64,000 bases of DNA, taken from NCBI GenBank assembly GCA_024280775.1, contig JAJRPM010000010.1:124001-188000 (forward strand), given 5' to 3'. The DNA comes from Candidatus Zixiibacteriota bacterium (lineage in GTDB: Bacteria; Zixibacteria; MSB-5A5; GN15; JACZUZ01). Below the pieces are notes generated by a model, which was not told the DNA's origin, did no database searches, and saw only the letters and a program-made list of their open reading frames with translations. Shown one piece after another: positions 1-64,000 of this stretch (position 1 is the stretch's first letter; the number at the start of each line of letters is the position of its first letter). The translations under genes and the position numbers were made by a program.

Positions 1-1260
1 TTCGTCAGTCGACTTTGTGTCGTTCAAGAGGTAATCCTTGCTTAGCTCATTGACAGTATTCACGTTACCGGGGTTATTCCAACGCCCAACCTTACCATTT
101 TCATAAAACGATATGTTTCGCTTGTAGTTAAGGCTGGCCATCATGCCAAGGGGACGATTCCCAATTGAGTATTTGTTTCCGTAGTTTAGCGTATAGGACT
201 GATTGGTAGGAGCGGAACCAACGGTGGGACTCATTTGAGTGTTGAAGGCGCGTGACGCTTTATCGAGCGCGATTGAGGAATCAGGATTCACAAAAGCAGA
301 GCCAACACTTGGTATATCACTCCCTTGCCTGGAAACCAATGCGGGAATATCTCTGCCTCCGTCATCAATCCCCAACCAGTCAGTAGAGCCACCAGAGTAG
401 CTTAGGAATTTATCCGAGAATGACGCCTGAGAATTGTAAGAGCTTGATGTTCCGAAAGAGAATGCGCCCTGTTCAGGATATTTCTTTAGATTTAGCTCAA
501 CACTTCCACCAGTGAAGTTTCCCGGTTGATCGGGTGTGAAGGTTTTTAACACCACTATATTATCCAGCATACCCGCGCTGATTAAGTCCAGCGGAGCAGA
601 TTGTCTATCCGGGTCTGCGCTAGGCAAGGCCATTCCATTGAGCGATGAATTTGTGTAACGGTCGCCAAGCCCACGTACAATTATGTGTTTGCCGTCTGCG
701 ATTGTTACTCCGGTCACATGCGTCATCGCTCCGGCGGCGTCAGAACTACCATTGCGACTTATCATCTCCGCGCTAATTGCGTTAGTAACTCCCGCGGCTT
801 TACGACGATCGGTCAACAGCGCCGCATCAGTGTTCTCAACCTTGCGGACTTCAACCGTAATTGTCTCATTCGTATATTGAATTGTTTCGGACTCAAGTTG
901 AGCGTCTATAGTTGCCACTCCTCGTGATGTAACAACAACGCTGTCCCACACTATAGTCTTATATCCAATAGTGGAGAATCTGACAATATGAACACCGACA
1001 GGTACCTGCCGGATACTAAATCTACCATCAACATCGCAAAAAGCTCCTAACTGTGTGCCAACCACTACAGCGGTAGCTCCAACCAACGCCTCTTTTGTTT
1101 GACTGTCAGTGACCATACCGCTAATCGTACCGAATTGCTGTGCAACAACTGACCTAACAATCCCTAGTGACATCAACGCCAAAAGCAACGACAACATCCC
1201 CAGGAAACTCAGGCTCATTAGCTTCCTGCTTTCAACCTGTGACTTAACTTGAAATCTCAC
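1..1260 (-). CDS. TonB-dependent receptor, N-terminal part (runs off left edge)
   Basis: This is the first 420 codons of an outer-membrane TonB-dependent receptor; the C-terminal barrel lies beyond base 1. After a signal peptide comes a carboxypeptidase-regulatory-like beta-sandwich (GTISGMVTDSQTKEALVGAT, near residues 43-65), then a plug domain with VRGLGDRYTNSSLNG, SAPLDLISAGMLDNIVV and TFTPDQPGNFTGGSVELNL. These are family hallmarks. The GTG at 1260 is preferred: it follows GGAGG and gives a basic N-region (R2, K6, R12, K13) before the hydrophobic stretch. The in-frame ATG at 1218, with a weaker AGGA, would remove that basic region. The gene is divergent from an orphan response regulator. 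The transported substrate cannot be read from this part. Confidence 0.9.
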   Translation of the reverse strand, partial: MRFQVKSQVESRKLMSLSFLGMLSLLLALMSLGIVRSVVAQQFGTISGMVTDSQTKEALVGATAVVVGTQLGAFCDVDGRFSIRQVPVGVHIVRFSTIGYKTIVWDSVVVTSRGVATIDAQLESETIQYTNETITVEVRKVENTDAALLTDRRKAAGVTNAISAEMISRNGSSDAAGAMTHVTGVTIADGKHIIVRGLGDRYTNSSLNGMALPSADPDRQSAPLDLISAGMLDNIVVLKTFTPDQPGNFTGGSVELNLKKYPEQGAFSFGTSSSYNSQASFSDKFLSYSGGSTDWLGIDDGGRDIPALVSRQGSDIPSVGSAFVNPDSSIALDKASRAFNTQMSPTVGSAPTNQSYTLNYGNKYSIGNRPLGMMASLNYKRNISFYENGKVGRWNNPGNVNTVNELSKDYLLNDTKSTDE

Positions 1261-1504
1261 TCTTCCTCCGCTTCACCTGCGCTTAGTTTCATTGCCGGAA
1301 CCTCAGACTTGCAGGCATTGAGTCCTACGGTTCGGCGATGAAAGTCGGCATGCAGTGTTTACGGGATGCAAAGTGTTTATGAGTTTCGCGTGAATTATGT
1401 CAATGCAATTACCGAAATACGCATAAAGAATTAACTGCTCCTTAGCGCTTTGCAAACAATCCGCGTCGATTATAGTGGACGCGCAAACTGCGCCGGGAAA
1501 CGTT

Positions 1505-2194
1505 ATGAAACAAAACATACTTATAGTTGAAGACGAACCGCAGATTCAAGATCTGATTCGACATGGCCTCGAGAGAGAGGGCTTTTTCGTTTCCGCATAC
1601 CAGTCAGGCGAGCAGGCTCTCTACGCCGTCGAGAACATGCGCTTTGACCTTGCGCTACTTGATGTGATGTTACCCGGGATTGATGGAATTGAGCTGTGTC
1701 GGCGACTAAAAGCTGACCCCGCCACCGAGCCTATGGCAGTCATATTTCTCAGCGCCAAATCTGAGGACGCTGATATCGCTGATGGTCTGGAGATGGGGGC
1801 TGTGAATTACATCACCAAGCCGTTTAGCTTGAAGTCTCTGATCTCCATGATAAGGGCTACACTGCGGCTATCGAGCAAGCCGCTTCCCAATATCAATGAG
1901 ATGATTCAGCTAAATGGTTTTGCGCTGCATTTGGGTAAACATGAGTTGAAAGTAAATGGCGAACGCGTTGACCTAACCCGCACAGAGTTTAGTATTCTTA
2001 CCCTGATGATGAAGAACCCAGGATGGGCGTATTCCAGAAGTCAGATTATCAACTCAATTCATAATGCCGGAAAAGTAGTCAACGGAAGAGCCATTGATGT
2101 CCAAATCCTAAACCTGCGACGCAAACTAGGCGCTGCCGGCAGACACATAGAAACTGTCAGAGGCATAGGCTACCGCATGGTCCTTGATGACTAG
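1505..2194 (+). CDS. OmpR/PhoB-family DNA-binding response regulator (orphan)
   Basis: A 229-residue two-component response regulator. The receiver domain (about 1-120) shows the acidic pair in VEDEPQI, the phosphoacceptor Asp in LALLDVMLPGIDG, a conserved Ser/Thr region (FLSAKS) and the KPF lysine. The C-terminal winged helix (about 130-229) has LTRTEFSIL, the recognition-helix region RAIDVQILNLRRKLG and the terminal TVRGIGYRM. An in-frame GTG at 1475 would add ten residues, but ATG 1505 begins exactly at the family N-terminus (MKQNILIVEDE). No histidine kinase is adjacent. A TATAGT at 1471-1476 could be the -10 element, though its -35 spacing is poor. It is divergent from the TonB receptor, which it might control (inference). 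Confidence 0.93.
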   Translation: MKQNILIVEDEPQIQDLIRHGLEREGFFVSAYQSGEQALYAVENMRFDLALLDVMLPGIDGIELCRRLKADPATEPMAVIFLSAKSEDADIADGLEMGAVNYITKPFSLKSLISMIRATLRLSSKPLPNINEMIQLNGFALHLGKHELKVNGERVDLTRTEFSILTLMMKNPGWAYSRSQIINSIHNAGKVVNGRAIDVQILNLRRKLGAAGRHIETVRGIGYRMVLDD

Positions 2195-2248
2195 CGCCTG
2201 AGACAATACCAAATCCGCAATGTCCCACTATCCCCACTACCCGAACCA

Positions 2249-3865
2249 CTACTTAAGCATGATCATCTTCCGCGATTCTGCAGTCTCCGGTGTTTGCAAT
2301 TTGTAGAAGTACATTCCGCTGGCTAGTTGTCTACCATTGTCATCAGTTCCGTCCCAACGGATTCGGTATTCTCCAGCCGAATAGGTTCCGTCAAGAATAG
2401 TATTGACGCGTTGGCCCAGAGTATTGTAGATGACTAGCCGAACTTCACAGCGTTGTGTCAGCGAAAACTCAATCGTAGTTACGGGGTTAAACGGGTTCGG
2501 GTAATTCTGATTCAATTGAAAAGACTCCGGCAGAGTCGGCTCATGTTCAATATCTACATCAGTTACAATGTCACGCCAACCGGCAAAGAAGTTTACTTCA
2601 CCAATCCAGTTAGGGCCGGAGTTTGCAGTTTGAGAGCGAACAGCAAAATCATCGAGACCATCACCGTTAAAATCTCCTATACCGGCAAGTTTCTGACCCA
2701 GAAAATTCTGTCCACCTGGAATCATTAGGTTTTCAAAGTAGGCGTCAGCTAACATGACAGAGTCCAAGTCAGTTCCACCCAAATGTAAGTGGAATTCATT
2801 TATGAAGGCATTCGGATTGATATATCCCCAAACTATATCAGAAAAACCATCTGAGTTGATGTCTCCAGCATATGCGACAGAAGAAGGTGGCTCAAATCCC
2901 CCGCCAAGGCGAGCCGTATTGACAACGACATCAACTTTGTTGTCTAACGCAGGCCCACCGAAATATATTCCGTAGGGATCGTCAGCTCCTCCGCTTATGA
3001 GTATATCACCATATCCATCTCCATTGAAATCGGGGATATACACCATTTCCAACCCGAACCATGGTGAAAAACTGTATATCTCATAATCAGGGATAGTATC
3101 GAAATCAGGACCACCCCAGTAGAATTTTACGAAACAGGAGTCACGAGGAAGAAAAGCCGCTATGGCGAGGTCCGGGAAATTGTCCCCGTTGAAATCACCT
3201 GTAATAATATTATCTCCGAATCCATTAGATGTATCCGGGATGATGTATTCCGGGATAGTGTCCCGCAAACTGTCAACTCTGTAAATGTACACATAGGAAT
3301 CATTGTGAAATACGCTTATCGTTGCGAGGTCGAGGGCTCCATCGCCATCTATGTCTGCAGCCTCGGTCACCCATGAAAAGCGCCGAGGAAATATGAAGTC
3401 CGGTACATCATCTAATTCGGGACCGCCAAAGTAAATGGCCAAGTCTACATCGGCCGTCAAACTATCAACCAAACGCGCGGAGAGGTCTGTAAATCCATCT
3501 CCGTTTATATCACCAATTGCCCAAATGCTGGGCATGAACTGCATAAACAAATCATCCAATTGGTCATCAGGAGGAGTACCGCCATAGACCAAATAAGCAG
3601 GATTGTCCACAAAGGGATCAGATAGATTTCGAGTAAGCAGAACATCGGTAGTCTGATCTGAGTTTATATCCCCAAGCGGAACAATACTCCAACCCAAAGG
3701 CCGCACAGTTTGTGTATCAGAGACCACAAGAAACCGATTGAGCGAATCAATATGCGCCCGAGAAGAGAATATCCCTTTGACCCAGTCGGCATGTGTAACA
3801 CTGCTTGAACCCAAGAGAATAACCATTGCAAGTATGGTCGATTTAGTAAGACAAGAAGGTAACAT
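2249..3865 (-). CDS. Secreted FG-GAP (VCBS) repeat protein with T9SS-type C-terminal tail
   Basis: A 538-residue exported protein. A signal peptide (about 1-27, ending THA) is followed by seven calcium-binding FG-GAP/VCBS motifs (GDINSDQTTD, GDINGDGFTD, ADIDGDGALD, GDFNGDNFPD, PDFNGDGYGD, GDINSDGFSD, GDFNGDGLDD), which predicts a seven-bladed propeller. The C-terminus has the FlgD-Ig-like sorting module LNQNYPNPFNPVTTIEFSL...SGMYFYKLQT, typical of type IX cargo and of many FCB candidate phyla. The start is set at ATG 3865: AAGGG lies seven bases upstream, whereas the TTG one codon earlier has no better support. Two direct copies of GGTATATTG, 16 bp apart, lie just upstream. The ligand is unknown; a surface or adhesive role is inferred. 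Confidence 0.88.
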   Translation of the reverse strand: MLPSCLTKSTILAMVILLGSSSVTHADWVKGIFSSRAHIDSLNRFLVVSDTQTVRPLGWSIVPLGDINSDQTTDVLLTRNLSDPFVDNPAYLVYGGTPPDDQLDDLFMQFMPSIWAIGDINGDGFTDLSARLVDSLTADVDLAIYFGGPELDDVPDFIFPRRFSWVTEAADIDGDGALDLATISVFHNDSYVYIYRVDSLRDTIPEYIIPDTSNGFGDNIITGDFNGDNFPDLAIAAFLPRDSCFVKFYWGGPDFDTIPDYEIYSFSPWFGLEMVYIPDFNGDGYGDILISGGADDPYGIYFGGPALDNKVDVVVNTARLGGGFEPPSSVAYAGDINSDGFSDIVWGYINPNAFINEFHLHLGGTDLDSVMLADAYFENLMIPGGQNFLGQKLAGIGDFNGDGLDDFAVRSQTANSGPNWIGEVNFFAGWRDIVTDVDIEHEPTLPESFQLNQNYPNPFNPVTTIEFSLTQRCEVRLVIYNTLGQRVNTILDGTYSAGEYRIRWDGTDDNGRQLASGMYFYKLQTPETAESRKMIMLK

Positions 3866-4059
3866 CAATATACCCTTCGTCCAATATACCTTTGTCGAAA
3901 GTGTCCCGGCGAGGAGAGAAGTCGCAGGAATGGCTAATAGCAGTATACATACCAGTCGGGAAATGGCAAGAAGATAAATCCGGCGTGGCCTTTGGCGATG
4001 GATTCTCGCGTAATGTCCCCTACTGGCGCCAGCGGGGATTAGCGCCTATATTCGCCGTC

Positions 4060-5316
4060 ATGACACAAGAAACGAAATCCCCCCCGCGCGCCGCGAAATC
4101 ATTCGTAAGCCACCTCGAAGGCGCTATCGATGGCGAGAAATTGCCCTCCGATAGAATTCAAACTGTACATAATGACCGGCCTATATGGGTTCGCTACGAT
4201 TTGGAAGCTATTGGCGCTGCATGCAAGCCCTCAGATTTTCTGGGGCGTGATACAAGCATGTGGCGCTATCGTGAACTACTCCCCCCTGCGCCGTCAGATA
4301 CATTGATTACCTTAGGCGAAGGTATGTCGCCGCTTCTGCCCTGCTCTAAGTTGGCAGAAAGTTTCGGTCTAAATGACTTATGGATAAAAGACGAATCACA
4401 ACTACCAACCGGCAGTTTCAAATCTCGCGGACTTGCGATGGCAGTCACAATGGCGCACAAGTTCGGAGTCAAACAAGTTGCTATTCCGACAGCCGGTAAT
4501 GCTGGCGGAGCGCTGGCGGCCTATGCGGCGAGAGCCGGAATGCAGGCGAATGTTTTTATGCCCGCTGATACATCGCGAATCAATCAGGAGGAATGCCAAC
4601 TCTATGGCGCTAACCTCACTCTAGTTGACGGCCTAATCAATGTTTGCGGTGCAATAGTCAAAGCCGGAAAAGAGCAAGTCGGTTGGTTCGATATGTCCAC
4701 TCTCAAAGAGCCATACCGAATTGAAGGCAAGAAAACCATGGGATTGGAACTGGCTGAACAATTCAACTGGCGCCTGCCGGATGTCATCCTCTACCCCACC
4801 GGCGGCGGAACCGGACTAATTGGCATGTGGAAAGCCTTTAATGAATTACTTGAACTAGGCTGGCTAACTGGCTCAACGATGCCACGTATGGTTTCGGTTC
4901 AATCCGATGGCTGTTGCCCAATTGTCAGAGCTTTTGAAGCAGGCGAGCGCTTCGCCGAGCCATTCGCAGAGGCTAAGACAATCGCCAGTGGCATACGTGT
5001 CCCGGGAGCAGTCGGCGACTTCATGATACTAGATGCAATTCGCGCCAGTGAAGGAACTGCTATTGCCGTAGCTGAAGGCGAAATCCGTAATTGGCAGGAG
5101 CGCGGCTCACGCGCAAGCGGTGTGGCGCTATGTCCCGAAACAGCCGCCTGTATCGGGGCGCTTGAAAGTCTGTCAGCCTCAGGTTGGATCAAAAAGCAGG
5201 AGCGCGTAGTTATCTTCAACACAGGCGCCGCGCAAAAATACCCAGTCGCGGAGTTTACCTCACCACCGACAGTAAAAGGACCGGAAGACATCGACTGGGA
5301 ACAATTCAAACATTGA
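4060..5316 (+). CDS. thrC: Threonine synthase (PLP fold-type II), lacking N-terminal zinc-ribbon cysteines
   Basis: A 418-residue enzyme that converts O-phosphohomoserine to threonine. The PLP lysine is in LPTGSFKSRGLA; the phosphate-binding and Gly-rich motifs are PTAGNAGGALAAYAA and PTGGGTGLIGMW; ASGIRVPGAVGDF is also typical. The N-terminus aligns with the class that begins SHLEC-x2-C, but reads SHLEGAIDGEKLPSDRIQTVHNDRPIWVRYDLEA, so the usual metal-binding cysteines are absent. The start at ATG 4060 matches the family; the frame is open upstream to 3892 but without family similarity. Its stop overlaps the putative TTG start of the following transporter. A related ammonia-lyase of the same fold is less likely given the YRELLP and TLGEG motifs. 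Confidence 0.87.
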   Translation: MTQETKSPPRAAKSFVSHLEGAIDGEKLPSDRIQTVHNDRPIWVRYDLEAIGAACKPSDFLGRDTSMWRYRELLPPAPSDTLITLGEGMSPLLPCSKLAESFGLNDLWIKDESQLPTGSFKSRGLAMAVTMAHKFGVKQVAIPTAGNAGGALAAYAARAGMQANVFMPADTSRINQEECQLYGANLTLVDGLINVCGAIVKAGKEQVGWFDMSTLKEPYRIEGKKTMGLELAEQFNWRLPDVILYPTGGGTGLIGMWKAFNELLELGWLTGSTMPRMVSVQSDGCCPIVRAFEAGERFAEPFAEAKTIASGIRVPGAVGDFMILDAIRASEGTAIAVAEGEIRNWQERGSRASGVALCPETAACIGALESLSASGWIKKQERVVIFNTGAAQKYPVAEFTSPPTVKGPEDIDWEQFKH

Positions 5317-6566
5317 ACATCCCCGCCGCCAATTCCCTTTCCGATAGCTCTTTTTCCGGCAAGTGGAAAGTTATCGCCGCTCTTTCTGTGGCCGAACTGC
5401 TGGCTATGGCTCTGTGGTTCTCGGCCTCTTCTGTCGTTCCTCAGTTAGTTTCAGAGTGGTCATTGACCGGCTCTCAGCAGGCCTGGTTGACTATGAGTGT
5501 GCAACTAGGCTTTGTATTCGGAGCCTTACTTAGCGCGTTATTCTCCGTCTCAGATAGAGTTCCCGCTAAGACCCTAATTGCAGTAACCACCATCGCCGGA
5601 GCGGTATTCAATTCTTCAATAGCCCTAGTGACACCATCTTTTGCCATAGTAGTCTTCCTCCGTTTCCTGACCGGCGCCGCTCTTGCCGGTGTCTATCCAC
5701 CTGGAATGAAAGTCATGGCCAGTTGGAGTAGAAAAGATCGCGGTCTCCTGATAGGAGCCTTGGTGGGAGCATTGACAGTCGGCTCTGCGGCCCCGCATTT
5801 GCTCAACGCTCTTTCTCCGGGCGCCAGCGACGGTCTCCCGCCCTGGCGGACAGTGATGCACATTGCCTCAGGCTTCGCTCTCATTGGAGCGGCAATCACA
5901 CTCCTTTTCATCAAAGACGGCCCACTAACAGGAAAAGCCATGACCTTCACCTGGCGCAAAGCCCTTGAGGCGCTAACTGACAAGCCGACCAGACTTGCTA
6001 ATTTTGGTTACTTCGGTCACATGTGGGAAGTCTACGCCATGTGGACCTGGGCGCCGATAGCATTGATTGCCTCCTACAAAGCCGCCGGATGGAATCTGCA
6101 AAGCGCTAGGCTTGCCGGATTTGCCGTGGTCGCGATAGGCGCGGTCGGTTGCTTACTTGCGGGATACTTTGCCGATAAATTCGGACGAACTCGAATTTGT
6201 ATCGTCAGCTTGGCTCTATCTGGGATTTGTTCGGTAACCGCAGGTTTCGCATTCGGCTCTCCTGCGGTCTTAACTGGAATCGCCTTGATATGGGGAATTG
6301 CAGTAGTGGCTGATAGCGCACAATTCAGCGCCGCCGTCAGCGAGCTAGCCGACCCCAACTATGTCGGCTCGGCGCTGACACTACAAACCGGAATCGGTTT
6401 TCTGATTACTATAGTGTCAATCGGGATTGTACCGCCGCTAATGGACATCATGGGGTGGCGCTATGTGTTCATCGCACTGGCGCCCGGACCGATCTTCGGA
6501 ATCGTCAGCATGATACGCCTGCGCAAACTTCCCGAATCAAGAAAGATGGCTTCCGGCGCTCGTTGA
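5313..6566 (+). CDS. Major facilitator superfamily transporter
   Basis: A 417-residue inner-membrane transporter with about twelve hydrophobic segments. WKVIAALSVAELLAMALWFSAS begins TM1, MKVMASWSRKDRGLLIGALVG is the TM4-5 region, and the central loop is followed by GYFADKFGRTRIC, the MFS motif-A equivalent of the second half. The start is uncertain: TTG 5313 overlaps the thrC stop (TTGA) and places TM1 correctly, and no ATG lies near the N-terminus; only a distant GGGA could serve as ribosome-binding site, which suggests translational coupling to thrC. The substrate cannot be told from sequence. A metabolite or drug exporter of the CynX/NimT-like type would fit. It ends 28 bp from the convergent folE. 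Confidence 0.8.
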   Translation: MNIPAANSLSDSSFSGKWKVIAALSVAELLAMALWFSASSVVPQLVSEWSLTGSQQAWLTMSVQLGFVFGALLSALFSVSDRVPAKTLIAVTTIAGAVFNSSIALVTPSFAIVVFLRFLTGAALAGVYPPGMKVMASWSRKDRGLLIGALVGALTVGSAAPHLLNALSPGASDGLPPWRTVMHIASGFALIGAAITLLFIKDGPLTGKAMTFTWRKALEALTDKPTRLANFGYFGHMWEVYAMWTWAPIALIASYKAAGWNLQSARLAGFAVVAIGAVGCLLAGYFADKFGRTRICIVSLALSGICSVTAGFAFGSPAVLTGIALIWGIAVVADSAQFSAAVSELADPNYVGSALTLQTGIGFLITIVSIGIVPPLMDIMGWRYVFIALAPGPIFGIVSMIRLRKLPESRKMASGAR

Positions 6567-6594
6567 TTTGTTTAGCAATGGACAGATTCTAATC

Positions 6595-7149
6595 TCAGAA
6601 TCTATCTCCCCCTCGCACTAAGCTCAAGAATTCCGCCCGAGCTGAAGGCTCTTCACGAAAAGCGCCAAGCAAACATGAAGTAGTCATAATCGAATTCTGT
6701 TTTTCAACACCGCGCATCATCATACACAAATGCCGCGCCTCAATCACCACCGCCACACCCAGCGCGCCAGTTAGTGATTGAACAGTCTCAGCTATCTGTT
6801 TGGTCAGTCGTTCCTGAATCTGCAAGCGCCGCGCATACATATCCACCAAACGCGCTATTTTCGACAATCCCAAAACCTTACCGTCAGGAATATACCCCAC
6901 ATGACACTTACCAATGAACGGCAACAAGTGATGCTCACATAGCGAATACAACTCAATTTCCTTAACCAACACTAATTCATCAGTATCAGACTCAAATAGC
7001 GCGCCGTTGACAACACTCTCGGCAGTTTGCTGATAACCGCGAGTCAGGTACTTCATAGCCTTCGCCGCACGCTCAGGGGTTTTGAGTAGGCCCTCACGAT
7101 TCGGGTTTTCGCCTATGTTCTCAAGTAATTCTTTGTATAAAGTTTCCAT
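6595..7149 (-). CDS. folE: GTP cyclohydrolase I
   Basis: A 184-residue enzyme that converts GTP to 7,8-dihydroneopterin triphosphate, the first step of folate or pterin synthesis. It shows [18 protein letters not shown], the zinc-ligand and catalytic region [45 protein letters not shown], and [17 protein letters not shown] with the second zinc cysteine. Length and motifs match the family. The frame is open to 7233, but METLYKEL at 7149 is the normal N-terminus; the extra 28 codons (rich in Leu, Tyr, Arg) show no family similarity. No ribosome-binding site is obvious. It stands as a single gene, convergent with the MFS transporter and divergent from an FG-GAP protein. Confidence 0.95.
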
Positions 7150-7199
7150 GCAGGGAGAATAGTACAATTCCCGATACAATCCAAACCGCAATATTTCTA

Positions 7200-7228
7200 T
7201 TGACTCAACCCGGGCCATTAGGTATAAT
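7200..7228 (+). promoter_or_regulatory. Sigma70-type promoter for the FG-GAP/dockerin-like gene
   Basis: A near-consensus pair is visible: TTGACT (-35, 7200-7205), a 17-bp spacer, and TATAAT (-10, 7223-7228). Transcription would begin near 7235 and leave about 95 bases of leader before the ATG at 7331. It lies in the intergenic region divergent from folE and overlaps the open frame upstream of folE, which supports the shorter folE start. Confidence 0.6.
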
Positions 7229-7330
7229 ACCAATTAGTTGTGGTATTTAATGACAAGAAGTCTAGATTCGCGATTTCGAACACGCCGAAACAATTTGCTT
7301 TTGGCAAAACCTTGAAGGGGCGGTATCTCT

Positions 7331-8854
7331 ATGGTTCCCAAGACAAAAGTCGGTCTTTGTGCGGCGCTACTAATCGCAAGTGGCTCCCTGACAGGAATCT
7401 CCTCTAAAGCCCACGCAACTCAAGTCCCATCGATTGAAACCTATACAGGGGCACAAATAGCAGACGCCTTCGGAACTGTATCAAACGCCGGAGATGTTGA
7501 TAACGACGGGTTCCCCGATATCATGGTAGGCGCATCTGGAAATGATTTCGGCGGTTTGGGCGCTGGTAGAGTTTATGTATACTCCGGCAAATCCAGACAA
7601 GGGCTATTTACTTTTACCGGTGAGACGGATTTTGACTACTTCGGAGCAGCCCTCTCCTCAGCCGGTGATGTAGATGCCGATGGTTTTGATGACATAATCA
7701 TCGGGGCATGGGGTAGTGACGCTGGAGGCATGGACGCTGGACGCGCATACGTTTATTCCGGCAAGACCCAGGCATTGCTATACACATTTACCGGTTCCAC
7801 GGCAAATGGTAGGTTCGGCAAAGCCGTTTCAGGCGCCGGAGATGTAAACAACGACGGCTTCGATGATCTTGTTGTAGGAGAATACTATTTGTCCGCTGTG
7901 AATCAATCAGCTGGAAGCGCGTATGTGTATTCCGGAAAGACCGGCGCGTTGCTATACACGCTCAACAACGGAACCAGTGATTTCGGGTTCGGCCTCGCAG
8001 TCTCACGCGCAGGCGATGTAAACAATGACGGCTTTGCGGATATTATCGTAGGCGCTAAATACAACAAGGCCGGGGGTTCGCAGGCTGGCCGAGCTTACGT
8101 CTTCTCCGGACAAACCGGTGGAATACTTTATACCTTTACCGGTCAACAAAATTACTATCTCGGAGCTTCTGTTTCCGGCGCAGGCGATGTAGATAGTGAT
8201 GGATTTGACGATGTGATTATCGGTTCTCCCGGTAGTACCGGTAGCGTAGCAGCTATGGGTCGAGCATCAGTGTATTCAGGTCAAACCGGCGCCCTGCTCA
8301 TCACTCTCAATGGCGAGTCCCCCGATGACCATTTCGGAGTTTCGGTATCCGGAGTTGGTGATGTGAACAATGACGGTTTTGCCGATATCTTTGTGGGAGC
8401 GTCTGGCAATGACAACAACGGTGCACAATCCGGTAGCACCTATGTTTTCTCCGGCTTAACAGGCTTACCAATGTATACACTCAGTGGTGAAGCCTCTGGT
8501 GACCAATTCGGAGCATCCGTCTCAGGAGCAACAGATATTAACAATGACGGTTATTCAGATTTCATCATAGGCGCTCCGACTAATGACGCCGGTGGCATGC
8601 AAGCTGGCCGAGCCTATCTCTTTCTTGGAGGATGTTGCACCAACCCCGGCGACGCCAACGGCGATGGGATTTTCAATATCTCAGATGTCTCCTTTGGTAT
8701 CGCTTGGATTTTCAGCGGCGGAGCTACTCCGGGGTGTCAAGGTGAGGCCGACGCAGACGGAAATAACACTTTCAACATCGCAGATATTACTTACGGTATA
8801 GAGAGAATTTTCGCCGGAGGCGTTGCGCCATCATGCGGAACAACTGCACGATAA
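7331..8854 (+). CDS. Secreted integrin-alpha-like FG-GAP protein with two dockerin-like C-terminal repeats
   Basis: A 507-residue exported protein. A signal peptide (about 1-29) precedes seven FG-GAP units, each with a GDV(D/N)xDGFxD calcium loop followed by a YVYSGKTG strand, which predicts a seven-bladed integrin-alpha-like propeller. After GGCCTNPGD come two dockerin-like EF-hand repeats: DANGDGIFNISDVSFGIAWIF and DADGNNTFNIADITYGIERIF, ending CGTT-AR. A consensus promoter lies upstream and a strong terminator downstream, so it is monocistronic. The same C-terminal architecture recurs in the 1138-residue protein at 38.1 kb. A surface-display or adhesion role is inferred; no enzymatic domain is visible. 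Confidence 0.88.
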   Translation: MVPKTKVGLCAALLIASGSLTGISSKAHATQVPSIETYTGAQIADAFGTVSNAGDVDNDGFPDIMVGASGNDFGGLGAGRVYVYSGKSRQGLFTFTGETDFDYFGAALSSAGDVDADGFDDIIIGAWGSDAGGMDAGRAYVYSGKTQALLYTFTGSTANGRFGKAVSGAGDVNNDGFDDLVVGEYYLSAVNQSAGSAYVYSGKTGALLYTLNNGTSDFGFGLAVSRAGDVNNDGFADIIVGAKYNKAGGSQAGRAYVFSGQTGGILYTFTGQQNYYLGASVSGAGDVDSDGFDDVIIGSPGSTGSVAAMGRASVYSGQTGALLITLNGESPDDHFGVSVSGVGDVNNDGFADIFVGASGNDNNGAQSGSTYVFSGLTGLPMYTLSGEASGDQFGASVSGATDINNDGYSDFIIGAPTNDAGGMQAGRAYLFLGGCCTNPGDANGDGIFNISDVSFGIAWIFSGGATPGCQGEADADGNNTFNIADITYGIERIFAGGVAPSCGTTAR

Positions 8855-8907
8855 GAGCAATTCGATTCTTTCCTGACAAATGGCAGGAAAGAGCGCAAAC
8901 TGATTAG

Positions 8908-8937
8908 AACGGGAGGAAGAAATTCCTCCCGTTTTTT
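8908..8937 (+). terminator. Rho-independent terminator after the FG-GAP/dockerin-like gene
   Basis: A perfect 11-bp stem (AACGGGAGGAA paired with TTCCTCCCGTT) closes on a GAAA tetraloop and is followed by a T run. A second hairpin without a T tract (CTTTCCTG/CAGGAAAG, 8868-8891) lies just upstream. Confidence 0.9.
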
Positions 8938-9025
8938 ATGCTTACTCTTACATTTATGACTTACTATTCTGTTGGAACCTCTCAATTAAGACGAGGTCTT
9001 CCGCCGACATTAGCTGCTTCAAGTA

Positions 9026-9748
9026 ATGCCTAAGCTCGTGAAAGAAAAAGTCGCAATCATAACAGCCGCCAGCCAAGGCATAGGAGCCGCTTGCGCGAGG
9101 GAACTAACAAGAAACGGATATCGACTGGCTTTGATGTCTCGTTCCAGCGAACTCCAAAAACTTGCTGACTCGCTGGACGCGAAGGACATCTTGACCTTTA
9201 ACGGCTCTGTGTCAAATGTCTCAGACTTGCAAGAATTCGTAACCCTGACCCTCGACAAATATGGCGCCATTGACGCTGTCGTCAACAACACCGGTCACCC
9301 TGATAGAGGCGAACTACTGGAGTTAAGCGACGAACAATGGCTCAGCGCGCTTGACCTTGTAGTCCTAAATGTCGTGCGAATGGCCCGCCTGGTTACTCCT
9401 GCAATGCTCAACGCCGGAGGTGGCTCCTTTGTAAACATCACAACTCTGGGAGCCAGAGAACCTGATTCAAACTTTCCACTCTCTTCAACTCTAAGAGCCG
9501 CCACCGGCGCTTTCACAAAGCTCTATTCCGATAAGTATGGCGCCAAGAACATTCGCATGAATAATGTCCTGCCGGGATTCATCAACAGCTACGAGGCGCC
9601 AGCGGGTGTAATTGAGAAAACGCCACTTGGAAGACAAGGCGATGTCCAGGAAGTAGCCGAAGTTGTATCATTTTTGTTATCGGATAAAGCAAGCTATATT
9701 ACCGGGCAGAGCATTCTGGTTGATGGGGGTCTTTCTCGTTCAACCTGA
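9026..9748 (+). CDS. Short-chain dehydrogenase/reductase family protein, atypical active site
   Basis: A 240-residue Rossmann-fold oxidoreductase. The cofactor motif TAASQGIG is near residues 13-20; VNNTG replaces the usual NNAG; the C-terminus has the classical YITGQSILVDGG. The catalytic region reads FVNITTLGAREPDSNFPLSSTLRAATGAFTKLYSDKYG: the SDR YxxxK is not present where expected and SSTLRAA stands there instead. This resembles the FabG-like subgroup with a conserved (S/N)xLR motif. Substrate unknown. The gene stands alone between a terminator and a small secreted-protein gene. The start at 9026 fits the family; no strong ribosome-binding site is visible. Confidence 0.85.
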   Translation: MPKLVKEKVAIITAASQGIGAACARELTRNGYRLALMSRSSELQKLADSLDAKDILTFNGSVSNVSDLQEFVTLTLDKYGAIDAVVNNTGHPDRGELLELSDEQWLSALDLVVLNVVRMARLVTPAMLNAGGGSFVNITTLGAREPDSNFPLSSTLRAATGAFTKLYSDKYGAKNIRMNNVLPGFINSYEAPAGVIEKTPLGRQGDVQEVAEVVSFLLSDKASYITGQSILVDGGLSRST

Positions 9749-9802
9749 TAATATCAAGCTTGTGGATATCCTGTAGTTAAGAAAATGAATATAAGAGGTC
9801 AA

Positions 9803-10309
9803 ATGAAACAACTCATATCATCAAGAGAAGTAGCTAGTATTGGTAATAGGAACCGCTTAAGTGATTGCCTGCGCTTATTGGTCGCCGCACTCTTAGTTAC
9901 TTGTATGTCATCTCAAGCGTTCGCCGGCGACCTATCCAATGCCACAAAAGCCAGCAACAAAGCCCGAACAACTCTCAAGAAAGCTATTGATTCAAAAGAT
10001 AGCGGCCTGCTCGCTTCCCTCTTTACCTCCGATGGAGCAATAATCACCCCCAATGGTTACACTGTCTCCGGTCGGATTAAAATCAGAATGGCGGCCAAGA
10101 TGGTTATGCTCACCGGAGAAACCGGAGCTCTAAATACTGTTCGGAAATCGATGAGTATGGTAGACGGCGCCGCGTATGAAACAGGCTCCTATACGTTTGT
10201 CCCGACAAGCGCTGGGGCCAAACGAAAAAATACGGTAAAAGGTCATTACACTCTTATCTGGCGCCTGGAAGACAAAAGCTGGAAAATCCATCGCGCAATC
10301 GGAATCTGA
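9803..10309 (+). CDS. Secreted NTF2/SnoaL-like (DUF4440-type) protein
   Basis: A 168-residue exported protein. A long basic N-region leads into LLVAALLVTCMSSQAFA, a signal peptide with cleavage expected before GDL. The mature part fits a DUF4440-like NTF2 fold: an initial helix (KARTTLKKAIDSKDSGLLASLF), SDGAIITPNGYTVSGRIKI, and terminal strands GHYTLIWRLEDKSWKIHRAIG. Such folds are ketosteroid-isomerase-like pockets, often without known substrate. AAGAGG four bases before ATG 9803 decides the start over the ATG at 9785. No obvious functional partner is nearby. The family assignment is by overall pattern only. Confidence 0.7.
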   Translation: MKQLISSREVASIGNRNRLSDCLRLLVAALLVTCMSSQAFAGDLSNATKASNKARTTLKKAIDSKDSGLLASLFTSDGAIITPNGYTVSGRIKIRMAAKMVMLTGETGALNTVRKSMSMVDGAAYETGSYTFVPTSAGAKRKNTVKGHYTLIWRLEDKSWKIHRAIGI

Positions 10310-10406
10310 CCATTAGCTCCCAAATGCAGGTTTAACCAACTCGCAACTGTTAACTCTTTCTGACGTATACTTGTATAAGAGTGGCACATATTGAATATGT
10401 AGAATC

Positions 10407-11924
10407 ATGCTAGAAGACACGACAAATACCGAATACGCATCATCAAGAAGACAGAATTTGATAGCGTCTTTGGGACGCCTGTCATTTTTGCTGGTACTGG
10501 CTTTCCTAATCAATGCCGGATGCTCATCTATCGACGAAGGCGCTATTCCGATTACTACCTCCTCACCCAAAGCCCGGGACTATTATCTTCAAGGACGCGA
10601 CTATGCCGAACGTCTTCGACGCGTTGAGGCCAACGAGTTATTCAAAAAAGCGCTGGCAGAGGATTCTCTTTTTGCCTTGGCCCACCTTAGCCTTGCGAGT
10701 GTTCAGCCGAGCGCCAGAGAATTCTTCGAAAGTTTCGCCAGAGCAAAAGAACTAATGGATAGTGTCAGCGAGGGAGAAAGACTTCTGATAATGACAACCG
10801 ACGCCGGTATTCGCGGCGATCAAGCGGCTCAAGAGGATAATCTCAGGAAGTTGATCTCCTTATACTCCGGCTCTGCTCGAGCGCACAATCTCCTGGGACA
10901 GCTTTTCTTCACTCAACAGCGTTACCCATTGGCCATCAAGAATTTTCAAGCGGCAATACAAATTGACCCGGATTTCTCCTCACCCTACAACCAACTTGGG
11001 TATTCATATAGATTCATTGGTGAACTCGAAAAAGCGGCTGAAACTTTCAAGAAGTACGCTGACCTAATCCCCGATGATCCAAACCCGCACGATTCATACG
11101 CCGAGCTACTGCTCAAGAAAGGTGAATATGAATCTGCAATAGAGACCTATCGCCGAGCCCTGGCGCTGGACCCAGGTTTTGTCGCCTCGTACATTGGAAT
11201 AGCTTCCAGCCTTTGCTATCAGGAACAACATCAGGAAGCGCGTGACCAATTACAACGGCTATATGCTGTCGCGAGAAACGACGGCCAACGACGCCAGGCG
11301 TTATACAGTATTGCGGCGTCATTTACGAACCAAGGCCTGTATGATAGCTCTAAGGCCGTGATTCTTCGTGCTAAGAAAATCGCCGAACAAATAGAAGATG
11401 TCCGTGCGGTTTCATCCGACTATGGAGCCTTGGGCGCATTGGCTTTAGAGCAGGAGGATACACATCAAGCGCAGATTTACTACGATAGCGCCGCGTGGTT
11501 GATTAGAACTTCTGACGCTGATGAAGTTACAAAAGCTAATACTGAGAGATTCCATCTCTTCGCTATTGCCGGTGTAAAGATAGTGGCTGGTAAACTAGAT
11601 GAAGCTGATTCGCTAAGCCAGTTGTATGACGAGCAATCAGCATTGATTCCCAGTGTCGTTCTATCAGGTCTAGCCCATCAGCTCAAAGCCATGATCGCAC
11701 TGAAGGAAAAAGATTTCTCAAGAGCGTTGAACGAGTTAGCGCTATCTAATCCGCGCGATCCATACAATATCTATCGCAAAGCTCTCGCATATCAAGGCTC
11801 AGGTGACATCGAAAACGCCAAAACAGAGCTAAAAAACGTCGTCGAGTTTAATTCAGTCCTGAGACTCAACTACGCTTTTGTGCGCAACAAAGCCAAAGCC
11901 ATGTTGGACAGCCTCTCCCAATGA
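10407..11924 (+). CDS. TPR-repeat lipoprotein
   Basis: A 505-residue protein with a lipoprotein signal: a basic N-region, LSFLLVLAFLINAGC and acylation at about Cys39. The mature part is tetratricopeptide repeats, clearest at 55-95 and 145-270 (ARAHNLLGQLFFTQQRYPLAIKNFQAAIQIDPD, SPYNQLGYSYRFIGELEKAAETFKKYADLIPDD, YAELLLKKGEYESAIETYRRALALDP). Further helical repeats run to the end. The layout resembles the C-terminal sensor half of the Ser/Thr kinase at 34.7 kb, but without kinase or TolB-like domains. It probably acts as an envelope scaffold; the partner is unknown. Confidence 0.82.
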   Translation: MLEDTTNTEYASSRRQNLIASLGRLSFLLVLAFLINAGCSSIDEGAIPITTSSPKARDYYLQGRDYAERLRRVEANELFKKALAEDSLFALAHLSLASVQPSAREFFESFARAKELMDSVSEGERLLIMTTDAGIRGDQAAQEDNLRKLISLYSGSARAHNLLGQLFFTQQRYPLAIKNFQAAIQIDPDFSSPYNQLGYSYRFIGELEKAAETFKKYADLIPDDPNPHDSYAELLLKKGEYESAIETYRRALALDPGFVASYIGIASSLCYQEQHQEARDQLQRLYAVARNDGQRRQALYSIAASFTNQGLYDSSKAVILRAKKIAEQIEDVRAVSSDYGALGALALEQEDTHQAQIYYDSAAWLIRTSDADEVTKANTERFHLFAIAGVKIVAGKLDEADSLSQLYDEQSALIPSVVLSGLAHQLKAMIALKEKDFSRALNELALSNPRDPYNIYRKALAYQGSGDIENAKTELKNVVEFNSVLRLNYAFVRNKAKAMLDSLSQ

Positions 11925-12067
11925 TTTCCTCCGGTCAGCAAGGATAAATACTCTGCTGACTTGCCATCTTCCAGTCTCAATACTACTATTGTTTCCTGTC
12001 GGCCAAACCTTACCAGCGTAACGGCCCAATATGTATTCGTGATGTATATGTGTGGTAGAAATAGATA

Positions 12068-12868
12068 ATGTTTAAGAGAGACATAACCGGAACCCTCGTT
12101 TTCGTCAAGAAACTTATGATCTTCTTCATAGGGGTGGCAACCTATCCCATTCTCAAATGGCTAAATAATACAAAGTTCGAAGGCCAAAACCACATCCCCA
12201 AAGGTCCACTAACCAATATACTTTTCGTATCTAATCATCAAACGTACTTCATTGATGTTATGGTGTTATATACGGCGGTTATCAGCCGAGGTACAGCATC
12301 TAGTTGTCCTCTCAATGGTCCCGGCTACATTTTCCGTCCCAGCGCAAATATCTACTATGTCGCCGCGCAAGAGACAATGCGCTCAGGATTAGTGGCGCGC
12401 TTATTGGAGATGGCCGGTTCAGTCTCAATAGAACGCACGTGGCGCCAGGCCGGTGAGGATGTAAAAAAGCAAGTCAAACTCACCGAAATCAGCTCAATCG
12501 GAAACGCCCTCAAAAGCGGCTGGGTCATCACTTTCCCGCAAGGCACCACTACCCCATTTGTGCCCGGAAGGCGCGGCACAGCGCATCTGATAAAGAAGTT
12601 CAAGCCGACAGTGATTCCTGTTGTCATTAACGGAGTCAATGAAGCGTTTCACCGTAAGAGTGTAAAGATTAAGAAAACCGGTGTGGATATTAGCGTCAGG
12701 TTCAAAGAACCGTTGAAGATAGATTACGACGATTCGGCGCAGGACATTTTGGCCCAGATTATGGATTCAATTGAACAAAGCGAGAGATTCCGAGACGCCA
12801 GCGTCAAAAGCAAATCAGAGCAGAGTGAGCCAAAGCGAGATGTTGCAGAAGGAACTGATCAGTCTTAG
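12068..12868 (+). CDS. 1-acyl-sn-glycerol-3-phosphate acyltransferase-like (PlsC family)
   Basis: A 266-residue membrane-associated acyltransferase of the PlsC fold, expected to act in phospholipid synthesis. A hydrophobic N-terminal segment (MIFFIGVATYPILKWL) is followed by motif I FVSNHQTYFIDVMVLY (H-x5-D, one residue longer than classical H-x4-D), motif III TFPQGTTTPFVPGRRG (FPQGT instead of FPEGT) and motif IV VIPVVINGV. The variant NHQTYF-D spacing is also, from memory, seen in Bacteroidetes-type relatives. The C-terminus is charged and probably disordered. It ends eight bases from the convergent RNase D-like gene. The acceptor is not certain. Confidence 0.78.
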   Translation: MFKRDITGTLVFVKKLMIFFIGVATYPILKWLNNTKFEGQNHIPKGPLTNILFVSNHQTYFIDVMVLYTAVISRGTASSCPLNGPGYIFRPSANIYYVAAQETMRSGLVARLLEMAGSVSIERTWRQAGEDVKKQVKLTEISSIGNALKSGWVITFPQGTTTPFVPGRRGTAHLIKKFKPTVIPVVINGVNEAFHRKSVKIKKTGVDISVRFKEPLKIDYDDSAQDILAQIMDSIEQSERFRDASVKSKSEQSEPKRDVAEGTDQS

Positions 12869-12875
12869 TCTCGCC

Positions 12876-14066
12876 CTAGTCTCGCGAAAACCCCGGCAAA
12901 ACCTTAGCGATAACTTCAACCAAAAGCTCTGTTTGCCAGCGCAAAAGATAACCAGACTCCACTACCTCAGTAACATTCTTCGGCAGGTTACGCGCTATCG
13001 ACTCCAACGCCGCTCTTGGAGCCACAATAAACGGCTCCAGCTCCAGCCCAGCGGCCACCTTGGCGCAACCGGCGCGTAACATATCAATCTCTTTTTTCTT
13101 ATCCGGCGGAGGTGGCATCCGCTTTGGAAACTCCGGACACTCATCATCACTCATTTGCCTAACCCGCAAGATTATCTCAGCTAATGCCGCTCTGCGCCGC
13201 TCTGTAAAAGTCCTTGGCAATCGCGGAGCTGAGCTATCAGTCAATGACCTGTCTCCACTACTGTCTGCCCACAACGAAAGATCCAGTATTTTTTGATTGG
13301 TAATAATCTTGAATGATGGGATATCGGCCTTTTGCGCTATCCCCTCTCGCCAATGCCAAAACTCGCGCACATACGCCAGTTGCCTGCGGGTAAAATCCTT
13401 TAACCCTTTTATCCGCCAGCGCTTGTCTGAATCAATTTCCCGGGTATGCACAGTGGCGCTCACCACCGATGCGCATGACTCCTTATGCCAATCCAAACGC
13501 CCAAGGCCCAAAAGCTCTTGCTCTAACAAATCGGCTATCATCTCCAAATACCGAGTGTCCTCTACCGCATAGGTCAACTGCTCTGGAGTGAGAGGGCGGC
13601 GAGACCAATCTGATTTCTGTCCCTTTTTGCTCAACACCACATCAGCGAATTTCTCTACTAAAGCCGCCAATCCTACATGTGAATACCCCAATAATTGTGA
13701 TGCAATCATAGTGTCAAAAACCGGCTTCTGCGGTGAAAAACCATTGAAACTCCGCAACATTCTTAGGTCATAATCGCATCCATGAAAAATCAACTTACGC
13801 ACTGAAAACAATTCTACCAAGGGCGTAAGATTGACAATCGCTAAAGGGTCCACCAGCCAGTTTTTGCGGTTAGCTGTAATCTGAATCAGACAAACTTTCT
13901 GAAAATAGTGATGCAAACTATCGGCTTCAGTGTCAACAGCTATTCGGTCTTCAGACTGCAAAGCGCCAACCATTTCCGAGAAAACAGATGCGGTATCCAC
14001 ATAAGTAAAATCTGCAGGTAAGAGCGCTGCAATATCTGTCGCTTCAAAATCCATTATACGATGCAT
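12876..14066 (-). CDS. rnd: Ribonuclease D-like 3'-5' exonuclease (DEDDy)
   Basis: A 396-residue exoribonuclease of the RNase D type, acting in RNA 3'-end maturation. The DEDDy motifs are visible: Exo I IAVDTEADSLHHY, Exo II LIFHGCDYDLRML, Exo III TYAVEDTRYL. The following helical part (from WRIKGLKDFTRRQLAYVREFWHWRE) fits an HRDC domain, and a second HRDC-like region follows near 300-390. The frame is open to 14132, but the start is more likely at ATG 14066 or ATG 14054; no ribosome-binding site decides between them. The gene is convergent with plsC and divergent from the THUMP methyltransferase. Confidence 0.88.
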   Translation of the reverse strand: MHRIMDFEATDIAALLPADFTYVDTASVFSEMVGALQSEDRIAVDTEADSLHHYFQKVCLIQITANRKNWLVDPLAIVNLTPLVELFSVRKLIFHGCDYDLRMLRSFNGFSPQKPVFDTMIASQLLGYSHVGLAALVEKFADVVLSKKGQKSDWSRRPLTPEQLTYAVEDTRYLEMIADLLEQELLGLGRLDWHKESCASVVSATVHTREIDSDKRWRIKGLKDFTRRQLAYVREFWHWREGIAQKADIPSFKIITNQKILDLSLWADSSGDRSLTDSSAPRLPRTFTERRRAALAEIILRVRQMSDDECPEFPKRMPPPPDKKKEIDMLRAGCAKVAAGLELEPFIVAPRAALESIARNLPKNVTEVVESGYLLRWQTELLVEVIAKVLPGFSRD

Positions 14067-14229
14067 TATCCAAAGGTTTATAGCTAAACAGGTGACACAA
14101 TCCACCAGCGATTCTTGACGCAGGCCTGACAAGACAATTCCAACCTGCGCTCAGAGCGCTAACTTAGTCTAACTAGCTACTTGTGGCAACGTCAATGTGA
14201 GGAATAATCCCCTTCTTTGCGTCAGAGGG

Positions 14230-14259
14230 TTGCCGACTGGCGTCTTAGTGTGGTATGCT
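14230..14259 (+). promoter_or_regulatory. Possible promoter directly abutting the THUMP methyltransferase start
   Basis: TTGCCG (14230-14235), an 18-bp spacer and TATGCT (14254-14259) resemble sigma70 elements. The ATG at 14266 is only six bases past the -10 element, so transcription would start at or beside the start codon and give a leaderless mRNA. No ribosome-binding site is visible before this ATG, which agrees. The match is moderate. Confidence 0.3.
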
Positions 14260-14265
14260 CTGCTT

Positions 14266-15447
14266 ATGGCGACTGAATCCAAAACCTTCCGAATGTTAGC
14301 CAAGACTCTCTATGGCCTGGAAGACAACCTAGCCAAGGAATTAGAGTCATTCGGCGCAACAAACATCAAGACTTTCAATAGAGCTGTGGAGTTCAGCGGC
14401 AATAAAACTCTTCTCTATCGCGCAAATATCTCCTGCCGTCTTGCAACACGGATACTCAAACCAATCTATCAATTCAAAACCTCCGATGCGGACTCGCTGT
14501 ATCAAAACGTCAAACGAATCAATTGGGAGCTATACCTCTCTGAAAAACACACTCTGGCCATCGACACCGTCGTTAGCCACTCCTCTTTCACCAATTCAAT
14601 GTTCGTAGCCCAACGCGCCAAGGACGCCATTGTCGACCAATTCCGCAAAAGAACCGGGGAGCGGCCCACAGTAGATATTCAAAACCCCGACCTGCGCATC
14701 AATCTGCACATTCATGAAAACGACGCCACCATCTCGCTGGATTCTACCGGGACACCATTGAGTCGCCGTGGCTATCGCACTGAATCAGGTCAGGCCCCAA
14801 TTGGCGAGGTTCTGGCCGCGGGAATCCTGGATATTATCGGCTGGAACGGAGAGAAACCACTGGTTGACCCGATGTGCGGCTCTGGCACATTTGTTATTGA
14901 AGCCGCCATGCGCCAGCAGAAAATGATCCCTGGAGCGTTGGGCAGAGATTACGCTTTCATGCGTTGGCTAGATTATGATGAGGAGCTCTATCTCAAACTC
15001 AAAGACGAAAACAAATCACCAACAACCAGTAGCGAAAACGCTGAGAAAGCCGCGGTGTATGGCTATGACAGTGATAGCCGTCAGCTTCGTTACGCGCAGG
15101 CCAATGCCGCTCGAGCAGGGGTCGGCGCCTCGGCTCGCTTTGGTAAGAAAGATTTCTTCGAGGATGACTATTCTATTTGCGATAGTGTCGTGATTCTCAA
15201 CCCGCCCTATGACAAACGTCTCGGCCTCGATGATGTCCGGGAGTTCTACAAGCGTATCGGCAACACCCTAAAAGCCAAGTATGTAGACTCGACAGTTTAC
15301 ATAATCACTGCCAACCTCGACGGAATGAAAGCCATTGGCTTGAAAGCCACTCGCAAAGTGAAGCTATACAATGGCCCGCTCGAATGTCGCCTACTTGAAT
15401 ATCAAATGTTCAGCGGCAAACGCGAAGACCACTTGCGTTCAAAGTAG
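14266..15447 (+). CDS. THUMP-domain class I SAM-dependent RNA methyltransferase (RlmL N-terminal type)
   Basis: A 393-residue RNA methyltransferase. The N-terminal ferredoxin-like and THUMP region (about 1-165) ends at LHIHENDATISLDSTG; the linker TPLSRRGYRTESGQAPIGEVLAAGIL is typical of the RlmL N-half/YpsC group. The catalytic domain has the SAM motif VDPMCGSGTFVIEAAM and the N6/N2-methyltransferase tetrad NPPYDKRL. By family it probably makes m2G in 23S rRNA (G2445-like), but the exact site is inferred. The start at ATG 14266 gives the family N-terminus (MATESKTFRMLAK); the frame is open to 14197 without similarity. A VOC gene follows 11 bases later. Confidence 0.88.
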   Translation: MATESKTFRMLAKTLYGLEDNLAKELESFGATNIKTFNRAVEFSGNKTLLYRANISCRLATRILKPIYQFKTSDADSLYQNVKRINWELYLSEKHTLAIDTVVSHSSFTNSMFVAQRAKDAIVDQFRKRTGERPTVDIQNPDLRINLHIHENDATISLDSTGTPLSRRGYRTESGQAPIGEVLAAGILDIIGWNGEKPLVDPMCGSGTFVIEAAMRQQKMIPGALGRDYAFMRWLDYDEELYLKLKDENKSPTTSSENAEKAAVYGYDSDSRQLRYAQANAARAGVGASARFGKKDFFEDDYSICDSVVILNPPYDKRLGLDDVREFYKRIGNTLKAKYVDSTVYIITANLDGMKAIGLKATRKVKLYNGPLECRLLEYQMFSGKREDHLRSK

Positions 15448-15458
15448 AGGAACTAGTC

Positions 15459-15827
15459 ATGCGAATGTTGGAAATGCACATTGGTGTCAAAGATATCCAA
15501 AAAGCGCTCGCCTTCTATCGCGAATTGTTACCACACAAACGAGTAATCGAAGACGATGAAAACAAACAAGTCTTCATAGTCCTCGAAGACGGTACAGCTT
15601 TTGGAATATGGGAAGCTGGATATCACGGCCTACTAAATGGTTTGCCTGCCGAGCATCTACACTTTGCTTTTCAGATTACTCCTGATGAATACGACTTCTT
15701 CAAAGAGAAACTGCAAAAGCTAGACGTTGAGGTATTAGAACACACCTGGCGCGATGGCCAGCGAAGCTTATACTTCTTCGACGCAGACGGTCACCAAGGT
15801 GAGTTCATGACCAAAGAGTGGGCCTAA
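15459..15827 (+). CDS. VOC-superfamily (glyoxalase/dioxygenase fold) protein
   Basis: A 122-residue protein with two beta-alpha-beta-beta-beta modules: LEMHIGVKDIQKALAFYRELLPHK and LHFAFQITPDEYDFFKEKLQKLDVEV, ending in FFDADGHQGEFM, the usual last metal-ligand strand. The candidate metal ligands are His7, His near 64 and Glu near 115 (positions approximate). GAGGA eight bases before ATG 15459 supports the start. It follows the methyltransferase by 11 bases and is probably co-transcribed. The substrate is unknown; glyoxalase, fosfomycin-type or dioxygenase chemistry cannot be separated. Confidence 0.8.
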   Translation: MRMLEMHIGVKDIQKALAFYRELLPHKRVIEDDENKQVFIVLEDGTAFGIWEAGYHGLLNGLPAEHLHFAFQITPDEYDFFKEKLQKLDVEVLEHTWRDGQRSLYFFDADGHQGEFMTKEWA

Positions 15828-15838
15828 GCCTCCACTGT

Positions 15839-17011
15839 CTACAATGAATTCTCATAGACAATTTCTACCGAATCAGCCACTTTCTTAGCGGTAGCCCGAG
15901 CAACATCGGTTGAATCCCCACGAGCTAACCCTACACCCATCCTACGATATTTTCTAGTAGTCGGTTTCCCGAAGATTCTGATATCTGTGTTTACCGTAGA
16001 GATGGCATTCTCCAGCCCCTTGAACCTAAACGAATCCGACTCTCTATCAGCCAGTATCACAGCCGACGCTGATGGGCCATAGTAATTTATAATCGGAATC
16101 GGTAAACCAAGAATTGCACGCGCATGCAAATCGAATTCGCTGAGATCTTGCGAAATCATTGTCACCATCCCAGTGTCATGCGGACGCGGCGAAAGCTCCG
16201 AGAACATCACCTCTTTGTCAGTCACAAAAAACTCCACCCCGAAAACTCCTGCGCCTCCCAAGCGATCAGTAACCTTCTTAGCCATCTCTTGCGCTGTGCG
16301 CAAATGCTCATCTGATATCGCCGCGGGAAGCCACGACTCCTGATAATCTCCCCGCTCCTGCCTGTGCCCAATCGGAGCGACAAACAAAGTCTCTGCACCT
16401 CGTTGTTTCACAGTTAGTAAAGTGATTTCCAAATCAAAGTTGATAAACTCCTCAATAAGAACCTGCTGTTCATCACCACGCATTCCCGCGCAGGCATAAT
16501 CCCACGCATCAGATACACCATCGGCGCTTTCAACCTTAGACTGCCCCTTGCCAGAGGAAGACATAACCGGTTTCACCACACATGGAAACCCAATGTCCGC
16601 ACAAACATCTTGCATCTCTTCAAGTGACGACGCATACATATACTTTGCAGTGCGCAACCCAAGCTCAACGCTCGCCACTTCACGAATCGCCGTACGGTTC
16701 ATTGTCAAATAAGTAGCCTCGGCTGTCGGGATTACAATTACACCACGCTGTTCAAACTCCGCCAGCTTGGTAGTGCGAATCGCCTCAATCTCCGGCACAA
16801 TCATATCCGGCGAAAACTTTGCAACGACACGTTCTAACTCATCAGCATCCAACATATTGATAACCGCAAAATCATCCGCCACCTGCATAGCCGGAGCCCC
16901 GGCATACCTATCAACCGCAATAACCGTCTTCCCCAGACGCTTCAAAGCAATAGTAACTTCCTTACCCAACTCTCCCGCGCCCAACAGCATGATTGTATCA
17001 ATTCGTTTCAT
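15839..17011 (-). CDS. purT: Formate-dependent phosphoribosylglycinamide formyltransferase (GAR transformylase 2)
   Basis: A 390-residue ATP-grasp enzyme that formylates glycinamide ribonucleotide using formate and ATP in purine synthesis. Motifs: N-terminal MLLGAGELGKEVTIALKRLG, VPEIEAI, the ATP-grasp stretch CVVKPVMSSSGKGQS, VLIEEFINFDLEITLLTV, the GHRQERGDYQESWLP segment specific to PurT, and the metal-binding FSELSPRPHDTGMVTMISQ. Length and motifs match PurT rather than PurK. A purN gene lies at the far end of the window, so the genome has both GAR transformylases. The gene is separate from the other purine genes; repeat elements lie just upstream of its start. Confidence 0.95.
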   Translation of the reverse strand: MKRIDTIMLLGAGELGKEVTIALKRLGKTVIAVDRYAGAPAMQVADDFAVINMLDADELERVVAKFSPDMIVPEIEAIRTTKLAEFEQRGVIVIPTAEATYLTMNRTAIREVASVELGLRTAKYMYASSLEEMQDVCADIGFPCVVKPVMSSSGKGQSKVESADGVSDAWDYACAGMRGDEQQVLIEEFINFDLEITLLTVKQRGAETLFVAPIGHRQERGDYQESWLPAAISDEHLRTAQEMAKKVTDRLGGAGVFGVEFFVTDKEVMFSELSPRPHDTGMVTMISQDLSEFDLHARAILGLPIPIINYYGPSASAVILADRESDSFRFKGLENAISTVNTDIRIFGKPTTRKYRRMGVGLARGDSTDVARATAKKVADSVEIVYENSL

Positions 17012-17068
17012 ATAGTCTTTCGATTACTGTACATGAACAATTCCGCCTAACCATTTCATTCACAACCC

Positions 17069-17156
17069 CCGTAGTGGCGGGGCTTGCCCCGCCTTGTCAG
17101 GTTATGCGCAATCGCTCAGCCCAAGCAACCAAGGCGCCCCAAGGGACGCCACTACG
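17069..17156. repeat. Palindromic inverted-repeat element (GTAGTGGCG type)
   Basis: The left arm (17069-17093) contains CGTAGTGGCG followed by GGGGCTTGCCCCGCC, itself a hairpin. The right arm (17133-17156) is GGCGCCCC-AAGGGACGCCACTACG, an imperfect inverted copy. The whole is about 88 bp, between purT and a VOC gene. The left arm recurs exactly at 17659-17683. It looks like a non-coding miniature mobile or REP-like repeat. Confidence 0.75.
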
Positions 17157-17167
17157 ACTGCAAGCGA

Positions 17168-17221
17168 GACATCTTCATTTCGAGCAGTTTTCTTGAATTG
17201 TAGCATTGTCTATTAACTGTC
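17168..17221. repeat. 54-bp core repeat, copy 1
   Basis: A 54-bp stretch starting GACATCTTC and ending TATTAACTGTC is repeated at 18199-18252 with four substitutions. Here it follows the 17069-17156 palindrome; in the second copy it forms the inside of an inverted-repeat element. Confidence 0.75.
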
Positions 17222-17245
17222 TGGGAACTTGCTAGCCCGACCCAC

Positions 17246-17617
17246 CTACAACCCACCGCCCTCAACTTCACTCAACTCTATCTCATACCCATTAGGGTCT
17301 TGAATATATATCGAGCGCGACTTCTCCCAATCCAAAACACCGTCATACATCACCGGAACAGACAACCGCTTGCAGATTTCCAGAACCTCATCGAAATTGC
17401 TAACATGAATCCCAAAATGCGAAATCCCATTCCTATCCCCTGCCGAGTCGCCTTCATAAATACAAAGCTTAACATTCTCGTCACCAATAATAACCGAATC
17501 CTGCTCAGGCTGTTCCTTCATCACCACAAACCCAAACAACTCCGAATAAAACCTCACACTCTCATCAAGGTCCTTAACAACCATATTAATATGATCAATG
17601 CAAACAGTCTTCAGCAT
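17246..17617 (-). CDS. VOC-superfamily protein
   Basis: A 123-residue glyoxalase-fold protein. The first module has CIDHINMVVKDLDESVRFYSELFGF and the second GISHFGIHVSNFDEVLEICKRLSV, ending DWEKSRSIYIQDPNGYEIELSE, where the final Glu is the usual metal ligand. The candidate metal site is His9, His near 68 and Glu near 115 (positions approximate). The IYIQDPNGYEIEL ending is shared with glyoxalase I and extradiol-type relatives. Both flanks carry palindromic repeats (17069-17221 and 17659-17739). Function unknown; not closely similar to the VOC protein at 15459. Confidence 0.82.
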   Translation of the reverse strand: MLKTVCIDHINMVVKDLDESVRFYSELFGFVVMKEQPEQDSVIIGDENVKLCIYEGDSAGDRNGISHFGIHVSNFDEVLEICKRLSVPVMYDGVLDWEKSRSIYIQDPNGYEIELSEVEGGGL

Positions 17618-17658
17618 ATATTCATTCTCCTATTCTGCCGGCCCGAAATCCGCATACC

Positions 17659-17739
17659 CCGTAGTGGCGGGGCTTGCCCCGCCTTTCTTGTTGTGTCAGG
17701 TCCTCAGACCTGCCACTCGTCGGTTCTGAAGAATCGACG
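17659..17739. repeat. Cluster of three palindromic repeats
   Basis: Three hairpins lie in a row: CCGTAGTGGCG/GGGGCTTGCCCCGCC (17659-17683, an exact copy of the 17069 arm), CAGGTCCTCAGACCTG (about 17697-17712), and CGTCGGTTCTGAAGAATCGACG (17718-17739). The last two recur, diverged, at 18988-19032. They fill the gap between the VOC gene and an unrecognised gene. Confidence 0.75.
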
Positions 17740-17753
17740 TAACGGACAATTAG

Positions 17754-18152
17754 TCACCTTTGAAGGATGTAGCTACATCCGACATCCTCACCCTCAAAAT
17801 ACGCGAGCTTCCCAGGTAGACACGAGATGATAGCGGCGCCAGCGCTATGGTAAATCGCGTCAGTAAGCGCTTCATTCAGGCTGAGTGTTTTGCCATCATA
17901 ATCCGAGGCCATACAAATTACGTGACACTCATCAGGAGCGCCTAATGACCTAAGCCGAGTCTCTAAGGTAGCTTCACCCTTTCTATACTTGTAAAGAGAT
18001 GCAAATTCACTGTCAAACTCAAAGTCGTGATAAAGGCAGTCTAAGAATCTCCTTCGCCCTCCTTTTGAGCCAAGCAAGCAGAGATACCTGTCTCTCTTGT
18101 GAGGCGCCGCGAAGGCTTCTATGAACTTCCTTTCATGTTCGTCTATAGGCAT
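17754..18152 (-). CDS. Conserved hypothetical protein
   Basis: A 132-residue soluble protein without signal peptide or membrane segment. Visible features: an N-terminal helical part HERKFIEAFAAPHKRDRYLCLLGSKGGRRRFLDCLYHDFEF, a central LRSLGAPDECHVICMASDYDGKTLSLNEAL, and a C-terminal AAIISCLPGKLAYFEGEDVGCSYIL-QR. The pattern (RDRY...RRRFLDxLYH...GAPDECHV...SCxPGKLAYFEGE) resembles an unnamed family that I recall from other bacteria, but I cannot assign a function. The 3' end overlaps a palindrome (GGATGTAGCTACATCC, 17765-17780). It lies within the repeat-rich island. Confidence 0.7.
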   Translation of the reverse strand: MPIDEHERKFIEAFAAPHKRDRYLCLLGSKGGRRRFLDCLYHDFEFDSEFASLYKYRKGEATLETRLRSLGAPDECHVICMASDYDGKTLSLNEALTDAIYHSAGAAIISCLPGKLAYFEGEDVGCSYILQR

Positions 18153-18172
18153 CCCAAAAATCCTATGAAGTT

Positions 18173-18283
18173 CGGTAGGTTGGGAGCCGTGCGCTCACGA
18201 CATCTTCTTTTCGAGCAGTGTGTTTGAATTGTAGCATTGTCTATTAACTGTCATGTCAGGAGCACATGGCTCCTGACCTACCG
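18173..18283. repeat. Inverted-repeat element, copy 1
   Basis: A 111-bp element. The left arm begins CGGTAGGTTGGGAGCC at 18173; the right arm ends GGCTCCTGACCTACCG at 18283 and is its near-perfect inverse. Each arm is itself palindromic. The 54-bp core repeat (18199-18252) lies inside. The right arm reaches into the 3' end of the minus-strand gene at 18278. A second element of the same design is at 19253-19365. Confidence 0.8.
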
Positions 18284-18907
18284 ACTGATCAGCCCTTCTG
18301 CATATTCTACGAACGGGTCGTAGAGTTCGTTATCCATGCAACGAACTTGGATCGTATTCCAATCTTCATCGCAAATAATGTAATAAGGCATAAGCTCTCT
18401 CATTCCATCATCCACTTCCTCCACTCGTCCCCAAAGATTAAGAATGCCTGTTGACTGTGCCAGCATCAAAAGCTCTGGGTAACTCGATTCGAAAGCAACA
18501 CTGAAAGTCCATAGATACCAGGCTGGATCGCGGTCGTATAATTCAAACAGAATATCTACGTTTTCGTTCGAGTGTTCGCAGATAATTGAGATCACTTCAT
18601 TATCCTGTGGAGAGCAAATTACTTTGAAATTCTTGGCCAACTGATTGATGACCATATCGTTCAAAACGTCATTTTGATATTTTACGGAAAAACACAACAA
18701 GGGGTACGGAAATGCGCACAACAGATTTCTAACCAGTTTTCTTCTGTGCTCATGTTCTACTGATGACGACCTCAAGAACAAACCAAACCCTCTATCAGCC
18801 AGTTTATCTATTTCATTAGCAATACCATCTGCACTAGCCTTATCCGTGCGTGGACGTCGCTTTCCTTTTTCACGTGGATCGTGAATTGTGATCTCCATCC
18901 GATTCAC
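18278..18907 (-). CDS. Hypothetical protein, unrecognised
   Basis: A 209-residue protein that I do not recognise. It begins with a basic stretch (DPREKGKRRPRTDKASADG), then two mixed alpha/beta segments (ADRGFGLFLRSSSVEHEHRRKLVRNLLCAFPYPLLCFSV; NVDILFELYDRDPAWYLWTFSVAFESSYPELL), and an acidic C-terminus (DELYDPFVEYAEGLISR in part). There is no signal peptide or membrane segment. Codon use looks more AT-rich than its neighbours (by eye). ATG 18898 is an alternative start. The stop codon TAG lies inside the right arm of the 18173-18283 repeat, so the repeat may have set or shortened the C-terminus. Confidence 0.6.
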   Translation of the reverse strand: MNRMEITIHDPREKGKRRPRTDKASADGIANEIDKLADRGFGLFLRSSSVEHEHRRKLVRNLLCAFPYPLLCFSVKYQNDVLNDMVINQLAKNFKVICSPQDNEVISIICEHSNENVDILFELYDRDPAWYLWTFSVAFESSYPELLMLAQSTGILNLWGRVEEVDDGMRELMPYYIICDEDWNTIQVRCMDNELYDPFVEYAEGLISR

Positions 18908-18987
18908 CCTATTTGAGTTCGCGCTAAACTCAAGCGATTACTTCCCCCCAATACGGTTTCTGCCTAGCTTTCCAGATTACCAGTTCT

Positions 18988-19076
18988 GTCAAATCCTCAA
19001 ACCTGCCACTCGTCGGTTCTAAGGAACCGACGCAACGGATAAACCTGATTCCTGTGGCCTGCCCCTCTGGGGCAGG
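18988..19076. repeat. Palindromic repeats between genes
   Basis: 18988-19042 is a diverged copy of the 17695-17749 sequence, including the hairpin CGTCGGTTCTAAGGAACCGACG (19011-19032). It is followed by CCTGCCCC-TCT-GGGGCAGG (19058-19076). With the element at 19253-19365 it accounts for much of the 473-bp gap between 18907 and 19381; no gene is supported in the rest of that gap. Confidence 0.7.
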
Positions 19077-19252
19077 TTTCCAGAGATATAGTTTAGAGTC
19101 ATGTCTTAACTATTGTATTGAAAGTCGCTTCATACTAGAAACCCGCCGCAGAGCGGACTGGCCACCAGCCCTACTCGGCTAGCAGATACGTTTCCACTTC
19201 TTGAATGCTTTGACATCATTAGCGTTCAGGGAAAACCACTCTCCTTTCAGCC

Positions 19253-19365
19253 CGGTAGGTCGGGAGCCATGTGCTCCCGACATTCGTTCATTCATGCGGC
19301 AATCACGAATTGTAGAATCCGTTTGCTTTCCAACATGTCAGGAGCACATGGCTCCTGACCTACCG
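19253..19365. repeat. Inverted-repeat element, copy 2
   Basis: A 113-bp element with arms CGGTAGGTCGGGAGCC... (19253-19282) and ...GGCTCCTGACCTACCG (19335-19365), each about 30 bp, palindromic and mutually inverted. The right arm is identical in sequence to that of the 18173-18283 element. The interior differs except for GAATTGTAG. It ends 15 bp from the stop of the oligopeptidase gene and could act as a transcript-end hairpin for it. Confidence 0.8.
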
Positions 19366-19380
19366 TTGTTACTTGCGAAA

Positions 19381-21531
19381 TCAAGAAGCCTCTCTATACC
19401 CCAACACATCCAAAATAAACGCATACTCAAACGCCGTCTCATGCAGGCGTTTGAATCTGCCGGAGGCTCCGCCGTGACCGGCGCCCATGTTGGTCTTTAG
19501 GAGCAGGCGGTTGTTACTTGTGCTCAGTGTGCGCAGTTTCGCTACCCATTTGGCAGGCTCCCAGTATTGCACTTGCGAATCATGTAAACCGGTAGTCACC
19601 AGCAAATTCGGATAAGCTTTGGCTTCAACATTGTCATAGGGCGAATACGAAAGAATATAGTCATAGTATTCTTTCACATTCGGATTGCCCCACTCGTCAT
19701 ACTCACCGGTGGTCAATGGAATATCCGGATCAAGCATGGTAGTGATAACATCCACAAAAGGCACCGCCGCAACCACACCTTTGAAAAGGTCCGGCCGCAT
19801 ATTGATTATCGCGCCCATCAACAAACCACCTGCGCTACCGCCCATCGCGAAAAGCTTATCTTTCTCAGTGTACTTTTCAGCAATCATATACTCAGCACAA
19901 TCAATGAAATCCTTGAAAGTGTTTTTCTTATTCAGAAGTTTGCCATCCTCATACCAGTACCGACCCATCTCCTGACCGCCGCGTATATGCGCGATAGCAA
20001 AAACAAATCCTCTGTCAAGCAAACTGAGCCGAGTCGAGCTAAAGTATGCGTCCATGCTATATCCATAAGATCCGTATGCATAAAGCAGGAGCGGATTAGT
20101 CCCGTCCTTTTTCAGCCCCTTACGATAAACAATCGAAATCGGAACCTTCGCGCCGTCACGAGCCGTCGCAAACTGACGCTCGGTTACATAATTGTTCTTA
20201 TCAAACCCTCCAAGCACCTCATCCTCTTTGAGGATAGTCTTCTTACCGTTGTCCATATTGAAATCAATAATAGTCCGTGGCGTGGTCATAGACATATAGC
20301 CATAACGCAATTCGTTGGTGTTAAACTCCCGATTGTCGGTAGTGTAAGCAAAATAGGCCGGCTCACCAAAGTCGATATACTTTTCCTCACCGGATTTCCA
20401 ATCACGCACCCGCAATTGCACCAATCCCTCTTTACGCTCCTCAATCACCAGATATTTCTTGAAAATATCAAAACCCTCAAAAAGCACATCATCACGATGC
20501 CCAATTACATCGGTCCAATGCTCCTTTGAGGTCTTGTTGATAGGCGTCTTCATTAGACGGAAATTCTTAGCCTTGTAGTTCGTGCGGATATAGAAGTTGT
20601 TCCCAAAATCTTCGATTGAATACTCATGGTCGCGTTCACGTGGCAGGAACACCTTGAACTTGCCAGTGGGATTATCCGCATCCAAAAAGCGCTGCTCAGA
20701 GCTGAGAGTCTGCGAGGATTCAATAATGATGTATTTCCGCGATTTGGTTTTACCCACACCACAATTGAAAATGTCATCCTTTTCCTCAAAGACTAACACA
20801 TCCTTCGATGGGTCACCGCCGAGTGTGTGACGATAAACCTTATCCCAGCGCAAAGTCTCCAAATCCTGCTTGGTGTAGAACAAAGTCTTATTGTCATTGG
20901 CCCAGGCCATATTACCGGTTACTTCCGGCAATACATCGGCATAGTCCTCGCCGGTGGTGAGGTTACGGAAATGCACCGTGTAGATTCGCCGACCGGTAGT
21001 ATCCACCGCATAAGCTACGATATCATTGCCGGAACTGATTTCCTGTCCGCGCACTGCGAAATATTCATGTCCCTTGGCAAGTACGTTGCCGTCGAGCATA
21101 ACTTCCTCTTTGGCGTCCAGCGAACCTTTCTTACGGCAATAAATCGCGTATTCGCTTCCCTCTTCGAAACGAGTGTAGTAGAAATAGCCATTCTCCCGAT
21201 ACGGAACAGATTCGTCATCCTCTTTGATGCGTCCCTTCATCTCTTCAAAGAGCTTATCCTCAAGAGGCTTGGCGTCAGCCATCACCGAAGCGGTGTATTC
21301 ATTCTCAGCCTTTAGATACTCGATGACTTCGGGGTTTTCCCGATCCCGCAACCAGTAATAATTGTCTGTACGCACATCGCCGAGATTCTCCAATTCGTGC
21401 GGTACAACTTTTGCAACCGGTGGGGTACTGACGCTACTTGCGTCACCTGATGTTGAGCATTGAACTGTCATAAGTAGTAGAAACGCTCCTCCCAGAGCCA
21501 ACTTGAATTTATTGATTGTCTTAGCAGGCAT
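19381..21531 (-). CDS. ptrB: Prolyl oligopeptidase family (S9A) peptidase, oligopeptidase B-like lipoprotein
   Basis: A 716-residue serine peptidase with an N-terminal beta-propeller and a C-terminal alpha/beta hydrolase domain. The start carries a lipoprotein-like signal (LALGGAFLLLMTVQC). DNYYWLRDRENPEVIEYLKAENEYT is the family N-terminal signature. Catalytic residues: Ser566 in GGSAGG, Asp651 in TTGLHDSQVQYWEP and His686 in MGAGHGGASGRF. The basic-residue preference of oligopeptidase B is inferred from overall similarity only. A periplasmic location is inferred from the signal, since most family members are cytosolic. Its 3' end is next to a palindromic repeat; DUF427 is 34 bp upstream and may share its promoter. 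Confidence 0.9.
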   Translation of the reverse strand: MPAKTINKFKLALGGAFLLLMTVQCSTSGDASSVSTPPVAKVVPHELENLGDVRTDNYYWLRDRENPEVIEYLKAENEYTASVMADAKPLEDKLFEEMKGRIKEDDESVPYRENGYFYYTRFEEGSEYAIYCRKKGSLDAKEEVMLDGNVLAKGHEYFAVRGQEISSGNDIVAYAVDTTGRRIYTVHFRNLTTGEDYADVLPEVTGNMAWANDNKTLFYTKQDLETLRWDKVYRHTLGGDPSKDVLVFEEKDDIFNCGVGKTKSRKYIIIESSQTLSSEQRFLDADNPTGKFKVFLPRERDHEYSIEDFGNNFYIRTNYKAKNFRLMKTPINKTSKEHWTDVIGHRDDVLFEGFDIFKKYLVIEERKEGLVQLRVRDWKSGEEKYIDFGEPAYFAYTTDNREFNTNELRYGYMSMTTPRTIIDFNMDNGKKTILKEDEVLGGFDKNNYVTERQFATARDGAKVPISIVYRKGLKKDGTNPLLLYAYGSYGYSMDAYFSSTRLSLLDRGFVFAIAHIRGGQEMGRYWYEDGKLLNKKNTFKDFIDCAEYMIAEKYTEKDKLFAMGGSAGGLLMGAIINMRPDLFKGVVAAVPFVDVITTMLDPDIPLTTGEYDEWGNPNVKEYYDYILSYSPYDNVEAKAYPNLLVTTGLHDSQVQYWEPAKWVAKLRTLSTSNNRLLLKTNMGAGHGGASGRFKRLHETAFEYAFILDVLGYREAS

Positions 21532-21565
21532 TCCCGCCCTCCTTTTGAATAAAACTGTGTGTTAA

Positions 21566-21865
21566 TCATTTACCTTGTTCTGCAACCTCTACAATATCCA
21601 CGCCTTTCCAAAAGGCGATGTAATTCTTGATCTCCTGAGCGGCTTCCATCGGCTCGATATAGCGCCATGCGGCATCTGCATTGACTTCACCATCGACAAG
21701 GATGTCATAATAACTAGCGTCACCTTTCCAACCACAAAAAGTATGTGTCTTTGACTCGCGCAAAAACTCTCGCCTAACCGAATCGGGCGGGAAATAGTGA
21801 TTACCATCAATCACAATAGTCTCAGAACTTTCAGCCAAGACGGCCCCTCGCCAAAGCGCTCTCAT
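21566..21865 (-). CDS. DUF427 domain protein
   Basis: A 99-residue protein of the DUF427 family, a small beta-tent fold. Typical stretches are MRALWRGAVLAESSETIVIDGNHYFPPDSV, SKTHTFCGWKGDASYYDILVDG and AAWRYIEPMEAAQEIKNYIAFWKGV. The start is set at ATG 21865, because GAGG lies six bases upstream (AAAGAGGACAATAATG); the GTG at 21886 lies before that site. The family's biochemical role is not established. It lies upstream of the oligopeptidase on the same strand. Confidence 0.88.
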   Translation of the reverse strand: MRALWRGAVLAESSETIVIDGNHYFPPDSVRREFLRESKTHTFCGWKGDASYYDILVDGEVNADAAWRYIEPMEAAQEIKNYIAFWKGVDIVEVAEQGK

Positions 21866-22098
21866 TATTGTCCTCTTTTCTCCCACAATCTAAAGGTAAC
21901 AGAAACAATTCTCTCCGGCAACTGGGCGATGCTGAAGAAAACCGGGCATAATGGAACAGACTGTCGCTACTGGCGGTTGTATTTGCTCGGCGGGTAAACT
22001 ACCTTCCGCCTGAGGCTTGCTGGTTAGGCCTGGCTCGGGAATGTCCCGAAGTTTTGCAGATTTCAGTTTTGACAACAAAACCCAATGGATCGCCAAAT

Positions 22099-23070
22099 AT
22101 GAGTTACCTCAAAACCACCAACGACTTCTACAAGAAAGCCGCAGAGACACCCGATGTCGGTCTTTGCTGTACGACTTCCCCGGTATGGCTATTCCCCGGA
22201 CTAAACATCCCCAAGAAAATGCTGGAGATGAACTACGGCTGTGGAGCCACTGTACATCATCGCGATCTCACCAACAACCCTACCGTCCTCTACGTAGGAG
22301 TAGGCGGCGGGATGGAACTACTACAATTCTCATACTTCTCCCGCAAACCAGGTGGAGTAATCGGAGTCGACACAGTACCCGAGATGCTAAGCGCTTCGCG
22401 CGAGAATTTCATCGAGGCCGAGAAAACCAATGACTGGTTCCGCAATGAGTATGTCCGGCTAGTCGAGGGCGATGCGCTAAACCTGCCTATCGAAGACGAA
22501 TCGGTGGATGTGGCCGCACAGAATTGCTTGTTCAACATCTTCAAACTCGACGACCTCAAATCAGCGCTATCAGAGATGTATCGAGTCCTGAAGCCGCATG
22601 GCCGTCTGGTCATGTCGGACCCCGTCACACCTGAGATACTGCCTGATTCACTGAAGGACGACGAAACCCTGCGCGCGATGTGTGTCTCAGGAACGCAAAC
22701 CTATGACAGTTACATTGGCGCGTTAGTTGAAGCAGGCTTTGGAACTATCGAGATTCGCGCAAAGCGGCCCTATCGTCTGCTCGATCCGAAACGCTATGCC
22801 GAGTTGCCGCATCCAGTGTTACTTGAGTCATTAGAAGTCGCGGCCATCAAAGACCCTGTATTACCCGATGGCGCCTGTGTGTTCACCGGCAAAGCGGCTA
22901 TCTACTTTGGCGAGAATGAGAATTTCGACGACGGCGCAGGACACCTGATGCAACGCGACATGCCGTTATCTGTGTGCGATAAAACCGCAGCCAAGCTAGA
23001 ATCCCTCAACCGCAAAGACATCATGGTCACCCCGTCGACTTTCTTCTACGACGGTGGCGGGTGTTGCTAG
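22099..23070 (+). CDS. arsM: Arsenosugar-type arsenite S-adenosylmethionine methyltransferase
   Basis: A 323-residue methyltransferase that methylates trivalent arsenic. It matches the arsenosugar-biosynthesis ArsM subgroup: MSYLKTTNDFYKKAAETPDVGLCCTTSP, MLEMNYGCGATVHHRDL, SAM motif VLYVGVGGGMELLQFSYFSR, VAAQNCLFNIF, YRVLKPHGRLVMSDPV and the Cys-rich end STFFYDGGGCC. Several cysteines (CC, CGC, QNC, AMC, terminal CC) could bind arsenic. The start at ATG 22099 gives the family N-terminus; the frame is open to 22054. The usual partner, radical-SAM ArsS, is not in this window. A K+ channel and a flavoprotein follow on the same strand with short gaps. Confidence 0.9.
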   Translation: MSYLKTTNDFYKKAAETPDVGLCCTTSPVWLFPGLNIPKKMLEMNYGCGATVHHRDLTNNPTVLYVGVGGGMELLQFSYFSRKPGGVIGVDTVPEMLSASRENFIEAEKTNDWFRNEYVRLVEGDALNLPIEDESVDVAAQNCLFNIFKLDDLKSALSEMYRVLKPHGRLVMSDPVTPEILPDSLKDDETLRAMCVSGTQTYDSYIGALVEAGFGTIEIRAKRPYRLLDPKRYAELPHPVLLESLEVAAIKDPVLPDGACVFTGKAAIYFGENENFDDGAGHLMQRDMPLSVCDKTAAKLESLNRKDIMVTPSTFFYDGGGCC

Positions 23071-23102
23071 CGTCAAATTCGCATAAACCGAAGTAACATT
23101 AG

Positions 23103-23894
23103 ATGCGGCGTAGAGTATTCGAAATACTAAACGGAAGTATAGAGTCCGACAGAGTCTCCAGCGCTTTCTCCATATTCCTCGCTGTGTTAATCGCACTTAA
23201 TGTTGTCGCTGTCCTTCTCGAAACAGTAGCAACATTTCAATCGGCTCATGGCGAAGCTCTCCAGCTCTTCGAGCTCTTTTCTGTCATCATGTTCACAGTT
23301 GAGTACTGCCTGAGAATCTGGTGTTGTGTAGAGAATCAAGATTACCGTGATCCGATCTCAGGCAGACTGAGATTTGTCCTGACACCTTTGGCGCTAATAG
23401 ACCTAGTAGCAATCTTCCCGTTTTATTTGCCCAAATTGGTTAGTCTAGACCTGCGGATGCTTCGGGCCTTGCGGCTCATCAGAATCTTCCGAATCCTTAG
23501 ATTAGGTAGGTATTCAAGTGCGCTGTCTACTCTTGGCAGGGTCATTAGAAGCAAGAAGGAGGAGCTCGCTATTACCCTTTTCATGGTTAGCGTTCTTCTA
23601 ATAATCGCCTCAAGTTTCATGTATTTCTTAGAACATGACGCTCAGCCCGAAGCATTCTCAAGTATCCCGGCCACACTCTGGTGGGGAATCGAAACTCTTA
23701 CAACTGTGGGCTACGGTGACGTCTTTCCCATAACTCCCTACGGAAAAGTGATGGGAGCTACTATTGCACTCTTATCCATCGGCATTTTCGCCCTCCCTAC
23801 CGGTATAATCGGTTCAGGATTCATGGAAGAGATACAAGCCCAAAGAAACAAGAACTCCCACTGCCCACACTGCGGCGCAAAACTGGATAAATAA
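23103..23894 (+). CDS. Voltage-gated potassium channel with C-terminal CxxC motif
   Basis: A 263-residue six-helix ion channel. S1-S3 are hydrophobic segments from about 20 to 110; S4 carries regularly spaced arginines (LRMLRALRLIRIFRILRLGR); the pore helix and K+ selectivity filter are LWWGIETLTTVGYGDVFP; S6 is ATIALLSIGIFALPTGIIGSGF. The short cytosolic tail ends CPHCGAKLDK, half of a zinc-ribbon, which is unusual for a minimal Kv channel and could make an inter-subunit metal site. It starts 32 bp after arsM and its TAA shares one base with the ATG of the flavoprotein, so these two are translationally coupled. Confidence 0.92.
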   Translation: MRRRVFEILNGSIESDRVSSAFSIFLAVLIALNVVAVLLETVATFQSAHGEALQLFELFSVIMFTVEYCLRIWCCVENQDYRDPISGRLRFVLTPLALIDLVAIFPFYLPKLVSLDLRMLRALRLIRIFRILRLGRYSSALSTLGRVIRSKKEELAITLFMVSVLLIIASSFMYFLEHDAQPEAFSSIPATLWWGIETLTTVGYGDVFPITPYGKVMGATIALLSIGIFALPTGIIGSGFMEEIQAQRNKNSHCPHCGAKLDK

Positions 23895-25126
23895 TGACGG
23901 AGAACCCAATTTCCTCCACCCACGACCTAATCATAATCGGAGCCGGCCCGGCTGGAATCGAGGCCGGACTTGCGGCGGCCTCAGCTGGTTTAGACTTTGT
24001 CATCCTTGAGCGCGGGCGTATAGCTGAAAACATGCGACGCTGGGGATTCGTCTCTATGTTCTCACCCTGGCGCATGAACGTCTCTCCTGCAGGCAAAGAG
24101 CGCCTTGGACTTGAAGAAGTAGATGTTGAATCATTCCCGACCGGCTCCAACTACATAGAGCAATACTTGAAACCCTTGGCGCAACACGCTGACCTACAGA
24201 ACCATATCTCTCTGGGAGTCAATGTAATCCGAATAGGCAGGGCCGGGGCTTTCAAAAGTACGCTCATCGGCAACCCCGCCCGCGCCGAATTGCCCTTCAC
24301 GATTCTTGCAGAGAAACTATCAGAAGACGGCCAATGGTCTGAATTCGCATATTCAGCGCGAGCGGTGATTGACGCATCCGGTGTCTACGGCAATCATCGC
24401 TGGCTAGGCTCGGGTGGCATACCGTGTATCGGCGAAAGAGCAAACCGAAAATACATCAGCTACGAAATCGCGGACATCGCCCCTTTCGTAGAAAGGGCAG
24501 AGCGCCAGCTACATTTTGCCATTGTCGGCTCAGGCTTCTCAGCCTGCACTTTGCTAGAATCAGCCAAAGCAATAAATGAGTCAGGCAAGTTACTTAACAT
24601 TAGCTGGGTGACATCAATACCTAATGTCAAGCCTGTAAGTGAAGTGGAGAATGATCCGTTGCCCTATCGCTCAAGGCTCTCAAAGATGGCCAACGATTTG
24701 GCGGAGAACCCACCGGACTGGCTAAACTACAAACCCGGCTATGAGATTATTGAAATCAAAAATACCGAACCCAATGACAACTCCGCCGGTATTACATTGC
24801 GTAGCCTGACAGATCAAACAACTACACCGCTAATTGCGCAAAGGATTTTCGCTATGGTTGGTTATGTGCCAGATAGGCGAATCTATGAGGAGCTACAAGT
24901 GCATGAATGCTGGGCGACATCAGGACCGATGAAACTAGCGTCCTCGCTTCTCTCCCAACAGGGCGCAGACTGCCTGGCAATTGAAACTGACGGCGAAACT
25001 CTCGTTAATCCCGAGCCAAACTTCTTCATCATCGGCGCCAAAAGCTACGGACGAAACCCCGATTTCCTGATTGACAGATTAAAAGATCAAGTTGCCACAG
25101 TCATATCGGCAATTAGCATTGCCTAA
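23894..25126 (+). CDS. FAD/NAD(P)-binding oxidoreductase (Pyr_redox_3-type flavoprotein)
   Basis: A 410-residue flavoprotein. The FAD-binding motif is DLIIIGAGPAGIEAGLAAASAGLDFVILERG (residues 11-41). FVSMFSPWRMNVSPAG and PTGSNYIEQYLKPLA are signatures of a flavin monooxygenase/thioredoxin-reductase-like group; ARAVIDASGVYGNHRWLGSGGIPCIGE and a second dinucleotide motif FAIVGSGFSACTLLE follow. There is no CxxC redox pair. From memory, related flavoproteins with the FSPWR motif occur near arsenic genes in other bacteria, which fits arsM two genes upstream; the link is an inference. It ends 22 bp from the convergent hybrid kinase gene. Confidence 0.82.
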   Translation: MTENPISSTHDLIIIGAGPAGIEAGLAAASAGLDFVILERGRIAENMRRWGFVSMFSPWRMNVSPAGKERLGLEEVDVESFPTGSNYIEQYLKPLAQHADLQNHISLGVNVIRIGRAGAFKSTLIGNPARAELPFTILAEKLSEDGQWSEFAYSARAVIDASGVYGNHRWLGSGGIPCIGERANRKYISYEIADIAPFVERAERQLHFAIVGSGFSACTLLESAKAINESGKLLNISWVTSIPNVKPVSEVENDPLPYRSRLSKMANDLAENPPDWLNYKPGYEIIEIKNTEPNDNSAGITLRSLTDQTTTPLIAQRIFAMVGYVPDRRIYEELQVHECWATSGPMKLASSLLSQQGADCLAIETDGETLVNPEPNFFIIGAKSYGRNPDFLIDRLKDQVATVISAISIA

Positions 25127-25148
25127 ACACCAAACCAACGCGATGCCT

Positions 25149-28100
25149 CTAAGCTAGATTGGCTGTAGCGTTTGATAGCTTGTTTTTGAGCGCTTTTTGA
25201 ATCTCTGCCCCCAATGTATAAGCGTCCACCGGCTTCAGCAAAAGAGCCGCGAATCCCAAACCCTCTGCGCTTTCCCTGGTGAGAGATTCAGCATAGGCAG
25301 TTAACAGTAACACTGGAATATCAGAGCGAACCTCGCGAATCTTTTGTGCAAGCTCCATCCCTGACATTTCGGGCATGGACTTGTCGGTAATTATCAAATC
25401 AAATTCTGACGGATTCATACGAAACGTTGCGACCGCTTCCACGGGATCAAGCTTGCCTGTTACATTATATCCTAGCTTTTTAAGCATCCTGCAAGTAACT
25501 CGCAATGATGGCTCGTTATCCTCGGCAATCAAAATACGCTCATTACCCTTGAACTCAACACTCACTCTCTTGCTGTCCGCGATATCACTTCCAGAGTATA
25601 ACGGGAAATACACATCGAACGAACTGCCTCTACCCTCTTCACTTTCAACCACAATATCACCGTCACATTCCTGCACGATTCCATAAACTGTCGATAGCCC
25701 CATACCAGTTCCCGCGCCAGCCTTCTTGGTAGTGAAGAACGGCTCAAACATTCTAGCTTTTGTATCTGCGTCTATTCCGCACCCCGTATCGGAGACAGTG
25801 AGCCTCAAATACTCTCCGCTCGGAAGACTTGCCACGTCATATTCTTGTGTATCACCTAGCGCTACCTGTTCAAGAGAGACAGAAAGAGAGCCTCGCTTAT
25901 CGCCAATTGCATGTGAGGCGTTCGTGCAGAGGTTCATGACTATTTGATGGATCTCCATAGAATCGGCCATGATCAACCCACTGTTATTCGAAATATTTTT
26001 CTCAAGTGTGACATTGCCAGGAAGCGTAGCCTCTATTAGCTTAAGCGCTTCCTCGACAACCTGGTACATTTTCAAAGGACTATGCGTTTTCTCGCTACGA
26101 CGTGAGAATCTCAATATCTGTTGTACTAGTTCTTTGGCGCGAGAGCCAGCCGCCAGGGCCTCTTTCAAATCGTCAACAAGAGGACTGTCCTTAGGAAGCT
26201 CATCGCAAACCATTTCAGTAAACCCTGTGATTCCCATCAAGATATTATTGAAATCATGAGCAATACCACCGGCCAAAGCTCCCACAGCACCCATCTTTTG
26301 TGCTTGCCTAAGCCTGCGTTCACTTTCTCGTTGCGCCGTCACGTCCCTTTGTAGGGCCACAAAACTTGTAAGTTTACCATTGTCGTCCTTAATAGCGGTA
26401 ATACTAACTTCGGCTGTATAAAGCGCGCCGTCCTTTTTCTTATTTACGATGGAACCGTTCCAAGAACCTTCGGTCCTAATATCACTCCAAACATTCTCAT
26501 AGAACTTATCGTCTTGTTTACCACTTCTTAGAAGTCTTGGCTTCTCACCGATTGCCTCTTGGCTTGAATAACCGGTTATTCGCTCGAATGCCGGATTGAC
26601 ATAGGTTATCTTTGCGTCACTATCTGTGATAATTACTATGTCAGAGGCGCCTTCTACCGCTCGCGCAAGTCGCCTTACATGACGGTCATCCTGAATACGT
26701 TGCAACTCGGAAGCGGCACGGGCCGCGAAAATCTTTACTACTGATTCCTTGAATTCAAGGTATTCAATTGGAGATGAGCTCATCACCAATAGTATACCAA
26801 TAGGTCTACCGTCACTTGTCGAAAGTTGTGCCCCGATATAACCTTCCACATCCAGGTCAACAAGAGCGCTATCCTCGGGATACAACTCTTGAGCTCCCGC
26901 CGCACATGAGCAGAATCCCTTTGACACTGTGTCACCGCATGGTGTTCCTATCAGATCATAGCTATAATCAGTTGACGTTCCTCCGTTAGCAAAGAGAGAG
27001 TGCGCCTGAACCCTTTGGTTGTCATTTCCTGTGAATTCTCCGACAAGGGCGTAGTCCATTTCTAATTTATCAGAAAGTTGAGATGTCAATTCGTGGAATA
27101 GGGCGTCGCCTGTCTTTCTCGATACTCGTTCAAAAAGATTGTTAATTAAGTCTCGTCTTCGAATCTCTTCTGCCTTGTAGGCTTTCTCAATCATGATCCT
27201 TTCCTGTTCAGCCGCAACTCTTGCAGAGATATCAACAGCAAAGGTAACAAATACCGGTTTAGCCTTGAATGTCGAGAGCTGTATCGTAAGCTCCACATCA
27301 TAAGTGGAGCCGTCTTTGCGGCTATGCTTGGTGCAATACAGTATTACGTCTTTTTCTGCAGACAGGAGTGGCTCTACCAATGACTCAAAAGTGGCGCTAT
27401 GAAGTTGCGCGGGCTTAATATCCATCGGCGACATTTTCAGTAACTCATCTAGCTCATACCCCAGATTCGTACACGCATTTCTGTTGACCATAACAAATGT
27501 CATCTCTTGCAGGTCGGTCAAGTAAACTTCATTAACGGAGTTATCAAGGATTCTACCTAGCTCCGCGGAGGCCATTTCTCCTTCTCTCTGTTCCTGAACA
27601 TCAAACGCATAAAGCTGTCCGACATTTAACGTCGGAATACCCTTGAGCAGTACTATGAAATGGCGGTTTTGGACAATGATATCACGAGTGAAAACGCGCC
27701 CGCTTTCAACGCACAATTTGAGTTCAGCAGCGCTAATATCTGTGATTATCTCTGGCAAGTATCTGGGATTAGAATCCTCTAAACCCCAAAGGTTTTTGGC
27801 CGCCGGGTTGGCATTCAGAATAGAACCGTTCGCATCAAATCTCGCCAGCGGGTTTGGATTGTGCTTCGGGAAAAGAGCCAGCAGTTCAATCTCGGCCGCG
27901 GATTCTCTTCGTTTGGTTATATCACGAACCACACCAGTGAACATCCTCTGACCCTGCACCTCAAAAGAGCTGACAGATAACTCCAAGGGAAACAATGTGC
28001 CGTCGGATCTGCATCCTTGCACCTCCCTTGCTACTCCAATCACTTTTCTGTTCGAAAGACTCGCACCTCTAGCGGCCGCCCTGACTTTTTGGTCGTGACC

Positions 28101-29396
28101 TTGAGCATAAGCATCCGGCATTAGCATCGTCACATTGTGTCCAACTGCTTGTTCTGCTTCATATCCAAACATTCTGCTAGCGGTCTCATTGAAAGACTGC
28201 ATGATGCCATGTTCGTTGATTATGATGATACCGTCCATTGCCGTCTTGATGATAGAACTGCTAATAGCCTCGTTCCTCTCAAGCTCTTCTAATGCTCGCT
28301 TACGATATGAAACCGATTGAGAAACATACCAACAACCGACTAACAAGAACGCTAGAATCCCCAAAGCTACTAAGAAAGTGGCTTTCGTTGCGGCCGCAAT
28401 CTCAGCTCCCAACTCTTCATTGGAAACGTAAGAGATTATCTTCCAGCACAACGCTCCTCCGCCATCGATGTTGTGTAACTCTGAGTGCTTGAGGATTTCA
28501 CTGCGTCCTTCTCCAATGCTAATTTTTGATGGTGTAACCGATTCAAAAGTAAAAAGACCATTGGTTCCAACAAACTGTCCTCTCAATGAGTTCCTCAATA
28601 TAGGCCAGTCTTCTGGGAACGTATGTTCTACAGTTTTGTCATCTCTATCCGGGAGCAAATATCCCCATTCATCGGCTTCCTCTAGGCCATGAATCCAGTA
28701 ACCACCAGAGTTCATCATCAACATCTTGCCGCTATACCTATTGCTAATAGTCCGATCAAGTTTAAGTAGTTTCTCAATGCTACAATTGGCCACTACGATA
28801 GCTTTCATGCTCTTGGCCGCATCCAAGAACACTGGTGTAGCAATTCGCAGAACCGGGCTCAGTGGAGTCTGTAGCTTCCCGTTTTCCCGGTTTAGATCCA
28901 AGTGCGAAACATAAATCTCTCCCGGCTCCATACCAATGGCTTCCAGAAAATACGGACGATGGCTTTTGTTCTGAAGGTTAGGACGTGAGTGAAGAATTGG
29001 GCCTCTAGGGCCTCTATCGACCCGCACGATTTCAAAGCCGTCAGATCCTATCAAGCGTAACTGTTCGAAGTTTCTGACACTCCAAAGGAGGCTGGAGAAC
29101 TTTCTATTCAGTCCCTCTAAGTCCCTATCTTCCTCTACTAAAATCTCATTGACAAAATCCGCCGCTAGTATAACATCCGCTGCATTATGGCCAATCTGCG
29201 TATAGATTGCCTCAACCTGCACTTTGACTCGCTGGGAATCTGTGACCTTGAATTGCCTTATTTCGTAATCCTTTTCTACACTATAGAATGCTAGAGTTCC
29301 TCCTCCAACAAGTAGAAGAGCCCCAAGCGCCAGCTTGAGAAACAGGCTCCTGGCTAGGGAACCTTTGGTGATCTTGGATGAACGATAGCTTGTCAT
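25149..29396 (-). CDS. Hybrid sensor histidine kinase with receiver domain (multi-PAS, GAF)
   Basis: A 1415-residue membrane sensor. Order (approximate): TM1 (17-34), a periplasmic Cache-like sensor (35-335), TM2 (339-362), PAS with GIIIINEHGIMQSFNETASRMFGYE (375-500), two further PAS domains (505-735), a GAF domain (about 760-910), a fourth PAS domain (about 910-1035), HisKA with phosphoacceptor His about 1047 in GGIAHDFNNILMGITGF, HATPase with GTGMGLSTVYGIVQ, and a C-terminal receiver with Asp about 1338 in DLIITDKSMPEMSG. A TATAAT at 29419-29424 (minus strand) is a possible -10. The receiver suggests a phosphorelay; no Hpt protein or downstream regulator is adjacent. The stimulus is unknown. 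Confidence 0.92.
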   Translation of the reverse strand: MTSYRSSKITKGSLARSLFLKLALGALLLVGGGTLAFYSVEKDYEIRQFKVTDSQRVKVQVEAIYTQIGHNAADVILAADFVNEILVEEDRDLEGLNRKFSSLLWSVRNFEQLRLIGSDGFEIVRVDRGPRGPILHSRPNLQNKSHRPYFLEAIGMEPGEIYVSHLDLNRENGKLQTPLSPVLRIATPVFLDAAKSMKAIVVANCSIEKLLKLDRTISNRYSGKMLMMNSGGYWIHGLEEADEWGYLLPDRDDKTVEHTFPEDWPILRNSLRGQFVGTNGLFTFESVTPSKISIGEGRSEILKHSELHNIDGGGALCWKIISYVSNEELGAEIAAATKATFLVALGILAFLLVGCWYVSQSVSYRKRALEELERNEAISSSIIKTAMDGIIIINEHGIMQSFNETASRMFGYEAEQAVGHNVTMLMPDAYAQGHDQKVRAAARGASLSNRKVIGVAREVQGCRSDGTLFPLELSVSSFEVQGQRMFTGVVRDITKRRESAAEIELLALFPKHNPNPLARFDANGSILNANPAAKNLWGLEDSNPRYLPEIITDISAAELKLCVESGRVFTRDIIVQNRHFIVLLKGIPTLNVGQLYAFDVQEQREGEMASAELGRILDNSVNEVYLTDLQEMTFVMVNRNACTNLGYELDELLKMSPMDIKPAQLHSATFESLVEPLLSAEKDVILYCTKHSRKDGSTYDVELTIQLSTFKAKPVFVTFAVDISARVAAEQERIMIEKAYKAEEIRRRDLINNLFERVSRKTGDALFHELTSQLSDKLEMDYALVGEFTGNDNQRVQAHSLFANGGTSTDYSYDLIGTPCGDTVSKGFCSCAAGAQELYPEDSALVDLDVEGYIGAQLSTSDGRPIGILLVMSSSPIEYLEFKESVVKIFAARAASELQRIQDDRHVRRLARAVEGASDIVIITDSDAKITYVNPAFERITGYSSQEAIGEKPRLLRSGKQDDKFYENVWSDIRTEGSWNGSIVNKKKDGALYTAEVSITAIKDDNGKLTSFVALQRDVTAQRESERRLRQAQKMGAVGALAGGIAHDFNNILMGITGFTEMVCDELPKDSPLVDDLKEALAAGSRAKELVQQILRFSRRSEKTHSPLKMYQVVEEALKLIEATLPGNVTLEKNISNNSGLIMADSMEIHQIVMNLCTNASHAIGDKRGSLSVSLEQVALGDTQEYDVASLPSGEYLRLTVSDTGCGIDADTKARMFEPFFTTKKAGAGTGMGLSTVYGIVQECDGDIVVESEEGRGSSFDVYFPLYSGSDIADSKRVSVEFKGNERILIAEDNEPSLRVTCRMLKKLGYNVTGKLDPVEAVATFRMNPSEFDLIITDKSMPEMSGMELAQKIREVRSDIPVLLLTAYAESLTRESAEGLGFAALLLKPVDAYTLGAEIQKALKNKLSNATANLA

Positions 29397-29798
29397 ATTT
29401 GAGTAGTTTTCTTCTCGTATTATAACTGAGATGCTTCACTATAGATACATTGTGATTCTCTTCTTAGTCTCATGAGGCTCAGCCTAAACTAAACTCCAAT
29501 TTCAGAAAGAGAGAGTCCGACCCATATCATATATATCGGAAAAGAGCGGCTATGCTTGATGACTCTCCACTCAACTAATAGCGTATATACTAGCTCAGAT
29601 AATGTTGTTGTGGGTAACAACTTACATAACCCAAAAGCGCCAATTACCAATTCCCTCGGCTCTTATACCATAGAAAATAAATTGGATTCGGTAAGAAAAG
29701 GACGCCTATCAGACTATGCTGATAGGCGTCCTTCATCGCCGAAAAGTCTAAACCTTTTCGGATAGAAAAGTAGCTTCGCGCGACGAGCCACCTGCAAT
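29397..29798. other. 402-bp intergenic region, no gene supported
   Basis: The region holds the probable minus-strand promoter of the hybrid kinase near its left end, and the terminator plus an additional hairpin near its right end, downstream of the chemoreceptor gene. The only notable open frame (29556-29765, plus) runs through both hairpins and has no recognisable product. Confidence 0.6.
29690..29761 (-). terminator. Terminator of the chemoreceptor gene (double hairpin)
   Basis: Reading the minus strand from the chemoreceptor stop, a hairpin CCGAAAAG/CTTTTCGG (29739-29761) is followed by a perfect 15-bp stem AAGGACGCCTATCAG/CTGATAGGCGTCCTT (29698-29733, 6-nt loop) and then a T-rich stretch (CCTTTTCTTAC). 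The stem is unusually long for a terminator. Confidence 0.75.
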
Positions 29799-31535
29799 TC
29801 ATTCAGTCAAGCTAAAAGCCCCCACCATTGATTGGAGACCTTCCGCCTGACGACTCATCTCTTCAGCGGCAGTCGCTGACTGCTCAGCGCCGGCCGCCGT
29901 TTCCTTCGTTACAGAGCTTATGCTTTCAATATTTCGAGAAATCTGCTCTGCGGCCGCTGACTGTTGCTCTGTTGCCGATGCGATTTGCGCAATCATATCC
30001 ATCAACTGTCGAGACTGATCATTGATTTCAGTCAAGGTATTCCCTGCTTTGTCCGCCAGTTCCTGACCTTTAGTAACCAAAACCTCCGCGTCTTCCATCG
30101 AACTCACTGCGCGTTTGGAATCGTTTTGTATCCCCTTAATCATGGCCGCTATCTCACCAGTTGCGACTGTAGTGCGCTCAGCGAGCTTACGAACCTCATC
30201 AGCCACGACAGCGAACCCGCGACCTTGTTCGCCTGCGCGCGCCGCTTCTATAGCCGCATTCAATGCCAGCAAATTCGTTTGATCTGCGATATCATCGATA
30301 ACCGAGATGATTTCTCCTATCTTATCAGAAGCAGTCGCTAGTTCGTTCATGATAGCCCCGGATTTTTTAGATGAGTCACCTATTTCCCGAAGACCATCAA
30401 TTGTTTCAGCTACTACACCGCGACCGTTTTCAGCTAAGCTCGATGCGCTACTGGCCAGTTGGCTTGCATCACTGGCGTTCTTGGAGGCCTCAACAATTGT
30501 GGCCGTCATCTCTTCAACCGCAACCGACACTTGCGAAGTTTGCTGAGCCTGATTACTTGCGCCAGCCGACATTTGCTCCGATGACGAAGATACCTCAGTT
30601 GATGCGGAAGCTAACTCGGTGGAGTTACCCTTTAGTTGCTTAATCATGGTTGTGAGGTTGGAAACCATCTTGTCAAATGAGTTGCCCAATTCATCTCGCT
30701 CTGATTTCGCCTCTATTCTGACACGTAAATCATTATTAGCAATCTTCTCGGCGGCAGATGCCAGGCTTTTCATATACTCAATCATATTCATAAATGACGC
30801 CGCTAACATCCCAACTTCGTCCGTGGATTCGACGTTCACTTTCTTGCTTAGGTCACCCAGCGCCAGAGCTTCAGCCACTTCGGCCATGTTCTTTAGAGGT
30901 GTCGCTATGAGACGCGCAATATAGAAAGCGACGAACACACCCATGCACAGAACGATTACAGTAAGGATGATTCCAAGTTGTGTTGCTTGTGTCGCTTTAT
31001 CATCGATAGAGACCAACCCAGCTTCAAACTGAGCTTCAGCATTGCTGTAGTATTCTGTCACTTTTGTGAGAATAGCTTCAGCATCGCTATCGAACTCATC
31101 CATAAGCTTGTTGCCCGATTCCGGGCCACCATTTATGTAAGCATTCGCCAAACGGACGCCCGTGGTGTAGTACTCGTCAAATGGTTCTAGCATAGCGCGC
31201 AGACCATCGGCGCCAGCAGGATCCAAAACTATTAGTTCATCTATCCCGCGCTTGAATCCATCTGCGTGTTCTTTCGCCTTAGTGAGACCGTCATCGTATC
31301 CGTCTTTTCCGCGAGTCGCCGATATATCCGTTACCCACTGCTGCACCTGAAGAGTGTGTATGTATATATTGTTGGCCGCTTTCATCACTGGATACAGCTT
31401 GCTGCTGGTAGCCTGTGTCTCATCGCTAATATGTTCGTAGCTGTAGTAATTCATTCCCGCCATTAACATAGCCAGAAGAATCACTATTCCGAATCCAGCA
31501 TAGAGCTTGGATGAAATCCTTAGGTTCTTAATCAT
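29799..31535 (-). CDS. Methyl-accepting chemotaxis protein
   Basis: A 578-residue chemoreceptor. TM1 is at about 10-28, a periplasmic helical-bundle sensor runs to about 185, and TM2 (LGIILTVIVLCMGVFVAFYIA) follows. A HAMP domain (IATPLKNMAEVAEALALGDLSKKV) leads to a long coiled coil whose tip carries the invariant IADQTNLLALNAAIEAARAGEQGRGFAVVADEVRKLAERT. Glu/Gln pairs in the adaptation helices are visible, but no CheR-docking pentapeptide ends the protein. No che genes are in the window. Its gene lies upstream of the hybrid kinase on the same strand, separated by a strong terminator. Confidence 0.95.
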   Translation of the reverse strand: MIKNLRISSKLYAGFGIVILLAMLMAGMNYYSYEHISDETQATSSKLYPVMKAANNIYIHTLQVQQWVTDISATRGKDGYDDGLTKAKEHADGFKRGIDELIVLDPAGADGLRAMLEPFDEYYTTGVRLANAYINGGPESGNKLMDEFDSDAEAILTKVTEYYSNAEAQFEAGLVSIDDKATQATQLGIILTVIVLCMGVFVAFYIARLIATPLKNMAEVAEALALGDLSKKVNVESTDEVGMLAASFMNMIEYMKSLASAAEKIANNDLRVRIEAKSERDELGNSFDKMVSNLTTMIKQLKGNSTELASASTEVSSSSEQMSAGASNQAQQTSQVSVAVEEMTATIVEASKNASDASQLASSASSLAENGRGVVAETIDGLREIGDSSKKSGAIMNELATASDKIGEIISVIDDIADQTNLLALNAAIEAARAGEQGRGFAVVADEVRKLAERTTVATGEIAAMIKGIQNDSKRAVSSMEDAEVLVTKGQELADKAGNTLTEINDQSRQLMDMIAQIASATEQQSAAAEQISRNIESISSVTKETAAGAEQSATAAEEMSRQAEGLQSMVGAFSLTE

Positions 31536-31629
31536 TCCTGCCTCCCCTTCTTAAATACTTCCGTGATTACCTATATCTTAATATCTATTCATTGCTACAA
31601 GCAGCCAAACTCGCGGATTGTGTCTTACA

Positions 31630-32691
31630 TTAAAATGATGTCACCAACTGTGCAGTAAGCTTGTCGGCATCCGAACTAGTTTTCAGTGAATTCTCTATTC
31701 GTAGTTGAATGTCCTCGCTAATCGCCCTACCAACACCAACTGAAATCATGGAGGTCCATGGCCGACCGTCAGGCTGGAACGAACTAATTCTCACCGTACC
31801 AAAAGTCTTGTCATGCGTATACGTTGATTGCAAATAATATCCTTGATGACTTTCCTGAGCTATTGAGCGATTCACCGAATGGTGAACATATTCTCCGCGA
31901 AAAGAGAACGACCGCGCTATCCATTCAGCGTCCACACCCGAGAGTAGCATTTCTGTTTTCGAGGCTTCGTTGAGTCCAATTGCGAATGAGGAGCCGATTT
32001 CGAGCCCTGATAATATCGACACTGAAAATCTAGATCCAAAAGCGTCCGCCGGTGAAGTATTTATCTCGCGCTCAATATTAGAGCTGAGTCCGGTAGCTAA
32101 ATCTGCAATTCTCTCAATTACCACCGCAGAAGATTGAAATCCATTTACCCAATATGGAGACAGAGAGAGCCGCTTGTAGTCTGTTTGAATTCTAATTCCG
32201 AAATCATTCCAACCGCGCCATCCATCTCCATGAGTATCCACAAACCATGGGGCGCTCACGAGCCTTCTGTCTGGCGCCGCGTAGAAGCGATAGTCTATTC
32301 CAAAGGGCACATCGAACTGACCCACTGATAGCGATAGTGCAAGAGAGCTCGTAGCTGATTCCTGTTTCAAGTCAAAAAACATCTCTGCCGCTCCGACTTC
32401 AAATATCCCTGCTTCACTATTGTAAGCGATGGCTATTGATGCGGACGCACGATTCGAAACCTCAGTTTCCAAGTCTAATTCTGTTTGGTGTAACGTGAAA
32501 CTGTTTCTGTCTGTTTGAGCTCTATCATACTGACCTAATACGTCAAAAAAGCCAGTCAACTTCAAGTCGTGAGGTATAACAACAGTAGTAGGCGCCGAAT
32601 CATGTTCCGAAGCAACTACTGGCTGATTGAAGAATACAAATGGTGTCAGTAGCAGAGGCCTTGAGTGGCGTATAAAGGACTGAATTGACAT
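31630..32691 (-). CDS. Outer-membrane porin-like beta-barrel protein
   Basis: A 353-residue exported protein. The signal peptide (MSIQSFIRHSRPLLLTPFVFF...VVAS) is followed by alternating amphipathic strands with aromatic girdle residues (LKLTGFFDVLGQYDR, LSLSVGQFDVPFGIDYRFY, FSFRGEYVHHSV, GYYLQSTYTHD), and the last residue is Phe (AQLVTSF), typical of BAM-assembled barrels. AGGA five bases before ATG 32691 sets the start; the frame is open to 32817 but that extension lacks signal-peptide character. The FGIDYRFYAAP and WNDFGIRI patterns resemble zinc-regulated or phosphate-selective porin-like families only loosely. Substrate unknown. Confidence 0.72.
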   Translation of the reverse strand: MSIQSFIRHSRPLLLTPFVFFNQPVVASEHDSAPTTVVIPHDLKLTGFFDVLGQYDRAQTDRNSFTLHQTELDLETEVSNRASASIAIAYNSEAGIFEVGAAEMFFDLKQESATSSLALSLSVGQFDVPFGIDYRFYAAPDRRLVSAPWFVDTHGDGWRGWNDFGIRIQTDYKRLSLSPYWVNGFQSSAVVIERIADLATGLSSNIEREINTSPADAFGSRFSVSILSGLEIGSSFAIGLNEASKTEMLLSGVDAEWIARSFSFRGEYVHHSVNRSIAQESHQGYYLQSTYTHDKTFGTVRISSFQPDGRPWTSMISVGVGRAISEDIQLRIENSLKTSSDADKLTAQLVTSF

Positions 32692-32975
32692 ACTTTTCCT
32701 GATGCGTTCGAGTTTTAGGCAATGGCTAAGTCCAGTACTTGAGTTATCGCTCAAGGATATTCTTTCTTTAGGGATCAGGTTGTACCTCGTTCGCACATAA
32801 TCTCTGACAAAACTCAAACGAGACCTTTCAGCGCCCCTTATGAAACGATTTTCCGGAGGTTACATCGCGCAAAACCACAATCCTTGCAGTTCTATGCGTT
32901 TTTTGTATCTTTCATCAGGAGACTCACTGGCTCCACAAAGCCGACATTTAATCAACATTGGGGACTATAAGAACG

Positions 32976-34679
32976 ATGTTCAAACTGCTTGCCACCGATG
33001 GAGCGCGCACATATTCATGGGAATTACCCACAGGAGACCATGACCTAGGACGAGGCAAGGATTGTGACTTCGTAATTGCCAACAAGACGATTTCTCGTCG
33101 TCACGCAACAATACAGGTAGTGGAGGATGAATCGTTCATATATGTTGAGGACCTCGGTAGTCACAACGGCATATCAATAAATGGACAACGAATCACCGGC
33201 AAGGAAATAGTCAAACCCGGAGATGAGTTCATGTTCGGTGAGGTGGAATGTAAGCTCATTCCAGCCAATGGAATTGAAGTATTCCCCACCAGAACAAATC
33301 CAACCGCCTCAGTCGGCGCGACAACAATTCTAGCGGACTTTGATCCTGAGAAATCTGTAGTGCTCTCAATCAATGAGGCTCTCGCCCCCTTACCCAAACG
33401 TGCCGCCGACCTTCCAGATTTGCTTCCAACCCTATTCGAGCTAGCCCGCAAACTTTCGTCACCTGAAACTCAGGATATGATGCTTGAAACTTCGCTGGAG
33501 CTTATCACCCGTGTTATCCCATCTGAAAGAGCCGCTGTCCTATTGCGACCCAAAGCTTCAGAAGACTCCGAGTCCGACCCGGAAAGCAGTGAAGTGTATA
33601 CAGCCGCTCTAAGAGTAACCTCTGGTAAAGACCCCGGCGCTTTTCATATTTCGCGGCGGATTGTGGAGAGCATCTTCAGAGATAAGACCGCCGTGCTGAT
33701 TGGCAACGTTAAAGATGATCCTCGCTTCGCACAGCAGGAATCCCTAATTAGCTCAAATATTGCCTCAGCAATGGCCGCCCCTCTCTTTGACGAGGGCAAG
33801 GCGCTGGGGATTCTCTATGTGGACACCACAAATCTGCTTCATAGTTATAGTAATGAACATCTACGTCTTCTAGCTACCTTCGGCAACATCATCGCTGCAA
33901 AAATGCTGAACAACGCCCTTCTGCTAGAGAGACAGCTCAAAGAAACTATGGAAGCTGAGATGCATCGCGCTGAAACAATTCAGCGCAATCTGCTGACGAC
34001 CAAATTCCCACAGCCGGATCATTGCGAGATTCATCCCTTCCTCCAACCCTCTCGGCAAGTTGGTGGTGACCTCTATGATATTTCACTCCTGCCTGACGGG
34101 CGCCTATTCTTCATGGTTGCCGACGTCAGCGGTAAAGGAATTGGCGCCGCGCTACTAATGACCAGCATTCTTACCTCATTTAGAGTGCTAAAGACCGCCG
34201 GAGAGTTCAACCTTCTCGATACCGTAACCCGGGTCTCACGTCAGCTATACGCCGCAAGCGACCCGATTGATTTCGCCACCCTGTTTGCCGGAACTATCTC
34301 TGCCGACGGCAAATCCATAACCTTTGTAAATGCCGGTCACAACCCTCCTTATGTGCTACGAACCAATGGAACGATTGAGGAACTCCCGGCGTCAGGCACC
34401 ATGATAGGCGCCTTCGATTTTAGCGCTTGGGAAGAGCAAACAATTGAGTTTCATCCCGGCGACTTACTTATTATCTTCACCGACGGAGTTACCGAAGCGG
34501 AAGATTCTACAGAAGAACAATATAGTGAAGAGCGTCTTATTGAGGACCTCAAAGCTTGCGCTACGTGCAGCCCGGCAGAAATCACAGAAACCATACTCGA
34601 TCGCCTCCGTATATTTGTAGGAGAGGCTCCCCAGTCAGATGACATTACAACTCTCGTCATAAAGAGCAAGAATAGGTAG
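32976..34679 (+). CDS. FHA-GAF-SpoIIE phosphatase (RsbU-like PP2C)
   Basis: A 567-residue cytosolic signalling protein. An N-terminal FHA domain binds phosphothreonine (LGRGKDCDFVI, ISRRHATI, DLGSHNGISING; about 20-95). A GAF domain follows (about 150-310; AAPLFDEGKALGILYVDTTN), then a coiled linker and a PP2C/SpoIIE phosphatase (about 330-567) with metal-binding QVGGDLYD, VADVSGKGIGAALL, IFTDGVTEAED and SDDITTLVI. The ATG at 32976 is preferred over the TTG at 32958. It sits 13 bases upstream of a Ser/Thr kinase, so kinase and phosphatase are co-expressed and may act on shared targets. No STAS anti-anti-sigma or anti-sigma gene is in the window. Confidence 0.92.
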   Translation: MFKLLATDGARTYSWELPTGDHDLGRGKDCDFVIANKTISRRHATIQVVEDESFIYVEDLGSHNGISINGQRITGKEIVKPGDEFMFGEVECKLIPANGIEVFPTRTNPTASVGATTILADFDPEKSVVLSINEALAPLPKRAADLPDLLPTLFELARKLSSPETQDMMLETSLELITRVIPSERAAVLLRPKASEDSESDPESSEVYTAALRVTSGKDPGAFHISRRIVESIFRDKTAVLIGNVKDDPRFAQQESLISSNIASAMAAPLFDEGKALGILYVDTTNLLHSYSNEHLRLLATFGNIIAAKMLNNALLLERQLKETMEAEMHRAETIQRNLLTTKFPQPDHCEIHPFLQPSRQVGGDLYDISLLPDGRLFFMVADVSGKGIGAALLMTSILTSFRVLKTAGEFNLLDTVTRVSRQLYAASDPIDFATLFAGTISADGKSITFVNAGHNPPYVLRTNGTIEELPASGTMIGAFDFSAWEEQTIEFHPGDLLIIFTDGVTEAEDSTEEQYSEERLIEDLKACATCSPAEITETILDRLRIFVGEAPQSDDITTLVIKSKNR

Positions 34680-34692
34680 AGAGAAAAAATAG

Positions 34693-37600
34693 ATGATTAG
34701 TTCAGGGCAAAACATAGACCATTTCAAGATTCTCGAAAAACTCGGATCCGGGGGCATGGGCGATGTATTTCTCGCCGAAGACACCAAACTAGGTCGCAAA
34801 GTCGCCCTAAAATTTCTTTCCAGTGACTTTTTCACTGACTCCGAACGGCTAGGCCGCTTCCAGCGCGAAGCCAAAACCGCAGCTCAAATCTCTCATCCCA
34901 ATGTCACTGCCATCTATGATTTGGGAACCTTCAAATCTCCCGATTCAGATGAAGAGTCTCTATACATCGTAATGGAGCATGTCAGCGGCGAATCCCTAAA
35001 ACACCGGCTAGCAAACTCAAAGACAGACCTCTCAGAAATTCTTCGTATGGCGGAGAAAATAGGTTCAGGACTCTCTGCCGCCCACAAATTAGGAATAGTT
35101 CATCGCGATATTAAAGCCGACAACATTCTAATCAATGAAGATGGCGAACCCAAAATACTTGACTTCGGACTGGCAAAATTCGCCGACGGAGCCATACTGC
35201 AAGACTCCAACAAGCCTGAGAGCAACATCGATGACGAAGACGGCGATACAATTTCTCGCGAACTAACCCAGGCCGGGAAAATCGTAGGCACTGTAACCTA
35301 TATGTCTCCGGAACAGGCTCGCGGTGAGGAAATCGACACACGTTCAGATATTTTTTCATTCGGTGTCTTACTATACCGCATGGCCGCCGGAGAATTCCCT
35401 TTCACCGGCCCGACCCAAGTTTCAACTCTCGCAAAAATACTGGAAGCAACCCAGGATCCTCCAAGCGCCAAAAACAACGCCATCCCCCCAGAACTTGAAC
35501 GGATAATTACTAAATGTCTTCAGAAATCCCCGGCGGATAGATATCAGAACACTCGGGATTTGGTCCTTGACCTGCGTAGTCTGCGCAAGCAATTTGACAG
35601 TGGCGTCAGTGACAGTATTTCGTCGATAAGTTCACCTTCCATGGCGCCCGTAAAGACATCATCGTCCAAAACCAAAGTGATTGGCTTCGGAGCAATAGCT
35701 GTCCTAGCCCTGATAGCTACCTATGTGTTCTCACCATTTGGATCCGATACTGAGGGCTCAGGTCAACAGGTTATAGCGGCCGAAAATAGCATTGCGATAC
35801 TCGATTTTGCCAACAAAACCAACGACCCGGATCTGCAATGGCTTGAATCCGGCCTGCCGGAAATACTGCTAACCGACTTGACAGAAAACCAAGCCCTAAG
35901 TGTCATATCAAGAGGTCGAATACTAGACCACTTAAAAGCCAAAAGTAACTCTGCCGCCTCCAATGTATCAGCGGAGGAAATGCGTGAGGCCTGCGCGGCT
36001 ATCGGCGCGGCATCGATTATCTCTGGTTCCTACTACAAGATTGGCGATAAGATTCGAATCGATGCTCGCTTTGAAGAAACCTCATCAGGTGAAGTGATTT
36101 GGAGCGAAAAAGTAATAGGTGAAGACCTCTTCTCACTCGTTGATAGCCTAACCGACAAAATTGTCCAATCTCTAAACGTCGCCGACCTGGCGCCCAGCGA
36201 TCAACAGATTGCCGATGTGATGACATCGTCACCTCAAGCATACCGCCTTTATCTTGAAGGTGTCGAATTAATGCTCTCCGAAAGAAGTAAAGAAGCCCAG
36301 AACCTTTTTCAACAGGCTATTGAAATAGACTCTTCATTCGGGATGGCCTACTTGCGCTTGGGGATGTCCCACATTTTCTCCGGGCACAATCAAAAAGGCC
36401 AGGAGATTCTGCAGAAGGCGAAAACTTTCGAAAATAAGCTACCTGTGCGTAGCAGAAGCTTGTTGGATGCTTATGTTGATCTATTCCTAACCCAAAACTA
36501 TGTGGATGGATTCACAAAAATGGCGTCGTATGTGAAGAACTATCCTACCGACAAGGAAGCGCGCACATTCTACGGATCCATCCTCACCTTGACCCAGCAG
36601 GACACGGCCGTCGCATTCGCCCAATTCGACACGGCTCTCGCGCAAGACCCAACCTATCAATTCGCGCTCTCGACTTATGGAGCAACTCTACTAAAATACG
36701 ATAATTTCGAACGAGCCATGAATGTGTTTGAGCAGCTCCTGCGCTTTCATCCCGAATCTCCCGCCGCTTATTCAAACCTGACTGCCATCCATATTTCCCA
36801 AGGCAATTTGGACAAAGCCATCGAGATGACCGACCAGTTGAGAACTCGTTTCCCCGAACGCAGATCGGCGCTTTCTACAATGGTGAACCTGCATTTGCGA
36901 CTACGCCAGTTCGACAGCGCCGCGTACTACTCAGAACTATACAAAGCGTTTGACACAACTGACCATTTTGCGATGATAAGCTACTACCGCTACCAGGGAA
37001 ATCTTGCAACATGGAAAGGCCAATTCAAGGGGGCAATCAAAGCTATTCGAGGGCGAATAAAAGAAGCGACGCTTTCAGACGATAACCAACAGTTATCGAG
37101 TAGCTACCGCGCCTTAGCGTTAACTTTCTTTGTCATTGGTCAAAAAGACAGCGCCTTAGCTTATGCAGATGTGGCATTTGATCTAACGCCATCGGTATTC
37201 AACGCCATCAGTTACCCCTTGACTGTCATTTCGTTTGACCACAGTAAAGGCATGGAATTGAAGAGCGTCTTTGACAGCCTCGCAACTGTCTTTCAATCTC
37301 AGGTTCCCCAAGGAATGTGGTCATTGGTTGAGGCCCTGCGAAATATCTATACCGGAGCCTATAACTATGACACCTCACTTGCCCTCAGCGGCCTGGAGTC
37401 GATCTGTGAAAACCCCAAGTATGTCGGTGGCGGAAATCTGCGTGAGCTGGCGGAAATGCAGATGCATTACGGGCGGTTCGAAGAAGCGCTGAAAAATATC
37501 GAGACCGCAACTTCCGACAAATTTGTCTCTACCGGCGGCTACAGCACATTGAACCTGCTCTACATAAAGGGCCGCGCACACCAAGGACTCAGGCAAAACG

Positions 37601-37710
37601 ACCAAGCAGTTGAAGCATACAAAGAAATGCTAACGTATTGGGGCGCACCCGATATAGAAATCAAGATTATTAGGGAAGCGAAGGACCGATTGGCAAGACT
37701 TACATCCTAA
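34693..37710 (+). CDS. Membrane Ser/Thr protein kinase with TolB-like and TPR sensor region
   Basis: A 1005-residue Hanks-type kinase. The kinase domain (about 10-300) has the Gly loop GSGGMGDVF, Lys40, HRDIKADN (Asp139), DFG (157-159) and MSPEQARG, with an acidic insert in the activation segment. One TM helix (about 331-347, VIGFGAIAVLALIATYVF) separates it from a periplasmic part: a FlgO/TolB-like nucleoside-binding-type domain (NSIAILDFANKT...ARFEETSSGEVIWSE) and TPRs to the end. This layout is common in Acidobacteria and FCB genomes. It is co-transcribed with the FHA phosphatase gene; the phosphatase's FHA could dock to the autophosphorylated kinase (inference). Confidence 0.93.
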   Translation: MISSGQNIDHFKILEKLGSGGMGDVFLAEDTKLGRKVALKFLSSDFFTDSERLGRFQREAKTAAQISHPNVTAIYDLGTFKSPDSDEESLYIVMEHVSGESLKHRLANSKTDLSEILRMAEKIGSGLSAAHKLGIVHRDIKADNILINEDGEPKILDFGLAKFADGAILQDSNKPESNIDDEDGDTISRELTQAGKIVGTVTYMSPEQARGEEIDTRSDIFSFGVLLYRMAAGEFPFTGPTQVSTLAKILEATQDPPSAKNNAIPPELERIITKCLQKSPADRYQNTRDLVLDLRSLRKQFDSGVSDSISSISSPSMAPVKTSSSKTKVIGFGAIAVLALIATYVFSPFGSDTEGSGQQVIAAENSIAILDFANKTNDPDLQWLESGLPEILLTDLTENQALSVISRGRILDHLKAKSNSAASNVSAEEMREACAAIGAASIISGSYYKIGDKIRIDARFEETSSGEVIWSEKVIGEDLFSLVDSLTDKIVQSLNVADLAPSDQQIADVMTSSPQAYRLYLEGVELMLSERSKEAQNLFQQAIEIDSSFGMAYLRLGMSHIFSGHNQKGQEILQKAKTFENKLPVRSRSLLDAYVDLFLTQNYVDGFTKMASYVKNYPTDKEARTFYGSILTLTQQDTAVAFAQFDTALAQDPTYQFALSTYGATLLKYDNFERAMNVFEQLLRFHPESPAAYSNLTAIHISQGNLDKAIEMTDQLRTRFPERRSALSTMVNLHLRLRQFDSAAYYSELYKAFDTTDHFAMISYYRYQGNLATWKGQFKGAIKAIRGRIKEATLSDDNQQLSSSYRALALTFFVIGQKDSALAYADVAFDLTPSVFNAISYPLTVISFDHSKGMELKSVFDSLATVFQSQVPQGMWSLVEALRNIYTGAYNYDTSLALSGLESICENPKYVGGGNLRELAEMQMHYGRFEEALKNIETATSDKFVSTGGYSTLNLLYIKGRAHQGLRQNDQAVEAYKEMLTYWGAPDIEIKIIREAKDRLARLTS

Positions 37711-38088
37711 CCTGTCAAAGGCGAACAAAACTTTTCTCTTGACAAAAGACAATGGAATTGCGTATTTTCCATTAGAAAGTCTAATGGCCGCGCATTTATC
37801 ACGTAACGCCAAACAGTCTGATTGCCTCTCCCTCGTTCCTCACAAAAGTTCATGCAGATTGTTAGTTAATGTACATTGTTGTTCATGCATTGTTTCAGAG
37901 CTTTGCCCAACCCCTTTTGTCGTTTCAAACAAAGTCAAAGCGACTCTTTACTAGTCATGTCCCCTTTTTTTTGGTGTATTCTCTCGCGGTTCGATTTATC
38001 GTTTAGTTCTAGCAAAAGCTAGAAAATTCATCCCGAAAAACAAAATGGCAATTGCAGGATAATATTTTAACCAGGAAGGAAAACCACA
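37711..38088 (+). promoter_or_regulatory. 378-bp upstream region of the large secreted protein, with promoter-like elements
   Basis: No gene is supported here. A perfect TTGACA (37739-37744) is followed after 18 bp by TATTTT (37763-37768), giving a possible promoter with a leader of about 310 bases. The region is T-rich with an eight-T run near 37965. AGGAAGGA at 38073-38080 is a strong ribosome-binding site for ATG 38089. The long leader may hold regulatory structure, but none that I recognise. Confidence 0.4.
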
Positions 38089-41000
38089 ATGAACCACAAA
38101 AGTGTCCTGTCAAAGGATTTGTCTGGAGCGCGAGCTACAGGAGTTCTCATGTTATTTGCAGCGTTGCTGCTGATGACATTCTCACCCAACGCATCAGCGG
38201 GTGACCTTGAACACCGAATCAACTCGCAGAAACTAAAACTTGCTCGCTACACACAACGCCTGGCGTTGCCCAGCGGATTAGAGGACCTGAACAGCCAGAC
38301 ATCCTCAAACAGCAATGATGCCGGCCAATATATGGGCGCATCCTCAAGGTTTTCTAACCTGACCTGCGTTTCAGGGTCAATTGACCTCGTCCGAGGCATA
38401 ACCGTAGGTTGCACAACTTATGATTATCAAAAAAACAACTCCATGAATCGCCAAATAGGCATCACAGAGCCATCACACATTGTCTACTTCACATGGATGA
38501 ACAAACTCAACGCCACTTTTGGCGGCGCTAGAAACGTAGCTTCTGACGCATGGGATCCAGGAGCAGGAAGTTTGAGTGATGGAACCGGCGGTGTTGATGT
38601 GAGCGCCAATGTTGACGGTACGACAGGTCGTTCAGGATTCGTTACCATGGATGTGACATCATCTGAATTAGCGGCCAACGCACACCATTGGAATGCGCCT
38701 GCAGGAGCCGGCACACGACCGCATGCTTTTCTCAACAACACGCCCAGCTTGAGCGATTTCGCTTCAGCTACAGCAATTCCAGACGCAATTTGGACTCCTT
38801 TTCTAACAGGAGACGCAACTCTCTATTTATGGCCAGCTATTGCGCATGGCACAGACGGAGTCAATGATGTAACTCACCTTTTGATTCATTCAACCCGCAC
38901 CGATGGCGACGGTGATGTAGTTTATCTAAGAAAAGTCGGGTCCGGGCTCGGTGGAACCTGGTCATCGGCGTTTTCCGTTGGCCTGGGTGGTTTCAATACC
39001 AGTCCTGTAATCACCGCATCGAGAAACTCAGCAAATGTTGCAATCGCCGCTTCCTTTGCAAGAGGAGACGGAACTAAGTTCGGAGCGCCAATTTCGCGTT
39101 ATGACACTTTTCTCTCCGGTCAAATTGACAATGACATGTACTATATGACATCCGCCGACGGGGGAGCGACATGGGGACCATTGACCAACGTTACCCAAAA
39201 TCAATTCCCGGCAGTTGATAGCATAGGTTTCTATCCTCATGCAAAACTGACCGCACTCTGGGATTCTGCAGAAAATTTGCACATAGTCTGGAATGCCGGA
39301 TTCAACGACGCCACCGGATTTGTTTTGCAACGCTCTCGCCTATTCCATTATGATATCGTCAGTGATGCTATTACCACTGTCTATGACGCAAGCTGGGATC
39401 CGACTCGTTGTACAGCCGGTGTGTTTAATCTAAACACTTCCAATCCACAGCTCAGTGAGTGTAACTCCAAACTATATGTCACTTTCTCTCAATTCAATGA
39501 CATTCCTAACGGTGTCGAAGATGACTGCTCCGAACGTGGGTTCGCCGCTGGCGCAACAGACATACTTGGAGCCGCCAACGCAGAAATCTTTGTCTCGGTT
39601 TCAGACAACAATGGACTCTCATGGGACAGACCGCGTAACTTGACCAGCACCTACACTCCTAATTGTGACACCATCCCCGGTGGTCTTCAGCCGGATTGTG
39701 ACTCTGATGCCTGGCACACTACCACACGTTACGGTGTAGACGCCGCCTTTGATGACTTTGACGGTATTCCCAACTTGACGGCAAATATTGACGCCGCCTA
39801 TATCGCCGATAGTTTCCTTTTTGTTCAGTACATCAATGACGCTGACCCGGGTGGAGCTGTTCGACCTGAAGGTGGCTGGACACTGAATCCGGTTCGGGTC
39901 TTCCGTTTCGGTTGCGTGGAGCCGATTCTTGAAGCTGTCCTGGGTTCGTCATTACAAAGTGGACAGGCCATTTCTGACCCGGCATTTGCGCTTCCAGGAC
40001 AAACGCAGATTCTGCCCTGGAGTCTCGTGAACTTTGGAAACAAGGACCTGACCTATAGCCTTACAGTAATCGATCAGAATCCGCCAAATAACCTGCAAGT
40101 CAATCCAACTTCGGGTAACATTCTTACTGGTGTTTCACAAATTGACACTCTGGATGTAATCTTGAATGCCTCTTTGGAAACTACAGTTCAGAGCGCATCA
40201 GCGACAATTATTGCAACAGGTAACTTCGTTTCATCACCGGATACTTTCTTTGTCAGCTACACTATTGGTGATGTAGAACTGCTCACCTTTGATTCGTTGA
40301 ACAACTGCCTGGTCTTCAGCAACAACGGTAACATCGGCGCAGAGAACAATGCCCGACCTACAGTTGCCGGCAATGGCAATGGTATGTTGAACATGGATTT
40401 CGTCGGTGACATTGCCGAATGTGACACAACTGGTAATGCCAATAGTTACCTCTTCGATGGTTCCCCGGTTATTTCATACAATGCCGGACAAGTAGTTTCA
40501 GGTATGTTTGAATTCAACATTGTCGATACGTTCCAATTCAGACCTTTGACAATGCCAACCACCGACAACAATCCCGCTGGCGACCCGGATTACCTACATG
40601 CGAACTCCGGTAACTTCACCACACAGGACTCAACAATCGGCCTGACAGTCGACTATTGGACTCCTGTTCCGGCGATTGCACCACCTGGATCGTGGAAAGT
40701 TGTAATCGGACGCGTCTGTTACTACAATCTGACCTCTACTCCAATTGATAGCGTCTTCTGCGCCTTCGCCTGGGACTGGGATGTGCCGTCGGACTCTGGT
40801 TCACGAAACACCTCAACCTTTGACCCCGCAAGAGCCTTGATCTACCAACAAGGAGCTGAATTCGGTCAAGACACTGGTAACACAGCATGTCAACCCAATG
40901 ACCAAAGATTCGCTGGTACCATCTATGTACCGCCATCAGATGTAAGTCTGCCAAGCTACACTGACTTAGGCTCCGGCATAATGGGCGTTGGGTTCCAGGG

Positions 41001-41505
41001 ACTTTTCACTAGAAACAATAGCGAGTTTGTAGGCTCGGATTGGGATCATCCTGCAGTAGATTCTCTATTGCACAATGTAACCGGTTTCTCCAAGTTCTCC
41101 AGCGCCGCCCCCGACTCTCAAGAGGTGGATCTCTTTACCATGCTGAACGGTGGCTCCTACCGTATTGACGCCGATGACACTCTTTACCTATGGTTCAAGA
41201 TGGTCACAGGCATCGGTACACAGACTGAGTTTCTTGCATGTGTTGACTCGGCCGCCGGATTGGGAGATCCGACCACTACAGGTTGCTGTGTCGTCCCTGG
41301 CGATTTCAGCCACGATGGCGCATTCAACATCGCTGATGTCACCGCCGGTATCGCACGCATCTTCTCTGGTGGCCCCCCGCCATTCTGTCAGGACGAAGCC
41401 GACTTTAACAGCGACAATGCCTTCAACATCGCCGATGTCACCGCTGGTATCGCACGCATCTTCTCTGGTGGAGGACCTGCAGTTTGCGGCACAACTGGCA
41501 CATAG
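38089..41505 (+). CDS. Large secreted protein with sialidase-like (BNR) region and dockerin-like C-terminal repeats
   Basis: A 1138-residue exported protein. The signal peptide (VLMLFAALLLMTFSPNASA) is followed by a beta-propeller-like part with Asp-box-type motifs (SADGGATWGPL, VSDNNGLSWDRP; about 330-520), then beta-sandwich regions including a choice-of-anchor-like stretch (PGQTQILPWSLVNFGNKDLTYSL). The C-terminus is GCCVVPGDFSHDGAFNIADVTAGIARIF...DFNSDNAFNIADVTAGIARIFSGGGPAVCGTTGT, two dockerin-like repeats. The catalytic residues of a sialidase were not identified, so activity is not claimed. A strong terminator follows. Same C-terminal module as the protein at 7331. Confidence 0.82.
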   Translation: MNHKSVLSKDLSGARATGVLMLFAALLLMTFSPNASAGDLEHRINSQKLKLARYTQRLALPSGLEDLNSQTSSNSNDAGQYMGASSRFSNLTCVSGSIDLVRGITVGCTTYDYQKNNSMNRQIGITEPSHIVYFTWMNKLNATFGGARNVASDAWDPGAGSLSDGTGGVDVSANVDGTTGRSGFVTMDVTSSELAANAHHWNAPAGAGTRPHAFLNNTPSLSDFASATAIPDAIWTPFLTGDATLYLWPAIAHGTDGVNDVTHLLIHSTRTDGDGDVVYLRKVGSGLGGTWSSAFSVGLGGFNTSPVITASRNSANVAIAASFARGDGTKFGAPISRYDTFLSGQIDNDMYYMTSADGGATWGPLTNVTQNQFPAVDSIGFYPHAKLTALWDSAENLHIVWNAGFNDATGFVLQRSRLFHYDIVSDAITTVYDASWDPTRCTAGVFNLNTSNPQLSECNSKLYVTFSQFNDIPNGVEDDCSERGFAAGATDILGAANAEIFVSVSDNNGLSWDRPRNLTSTYTPNCDTIPGGLQPDCDSDAWHTTTRYGVDAAFDDFDGIPNLTANIDAAYIADSFLFVQYINDADPGGAVRPEGGWTLNPVRVFRFGCVEPILEAVLGSSLQSGQAISDPAFALPGQTQILPWSLVNFGNKDLTYSLTVIDQNPPNNLQVNPTSGNILTGVSQIDTLDVILNASLETTVQSASATIIATGNFVSSPDTFFVSYTIGDVELLTFDSLNNCLVFSNNGNIGAENNARPTVAGNGNGMLNMDFVGDIAECDTTGNANSYLFDGSPVISYNAGQVVSGMFEFNIVDTFQFRPLTMPTTDNNPAGDPDYLHANSGNFTTQDSTIGLTVDYWTPVPAIAPPGSWKVVIGRVCYYNLTSTPIDSVFCAFAWDWDVPSDSGSRNTSTFDPARALIYQQGAEFGQDTGNTACQPNDQRFAGTIYVPPSDVSLPSYTDLGSGIMGVGFQGLFTRNNSEFVGSDWDHPAVDSLLHNVTGFSKFSSAAPDSQEVDLFTMLNGGSYRIDADDTLYLWFKMVTGIGTQTEFLACVDSAAGLGDPTTTGCCVVPGDFSHDGAFNIADVTAGIARIFSGGPPPFCQDEADFNSDNAFNIADVTAGIARIFSGGGPAVCGTTGT
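41323..41471 (+). repeat. Near-identical 50-bp duplication encoding the dockerin-like repeats
   Basis: Bases 41323-41372 and 41422-41471 are 50-bp copies differing at two synonymous positions; both encode FNIADVTAGIARIFSGG. Such identity at the DNA level suggests recent duplication or gene conversion inside the coding region. Confidence 0.9.
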
Positions 41506-41539
41506 CCTGATTGCTGATACAGCGATATAGTGTTATCAT

Positions 41540-41574
41540 GCGGACGACATGCAAATGTCGTCCGCTTTCTTTTT
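41540..41574 (+). terminator. Rho-independent terminator after the large secreted protein
   Basis: A perfect 11-bp stem GCGGACGACAT/ATGTCGTCCGC closes on a GCAA tetraloop and is followed by TTTCTTTTT. Confidence 0.92.
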
Positions 41575-41649
41575 GCTCTTTACAACTTGCTCTTTACCAA
41601 CTTGTTCTTTGAAGCATGATTTGTTGTTTCATTTGAAGTATGAGGATGT

Positions 41650-42426
41650 GTGGTGGAATTCCGAAAGAAAATACGACAAAGAAATCTATACGACCCTGAG
41701 AGTTCAGAGCTCTACAAACTCAGTCGCTCTCGGCTCGATAGTTTCATTCAATGCGCTCGTTGTTTCCATATTGATCGCAGACTAGGTGTGGACCGTCCTG
41801 CGACACCTGGATACACTCTAAACTCGGCAGTGGATTCCTTACTTAAGAATGAGTTCGATTCCTTTCGTTCGCAAGGACTCCCTCACCCTCTGCAAACCCA
41901 ATTCAACACAGACTCAATTCCCTTCGCACATGACTCAATGGACGACTGGCGCAATGTGCGCAAGGGCATACAAGTTCCCCACACTCCATCAGGCTTTCTG
42001 GTAACCGGAGCGGTAGATGATATATGGATAAACTCGAAGGGTGAATTGATAATAGTTGACTACAAGGCCACAAGTGTCAAAGACGGCGTGACCGCCGAAA
42101 CACATCTTCATTCTGCCTATTGCAGGCAACTGGAAATCTATCAGTGGCTTTTTCGGCAGAATGGTTTCTCAGTATCCGACACCGCCTACTTAGTCTATGC
42201 CAATGGCCTCAAGAACAAATCAGCATTCAATAGTCGTTTAGAATTCGACCTGACACTACTTGCATACCAAGGGCAGTCTGGCTGGGTCGGTGGCAAACTG
42301 CTCGAGGCCCACTCTTGCTTGCAAAGCGAAAGAATCCCCGAACCATCAAGCTATTGTAAGCATTGCGCCTATATTGATAATGTAAATAAAGTCGTACGGT
42401 CTGGATCAACATCATCAACACCATAA
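41650..42426 (+). CDS. PD-(D/E)XK-family nuclease-like protein (RecB/Cas4 type)
   Basis: A 258-residue protein of the PDDEXK_1 (RecB-nuclease) type. KLSRSRLDSFIQCARCFHIDRRLGV resembles the N-terminal helix and Cys region of Cas4/AddB nucleases. The active-site core is VTGAVDDIWINSKGELIIVDYKATS, with Asp123/124, Asp137 and Lys139; YCRQLEIYQWL supplies the QxxxY motif. Cysteines (CARC at 35-38, CKHC near the C-terminus) could hold a metal or Fe-S cluster, but the canonical four-Cys spacing is not exact. It starts at a GTG after GAGG (41650, or GTG 41653). No CRISPR or recBCD partner is nearby. A DNA-repair role is inferred. Confidence 0.78.
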   Translation: MVEFRKKIRQRNLYDPESSELYKLSRSRLDSFIQCARCFHIDRRLGVDRPATPGYTLNSAVDSLLKNEFDSFRSQGLPHPLQTQFNTDSIPFAHDSMDDWRNVRKGIQVPHTPSGFLVTGAVDDIWINSKGELIIVDYKATSVKDGVTAETHLHSAYCRQLEIYQWLFRQNGFSVSDTAYLVYANGLKNKSAFNSRLEFDLTLLAYQGQSGWVGGKLLEAHSCLQSERIPEPSSYCKHCAYIDNVNKVVRSGSTSSTP

Positions 42427-42447
42427 CTACCCAAAGGGGGCAAAACC

Positions 42448-43119
42448 TTGAGTCATGGAAAACTAATTCCTTTATCTGGCTACAAAGAGCTTTCAAACGA
42501 GGAAATGAAATCTCGCTCGGATGACTTTTACCAACTCATGCGTAGAAGACGCACTGTGCGGGATTTCGCTAATCGACCTGTTCCCCGTGAAATCATCGAG
42601 CGCTGTTTACTAACGGCCGGCACAGCGCCAAGCGGAGCCAATATGCAACCCTGGCAATTTGTCGTGGTTTCGTCACCTGAAATAAAAGCGAAAATTCGTC
42701 AGGCCGCAGAAGAAGTGGAACGCGAATTCTATGAGAATAAAGCCCCGGACTATTGGCTTGACGCCCTCGGGCCGCTAGGAACCGATGAAAGCAAACCACA
42801 CCTTGAAGAGGCGCCGTATCTTATCGTTATCTTCTCGAAACAGCATACAGTAACAGAAGATGGTAAGCGTTTGCACAATTACTATATTTCCGAATCAGTC
42901 GGCATTGCATTAGGTTTCCTAATCACCGCGATTCACAACGCAGGCCTGGCTTCACTAACTCACACTCCAAAACCCATGAGCTTCCTTCGAGAAGTATTGG
43001 GCCGTCCAAAGCATGAAACGCCGGTTCTGATACTTGCTGTAGGGTACCCGGCCAAGGATGCCCAAGTTCCAGAGATTTCAAAGAAACAATTGGACGAAAT
43101 CGCAACTTTTCTGGACTAA
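42448..43119 (+). CDS. Nitroreductase-family flavoprotein, iodotyrosine deiodinase-like
   Basis: A 223-residue FMN-dependent enzyme. Motifs: FYQLMRRRRTVRDFANRPVP, TAGTAPSGANMQPWQFVVVSSPEIKAKIRQAAEE, DYWLDALGPLGTDESKPHLEEAPYLIVIF, SESVGIALGFLITAIHNAGLASLTHTP and VLILAVGYPAKDAQVP. The long insert (E-x-E...W...GT...K) and SGANMQPW are close to the iodotyrosine dehalogenase branch rather than to typical NfsA/B enzymes. The start is a TTG at 42448, with AAAGGGGG seven bases upstream; no ATG is better. It is 21 bp after the nuclease gene and probably co-transcribed. Reductive dehalogenation is possible but unproven. Confidence 0.85.
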   Translation: MSHGKLIPLSGYKELSNEEMKSRSDDFYQLMRRRRTVRDFANRPVPREIIERCLLTAGTAPSGANMQPWQFVVVSSPEIKAKIRQAAEEVEREFYENKAPDYWLDALGPLGTDESKPHLEEAPYLIVIFSKQHTVTEDGKRLHNYYISESVGIALGFLITAIHNAGLASLTHTPKPMSFLREVLGRPKHETPVLILAVGYPAKDAQVPEISKKQLDEIATFLD

Positions 43120-43261
43120 TCACTAAGACTAACCGCTAACCTGGCGTATTTTTGTTGCTCATTGGGCTACTTAGAGCAATCTTCAATCGCCCAAGGGTAA
43201 GCGTTGAACGTTGATTGCACTGGTCCGACGGGCACATTTCGAAAAGCGGAGTTACCATAGC

Positions 43262-43690
43262 ATGCTATTATCAAAAAGCGCGATATACGGCCTGAGAGCT
43301 GCATTGTATATTGCCTCTCTCAAAAGCGGCGAATACGTTACTGTCAGACACATATCCGAGGAATTGGGTATCTCTTTTCATTTCCTGGCCAAAATTCTCC
43401 AATCTCTAACTCAACATGGGATTCTGCAATCGTTCCGCGGTCCTAATGGCGGAGTTACCTTGGCAAAGCCGGCCAGTGAGATTCGTCTCGATGAATTGCT
43501 CAATGCTATCGATGGCCCTACAATGTTCGATGAATGTATTATGGGATTGCCCGGATGCGGTCATGAGCGACCTTGTCCGTTGCATTCCCAGTGGGCTTTG
43601 GCCCAAAAGCAAATCAAAGAGCTTTTCGAGAATACGACTCTAGCCGAACAGGCAGATAGAATTGAAGAACTCGACTTGCGGCTTAAATAG
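43262..43690 (+). CDS. Rrf2-family transcriptional regulator
   Basis: A 142-residue winged-helix regulator. LLSKSAIYGLRAALYIAS, VRHISEELGISFHFLAKILQSLTQHGIL and SFRGPNGGVTLAKPASEI are the Rrf2 DNA-binding region. Three cysteines (C-x6-C-x5-C in DECIMGLPGCGHERPC) match the Fe-S-ligand pattern of IscR/NsrR-type members, so it may sense iron-sulfur status, redox or NO. ATG 43262 is the family start; the frame is open to 43211. It stands between the deiodinase-like enzyme and GH15, with no obvious regulon member such as isc genes in the window. Confidence 0.92.
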   Translation: MLLSKSAIYGLRAALYIASLKSGEYVTVRHISEELGISFHFLAKILQSLTQHGILQSFRGPNGGVTLAKPASEIRLDELLNAIDGPTMFDECIMGLPGCGHERPCPLHSQWALAQKQIKELFENTTLAEQADRIEELDLRLK

Positions 43691-43776
43691 ATTGAACTCC
43701 CTTCACGAACTATTGCTCGCAAACTCTCAATTAAACCAATTCTCTACACAAGTAAACCCATCAGGAGTTGAATAGA

Positions 43777-45597
43777 TTGCCTTACCAACCCATAGAAAAC
43801 TACGGAATCATCGGTGACTTGCACACAATTGCCCTAATCGGTATGAACGGTTCAATCGACTGGCTATGCTTTCCCCATTTCGACTCACCCGCTGTTTTTG
43901 CGGCTATTCTCGATAGCGAAAAGGGCGGAAGTTTCAAAATAGCCCCCCAGGCCACCGACGTGACTTTCAAACAACTCTACTGGCCCGACACCAATGTTTT
44001 GGTGTCACGTTTCCTGAGTGTCGAAGGTGTAGGTGAAATCACCGATTTTATGCCCATGGGCGAACGCACTAAGTCAACTAAGCGCCATCAGCTAGTCCGC
44101 AGAGTCTCTGTGGTGCGAGGCTCAATGTGTTTCCGCATGCAATGTCTCCCGGCTTTCAATTTTGCGCGTGATAAACACACTGTAAGCGTCACTCAAAACG
44201 GTGTGCGTTTTGAATCAGAGGCCATGTCAATTCATTTATCAGCCACCATTCCTATTAAAATAGTAGGCAATGCCGCAGAGGCAGAATTTACCTTGCATGA
44301 AGGCGAAGAAATAATCTTCGCTATCGACGATTGTTTGGCGACGAATGATGAAGGCGCGGCAATCACTGAAGCGCAATCATTCGATATGTTCACTCGCACC
44401 GTCAGCTACTGGCGTCGTTGGCTCTCGAAATGCACCTACACCGGTCGCTGGCGTGAGATGGTCAATCGCTCTGCTTTAACCCTGAAGCTCCTAACCTACG
44501 AACCCACCGGAGCCATTGTTGCCGCCCCCACTTGCTCCTTACCGGAAGATATAGGTGGTGAACGCAATTGGGACTACCGCTACACTTGGATTCGAGATGC
44601 AGCTTTCACCACCTATGCCCTGTTGCGAATCGGATTTACAGAGGAAGCCGCGGCTTTCATGCATTGGCTCGAGGCGCGCTGTCAGGAACTGAACCCCGAT
44701 GGGTCACTACAAATCATGTATAGCATTGACGGCAAACACAAGATAACTGAGGAAACCTTGCCCCATCTCGACGGCTATCGTGGCTCAAAACCTGTGCGTG
44801 TGGGAAATGCGGCCTACAACCAGTTACAGTTGGATATTTACGGCGAACTACTCGATGCCGTATACCTTTTCAACAAACATGGCGCCCCAATTTCCTATGA
44901 CATTTGGCTCTCACTGCGTCGTCTCATTCAGTATGTTTGCGATAACTGGCGACGACCCGATGAGGGGATATGGGAAGTTCGTAGCGGACAACAACATTTT
45001 GTCTATTCAAAACTAATGTGCTGGGTCGCGCTCGACAGAGGCATACGTCTAGCGACCAAGCGTTCTTTTCCAGGCCATATTCCTGAATGGAGAAAAGTTA
45101 GAGATGAAATATATGAAGACATAATGGATAATGGATGGTGTGACGATATTGAAGCTTTCACCCAAAGTTATGAAAGCGAATCCCTGGATGCCGCAAATCT
45201 GATGATGCCGCTAGTGTTTTTCGTGGCCCCAACCGACCCGCGCATGCTAAAAACACTAAAGGCCATCAACCGCTCCCCGAACAAAGGCGGCTTAGTATCG
45301 AACTCTCTGGTTCACCGCTACAATTCAAAAAAATCTGACGATGGTCTTTCAGGAGAAGAAGGAACATTTAATATCTGTACCTTCTGGCTGGTTGAGGCCC
45401 TAACCAGAGCCGGCCAATTGGATGAAGCGCGTCTGATGTTTGAAAAGATGCTGGGCTATGCCAATCATCTTGGTCTTTACGCTGAAGAAACCGGACATTC
45501 TGGCGAAGCGCTAGGAAATTTCCCCCAGGCCTTTACTCATTTAGGGCTAATAAGTTCAGCCTTCAACCTGGATAGGGCGTTAGGAAATAAAGGATAA
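43777..45597 (+). CDS. Glycoside hydrolase family 15 enzyme (glucoamylase/trehalase-like)
   Basis: A 606-residue cytosolic GH15 protein with an N-terminal beta-sandwich (to about 215) and a C-terminal (alpha/alpha)6 barrel. It begins [37 protein letters not shown], the signature of the bacterial GH15 branch that includes trehalases and glucoamylases. The barrel has [23 protein letters not shown] and the C-terminal [26 protein letters not shown], where catalytic Glu residues are expected. The start is TTG 43777: AGGAG lies nine bases upstream, while the TTG at 43768 abuts that site. The substrate (trehalose or alpha-1,4-glucan) is not decided by sequence. Confidence 0.92.
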
Positions 45598-45772
45598 GTA
45601 AAGCATCCCAAGCATCTTTTGGAACCCGCTGTCACTCTTGGCCGTATTATACCGGGGATGATTGACAATGGACCCTGGCAGTCTAGATTGTCCGAACCAA
45701 TGCCTTGAACGAGTTCCAGGGGCATACTATATATCACATCGGCCCAACGGAGCCTTACCAACGGAGAAAATC

Positions 45773-46801
45773 ATGAAACACAATGCGCTAAGACTCTTGT
45801 CATTCATCCTAATTGCGCTGACTGTTGGATCTTGCAATCAGCTTACAGCGAAAAAGAGCTCGCTTTCCGCAAATAGAGCGGGCATGGAATCCTTCAAATT
45901 CTCCTACCAAATCTCTGTGCCGGATGTCCCCCCCGGATCCAAGTCAATTGAAGTTATTCTCCCCTCTCCCCCATCCGACGACAAACAGATTATCCGCAAT
46001 TTCCGCATTTCTTCGAACCTGCCTGACTCGCAATACTTTGACCCTGAATATGGCAACAATATCCTACTATTCAACTCAACAGACAGCATCCCGGACAACA
46101 TAGAAATTACCATGACCTTTGACGCCACGCGCAAACAACGAGCTCCACTCGACTCAGTCGCAACGGACAATCCCAACCCTGCCTCCAACAACACTATTCC
46201 GGATTCTCTTGAAAAATACCTACTTGCCAATACACTGGTGCCTATCGATGGTCAAATTCAACGCGAGGCTGATTCATTGATGAGCGAAGACCTATCCCCA
46301 CTGGAGAAAGCCCATATACTCTACAACCATCTCTTCGAAACCATGAAATATGACAAAAGCGGCGTGGGATGGGGCAATGGAGACGCTCTCTATGCCTGCG
46401 ATGTTCGACGAGGCAATTGCACCGACATCCACTCTCTCTTCATCGGCATGGCCCGCTCCCAGGGAATTCCAGCCAGGTTCAGAATCGGCTTCCCGCTCCC
46501 CGAAGAGCTCTCAATCGATAAAGCAACAATCACCGGATACCATTGCTGGGCAGAATTCTACATCGCTGATATCGGATGGATTCCGGTAGATATTTCCGAG
46601 GCCATCAAACGCCCGAAGCTAAAGGAATACTATTTCGGACGCCTGGACCCCAACCGAATAGGCTTCACAATCGGTCGAGATATAGTCACCCCAACTAGCT
46701 TTGGCGAGCAATCTTTCAACTATCTCATTTACGCCCAGGTCTTCATCGACGGAGTGCGCGTTGAAAATGTCGAGCGACATTTCAGTGTATCCGCCTCATA
46801 A
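45773..46801 (+). CDS. Transglutaminase-like cysteine protease-fold lipoprotein
   Basis: A 342-residue envelope lipoprotein. The signal MKHNALRLLSFILIALTVGSC has its lipobox Cys at 21. An N-terminal beta-rich part (to about 140) precedes a transglutaminase core domain: catalytic Cys in RRGNCTDIHSLFIGMARSQGIPARF, His in TGYHCWAEFYI and Asp in IGWIPVDISEA. GGAG seven bases before ATG 45773 sets the start; the frame is open to 45662. The fold serves as peptidase or crosslinking enzyme in bacteria; the substrate is unknown. It follows the GH15 gene by 175 bp. Confidence 0.88.
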   Translation: MKHNALRLLSFILIALTVGSCNQLTAKKSSLSANRAGMESFKFSYQISVPDVPPGSKSIEVILPSPPSDDKQIIRNFRISSNLPDSQYFDPEYGNNILLFNSTDSIPDNIEITMTFDATRKQRAPLDSVATDNPNPASNNTIPDSLEKYLLANTLVPIDGQIQREADSLMSEDLSPLEKAHILYNHLFETMKYDKSGVGWGNGDALYACDVRRGNCTDIHSLFIGMARSQGIPARFRIGFPLPEELSIDKATITGYHCWAEFYIADIGWIPVDISEAIKRPKLKEYYFGRLDPNRIGFTIGRDIVTPTSFGEQSFNYLIYAQVFIDGVRVENVERHFSVSAS

Positions 46802-46985
46802 AGCATCAATCAGTAGCAAACTCTGCTTTCGATTCGTTTGAGATATAATAATTTCAGGGCCTTTTTTGACCTTGCTAATCAGCGCTTCATCATTCATATT
46901 CTTTCTGCGTATATATACGCTACAAAAGAACGGAATCAGAAAAATAACTAGAATGGTTTTAATAACCTGAGCTTAGGGGAAGAGT

Positions 46986-47510
46986 ATGTTTAGAAAATTA
47001 TCAGTACTTGGTTTCATCGTGTCATTCGTTTTTGTGGCGGCCACCGTCGCAAGCGCTGGCGATAGCACAGAGACTCGCGGGGGAATGGAACATCCTTCAG
47101 GTGGAATGGAACATCCTTCGGGTGGAATGGAACATCCTATGGACGGTGATGAAGCTACTTCTAGTGTAGACAAAGAAGCATTAGCTATAGCCATAACCAA
47201 CTATGTGAACAAAGACACCAAGCTCAAAGGTGGATTTTTCATGTTGTATGATTCAGTGGATAAGAAACCTCTAGCGCTGACCTTAACCAAAGTGCACAAA
47301 GACAGACTTTCAAAGGTTGGCGAAAATCTGTACTTCGCTTGCTCTGATTTCAAAGAGGTCGGCGGAACAATGTATGACTTGGATTTCTTCATGAAAAGCG
47401 TCGATGACAATCTGATGGTAACCGAAGTAAAGGTCCATAAGAAGGCCGACACTCCTCGCTACAAATGGCACGAGATGAATGGTGTTTGGATGACGATGGA
47501 AGTCAAATAG
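46986..47510 (+). CDS. Secreted protein with GGMEHPS repeats, unrecognised family
   Basis: A 174-residue exported protein. The signal peptide (MFRKLSVLGFIVSFVFVAATVASA) is followed by three tandem copies of GGMEHP(S/M) (about 32-51), rich in Met, His and Glu, and then a globular domain with LKGGFFMLYDSVDKKPLALTLTKVHKDRL, YFACSDFKEVGGTMYDLDFFM and TEVKVHKK, ending RYKWHEMNGVWMTMEVK. The repeats suggest metal binding (inference). The strong site GGGGA before ATG 46986 and the strong terminator after it mark a single well-expressed gene. I have a faint memory of similar domains in other Gram-negatives but cannot name one. Confidence 0.82.
   Translation: MFRKLSVLGFIVSFVFVAATVASAGDSTETRGGMEHPSGGMEHPSGGMEHPMDGDEATSSVDKEALAIAITNYVNKDTKLKGGFFMLYDSVDKKPLALTLTKVHKDRLSKVGENLYFACSDFKEVGGTMYDLDFFMKSVDDNLMVTEVKVHKKADTPRYKWHEMNGVWMTMEVK
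47079..47141 (+). repeat. Three tandem 21-bp repeats within the secreted-protein gene
   Basis: Units at 47079-47099, 47100-47120 and 47121-47141 share GGxGGAATGGAACATCCT and each encode GGMEHP(S/M). Near-identity at the DNA level points to slippage or recent expansion, so copy number may vary between strains. Confidence 0.92.
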
Positions 47511-47533
47511 TAGAAAAGTAATTAGCATGAATG

Positions 47534-47570
47534 CAGGCCAGTCACAGTTGTGACTGGCCTGTTTTCATTT
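47534..47570 (+). terminator. Rho-independent terminator after the GGMEHPS-repeat gene
   Basis: A long inverted repeat CAGGCCAGTCACA/TGTGACTGGCCTG (47534-47561) with a minimal loop is followed by TTTTCATTT. Confidence 0.92.
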
Positions 47571-47608
47571 GTATCAAACTCTCTAGAAACGTTACAATCT
47601 CTATAACA

Positions 47609-49009
47609 TCATCCAAGACTCATAAACAGGTTATTCAAAGATTCAGCGAGCGTAGGATGCGCAAAAACACCGTCACGTATCTTAGTGTAAGGCACAGCGC
47701 CCATCATCGCCATCTGCAACACTGACATAACCTCACCACCCTCAACGCCCAACACCATAGCGCCAAGAATCAAATCAGTCTTAGGATCAACCAGCGCCTT
47801 CATGAACCCACGAGTTTCATCCATCTCCAGCGCCCTTGCCACATGAGTCATAGGAATCTTCGCAACTCGAACTTCAATCCCCGCCTCTTTCGCCTCACGC
47901 TCGCTCAGCCCCACCCGAGCCAATTGCGGATCAATAAACATCGTATAAGGAACCATACGCCCCTCGGTAGATGCCGAACCATTCTCCAATAAGTTCGTAC
48001 GCAATATCCGAAAATCATCATAAGCAATATGCGTAAAAGCCGGGCCGCCATTGATATCACCTAACGCATACACTCCCGAGATATTTGTCTCCAGTTTCCC
48101 GTTCACCGGAATGTAACCACGCTTGTCACAATCTATTCCAGCCGCCGAAAGATTCAATCTATCAGCATTCGAAGTACGTCCTGCGGCCATCAGAACATGC
48201 GAACCTCGAATCTCTCTCTCTTCGCCGCCTTGGCTAACTGTCAGAACAACAGAGCCGTCCGAATCCTTGTGCGCTTTGGTCGGGGAACAATTCAGTTCAA
48301 TTGTCATACCTTCACCAGTCAGGATTTCCGCTACCGCATCGGCTACGTCATCGTCCTCACGTCCCACCAGTTTCGCGCCGCGATTCACAACTGTGACCTG
48401 CGAACCAAACCGTCGAAACATCTGTCCAAACTCAAGACCAATATACCCGCCGCCAATAACTATCAAATGCTCCGGGACAGAATCCAACTCCATTATCGAC
48501 GATGAGGTAAGCGCATCAACTCCGTCTATTCCTGGAATCTTAAGTATGGTCGGACGCGCCCCGACATTGATAAATATCTTATCTGATGAAATAGTCCGTG
48601 TCCCGCCATCATTAAGCGCCACCTCCAATGTAAGCGCATCGACAAACTTCGCCATACCGCGTATCAAATCAAGAGTCTCTATCCGCTCCAGCCCCTTCTC
48701 GCTACCGGAGCTAAAAGAATGAACAATCTTGCGCTTTCGCTCACGCACCACAGACATATCCATCGTAAACTTGCCAAGCCCTACCCCATATTCAGCCCCG
48801 CGTGAAGCCAAATATGCAACCCTGGCGCTGGCAACCATTGTCTTGGTCGGCGTACAGCCAACATTCACACACGTACCGCCAATAGCCCCGCACTCAACAA
48901 TCGCCATATTCCACCCGGCGCGAGCAAAGTTGGCCGCCAATGGCTTTCCACCCTGACCGGTACCTATAACTATTCCATCGTATTGTTTGGTAGACTGTTT
49001 TTCGGACAT
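47609..49009 (-). CDS. Mercuric reductase-like pyridine nucleotide-disulfide oxidoreductase
   Basis: A 466-residue FAD enzyme. The FAD motif GIVIGTGQGGKPLAANFARAG has Gln where relatives have Ala/Ser. The redox-active disulfide is GGTCVNVGCTPTKTMVASARVAYL, the NAD(P) motif is LIVIGGGYIGLEFGQMF, and the C-terminus has the catalytic His in DGVFAHPTLAESLNNLF. There is no N-terminal heavy-metal-associated domain and no C-terminal Cys pair, so mercury reduction is unlikely; this common MerA-like subgroup has no settled substrate. AAGGGA seven bases before ATG 49009 sets the start; the frame is open to 49087. No mer genes are nearby. Confidence 0.88.
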   Translation of the reverse strand: MSEKQSTKQYDGIVIGTGQGGKPLAANFARAGWNMAIVECGAIGGTCVNVGCTPTKTMVASARVAYLASRGAEYGVGLGKFTMDMSVVRERKRKIVHSFSSGSEKGLERIETLDLIRGMAKFVDALTLEVALNDGGTRTISSDKIFINVGARPTILKIPGIDGVDALTSSSIMELDSVPEHLIVIGGGYIGLEFGQMFRRFGSQVTVVNRGAKLVGREDDDVADAVAEILTGEGMTIELNCSPTKAHKDSDGSVVLTVSQGGEEREIRGSHVLMAAGRTSNADRLNLSAAGIDCDKRGYIPVNGKLETNISGVYALGDINGGPAFTHIAYDDFRILRTNLLENGSASTEGRMVPYTMFIDPQLARVGLSEREAKEAGIEVRVAKIPMTHVARALEMDETRGFMKALVDPKTDLILGAMVLGVEGGEVMSVLQMAMMGAVPYTKIRDGVFAHPTLAESLNNLFMSLG

Positions 49010-49195
49010 TGAGAATTCCCTTCGTTGTCGCCTTCTTCTTTCAGCGTCAGAATCGTCTATTAAAACCCTAAGGTCAATTCCCAACAACGATTCCCCAGAA
49101 CATTTCCTATTGCGCAGTGTTTATCTTCGTAGACGCAGGACAACAAACTGCAAAACATGTTTGAACTGAGTATAATATCTTTAGGGGATCTAATA

Positions 49196-49315
49196 ATGAA
49201 ACCACTCAATAGTCTAAAGACCTTTCATATTGATGCGCGAGGCGCATCAATGATAATCAACCAACTCCTCTCAGAAGAATCCAGCGATGAATCACACTCC
49301 GGTTCCAAACGATAG
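49196..49315 (+). CDS. Possible small ORF (39 aa) overlapping the HAD gene start
   Basis: ATG 49196 opens a 39-codon frame beginning MKPLNSLKTFHIDARGASM and ending SGSKR, stop TAG 49313-49315. TATAAT at 49171-49176 and AGGGGA about eight bases before the ATG form a better expression signal than anything at the HAD start (49287), which lies inside this ORF in another frame. A perfect 10-bp palindrome ATTGATGCGC/GCGCATCAAT (49229-49251) lies within it. It may be a leader peptide or a small protein coupling translation of the HAD gene. It resembles nothing I know; it may be chance. Confidence 0.35.
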   Translation: MKPLNSLKTFHIDARGASMIINQLLSEESSDESHSGSKR

Positions 49316-50018
49316 TAAAGCATCTATAGACCTCACTAACATAGAAGTAATCAGCTTCGATTGTTACGGAACCTTAATTGACTGGGAAACCGGCATCCAT
49401 GACGCCCTAACACCTGTCCTTACCAACCACGGAGTAAACTTAGACCGCGATAGCCTGCTAACAATACATAGCGAACTTGAGCCCAAAATTCAAAGCGCCA
49501 AATACATCCCCTATCACCAAGTTCTAATTGAAGTCGTCAAAGGTTTCGCAAAACGCTTTGACTTTCAACCAACCGCCGCAGAACTGGTCAGATTGGCAGA
49601 CTCAGTTGGCGATTGGCCAGCGTTTCCAGATTCAATCGAAGCTCTCAAAAAACTAAAGCGCATCCGCAAACTAGCTATCTTCTCAAACATCGATAATGCT
49701 ATGATACATCTGTCTATAAAGCGCTTGGAAGTGGAATTTAATTGGGTAATTACAGCGCAGAGCGCCCGAGCCTACAAGCCAGCGTTGTCAGTCTTCCATC
49801 ACGTATTCAAAGCAACGAATCTGAAGCGAAATCAAGTACTCCACGTAGCGCAAAGCATATTCCATGACATAGCTCCGGCAAACGAATTGGGGATTCGAAG
49901 TGTGTGGGTGAATCGTCGCAAGGGGCTAACCGGAACAGGCGCCACTCCACCGGCTACCGCTACGCCGAATTTGGAAGTCAGCTCACTAGCGGAGCTCGCA
50001 GAGATTCTCACTGCGTAA
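49287..50018 (+). CDS. HAD-family hydrolase, haloacid dehalogenase type II-like
   Basis: A 243-residue hydrolase. Motif I VISFDCYGTLIDWETG contains the nucleophilic Asp; motif II is in AIFSNIDNAMI; motif III Lys is in SARAYKPALSVFHHVF; motif IV is HVAQSIFHDIAPANELGIRSVWVNRR. The CYGTLIDWE start and the small four-helix cap match the L-2-haloacid dehalogenase type II subgroup, though many members act on phosphate esters instead. No good ribosome-binding site precedes ATG 49287; a short ORF with a strong site overlaps it. It converges with the kyn operon, ten bases apart. Confidence 0.88.
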   Translation: MNHTPVPNDSKASIDLTNIEVISFDCYGTLIDWETGIHDALTPVLTNHGVNLDRDSLLTIHSELEPKIQSAKYIPYHQVLIEVVKGFAKRFDFQPTAAELVRLADSVGDWPAFPDSIEALKKLKRIRKLAIFSNIDNAMIHLSIKRLEVEFNWVITAQSARAYKPALSVFHHVFKATNLKRNQVLHVAQSIFHDIAPANELGIRSVWVNRRKGLTGTGATPPATATPNLEVSSLAELAEILTA

Positions 50019-50027
50019 ACGCCCCCT

Positions 50028-50651
50028 TTAGAGTTCTCGTAGTAACGCGCGAACCGGTGAGGCGTCCATTCCTACAATTTTCAACGGAACAGCAATCAAT
50101 TCATAGCGCCCCGGCTTAACTTCATCCAAGCACAGATTCTCCAAAATCGCAACTTCCCCATTGCGAAAGATGTGATGTGAATCAAGAGTTTTGGAGTCAA
50201 AGCGATCTACCGAAGGCGTGTCAATCCCAACCAGAGAAACGCCCAAACTCACCAAAGCTCGCGCAGCCTCCTGGCTGAAATAACTGAACGTATCTACAAA
50301 GCCAGCGCTACTGGCCGTCAAGGTCTTGAACAGTATTCTCTCTGTACCGCTGATATCGGCAGATGCAACGTGCCGCTCTTTGATTGTTTCAGAATTAGTC
50401 GCATCAATTACCAGCGCCTCACCGATATACGGTTCGAGTGAACAATCATCAATCGATTTGGCGCCCTCAGCAACATGCAACGGCGCATCAGCATGTGTCC
50501 CGGTATGCAAACTCATTGTCACCGTGCCCACATTCACTGAATCACCTGTGGCAATTCGCATCACCCATCGGTTTTCAAACTCCGTATCACCTGGCCAAAC
50601 TGCAGTATCCGGCGATAAAGGTTGCGAGATATCAATTATTTTACCCGGCAT
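50028..50651 (-). CDS. kynB: Cyclase-family protein, kynurenine formamidase (arylformamidase)
   Basis: A 207-residue metal-dependent hydrolase expected to convert N-formylkynurenine to kynurenine. DISQPLSPDTAVWPGDTEF is the KynB N-terminus; SLHTGTHADAPLHVAEGAKSIDD supplies the HxGxHxD metal-binding motif; GIDTPSVDRFDSKTLDSHHIFRNGEVAILENLCL is a family-specific segment. The gene overlaps the kynU-like gene upstream by 11 bases, so the two are translationally coupled and probably act in sequence. Other cyclase-family functions exist, but the context supports kynB. Confidence 0.88.
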   Translation of the reverse strand: MPGKIIDISQPLSPDTAVWPGDTEFENRWVMRIATGDSVNVGTVTMSLHTGTHADAPLHVAEGAKSIDDCSLEPYIGEALVIDATNSETIKERHVASADISGTERILFKTLTASSAGFVDTFSYFSQEAARALVSLGVSLVGIDTPSVDRFDSKTLDSHHIFRNGEVAILENLCLDEVKPGRYELIAVPLKIVGMDASPVRALLREL

Positions 50652-51831
50652 GTGCAGCGCTCGATGGCTTGCTCTGATTCTCTACTGTAATTCTATCTAT
50701 CTCTGCAAACAAATCACGAATCTCATCATCGGTATTGTAAAAATGCGGTGACACACGTATCCCGCAACTTGGACGGTAATCCACTAGAAAGTTGCGTTCG
50801 TTTAGCGTGGCGCAAAGTTCCAACCCATCCGGTAAGTCCAACGCGACTGTTCCAGCTCGTTTTTCAGGATCATCATGTGTCGTAGTTTTCCAGTTCCGCT
50901 CTTGCGCAAGATTCAATATCATCGCGCTCATTTCCTTAGAGCGCTCACGAATACTCTCTACTCCGATTTCTGTAATCAAATCCAAACCGCCCTGACAGGT
51001 ATAGAGAGCCGGTATCACCGGCGTCCCGCTTTGAAATTTGTATGCGCCTTCTGTATGCTTGCTTGCTCCTCTTTCAAATCCAAATGGATTCTCATGCGCC
51101 AGCCAACCGGTAAACTTCGGACTCAACGTTTCAGCAAGATCAGGTCGAACATAAAGAAAACAAGCCCCCGGCCCACCACACATCCACTTGAGAAGCCCGC
51201 CAACCGCGAAATCTACTTTCAGTTCAGACAAATTCACCGGAACTACACCAACAGATTGAAAAATATCCAACACCACCATCGCCCCAACACTATGCGCCTT
51301 TTCAATAATAGCCTTGGCGTCAACAATATATGAAGAGCGAAACAAAACATGCGAAATAGGAACCAACAACGTTCGCTCGTCAATAGCCTCAAGTAAGGCA
51401 TCAAGTGGAGCGCTAATCCCATCCGGGCAAGGCACAATCTCTATTTCAAATTTATCCCTGGCATGCGCATGATAGAGATATTGAATCGACGGAAACTCCA
51501 TATCGACCATCACTATCTTATTGCGCCCAGCCGGAATATTAGTCTTATCAAAACAGGAGATGATAGTCTCTTCAGCGCTAGTGACATTCGCGTGCATTGA
51601 CACACTATTCTCCGGCGCTCCTACGAGCGCCCCGATCTTGTCACCAACCTCGCGCGGCAACATCCACCATTCCTCACTCCAGGCCCGAACACCTCTCTCG
51701 GCCCAAACATCAGAATACCGCTGGCTATATTCACGGGCGCTATTGGGCATCGCCCCCAAAGAATTGGCTATCAAATAGTGACAACCATGCAATGAATCAA
51801 ACCGATTGCGGTAATCAAGTAACTCACTCAT
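50641..51831 (-). CDS. kynU: Kynureninase-like class V PLP enzyme
   Basis: A 396-residue PLP-dependent enzyme of the class V aminotransferase fold. YLIANSLGAMPNSAREY is the kynureninase N-terminal signature; WAERGVRAWSEEWWMLP, VPISHVLFRSSYIVDAKAI and VVLDIFQSVGVVPVNL follow, with the PLP Lys in VGGLLKWMCGGPGACFLYV and the end YRPSCGIRVSPHFYNTDDEI. It would cleave kynurenine or hydroxykynurenine to anthranilate or hydroxyanthranilate plus alanine. It overlaps nadE (8 bases) and kynB (11 bases). Substrate assignment is supported mainly by kynB next to it. Confidence 0.82.
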   Translation of the reverse strand: MSELLDYRNRFDSLHGCHYLIANSLGAMPNSAREYSQRYSDVWAERGVRAWSEEWWMLPREVGDKIGALVGAPENSVSMHANVTSAEETIISCFDKTNIPAGRNKIVMVDMEFPSIQYLYHAHARDKFEIEIVPCPDGISAPLDALLEAIDERTLLVPISHVLFRSSYIVDAKAIIEKAHSVGAMVVLDIFQSVGVVPVNLSELKVDFAVGGLLKWMCGGPGACFLYVRPDLAETLSPKFTGWLAHENPFGFERGASKHTEGAYKFQSGTPVIPALYTCQGGLDLITEIGVESIRERSKEMSAMILNLAQERNWKTTTHDDPEKRAGTVALDLPDGLELCATLNERNFLVDYRPSCGIRVSPHFYNTDDEIRDLFAEIDRITVENQSKPSSAAHAG

Positions 51832-53551
51832 CGATAGTATCTTTCATAGGACTGCCGCTTGGTTCGCTATCAACGCTACACTCTCCAAATTGCCAATACT
51901 GACCAAATTGATTGTATTTAGCCGCAATCGGCATACGCCGCCCACTACCGAAAGACTTTGAAGTGACCCGCAATCCCGGCGGCGCCTGGCGGCGTTTATA
52001 CTCATTTCTATCAACAGCCTCCACTACCCAACGAATCACCTCAGGAGGAACTTCATCGGAAACCAGGTCTTCAGCCGAACAACGGTCCTCAACATAACAA
52101 TGAAGGATTCTATCGAGAACCTCATAAGATGGCAAAGTGTCCTGATCCGCCTGATTCGGACGTAACTCAGCCGATGGCGGTTTATCAATTATTTCCTGCG
52201 GTATTTTTTCACTGGAACAATTAATATACTTAGCAAGATTGTAAACCTCGGTCTTAGGCACATCAGAGAGAACGCTCAGACCACCGCTCATATCCCCATA
52301 AAGTGTGCAATATCCCACCGCCATCTCGCTCTTATTACCGGTCGAAAGAGTCAGATAGCCAAACTTGTTGGCATAGGCCATCAGAATATTCCCGCGGACC
52401 CGCGCCTGCAGATTCTCCTGAGTTATTCCAATTTCTGTCGGTTCCATATCAGGGCTTAAGGTATCCAAATATGACTCATAAACATTCTCAATCGGAATAG
52501 TCTTCATAGTCACACCATAATTCTCAGCCAGCTTCCTTGAATCAGTTATACTCCCCTCAGATGAATACAGCGACGGCATACAAATCCCCAGCATGTTCTC
52601 AGCGCCCAGCGCTTCAACTGCCAGAGCCAATGTCACCGCCGAGTCAATCCCACCGGAGAGTCCAAGAATAGCTTTGGTAAATCCGCACTTATGCGCATAA
52701 TCGCGAAGCCCAAGCACAAGCGCGTCATGAACCGTAGCGATTTCCGTCCGCGCCTGAAACAAACTCGCCTGCCCCGTCTTTTCAGAATCGATAGTGACAA
52801 CTTCCTCAACAAACCCCGACAATACCGCATTCGGTACACCACACTTATCAAAACTCAAACTATGCCCATCAAAAATCAGCTCGTCATTGGCCCCCACCTG
52901 ATTAACAAATACCAAGGGAATCCCATGTTTGCGAGAGTGGTCTGAAAGAAGTTTGAAACGGGTTTTGATTTTGTAGACATTGAAAGGAGAGGCCGAAAGA
53001 TTCAATATTATGCTTGCGCCCTTATTGGCCAGAGAGCCTATAGGGTCAGTGTCATAGTTTCGCGCTGTCAAACCCAGTGAGGTGTCAGTCCATGCGTCCT
53101 CGCAGATACTAATACCGAGCGTCTCACCCTTAAATTGAACCACATCAATCTTATCAGCAGGTTGAAAATAGCGCGCCTCGTCAAAGACATCATAGGTTGG
53201 CAACAGCGACTTAACTTGTGTGTATACAATTCGTCCGTCAACAATAAGAAAGGCCGCGTTGTGCAACCTTCTACCGCCCGACTTTGGATTCAGCTCCGGC
53301 GCACCGATAAGAATCCCTACTCCTGGAATCTCAGCGCTGATCTTGCAAAGTAAACGCAGCGCTTCCTCCACTCTGCGTATCACCCGAGGTCGCTCAAGCA
53401 GATCCTGCGGCGGATAACCAGTAAGGAACATCTCTGAAAACACAACTAAATCTGTTTCGGACGCAACCTTCCGAAATGTCTCAATAGCGCGACGTGTATT
53501 TCCTTCCACATCACCAACTATCGGATTGAGTTGCGCTAAAGTAATTCGCAT
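51824..53551 (-). CDS. nadE: Glutamine-dependent NAD+ synthetase
   Basis: A 575-residue two-domain enzyme that makes NAD+ from nicotinic acid adenine dinucleotide. The N-terminal nitrilase-type glutaminase has the triad Glu40 (VVFSEMFLTGYPP), Lys114 (TQVKSLLPTYDVFDE) and Cys150 (GISICEDAWTD). The C-terminal synthetase has the ATP P-loop GLSGGIDSAVTLALA, STGNKSEMAVGYCTLYGDMSGGLSVLSDVPKT and the closing RMPIAAKYN. It is the first gene of an overlapping nadE-kynU-kynB operon, which joins NAD synthesis to kynurenine metabolism. Confidence 0.96.
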   Translation of the reverse strand: MRITLAQLNPIVGDVEGNTRRAIETFRKVASETDLVVFSEMFLTGYPPQDLLERPRVIRRVEEALRLLCKISAEIPGVGILIGAPELNPKSGGRRLHNAAFLIVDGRIVYTQVKSLLPTYDVFDEARYFQPADKIDVVQFKGETLGISICEDAWTDTSLGLTARNYDTDPIGSLANKGASIILNLSASPFNVYKIKTRFKLLSDHSRKHGIPLVFVNQVGANDELIFDGHSLSFDKCGVPNAVLSGFVEEVVTIDSEKTGQASLFQARTEIATVHDALVLGLRDYAHKCGFTKAILGLSGGIDSAVTLALAVEALGAENMLGICMPSLYSSEGSITDSRKLAENYGVTMKTIPIENVYESYLDTLSPDMEPTEIGITQENLQARVRGNILMAYANKFGYLTLSTGNKSEMAVGYCTLYGDMSGGLSVLSDVPKTEVYNLAKYINCSSEKIPQEIIDKPPSAELRPNQADQDTLPSYEVLDRILHCYVEDRCSAEDLVSDEVPPEVIRWVVEAVDRNEYKRRQAPPGLRVTSKSFGSGRRMPIAAKYNQFGQYWQFGECSVDSEPSGSPMKDTIDE

Positions 53552-53586
53552 ATTTCTCTCACTCGCTTAACACCATCTCGCAGACT

Positions 53587-54207
53587 CTAAAGCAAACTCT
53601 CTATCTTAGAAGTTAGCTCATCTGAAAGCGGCTCAACGCCGGACTCAAAACGACCAATGATATTTCCTTCACGATCCAACAAAAACTTATGGAAGTTCCA
53701 GGAAATATCTCCAGCAGGATCGCTGTGCGTGGTCAAATAGGCAAACAACGGATGCTGATCGTCACCCTTAACACTCACCTTACTCATCATCGGAAATGTC
53801 ACCGAAAACTTTGACTGGCAGAATTTCATAATCTCTTCGTCACTGCCCGGCTCTTGTCCACCAAAATTATTCGCCGGAAACCCGATAACCGTCAATCCAC
53901 GCTCATGATACTTCAAATAGAGTTTCTGCAAATCTTCATATTGAGGCGTATAGCCACATTCGCTCGCCACATTCACCACCAAAACCACATCACCAGAAAA
54001 ATCAGCCAATTTACTCGGCTGTCCTTCAATAGTGTTGAAACCTATCTCCAACGAGTTCTTGGTATCATTCCCTACGTTCATTGCCACTCCCTTTTGCAGA
54101 CTGCCATCACCCTTGTCCAATGCCGCATCGCCGTCTGATTTCTGTCCACTGCAAGCCCCCAACATGGCGAAACAGACCACGCTGGCCAATACTGTACTTT
54201 TGCTCAC
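53587..54207 (-). CDS. Glutathione peroxidase-family lipoprotein (thioredoxin-type)
   Basis: A 206-residue peroxidase with a lipoprotein signal (MSKSTVLASVVCFAMLGAC, Cys19), hence probably envelope-located. The thioredoxin-fold domain (from about 52) has the peroxidatic Cys84 in NVASECGYTPQYEDLQ, FPANNFGGQEPGS (where FPCNQ is usual), the resolving-Cys candidate in MKFCQSKFSVTFPMM, and ISWNFHKFLLDREG. The second Cys suggests thioredoxin-like rather than glutathione reductant. The start is GTG 54207, with GAGG five bases upstream. It is divergent from umuDC; the shared 279-bp region holds GAAC repeats. Confidence 0.9.
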   Translation of the reverse strand: MSKSTVLASVVCFAMLGACSGQKSDGDAALDKGDGSLQKGVAMNVGNDTKNSLEIGFNTIEGQPSKLADFSGDVVLVVNVASECGYTPQYEDLQKLYLKYHERGLTVIGFPANNFGGQEPGSDEEIMKFCQSKFSVTFPMMSKVSVKGDDQHPLFAYLTTHSDPAGDISWNFHKFLLDREGNIIGRFESGVEPLSDELTSKIESLL

Positions 54208-54451
54208 ATTTACCTCTTTGTATTCCTGATGCTAGTTTCAATCCAAAGCATGCTCTCGCACACGTAACCACATACCGCCCCCGCTTGTTCCTGATTGCCA
54301 TACGCTTACCTGCAAGGTACGCCCTTTCACTATCCCACGCAACCAAATTGTCCCATCCTCACTCCTCAAAGCATCTAGAAGCGGAAGTGACACAAAAGTG
54401 ATAGCTCAGCCCATTCTCACTCTCGATATTGCCCAGAATGCGCCAATGCAA

Positions 54452-54481
54452 GAACCATCAGGAACCATCAGGAACAATCGA
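54452..54481 (+). promoter_or_regulatory. Three phased 10-bp direct repeats before umuD (candidate operator)
   Basis: GAACCATCAG, GAACCATCAG and GAACAATCGA follow each other without gap, giving GAAC-N6-GAAC-N6-GAAC, one turn of helix per unit, ending five bases before the umuD ATG. An inverted 11-bp copy (TTGTTCCTGAT, 54285-54295) of ATCAGGAACAA (54467-54477) lies nearer the divergent peroxidase gene. Alphaproteobacterial LexA binds GAAC/GTTC direct repeats spaced by seven, so a related SOS operator is possible. No classical CTG-N10-CAG box was seen. Confidence 0.4.
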
Positions 54482-54486
54482 CAACT

Positions 54487-54870
54487 ATGACAGTGAATTC
54501 AACACCAATCCAACCTCCACCCAATGACAGCCGCCCCGGAGCCCGCTCAACAGCCGGATTCCCCTCACCAGCAGACGACTACGTAGAGCGCCCGCTCGAT
54601 CTAAACCGCCTGCTAATCAAACGCCCGGCGGCCACCTTCTTCATGCGCGCCAGCGGAAACCACCTCCGTGACACCGGTATCGCAAATCATGACCTGTTGA
54701 TTATCGACAGAGCGCGTGAGGTAACCTCCAGCTCAATTGTCATCGCGCTAGTCAATGGCGAACTTCAGTTACGTCGCTTTTCAACGCTGAAACCCGAAAC
54801 TCAATCGCCTGGCGACTCCCATGAAATCTGGGGAGTTGTAACCTGTGTCATACACGAATTCAACGACTAG
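54487..54870 (+). CDS. umuD: UmuD-like protein with substituted catalytic Ser and Lys
   Basis: A 127-residue homologue of UmuD, the partner of DNA polymerase V. AGFPSPADDYVERPLDLNRLLIKRP and ATFFMRASG align gap-free with E. coli UmuD (CGFPSPAADYVEQ...; KASGDSM) at an offset of one residue. The E. coli cleavage site Cys24-Gly25 corresponds to Ala23-Gly24. Catalytic Ser60 corresponds to His59 (SGNHL instead of SGDSM) and Lys97 to Arg96 (NGELQLRRF), so the protease dyad is absent and self-cleavage is not expected. The N-terminal arm is Pro-rich. The 3' end overlaps umuC by 26 bases. Function as a non-cleaved UmuC partner is an inference. Confidence 0.85.
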   Translation: MTVNSTPIQPPPNDSRPGARSTAGFPSPADDYVERPLDLNRLLIKRPAATFFMRASGNHLRDTGIANHDLLIIDRAREVTSSSIVIALVNGELQLRRFSTLKPETQSPGDSHEIWGVVTCVIHEFND

Positions 54871-56221
54871 TTCTTCCGGTAGTGATTCGCAGGCGTTACA
54901 TCCATTCGCCTTGGTGGATTGCGACAATTTCTATGTTTCCTGTGAGCGCGTTTTCGCCCCGGAGTTAAGAAACCGGCCAGTGGTGGTTCTCTCCAACAAT
55001 GACGGCTGTATAATCTCACGCTCCGCCGAAGCCAAGGCGCTGGAGATTAAGATGGGCGCGCCTCTGCATCATGTAACGCCTCTCATCAAATCAGCCAATG
55101 TAGCGGTACGCTCATCGAACTACGCGCTCTACGGCGATATGTCCAGCCGCGTGAAACGCGTTTTGGAGCAGTTCTCTCCAGAGATAGAAATGTACTCCAT
55201 CGACGAAGCCTTCCTGCGGCTCTCCACTCTGCACACAGCAACCAGCGAGGCGACAACTATCCGTCAACGAGTCCTGCGCTGGACTGGCATTCCCGTATCA
55301 ATCGGCATCGCCGAAACCAAAACCCTCGCCAAAATAGCCAGCAAAATCGCCAAAACCAACAACGGCATCTGCAATCTAATCGAACGCACCGACCGCGACC
55401 ACCTGCTATCTGAAACACCTGTAACCAAGATTTGGGGAATTGGCAAACGCCACGGAACCTGGCTGAAAACCCAAGGTGTCAAAACCGCGCTACAATTACG
55501 CGCTATCGACGACACTCTAATCCGTCGTCGCGCCGGAGTCACCGGATTGCGTACAGTATGGGAACTGCGTGGTCGCTCCTGCCTGCCACTAACGATGGTC
55601 ATCCCCACTCGCAAAGGCATCACCTGCTCTCGCTCCTTCGGAAAACGCACCCGCAACCGCAATCAACTACGCGAAGCCGTAGCCTCCTATGCTTCGCGCG
55701 CCGGCGAGAAACTTCGCCGTGACCGCTCAACCGCCGGAGCTCTGACAGTCTTCCTGATGACCAACCGTTTCTCAACTGAACCACAGTACTCAAAATCAGC
55801 GCTGTTGACAGTCAGCCCCCCAAGTGACAATGACCACACTCTAATCCAACTGGCGCTGGCTGGATTCGAAAGAATCTACCGTCCCGAATACCGCTACCAC
55901 AAAGCCGGTGTCACACTAACAGACCTCACCCCCGCCGGCGAAACCCAAACCGACCTATTCACACCACTACAAACCACCGGCGCCACAAACCTCAGCCACC
56001 TATTGGATTCCGTCAACAACACCCACGGAGCCGGAACCATCCGCTACGCCGTCACCGGCATAGACAAACCCTGGCGCATGCGCTCCAACTACCGCTCCCC
56101 CTGCTACACGACCCGCTGGTCCGACCTCCTGCAAATCCCCACAGGCGGCAGGCCCGTTCCGTCCTGTCGTGCCGAGGGAAGAGAGTATCTACCCATGAAA
56201 AAGCGGCTCGCAAAGAGCTAG
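54845..56221 (+). CDS. umuC: Y-family DNA polymerase V catalytic subunit
   Basis: A 458-residue translesion polymerase. FALVDCDNFYVSCERVF carries the first metal-binding Asp; VVVLSNNDGCIISRSAEAKALEIKMGAP is the UmuC fingers signature; the second acidic motif is MYSIDEAFLRL. The helix-hairpin-helix thumb region (TPVTKIWGIGKRHGTWLKTQGVKTALQL) and little-finger domain (TCSRSFGKRTRNRNQLREAVASYASRAGEKLRRD) follow, then the conserved QTDLF-type end. It starts at GTG 54845 with GGGGAG nine bases upstream, inside umuD. Catalytic residues are intact, in contrast to its partner. Confidence 0.93.
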   Translation: MSYTNSTTSSSGSDSQALHPFALVDCDNFYVSCERVFAPELRNRPVVVLSNNDGCIISRSAEAKALEIKMGAPLHHVTPLIKSANVAVRSSNYALYGDMSSRVKRVLEQFSPEIEMYSIDEAFLRLSTLHTATSEATTIRQRVLRWTGIPVSIGIAETKTLAKIASKIAKTNNGICNLIERTDRDHLLSETPVTKIWGIGKRHGTWLKTQGVKTALQLRAIDDTLIRRRAGVTGLRTVWELRGRSCLPLTMVIPTRKGITCSRSFGKRTRNRNQLREAVASYASRAGEKLRRDRSTAGALTVFLMTNRFSTEPQYSKSALLTVSPPSDNDHTLIQLALAGFERIYRPEYRYHKAGVTLTDLTPAGETQTDLFTPLQTTGATNLSHLLDSVNNTHGAGTIRYAVTGIDKPWRMRSNYRSPCYTTRWSDLLQIPTGGRPVPSCRAEGREYLPMKKRLAKS

Positions 56222-56284
56222 GCAAAGCAGCGCTCACAACACAAAGATAGTCACGATACTAGATTGTCTGGAATGTCAAATAGG

Positions 56285-57751
56285 TTAGAACGGTGAGAAA
56301 TCGCCTGAATCAGGAGGCATATCCCCGGAAGGAACTTCATCGGGCATGCGATATGACGGCGCGGCGTTTTCGAAACGCACATAGTCTTTGACAAAACTGA
56401 GTTTACAGGTTCCAACCGGACCATTACGCTGCTTGGCAATAATAATATCCGCCTGCCCTTCAACTTCAGCATACTTCGGATCATCATGACGAACATAGTA
56501 TTCCTCACGATACACAAACATAACCACATCAGCGTCCTGCTCAATTGCGCCAGACTCACGCAAATCAGATAGCTGTGGTCGTTTATCACTCCCCCGCTGT
56601 TCAACCATGCGCGAAAGCTGGCTACAGGCGATAACCGGAATGTTGAGTTCCTTGGCGAGCCCCTTCATTGAACGCGAAATCTGCGACATCTCCTGCTGGC
56701 GATTCTCAGAGCGCGCCGGACCAGACATCATTTGCATATAGTCAATAACAATCATGCCAATATCCCGCTGAGACTTCAAACGACGAGCTTTAGCCCGCAT
56801 CTCAAGCGCAGTCATTGTGCCAGTGTCATCAATATAAATCGGAGCCTCATGCAACGGCCCCGCCGCATTGCCAAGTTTTGACCAATCAGTGTCACGCAGT
56901 TTATGTGAACGCAAGCGATGTTGAGAAATCCGAGCTCGTCCGCAAATCATACGCAAGGCCAATGACTCCTTGGACATCTCAAGTGAGAAAACACCCACAC
57001 CAACGCCGTCCAAAGCGGCGTTCTCGGCAATGTTAAGCGCAAGAGCAGACTTCCCCATCGACGGACGACCGGCAATCACAATAAACTCTCCCGCATGAAA
57101 ACCACCGGTCTTCTCATCAATAGAATCAAACCCGCTCTTAACCCCGGATAGCCCGCCATCAGACTCCTGAAACAGCTCAATTTCCTTAAAAGTATGAGGC
57201 ACCAAATCCGCCATAGAAGAAAAACCCTTCTTCAGGCGAGATTCGGAAATCGCAAAAACCTTACTCTCGGCATAGTCCAGCAATTCCTCAACCGCCATAT
57301 CCTGAGTATGACAGCGCCTAACAATTTCAGTAGATACATCAATAAGCATACGCGAAGCCGCCTTCTTAGCGACAATATCCGCGTAATAAACCGCATTGGC
57401 TGTGGTAGCAATCCCCTCAACCAGCTCAATCAAGTACACACTACCGCCAACATTCTTAAGCGCTCCAAGTCGCTCAAGCTCATCGGTGACCGTAGTCACA
57501 TCAATCGGCTCGGACTTCTGAAACAGATTCAAGAATGCCTGAAATATGCTCTGATGTTTAGTAGAATAGAAACTCTCAGAATTGGACACCAACTCCATCG
57601 CCTCAGGAAGAACCCGATGGTCGCGAAGAATCGAACCAAGAATCGCCTGTTCAGCCTCAATCGAATGCGGCAAAACCCTCAGCCTCTCAGCCGGAGTGTC
57701 ACTAACTCCAAACCCCTTGAATCGCGAAGTATGTTCCCGAGTATCATCCAT
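56285..57751 (-). CDS. dnaB: Replicative DNA helicase
   Basis: A 488-residue hexameric helicase of the replisome. The N-terminal helical domain (LPHSIEAEQAILGSIL...) is joined by a linker to a RecA-like motor: Walker A IAGRPSMGKSALALNIAEN, SLEMSKESLALRMICGRA, Walker B MIVIDYMQMM, the H3-type QLSRMVEQRGSDKRPQLSDLRESGAIEQDADVVMFVYREEYY, and IIIAKQRNGPVGTCKLSF. No intein is present and length is normal. It lies 112 bp downstream of udg on the same strand and may be co-transcribed with the coaBC group. Confidence 0.97.
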   Translation of the reverse strand: MDDTREHTSRFKGFGVSDTPAERLRVLPHSIEAEQAILGSILRDHRVLPEAMELVSNSESFYSTKHQSIFQAFLNLFQKSEPIDVTTVTDELERLGALKNVGGSVYLIELVEGIATTANAVYYADIVAKKAASRMLIDVSTEIVRRCHTQDMAVEELLDYAESKVFAISESRLKKGFSSMADLVPHTFKEIELFQESDGGLSGVKSGFDSIDEKTGGFHAGEFIVIAGRPSMGKSALALNIAENAALDGVGVGVFSLEMSKESLALRMICGRARISQHRLRSHKLRDTDWSKLGNAAGPLHEAPIYIDDTGTMTALEMRAKARRLKSQRDIGMIVIDYMQMMSGPARSENRQQEMSQISRSMKGLAKELNIPVIACSQLSRMVEQRGSDKRPQLSDLRESGAIEQDADVVMFVYREEYYVRHDDPKYAEVEGQADIIIAKQRNGPVGTCKLSFVKDYVRFENAAPSYRMPDEVPSGDMPPDSGDFSPF

Positions 57752-57863
57752 GAACTCAGTATAAGACAGTCACAAGCATGCCGAAAGGGTAAAAAGCAAG
57801 TGACTGAAGTTATGAACAGGTAGTTTTCGTTACTAACAAGTAATCCACCGTGATGGAGCACAA

Positions 57864-58748
57864 TCAGCTCGTCAGACGCTTATACTCGGCCTCAACAACC
57901 TGCATATCCTCCCAACAGCCGCGTTTGAAATTGGGATTTCGTAAAAGCGCCGCGGGATGATAGGTAACCCTTAGCGGGATTCCCTGATAGAAATGCCATT
58001 GATTCCGCATTTTGCCCAAAGGAAGCTTAGTCTGAAGCAGAGCTTGCGCCGAGATTCTCCCCAAAGAGCAAATAAGTTTCGGCTTAACAATTGCAATTTG
58101 CTCTTTCAAATACGGAAAACAATGCTCCATCTCCTCAGGCTGAGGATCACGATTCCCCGGCGGACGGCATTTCAGGATATTGGCAATATAAACCTCCGAA
58201 CGAGTGAGCTTTATTGCTCCCAAAATCTTATCGAGCAACTGCCCACCCCGTCCAACAAATGGCTCACCCTGCAAGTCCTCATTCTTGCCCGGGGCCTCTC
58301 CAACAAACATCAAATCCGCAGTAGGAGAGCCAACACCATACACAAATTTGGTGCGCGTGGCGCCAAGAGGGCATTTCTGACACTCGCAGATTTGGGCGCG
58401 ATGTTCATCCAGTGAGGCGCATTGCGCCGCCTGGCCCGAGCCGATTTGAATGCCAGTTATCTCCGGGCCAAGCGTTGATTCAATCTTTGATTCGTGTTTA
58501 GATTCGCGTTTAGATTCGGCTGTAGTCTGCTCGGACATATTCTTTTCAGCAACTCCCTCTGCTCTCGCACTTTCGTTGTCGCTACCTTTGGAGCTTTCGA
58601 TATTATTGCGTTGACTCACTATCAAATCATTTGTCAATTCAGAAACACGCTCGCGATCAATTATGAGCCCTCCAGAAAGCTGTGTTCCGGTACGTGATGC
58701 GCGCCGCAACATTTCAATCGCATCACCTGCATCGCCATCGGAGACCAT
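57864..58748 (-). CDS. Type-4 uracil-DNA glycosylase (Fe-S) with N-terminal extension
   Basis: A 294-residue DNA-repair enzyme that removes uracil from DNA. The catalytic domain (about 115-294) has the first two cluster cysteines in CECQKCPLGATRTKFVYGVG, the active-site motif FVGEAPGKNEDLQGEPFVGRGGQLLD, NILKCRPPGNRDPQPEEMEHCFPYL, and the end YHPAALLRNP. About 110 residues precede it, including tandem KRESKHESKIES-type charged repeats, longer than usual for the family and probably disordered. The ATG at 58748 shares one base with the coaBC stop (TGATG), giving coupled translation. Confidence 0.93.
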   Translation of the reverse strand: MVSDGDAGDAIEMLRRASRTGTQLSGGLIIDRERVSELTNDLIVSQRNNIESSKGSDNESARAEGVAEKNMSEQTTAESKRESKHESKIESTLGPEITGIQIGSGQAAQCASLDEHRAQICECQKCPLGATRTKFVYGVGSPTADLMFVGEAPGKNEDLQGEPFVGRGGQLLDKILGAIKLTRSEVYIANILKCRPPGNRDPQPEEMEHCFPYLKEQIAIVKPKLICSLGRISAQALLQTKLPLGKMRNQWHFYQGIPLRVTYHPAALLRNPNFKRGCWEDMQVVEAEYKRLTS

Positions 58749-60046
58749 CAATTCCCCTCAGATACGCTTCGCGAGGCTCTAAGATCCTGCAATCTTTGTA
58801 CTCGTCCCAATATCAACCTGGCTAATTCGCGCTTGCTCAACAGCTGTGTTTCTTCGACGTCACCATCACACATAATCAACGTAGCGCGATTGGTGTCACT
58901 ATTGGGTCCTGCATCACTGACACCCGCCGGATTCGCCACTATCATATCCAAATCTTTTGCGCGAAGTTTCCCCGTCGCATTCTCAAGCATATCATCGGTT
59001 TCAAGAGCAAACCCCACCACAACCAAACGGGAAGATTTTGCTTTCGCAACAGAAAGCAAAATATCAGGACTGGCGCTGAGTTTCATTTCTAGCTCACTGG
59101 AAGTTTTCTTGATTTTGCTCGTGGACATAGTAGTCGGCGCAAAATCGACTGGAGCCGCGGCCATCAGCAACAAATCCGCTTCCCTTACTGCCGCAAGAGT
59201 TGCGGACTGCATTTGCGAGGTAGTTTCCACCGCGACGAAAGCAACATCATCAGGAGGCGCCAGATTCGTAGGACCGCTGATAAGTGTCACATCAGCCCCC
59301 ATCTCTCGCGCGGCGACAGCGAGCGCATAGCCCATTTTGCCAGAGCTGTAGTTAGATATATAGCGCACCGGATCGATCGGCTCGCGGCAAGGACCGGCGG
59401 TAACAACCACCTTCTGCCCCGCAAAAGAGCCACTCCCCGCTAAGTTCTTCGCGACCTTTGATTCACCAAGTTTCCGGCTGGCGAAGAAGTCACACACTTC
59501 GGCAACAATCCTCTCCGGTTCAGCCATCCGACCAACACCATGTGTATGACACGCCATCTCGCCAATGTCCGGTTCAATTATAGTAAATCCAATAGAGCGT
59601 AGAAACTTTAGATTCTTCTTCGTTACCGGGTTCTCATACATGTTTGTATTCATTGACGGAGCCAACATCACAGGCCCGCTAAAGGCGCATAAAGTCGAAG
59701 TGAGAACATCATCAGATATACCTGACGCAATCTTGCCAATCAAATTAGCCGTAGTCGGCGCCAGCAGAAACACATCGGCCCAAAGAGCTGTATCAATGTG
59801 CTGAGTTCCAATAGGTTTATCAGAAGAGAAAAGCGCCGATTCGAGCGGGTTTTCAGAGAGCGTCTCAAGTGTGGCTCGCGTCGTGAATTGCAGAGCGTTA
59901 GCAGTTGCCAACACCCGAACCTCAGCGCCGGCCTTTACCAGCAATCGAATAATCAAAGGAGCTTTGTAAGCGGCTATGCCACCCGAAATCCCCAAAGCTA
60001 TCCTGACTCCCTGAAGCGAAGTGGATGATTTCTCGATTGTATTCAT
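58748..60046 (-). CDS. coaBC: Bifunctional phosphopantothenoylcysteine decarboxylase / phosphopantothenate-cysteine ligase
   Basis: A 432-residue enzyme making 4'-phosphopantetheine precursors for coenzyme A. The N-terminal CoaC flavoprotein has RIALGISGGIAAYKAPLIIRLL, the active His in IGTQHIDTALWADVFLLAPTTANLIGKIA, and PSMNTNMYENPVT. The CoaB domain starts near 200 with KVVVTAGPCREPIDPVRYISNYSSGKMGYALA, then MAAAPVDFAP, KIKK and LVVVGFALET. Length and motifs are normal. It lies between the DUF494 gene (44 bp upstream) and the overlapping udg. Confidence 0.96.
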   Translation of the reverse strand: MNTIEKSSTSLQGVRIALGISGGIAAYKAPLIIRLLVKAGAEVRVLATANALQFTTRATLETLSENPLESALFSSDKPIGTQHIDTALWADVFLLAPTTANLIGKIASGISDDVLTSTLCAFSGPVMLAPSMNTNMYENPVTKKNLKFLRSIGFTIIEPDIGEMACHTHGVGRMAEPERIVAEVCDFFASRKLGESKVAKNLAGSGSFAGQKVVVTAGPCREPIDPVRYISNYSSGKMGYALAVAAREMGADVTLISGPTNLAPPDDVAFVAVETTSQMQSATLAAVREADLLLMAAAPVDFAPTTMSTSKIKKTSSELEMKLSASPDILLSVAKAKSSRLVVVGFALETDDMLENATGKLRAKDLDMIVANPAGVSDAGPNSDTNRATLIMCDGDVEETQLLSKRELARLILGRVQRLQDLRASRSVSEGN

Positions 60047-60090
60047 AATTGGAACTGCTAATCTTTAACAGTGAGACTAGTGAGCGGCGC

Positions 60091-60564
60091 TCAATTCGCA
60101 AATGAGGAATCGTCACCGTGGGAATTCATCCCGTGATGATTCAAAGTAGCGCGTTGCTCACTAAAAAGTGCGCCGGAAACAATTGACTTCATTTCATCGA
60201 TACACATGGCGTGACGTCCGGACTGTGCGCAAGCCTCAACCACTTCCTCAAAATCAGTAGCGCGCAGAATACCCAACTTCACTAGCTGAATCAGGTAACC
60301 CACAGCGCGTGAGGAAAGCGCGATTCGTTCGCGAGGCGACAGAATCCGCACTGAAGATTCCCAGGCGCGTGACGACTTGCTCGAAGTAGTCACATCATTA
60401 CCGTAACGGTCAAACATCCAACTGCAGGCCAGAGTTATTTCACGCTCGGTGAACCCGCGAGATTGCAAGTCAATAGCCAGTTCATTGTAATGCGCAACCT
60501 CTCCCACTGCGCCTCGCAGGCGGGAGACCATAAACACCACAATTTCAAGCACTCGTTCGTTCAT
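60091..60564 (-). CDS. DUF494 (Smg-like) protein
   Basis: A 157-residue helical protein of the DUF494/Smg family: MNERVLEIVVFMVSRLRG, a middle with LAIDLQSRGFTEREITLACSWMFD, RILSPRERIALSSRAVGYLIQLVKLGILRATDFEEVVEACAQSG and a conserved Cys-Ile-Asp-Glu-Met-Lys stretch. Function is unknown; in E. coli smg lies next to dprA. Here it is the first gene of a run with coaBC and udg. The C-terminal tail (from about 140) is His/Asn-rich and variable. Confidence 0.88.
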   Translation of the reverse strand: MNERVLEIVVFMVSRLRGAVGEVAHYNELAIDLQSRGFTEREITLACSWMFDRYGNDVTTSSKSSRAWESSVRILSPRERIALSSRAVGYLIQLVKLGILRATDFEEVVEACAQSGRHAMCIDEMKSIVSGALFSEQRATLNHHGMNSHGDDSSFAN

Positions 60565-60765
60565 ATTTCTTTTCGCACTCGATATGACATCCTTTTATAC
60601 AACGGAGACTACTCAGATTTACTATCAAGTCCCCACTGACTTGCTAATGCAAATGTACGACATCAAGGATTAGGTTGCAAGAGTGTAAGCCAAGCAACTT
60701 GAAAAATGCGACATGTAAATGTTGGGAGCTATGTTGCTTGGGATGACGGCGCTAGAGTAAACAAC

Positions 60766-60803
60766 AATTGCTAAGGGCGCAACTCTTTGCGCCCTTAGCA
60801 ATT
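60766..60803 (-). terminator. Terminator of purH
   Basis: A perfect 17-bp stem (AATTGCTAAGGGCGCAA with its inverse, 60766-60782 and 60787-60803) closes on a 4-nt loop; the minus strand continues with GTTGTTT. It lies 33 bp beyond the purH stop in the otherwise gene-free 60565-60835 interval. Confidence 0.75.
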
Positions 60804-60835
60804 AAACTACTTGACTTGTCTGAGCCTAGGAAAGC

Positions 60836-62494
60836 CTAGTGCCAAAAACAGCGAGTACCGGTAAACACCATCGCCACTTTTGCCTTATCAGCGGCGGCGA
60901 TTACATCCGGATCTTTCTTCGAACCACCCGGTTGAATAAAAGCCTTAACACCTGCGGCCGCTGGCATTTCAAGTCCGTCAGGCATCGGGAAAAAAGCATC
61001 CGAAGCCAAAACAGCGCCCTTGGTGCGCTCACCTGCGCGTTTGATTGCCAGAAAAGACGAATCCACTCGCGAGGTTTGACCCATTCCAATTCCGACAGTC
61101 GCGGTGTCTTGTGAAATCACTATTGCATTGGACTTAGTGTGCTTGACAACTTTCCAGGTAAATAACAAGGCCTTTATTTGCTCATCTGTAGGAGCAATCT
61201 TTGTCACTACTTTCAAATCATCAGCGGTGATAATCTTGTCATCAGCGCTTTGCCAAAGCAAACCACCGCGCAAGAACTTACCATACTTCTCACCTGCCGG
61301 TCTTCCATTTTCGATATCCGGCAACTGCAGGATGCGTCTATTCTTTTTCTTAAGTAACAGCGCCAGCGCATCATCATCATAGCCCGGCGCAAGAATACAC
61401 TCCACAAATTGAGTAGCGCCAAGTAACTCAGCAGTCGCCAGGTCAACACGTTTGTTCAGCCCGATTATCGAGCCAAATGCCGAGAGTGGATCACAGGCCA
61501 GCGCCTGCTCATAGGCTTTCGCCAATGTCGCTCCTTCAGCGGCGCCACAGGGATTCGCATGTTTCAGCACACAGGCAAATGGCTCACAGAAATCCAGCAA
61601 CATCTCCAAGCATGCGTCAAGATCAGCGTAATTATTGAAAGACAGCTCTTTGCCACCAAGAATCTCAGCCGTCAACAATGACGGCGCTCCGCCTGCTTCC
61701 GCAGAGTACACAGATGCGATTTGATGCGGATTCTCACCATAACGCAGACCCGATTTCAATCGATAGCGCAAGACCTTCTCTGACTCTTGCGCGGCGCCAT
61801 CAGCCTCGGTCCCATTCTCAGTCGCCCCGCCAAGTCTACTCGCAAAGAAGTTATCTATGGCATTGTCATAGGCCCCGGTAAGCGCAAATGCCGCCGCGGC
61901 CAAACGCTTACGTGATGCGAGAGACAGAGCGCCGTCTTGCTCCTGTAGCTCAGCGAGAATATTTGCATATTGAGAAGCTGAAGTGACAACCGCAACACCC
62001 TCAAAGTTTTTCGAACCGGCGCGAATAAGTGACGGCCCGCCAATATCTATATTCTCTACGATTTCTTCTTCGCTGGAATCCGGATTCGCCACAGTCTGCT
62101 CGAACGGATACAGATTGACTACCACCATATCAATTGGCTTGAATTCATGCGATGCAATCTCGTCACAATGTTCCTGACTGTCACGACGGAATAGAATCCC
62201 CGCATGTATCCGCGGGTGAAGTGTTTTAACCCGACCGTCAAGAATCTCCGGCGACCCGGTAAAACTCGACACCGGCACCACCTGCACACCGGCTTTCTTC
62301 AAAGCCGCCATCGTGCCACCTGTAGAGATAATCTCCACACCGCACTCATTAAGCCCGCGGGCAAAATCCACCAACCCGGTTTTATCTGAGACCGATATTA
62401 TCGCCCGTCGAATCGGACGTAATCCCTCAACTGCAGATGCAATAGCTGTATCTTTCTTTGACGCTGTATCTTCTGATGCCAACGCGCTCTCCAT
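60836..62494 (-). CDS. purH: Bifunctional AICAR transformylase / IMP cyclohydrolase
   Basis: A 552-residue enzyme performing the last two steps of IMP synthesis. The IMP cyclohydrolase domain (about 28-225) has AIISVSDKTGLVDFARGL, ISTGGTMAALKKAG, GRVKTLHPRIHAGIL and NIDIGGPSLIRAGSKNF. The transformylase domain has LRYGENPHQIASVY, LKHANPCGAAEG, FGSIIGLNKRVD, SNAIVISQDTATVGIGMGQTSRVDS, ASDAFFPMPDGLE and the end IQPGGSKKDPDVIAAAD. About 27 extra N-terminal residues (ESALASEDTASKKDT...) precede the domain. It is 41 bp downstream of purC and followed by a strong hairpin. Confidence 0.97.
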   Translation of the reverse strand: MESALASEDTASKKDTAIASAVEGLRPIRRAIISVSDKTGLVDFARGLNECGVEIISTGGTMAALKKAGVQVVPVSSFTGSPEILDGRVKTLHPRIHAGILFRRDSQEHCDEIASHEFKPIDMVVVNLYPFEQTVANPDSSEEEIVENIDIGGPSLIRAGSKNFEGVAVVTSASQYANILAELQEQDGALSLASRKRLAAAAFALTGAYDNAIDNFFASRLGGATENGTEADGAAQESEKVLRYRLKSGLRYGENPHQIASVYSAEAGGAPSLLTAEILGGKELSFNNYADLDACLEMLLDFCEPFACVLKHANPCGAAEGATLAKAYEQALACDPLSAFGSIIGLNKRVDLATAELLGATQFVECILAPGYDDDALALLLKKKNRRILQLPDIENGRPAGEKYGKFLRGGLLWQSADDKIITADDLKVVTKIAPTDEQIKALLFTWKVVKHTKSNAIVISQDTATVGIGMGQTSRVDSSFLAIKRAGERTKGAVLASDAFFPMPDGLEMPAAAGVKAFIQPGGSKKDPDVIAAADKAKVAMVFTGTRCFWH

Positions 62495-62535
62495 TTCCTT
62501 CGCCGCCTTCGCGGCAAGCGCTTACGCCTCTAAAA

Positions 62536-63444
62536 TCAGGCGCTAAGTTTCTGAATTATTTCACGATATTTCTCAACCGTGCGCTCAATGATTTCCTGCG
62601 GCAGTTCCGGCCCGGGAGCGGTCTTATCCCAGTCGAGTGTCAGCAGGTAATCACGTACAAATTGCTTGTCGTATGACGGCTGTCCTTTGCCAATTGCATA
62701 CTTGTCAGCAGGCCAGAATCGTGATGAATCCGGTGTAAGCACCTCATCAATCAACGCCAGCTCACCATCAATAAATCCAAACTCAAACTTCGTATCTGCA
62801 AGAATAATCCCGCGCTCACGCGCATAGTCCGAAGCCTTAGTGTAAATCTCCATCGACTTATCCCGACACAGCTCAGCAGTCTCCTTACCAACTGCATCTA
62901 CCATTTGGGCGAACGAAATGTTCTCATCATGACCAACGTCATTCTTGGTAGCCGGTGTGAAAATCGGCTCAGGGAATTTCTCTGACTCCTGCAATGTCTC
63001 AGGGAAATCAAAACCCAGCAGACTATTACTACCTGCCGCACGCGCCTCTTTCAACTCTTTCCAAAGCGAACCGGAAATATAGCCACGCACCACACATTCA
63101 ACATCCACCCGCTCGGCCTTACGAACAATCATCGAACGACCTTCGAGCTGATCTGCATATGGCTTGAGATTCTCAGGAAACTCATTTACATCGGCGGTAA
63201 TAAAATGTGTCGGCATCAAGTCTTTCAGGAATTCAAACCAAAACACCGAAATCTGAGTAAGTAACTTGCCTTTGTCAGGTATTCCATTAGGTAACACCAC
63301 ATCGAAAGCTGACACTCTGTCGCTAGCGACAAACAACAACTTGTCATCCAGATCAAAAATATCACGCACCTTGCCCTTAGCAAGCAGTGGAACTGTGTCA
63401 ATTTTGGTTTCTAATAGCGCCTTAGGCATAGTAGATGATGTCAC
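62536..63444 (-). CDS. purC: Phosphoribosylaminoimidazole-succinocarboxamide synthase
   Basis: A 302-residue SAICAR synthetase. Motifs: LLAKGKVRDIFDLDDKLLFVASDRVSAFDVVLPNGIPDKG, ECVVRGYISGSLWKE, FTPATKNDVGHDENIS, GIILADTKFEFGFIDGELALIDEVLTPDSSRFW and SYDKQFVRDYL. It is the longer, eukaryote-like type. The start is set at GTG 63444, because GAGG lies eight bases upstream; the TTG at 63468 lies before this site and the ATG at 63429 has none. Lies between purN (59 bp upstream) and purH on the same strand. Confidence 0.96.
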   Translation of the reverse strand: MTSSTMPKALLETKIDTVPLLAKGKVRDIFDLDDKLLFVASDRVSAFDVVLPNGIPDKGKLLTQISVFWFEFLKDLMPTHFITADVNEFPENLKPYADQLEGRSMIVRKAERVDVECVVRGYISGSLWKELKEARAAGSNSLLGFDFPETLQESEKFPEPIFTPATKNDVGHDENISFAQMVDAVGKETAELCRDKSMEIYTKASDYARERGIILADTKFEFGFIDGELALIDEVLTPDSSRFWPADKYAIGKGQPSYDKQFVRDYLLTLDWDKTAPGPELPQEIIERTVEKYREIIQKLSA

Positions 63445-63503
63445 GAGTAATTCCTCACTGATATTCAATATTGTTTCAGACCTACAACAATTCCCGGGTG
63501 CCG

Positions 63504-64000
63504 CTAGGCTGTAAGAGCCTTGGCAATCGCCTCGGGGTAAAGTCTGTGTTCTAGTGTCAATACTTTATCCGCCAATGAATCGGCAGTTTCATTTGAACCT
63601 ATTTCAACTGTTTCCTGAGCCAATATCGCTCCAGCGTCATAATCTTCAGTGACATAATGCACAGTCGCTCCACTGAGCTTTTCGCCAGCCTCAATCACCG
63701 CCTGATGCACTCGCATTCCGTACATGCCCTTGCCCCCAAACTTAGGTAGCAAGGCCGGATGTACATTGAGAATCTTGCCGCTATAGCGTTGCAATATCTC
63801 GTTTTCTATTCTTCTCAAATACCCCGCCAATGCGATAAAACTTATCGCCTTGTCTCTCAGGGTCGCGAGAAGGTCCTCAAGGGGAATATCTTTGGAATAA
63901 ATGAATCTGTCAATGCCAGCAGACTCAGCAATTCTGCAAGCCCCACTGCTAGCCTTGCTGGAGACCACAAGCGCAACTCGGGCAAGCGGTTCAAGCAGTC
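63504..64000 (-). CDS. purN: Phosphoribosylglycinamide formyltransferase 1 (10-formyl-THF-dependent), 5' end beyond window
   Basis: The visible 165 codons are the C-terminal part of PurN, which formylates GAR with 10-formyl-tetrahydrofolate. The frame is open to base 64000 (LLEPLARVALVVSSKASSG...), so the N-terminal phosphate-binding part is missing here. Motifs: ISFIALAGYLRRI, the catalytic ILNVHPALLPKFGGKGMYGMRVHQAVIEAG, SGATVHYVTEDYDAGAILAQETV with catalytic Asp, and LTLEHRLYPEAIAKAL. Catalytic Asn and His are in LNVHPALLP. purT at 15.8 kb is a second, formate-dependent enzyme for the same step. It is the leading visible gene of purN-purC-purH. Confidence 0.94.
   Translation of the reverse strand, partial: LLEPLARVALVVSSKASSGACRIAESAGIDRFIYSKDIPLEDLLATLRDKAISFIALAGYLRRIENEILQRYSGKILNVHPALLPKFGGKGMYGMRVHQAVIEAGEKLSGATVHYVTEDYDAGAILAQETVEIGSNETADSLADKVLTLEHRLYPEAIAKALTA

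Follow-up and report, generated by a model that had tools for sequence, protein, structure and literature searches.

Among the closest known systems, KAPP of eukaryotes combines an FHA domain and a PP2C phosphatase in one protein, as does the phosphatase of the window, by which we mean the whole stretch of 64,000 nucleotides of DNA that was analysed, which comes from the uncultured phylum Candidatus Zixiibacteriota. KAPP has a membrane anchor and, to our knowledge, no GAF domain, whereas the window phosphatase belongs to the SpoIIE subfamily, is soluble and GAF-bearing, and is encoded in an operon with a kinase. The FHA domain of KAPP and its phosphopeptides are reportedly, going by the title, the subject of a study by Ding et al. 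from 2007. The likeness concerns the way of working, that is, FHA and PP2C domains brought to bear on receptor kinases, and no shared origin is claimed. According to the available part of one report (PMC4975489), KAPP interacts with FLS2 and with several unrelated receptor kinases.

A membrane-bound Hanks-type kinase and a PPM phosphatase are frequently encoded in one operon, as stated in the accessible part of PMC6213207. The locus resembles such Stk/Stp operons (PknB-PstP, PrkC-PrpC) in that a phosphatase gene adjoins a gene for a Hanks-type kinase, here in 61 of 78 genomes. The phosphatases of Stk/Stp operons are, as far as we know, of the PP2C_2 type and lack an FHA domain, whereas that of the window is SpoIIE-type with FHA and GAF domains, and its partner kinase carries TPRs and stays below the cut-off for PASTA kinases (303.6 bits, against a required 450, with the NCBIfam model NF033483 for Stk1/PknB PASTA kinases). 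Contacts between kinases and FHA proteins are also on record: PDB entry 6i2p combines PknB with GarA, an FHA protein that is said, in the title of Villarino et al. from 2005, to bind the PknB activation loop. In the PknQ-MupFHA pair, the FHA protein binds the phosphorylated activation loop of the kinase, according to the part of PMC4238996 that was available. Neither of these two FHA proteins is itself a phosphatase, unlike that of the window.

The window phosphatase shares with RsbU, SpoIIE and RsbP the catalytic family and, in the structure model, the combination of an N-terminal sensor with a helical linker, but it has no adjoining STAS or anti-sigma gene. SpoIIE-type phosphatases are described in the accessible part of PMC12143880 as being activated through dimerising helical linkers (RsbU). 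A fusion of FHA and SpoIIE has been reported before, namely sce0876 of Sorangium, in work on the myxobacterial phosphatome, the available part of which leaves open whether SpoIIE-like phosphatases oppose eukaryotic-like kinases (PMC2887360). The same fusion occurs elsewhere (sce0876; Acidobacteriota loci L103-L112 and others), but a kinase lies in only 3 of 20 such stretches outside the phylum. As far as the accessible parts of these sources go, kinase-phosphatase operons (PMC6213207) and FHA-SpoIIE fusions (PMC2887360) are therefore known kinds; what is new is that, across a phylum, a SpoIIE-type phosphatase with an FHA domain is stably joined to a receptor kinase with TPRs and has no STAS neighbours, and we found no published report of such an FHA-SpoIIE phosphatase/TPR kinase pair in the open-access literature. 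SpoIIE-like phosphatases are usually filed under sigma-factor partner switching, and this locus offers a clean case in which to ask whether they also oppose Hanks-type kinases, as the phosphatase has its own phosphothreonine reader and no STAS neighbours and its frame overlaps that of a receptor kinase in most genomes of the phylum.

On balance, we favour the view that the locus encodes a receptor-type Ser/Thr kinase and an FHA-guided eraser of Hanks-kinase phosphothreonine, which would work in the manner of plant KAPP. The sequence of events would be as follows: (i) the kinase would sense something outside the inner membrane via its CsgG-like/TPR part; (ii) it would autophosphorylate and phosphorylate cytoplasmic targets on Thr, as its domains suggest; (iii) the FHA domain of the co-transcribed phosphatase would guide it to phosphothreonine produced by Hanks-type kinases, foremost the window kinase, whether that residue is in the kinase or in one of its substrates; (iv) the phosphatase would strip the phosphate at the sites reached by the FHA domain; and (v) the GAF domain and the helical linker would set how active the phosphatase is, presumably by dimerising in the way that RsbU does. 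We infer that the phosphatase acts on the products of Hanks-type kinases rather than on a STAS protein, with the FHA domain doing the targeting.

The first-pass annotation had described an FHA-GAF-PP2C phosphatase and a transmembrane kinase with periplasmic TPRs, 13 bp apart; the domain matches bear out this architecture, the periplasmic side of the TPRs being predicted, and the spacing was confirmed (Table 1). Since an opposite-strand gene (31630-32817) lies upstream of the phosphatase gene and the next gene 3' of the kinase begins at 38089, 378 bp on, the pair is a two-gene unit. Scans for repeats and for promoters and terminators gave counts close to those of shuffles.

Table 1. Genes, domains and other features of the phosphatase/kinase locus, in window coordinates
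Feature	Position	Strand	Details
FHA-GAF-SpoIIE-type PPM phosphatase gene	32976..34679	+	567 aa; ATG at 32976, stop ends 34679
FHA domain, residues 24-88	33045..33239	+	Pfam PF00498, 64.5 bits, 1.2e-17; R26, S40, H43, N64
FHA-GAF linker with Thr-rich stretch preceding motif L-[SA]-[DE]-x-[DE]-P	33267..33353	+	possible self-ligand
GAF domain, residues 169-308	33480..33899	+	PF01590, 44.5 bits, 2.7e-11
Long helix from GAF to phosphatase domain, residues 293-339	33852..33992	+	structure model; sits where an RsbU-type linker would be
SpoIIE-type PPM phosphatase domain, residues 373-563	34092..34664	+	PF07228, 150.3 bits (cut-off 25), 7.9e-44
Gap between phosphatase and kinase genes	34680..34692	+	13 bp
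Transmembrane Hanks-type Ser/Thr kinase gene	34693..37710	+	1005 aa; ATG 34693, stop ends 37710
Kinase domain, residues 12-285	34726..35547	+	Pkinase PF00069, 167.5 bits, 5.1e-49
Acidic insert of activation segment, residues 171-190	35203..35262	+	followed by invariant T192, T200
Predicted transmembrane helix, residues 329-347	35677..35733	+	hydropathy; in 34/34 aligned orthologues
CsgG/TolB-N-like domain, residues 361-510, predicted periplasmic	35773..36222	+	weak Pfam CsgG match; alpha/beta fold in model
TPR superhelix from residue 517, predicted periplasmic	36241..37707	+	Pfam TPR models; model pLDDT 85.6; TPR matches in PDB

At a threshold of E <= 1e-70, a phosphatase orthologue was found in 76 of the 132 genomes of the phylum, and these, together with two fragmentary cases, make up a set of 78 genomes. 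The kinase gene lies directly downstream in 61 of them, a count that includes three genomes set to 'kinase present' by hand (G038 and G053, whose kinase frames are broken, and G047, where a contig break intervenes), and is missing from this position in the other 17. The two genes overlap or are at most 4 nt apart in 52 of 59 measured pairs. Kinase-domain matches number 13 in the 3.17 Mb of the window genome, whereas the two genes are neighbours in 61 of the 78 genomes, so the arrangement goes beyond chance. A second comparison covered 60 relatives, the window's own genome included, and among the matches listed 50 have a phosphatase orthologue (chosen by eye, contig-edge fragments included) and 41 a kinase orthologue (E <= 5.4e-83, plus a contig-edge fragment in G052); within the same matches both orthologues are present in 40 genomes, the phosphatase only in 10, the kinase only in 1 and neither in 9. 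The two genes are adjacent on one contig in 38 of the 40 genomes with both, and the remaining two can be read as adjacent across assembly breaks. Deeper branches have a diverged kinase at the downstream position (G063, G066, G114) or 2 kb downstream (G062). These observations support the pair as an old, conserved unit of one kinase gene and one phosphatase gene. The expectation that the pair would stay together in relatives held in the 61 genomes with an adjacent kinase, while the pair is broken, in the weak form of a phosphatase with no kinase beside it, in 17 of 78.

Several candidate exceptions were set aside. A true split of the pair in G044 was rejected, as the two kinase frames there have at least 105 consecutive residues in common and are interrupted by unread letters, which points to a probable scaffold artefact; in G047 the contig with the kinase starts with the end of a phosphatase, hence a contig break; and the contig of G049, the sole genome with a kinase and no phosphatase, ends inside the kinase gene. 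Plasmid transfer as the cause of the spread was likewise dismissed, no plasmid record having one place that covers 80% of the phosphatase protein.

The dependence of the two genes on each other looks one-sided, the kinase being nearly always accompanied by the phosphatase, while the phosphatase often occurs without the kinase. On the phosphatase tree (FastTree; six fragmentary rows omitted), about 11 changes are required to account for the 17 genomes without the kinase, and parts of the ends of the kinase gene persist after an internal deletion in G004, G012, G018 and G031; some of the absences may be assembly faults, as the genomes are mostly drafts. All 10 kinase-less genomes inspected retain an intact set of FHA and catalytic residues, and FHA profile scores of 88-127 bits were obtained for the remaining seven. 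A comparison of the FHA domain of G012, which has lost the kinase, with that of its sister G024 (dN 0.045, dS 0.36) indicates purifying selection. The absence of the kinase in 17 of 78 genomes and the constraint on the FHA domain after its loss count against the proposed erasure of Hanks-kinase phosphothreonine. Since the FHA domain is kept where the kinase is absent, it cannot exist solely for docking on a kinase of the window type, and since the phosphatase is so often without its kinase, the domain must have further ligands, for instance other Hanks-type kinases or their products. Two genomes have a different type of Pkinase gene upstream of the phosphatase, at a distance of 13 nt in G009 and 70 nt in G020; these replacement kinases share 53% identity with one another and about 40% with the kinase domain of the window, and that of G009 carries PD40 propeller repeats. 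That kinases of another type fill the same place argues for the phosphatase as an opponent of Hanks-type kinases. The survival of the phosphatase after loss of the kinase would also agree with the two genes being conserved neighbours that have a common promoter and physiological role and no direct biochemical contact, but we regard this as highly improbable, given that the start and stop codons overlap in most pairs, that the partner has been swapped for another kinase in two genomes, and that a reader of the FHA type sits beside a Thr kinase.

The surroundings of the locus differ from those of partner-switching modules. The window genome contains four STAS matches. Its clear SpoIIE phosphatases number five, and a further, borderline match falls within a PP2C_2-type gene. 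The four STAS genes are each no more than 2.7 kb from the four other clear SpoIIE genes, the fifth being the window phosphatase, and there is no STAS gene on the window's contig. With our own STAS/HATPase profiles, which recover all four known STAS genes of the window genome, a match was obtained in only 1 of the 78 relatives' stretches, a divergent STAS gene that adjoins the phosphatase in G056; in nine relatives that have the phosphatase, any STAS gene on its contig is at least about 92 kb away. The first-pass claim that an anti-sigma/STAS partner is absent is borne out, and the opposite arrangement, a STAS partner always adjacent in orthologous operons, fails. The pairing in 61 of 78 genomes, the gaps of 4 nt or less in 52 of 59 and the near absence of STAS/HATPase neighbours all speak for a phosphatase directed at Hanks-kinase products, as does the fact that each STAS gene already has its own SpoIIE neighbour, which makes the window phosphatase the leftover fifth.

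Partner switching nevertheless has to be weighed, in the form that the phosphatase dephosphorylates a STAS anti-anti-sigma factor encoded elsewhere, with the kinase as a mere upstream regulator that phosphorylates the phosphatase or binds it through the FHA domain. The phosphatase does belong to the SpoIIE subfamily, the structures that best match its catalytic domain come from partner switching, SiaA and RssB among them, as well as Rv1364c, and the four STAS proteins of the genome would be potential substrates. We consider this explanation quite unlikely, in view of the SpoIIE phosphatase within 2.7 kb of each of the four STAS genes and the single STAS match among the orthologous stretches, although the structural matches do weigh against an eraser of Hanks-kinase products, and so does the existence of a separate PP2C_2-type phosphatase, which could serve the kinases. 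PF13672 (PP2C_2) gave no match to the window phosphatase at E <= 1 and, in the window genome, matched only another gene, on contig C11; the idea of the window phosphatase as the genome's sole eraser for Hanks-type kinases was rejected on account of that gene.

A comparison with 60 loci outside the phylum, drawn from a genome collection, bears on the same question. STAS/HATPase genes are nearby at 3 of 20 loci with an FHA-bearing SpoIIE gene against 18 of 40 loci with a SpoIIE gene without FHA (Fisher p 0.025, with unequal stretch lengths and related genomes), and a kinase lies in the stretch at 3 of 20 against 1 of 40. The smaller number of STAS/HATPase neighbours at FHA-bearing loci is in line with the action on kinase products that we favour. 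On the other side, HATPase and STAS genes come directly after the FHA-GAF-SpoIIE gene of L111, and a STAS gene lies just upstream of the FHA-GAF-SpoIIE gene of L117; these two loci and the STAS neighbour in G056 count against it, and L111, which also lends weight to partner switching, shows that the FHA-GAF-SpoIIE architecture is not reserved for Hanks-type kinases and can serve partner switching.

The residues on which recognition and catalysis would depend are well conserved in the phosphatase. R26, S40, H43 and N64, which we take to be the phosphothreonine-binding positions of the FHA domain, are kept in 45 of 46 aligned orthologues, the exception having its N-terminus missing at a contig edge, and the 12 conserved phosphatase positions that were checked (including D365, D383, D503, D555 and D556) are also kept in 45 of 46, one orthologue being cut at a contig end. 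In a Foldseek search, the FHA domain matched that of CT664 with a target TM-score of 0.85, and the model of the T6SS-type FHA protein TagH gave 33.9 bits for the phosphatase, below its cut-off of 120.25.

The linker between the FHA and GAF domains, which is predicted to be disordered and was modelled with low confidence, gives rise to the strongest rival to docking, namely that it is a self-ligand. The kinase would phosphorylate a linker Thr, the phosphatase's own FHA domain would bind it, and the phosphatase would open or shut, the FHA domain being a self-sensor and not a docking device (compare DgcB and GarA/OdhI). Of 72 orthologues, 61 have a Thr among the 8 residues that precede L119, compared with 37% for 8-mers in general, and position 117 itself (T117) is Thr in 35 of 72; a precedent for such a switch is DgcB of Bdellovibrio, as described in the available part of PMC6733907. 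However, disordered linkers are rich in Ser and Thr anyway, and the 8-mer control was drawn from all 8-mers rather than from linkers; the exact position of the Thr drifts among orthologues; and the FHA domain and linker persist in genomes that have lost the kinase, though a different kinase could act on them there. Taken together, we hold such an intramolecular switch to be unlikely.

On the side of the kinase, the HRD motif (137-139) and K141 are present in 34 of 34 orthologues and a complete DFG motif (157-159) in 33 of 34, and the enzyme is an RD kinase. T192 and T200 are invariant in the 34 orthologues; at position 186 (T186), 31 of them have Thr and the other 3 Ser. In an alignment to PknB, T192 falls on the TQ of the PknB activation loop, a residue that is a phosphorylation site in PknB. 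The acidic insert that the earlier reading of the sequence had placed in the activation segment was confirmed, the segment being 20 residues longer than that of PknB; the compared stretch has 26 residues with 9 D/E in the window kinase and its genus mate, against 16-19 residues with 2-8 D/E in the 32 other full-length orthologues. Judging from these alignments, a Thr- and acid-rich activation segment is a trait of the family, and its long acidic form belongs to the window's genus. The conserved FHA residues and PP2C acids, together with an RD kinase whose invariant T192 aligns to the TQ of PknB, argue for the phosphatase as an eraser of marks set by Hanks-type kinases.

By analogy with the FHA proteins that bind kinase loops, docking of the FHA domain on the kinase activation loop is plausible, and if it takes place, plants and bacteria would share one solution to the shut-off of receptor kinases. 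Docking on a dimeric kinase could also turn the phosphatase on, a suggestion that draws on the helix between the GAF and phosphatase domains in the model. We offer a more specific version tentatively and regard it as rather doubtful: the autophosphorylated loop of the dimeric kinase (T192 or the acidic Thr segment) would be the FHA ligand, and the PPM domains of two docked phosphatases would meet via the GAF-linker and become active, so that the kinase's own activation would recruit and activate its eraser. The model of the phosphatase, a monomer, contains the GAF domain and a helix of 47 residues; the structure models are monomers throughout, built from 20 and 14 sequences.

The part of the kinase beyond the membrane gave generic TPR matches only in a fold search of the PDB, and the CsgG-like domain ahead of the TPRs was matched by Pfam at an E value of 0.02, below the cut-off. 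The kinase has a single strongly hydrophobic 19-mer (329-347), with lysines before and acidic residues after it, from which the TPR part is predicted to be periplasmic.

In the phylum, the kinase gene carries repeated internal deletions, from which one end or both ends remain (L032, L048, L056 and L066, stretches of relatives' DNA), and the phosphatase is intact at all four loci. At 11 loci, members of one family of proteins of about 410 aa are encoded close to the kinase, and at L033, L035, L055, L067, L069 and others they lie downstream of it; the family's member in the genome G012 is an MFS transporter.

Among the 78 relatives' stretches, a single STAS gene was found, a divergent one at L044 that adjoins the phosphatase of G056. 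Other arrangements of SpoIIE phosphatases were also observed: at L203, a fusion that adjoins a STAS gene unites an anti-sigma-like kinase and a phosphatase in one chain, and in an acidobacterial genome (L161) a SpoIIE protein, in which no FHA was detected, is followed by a kinase with a match to the TPR part of the window's kinase.

In the window's own genome, the tandem-FHA gene at L200 is the only FHA gene found besides that of the phosphatase, and it likewise adjoins a Hanks kinase. The same genome holds a tandem kinase array (L205), in which one of the five kinases, the one scanned, contains PD40 propeller repeats.

Coordinates of the additional loci
Locus	Positions in locus	Own-genome contig	Feature
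L200	5461-9830	C7:291460-295829	Consecutive genes: tandem-FHA protein, calcineurin-like phosphoesterase, CHASE2 receptor kinase
L044	9344-9793		Divergent STAS gene
L203	3979-6871		658-aa HATPase-SpoIIE phosphatase fusion
L161	6560-9883		SpoIIE protein, then 714-aa kinase
L205	3367-16573	C17:91366-104572	Five tandem Hanks kinase genes
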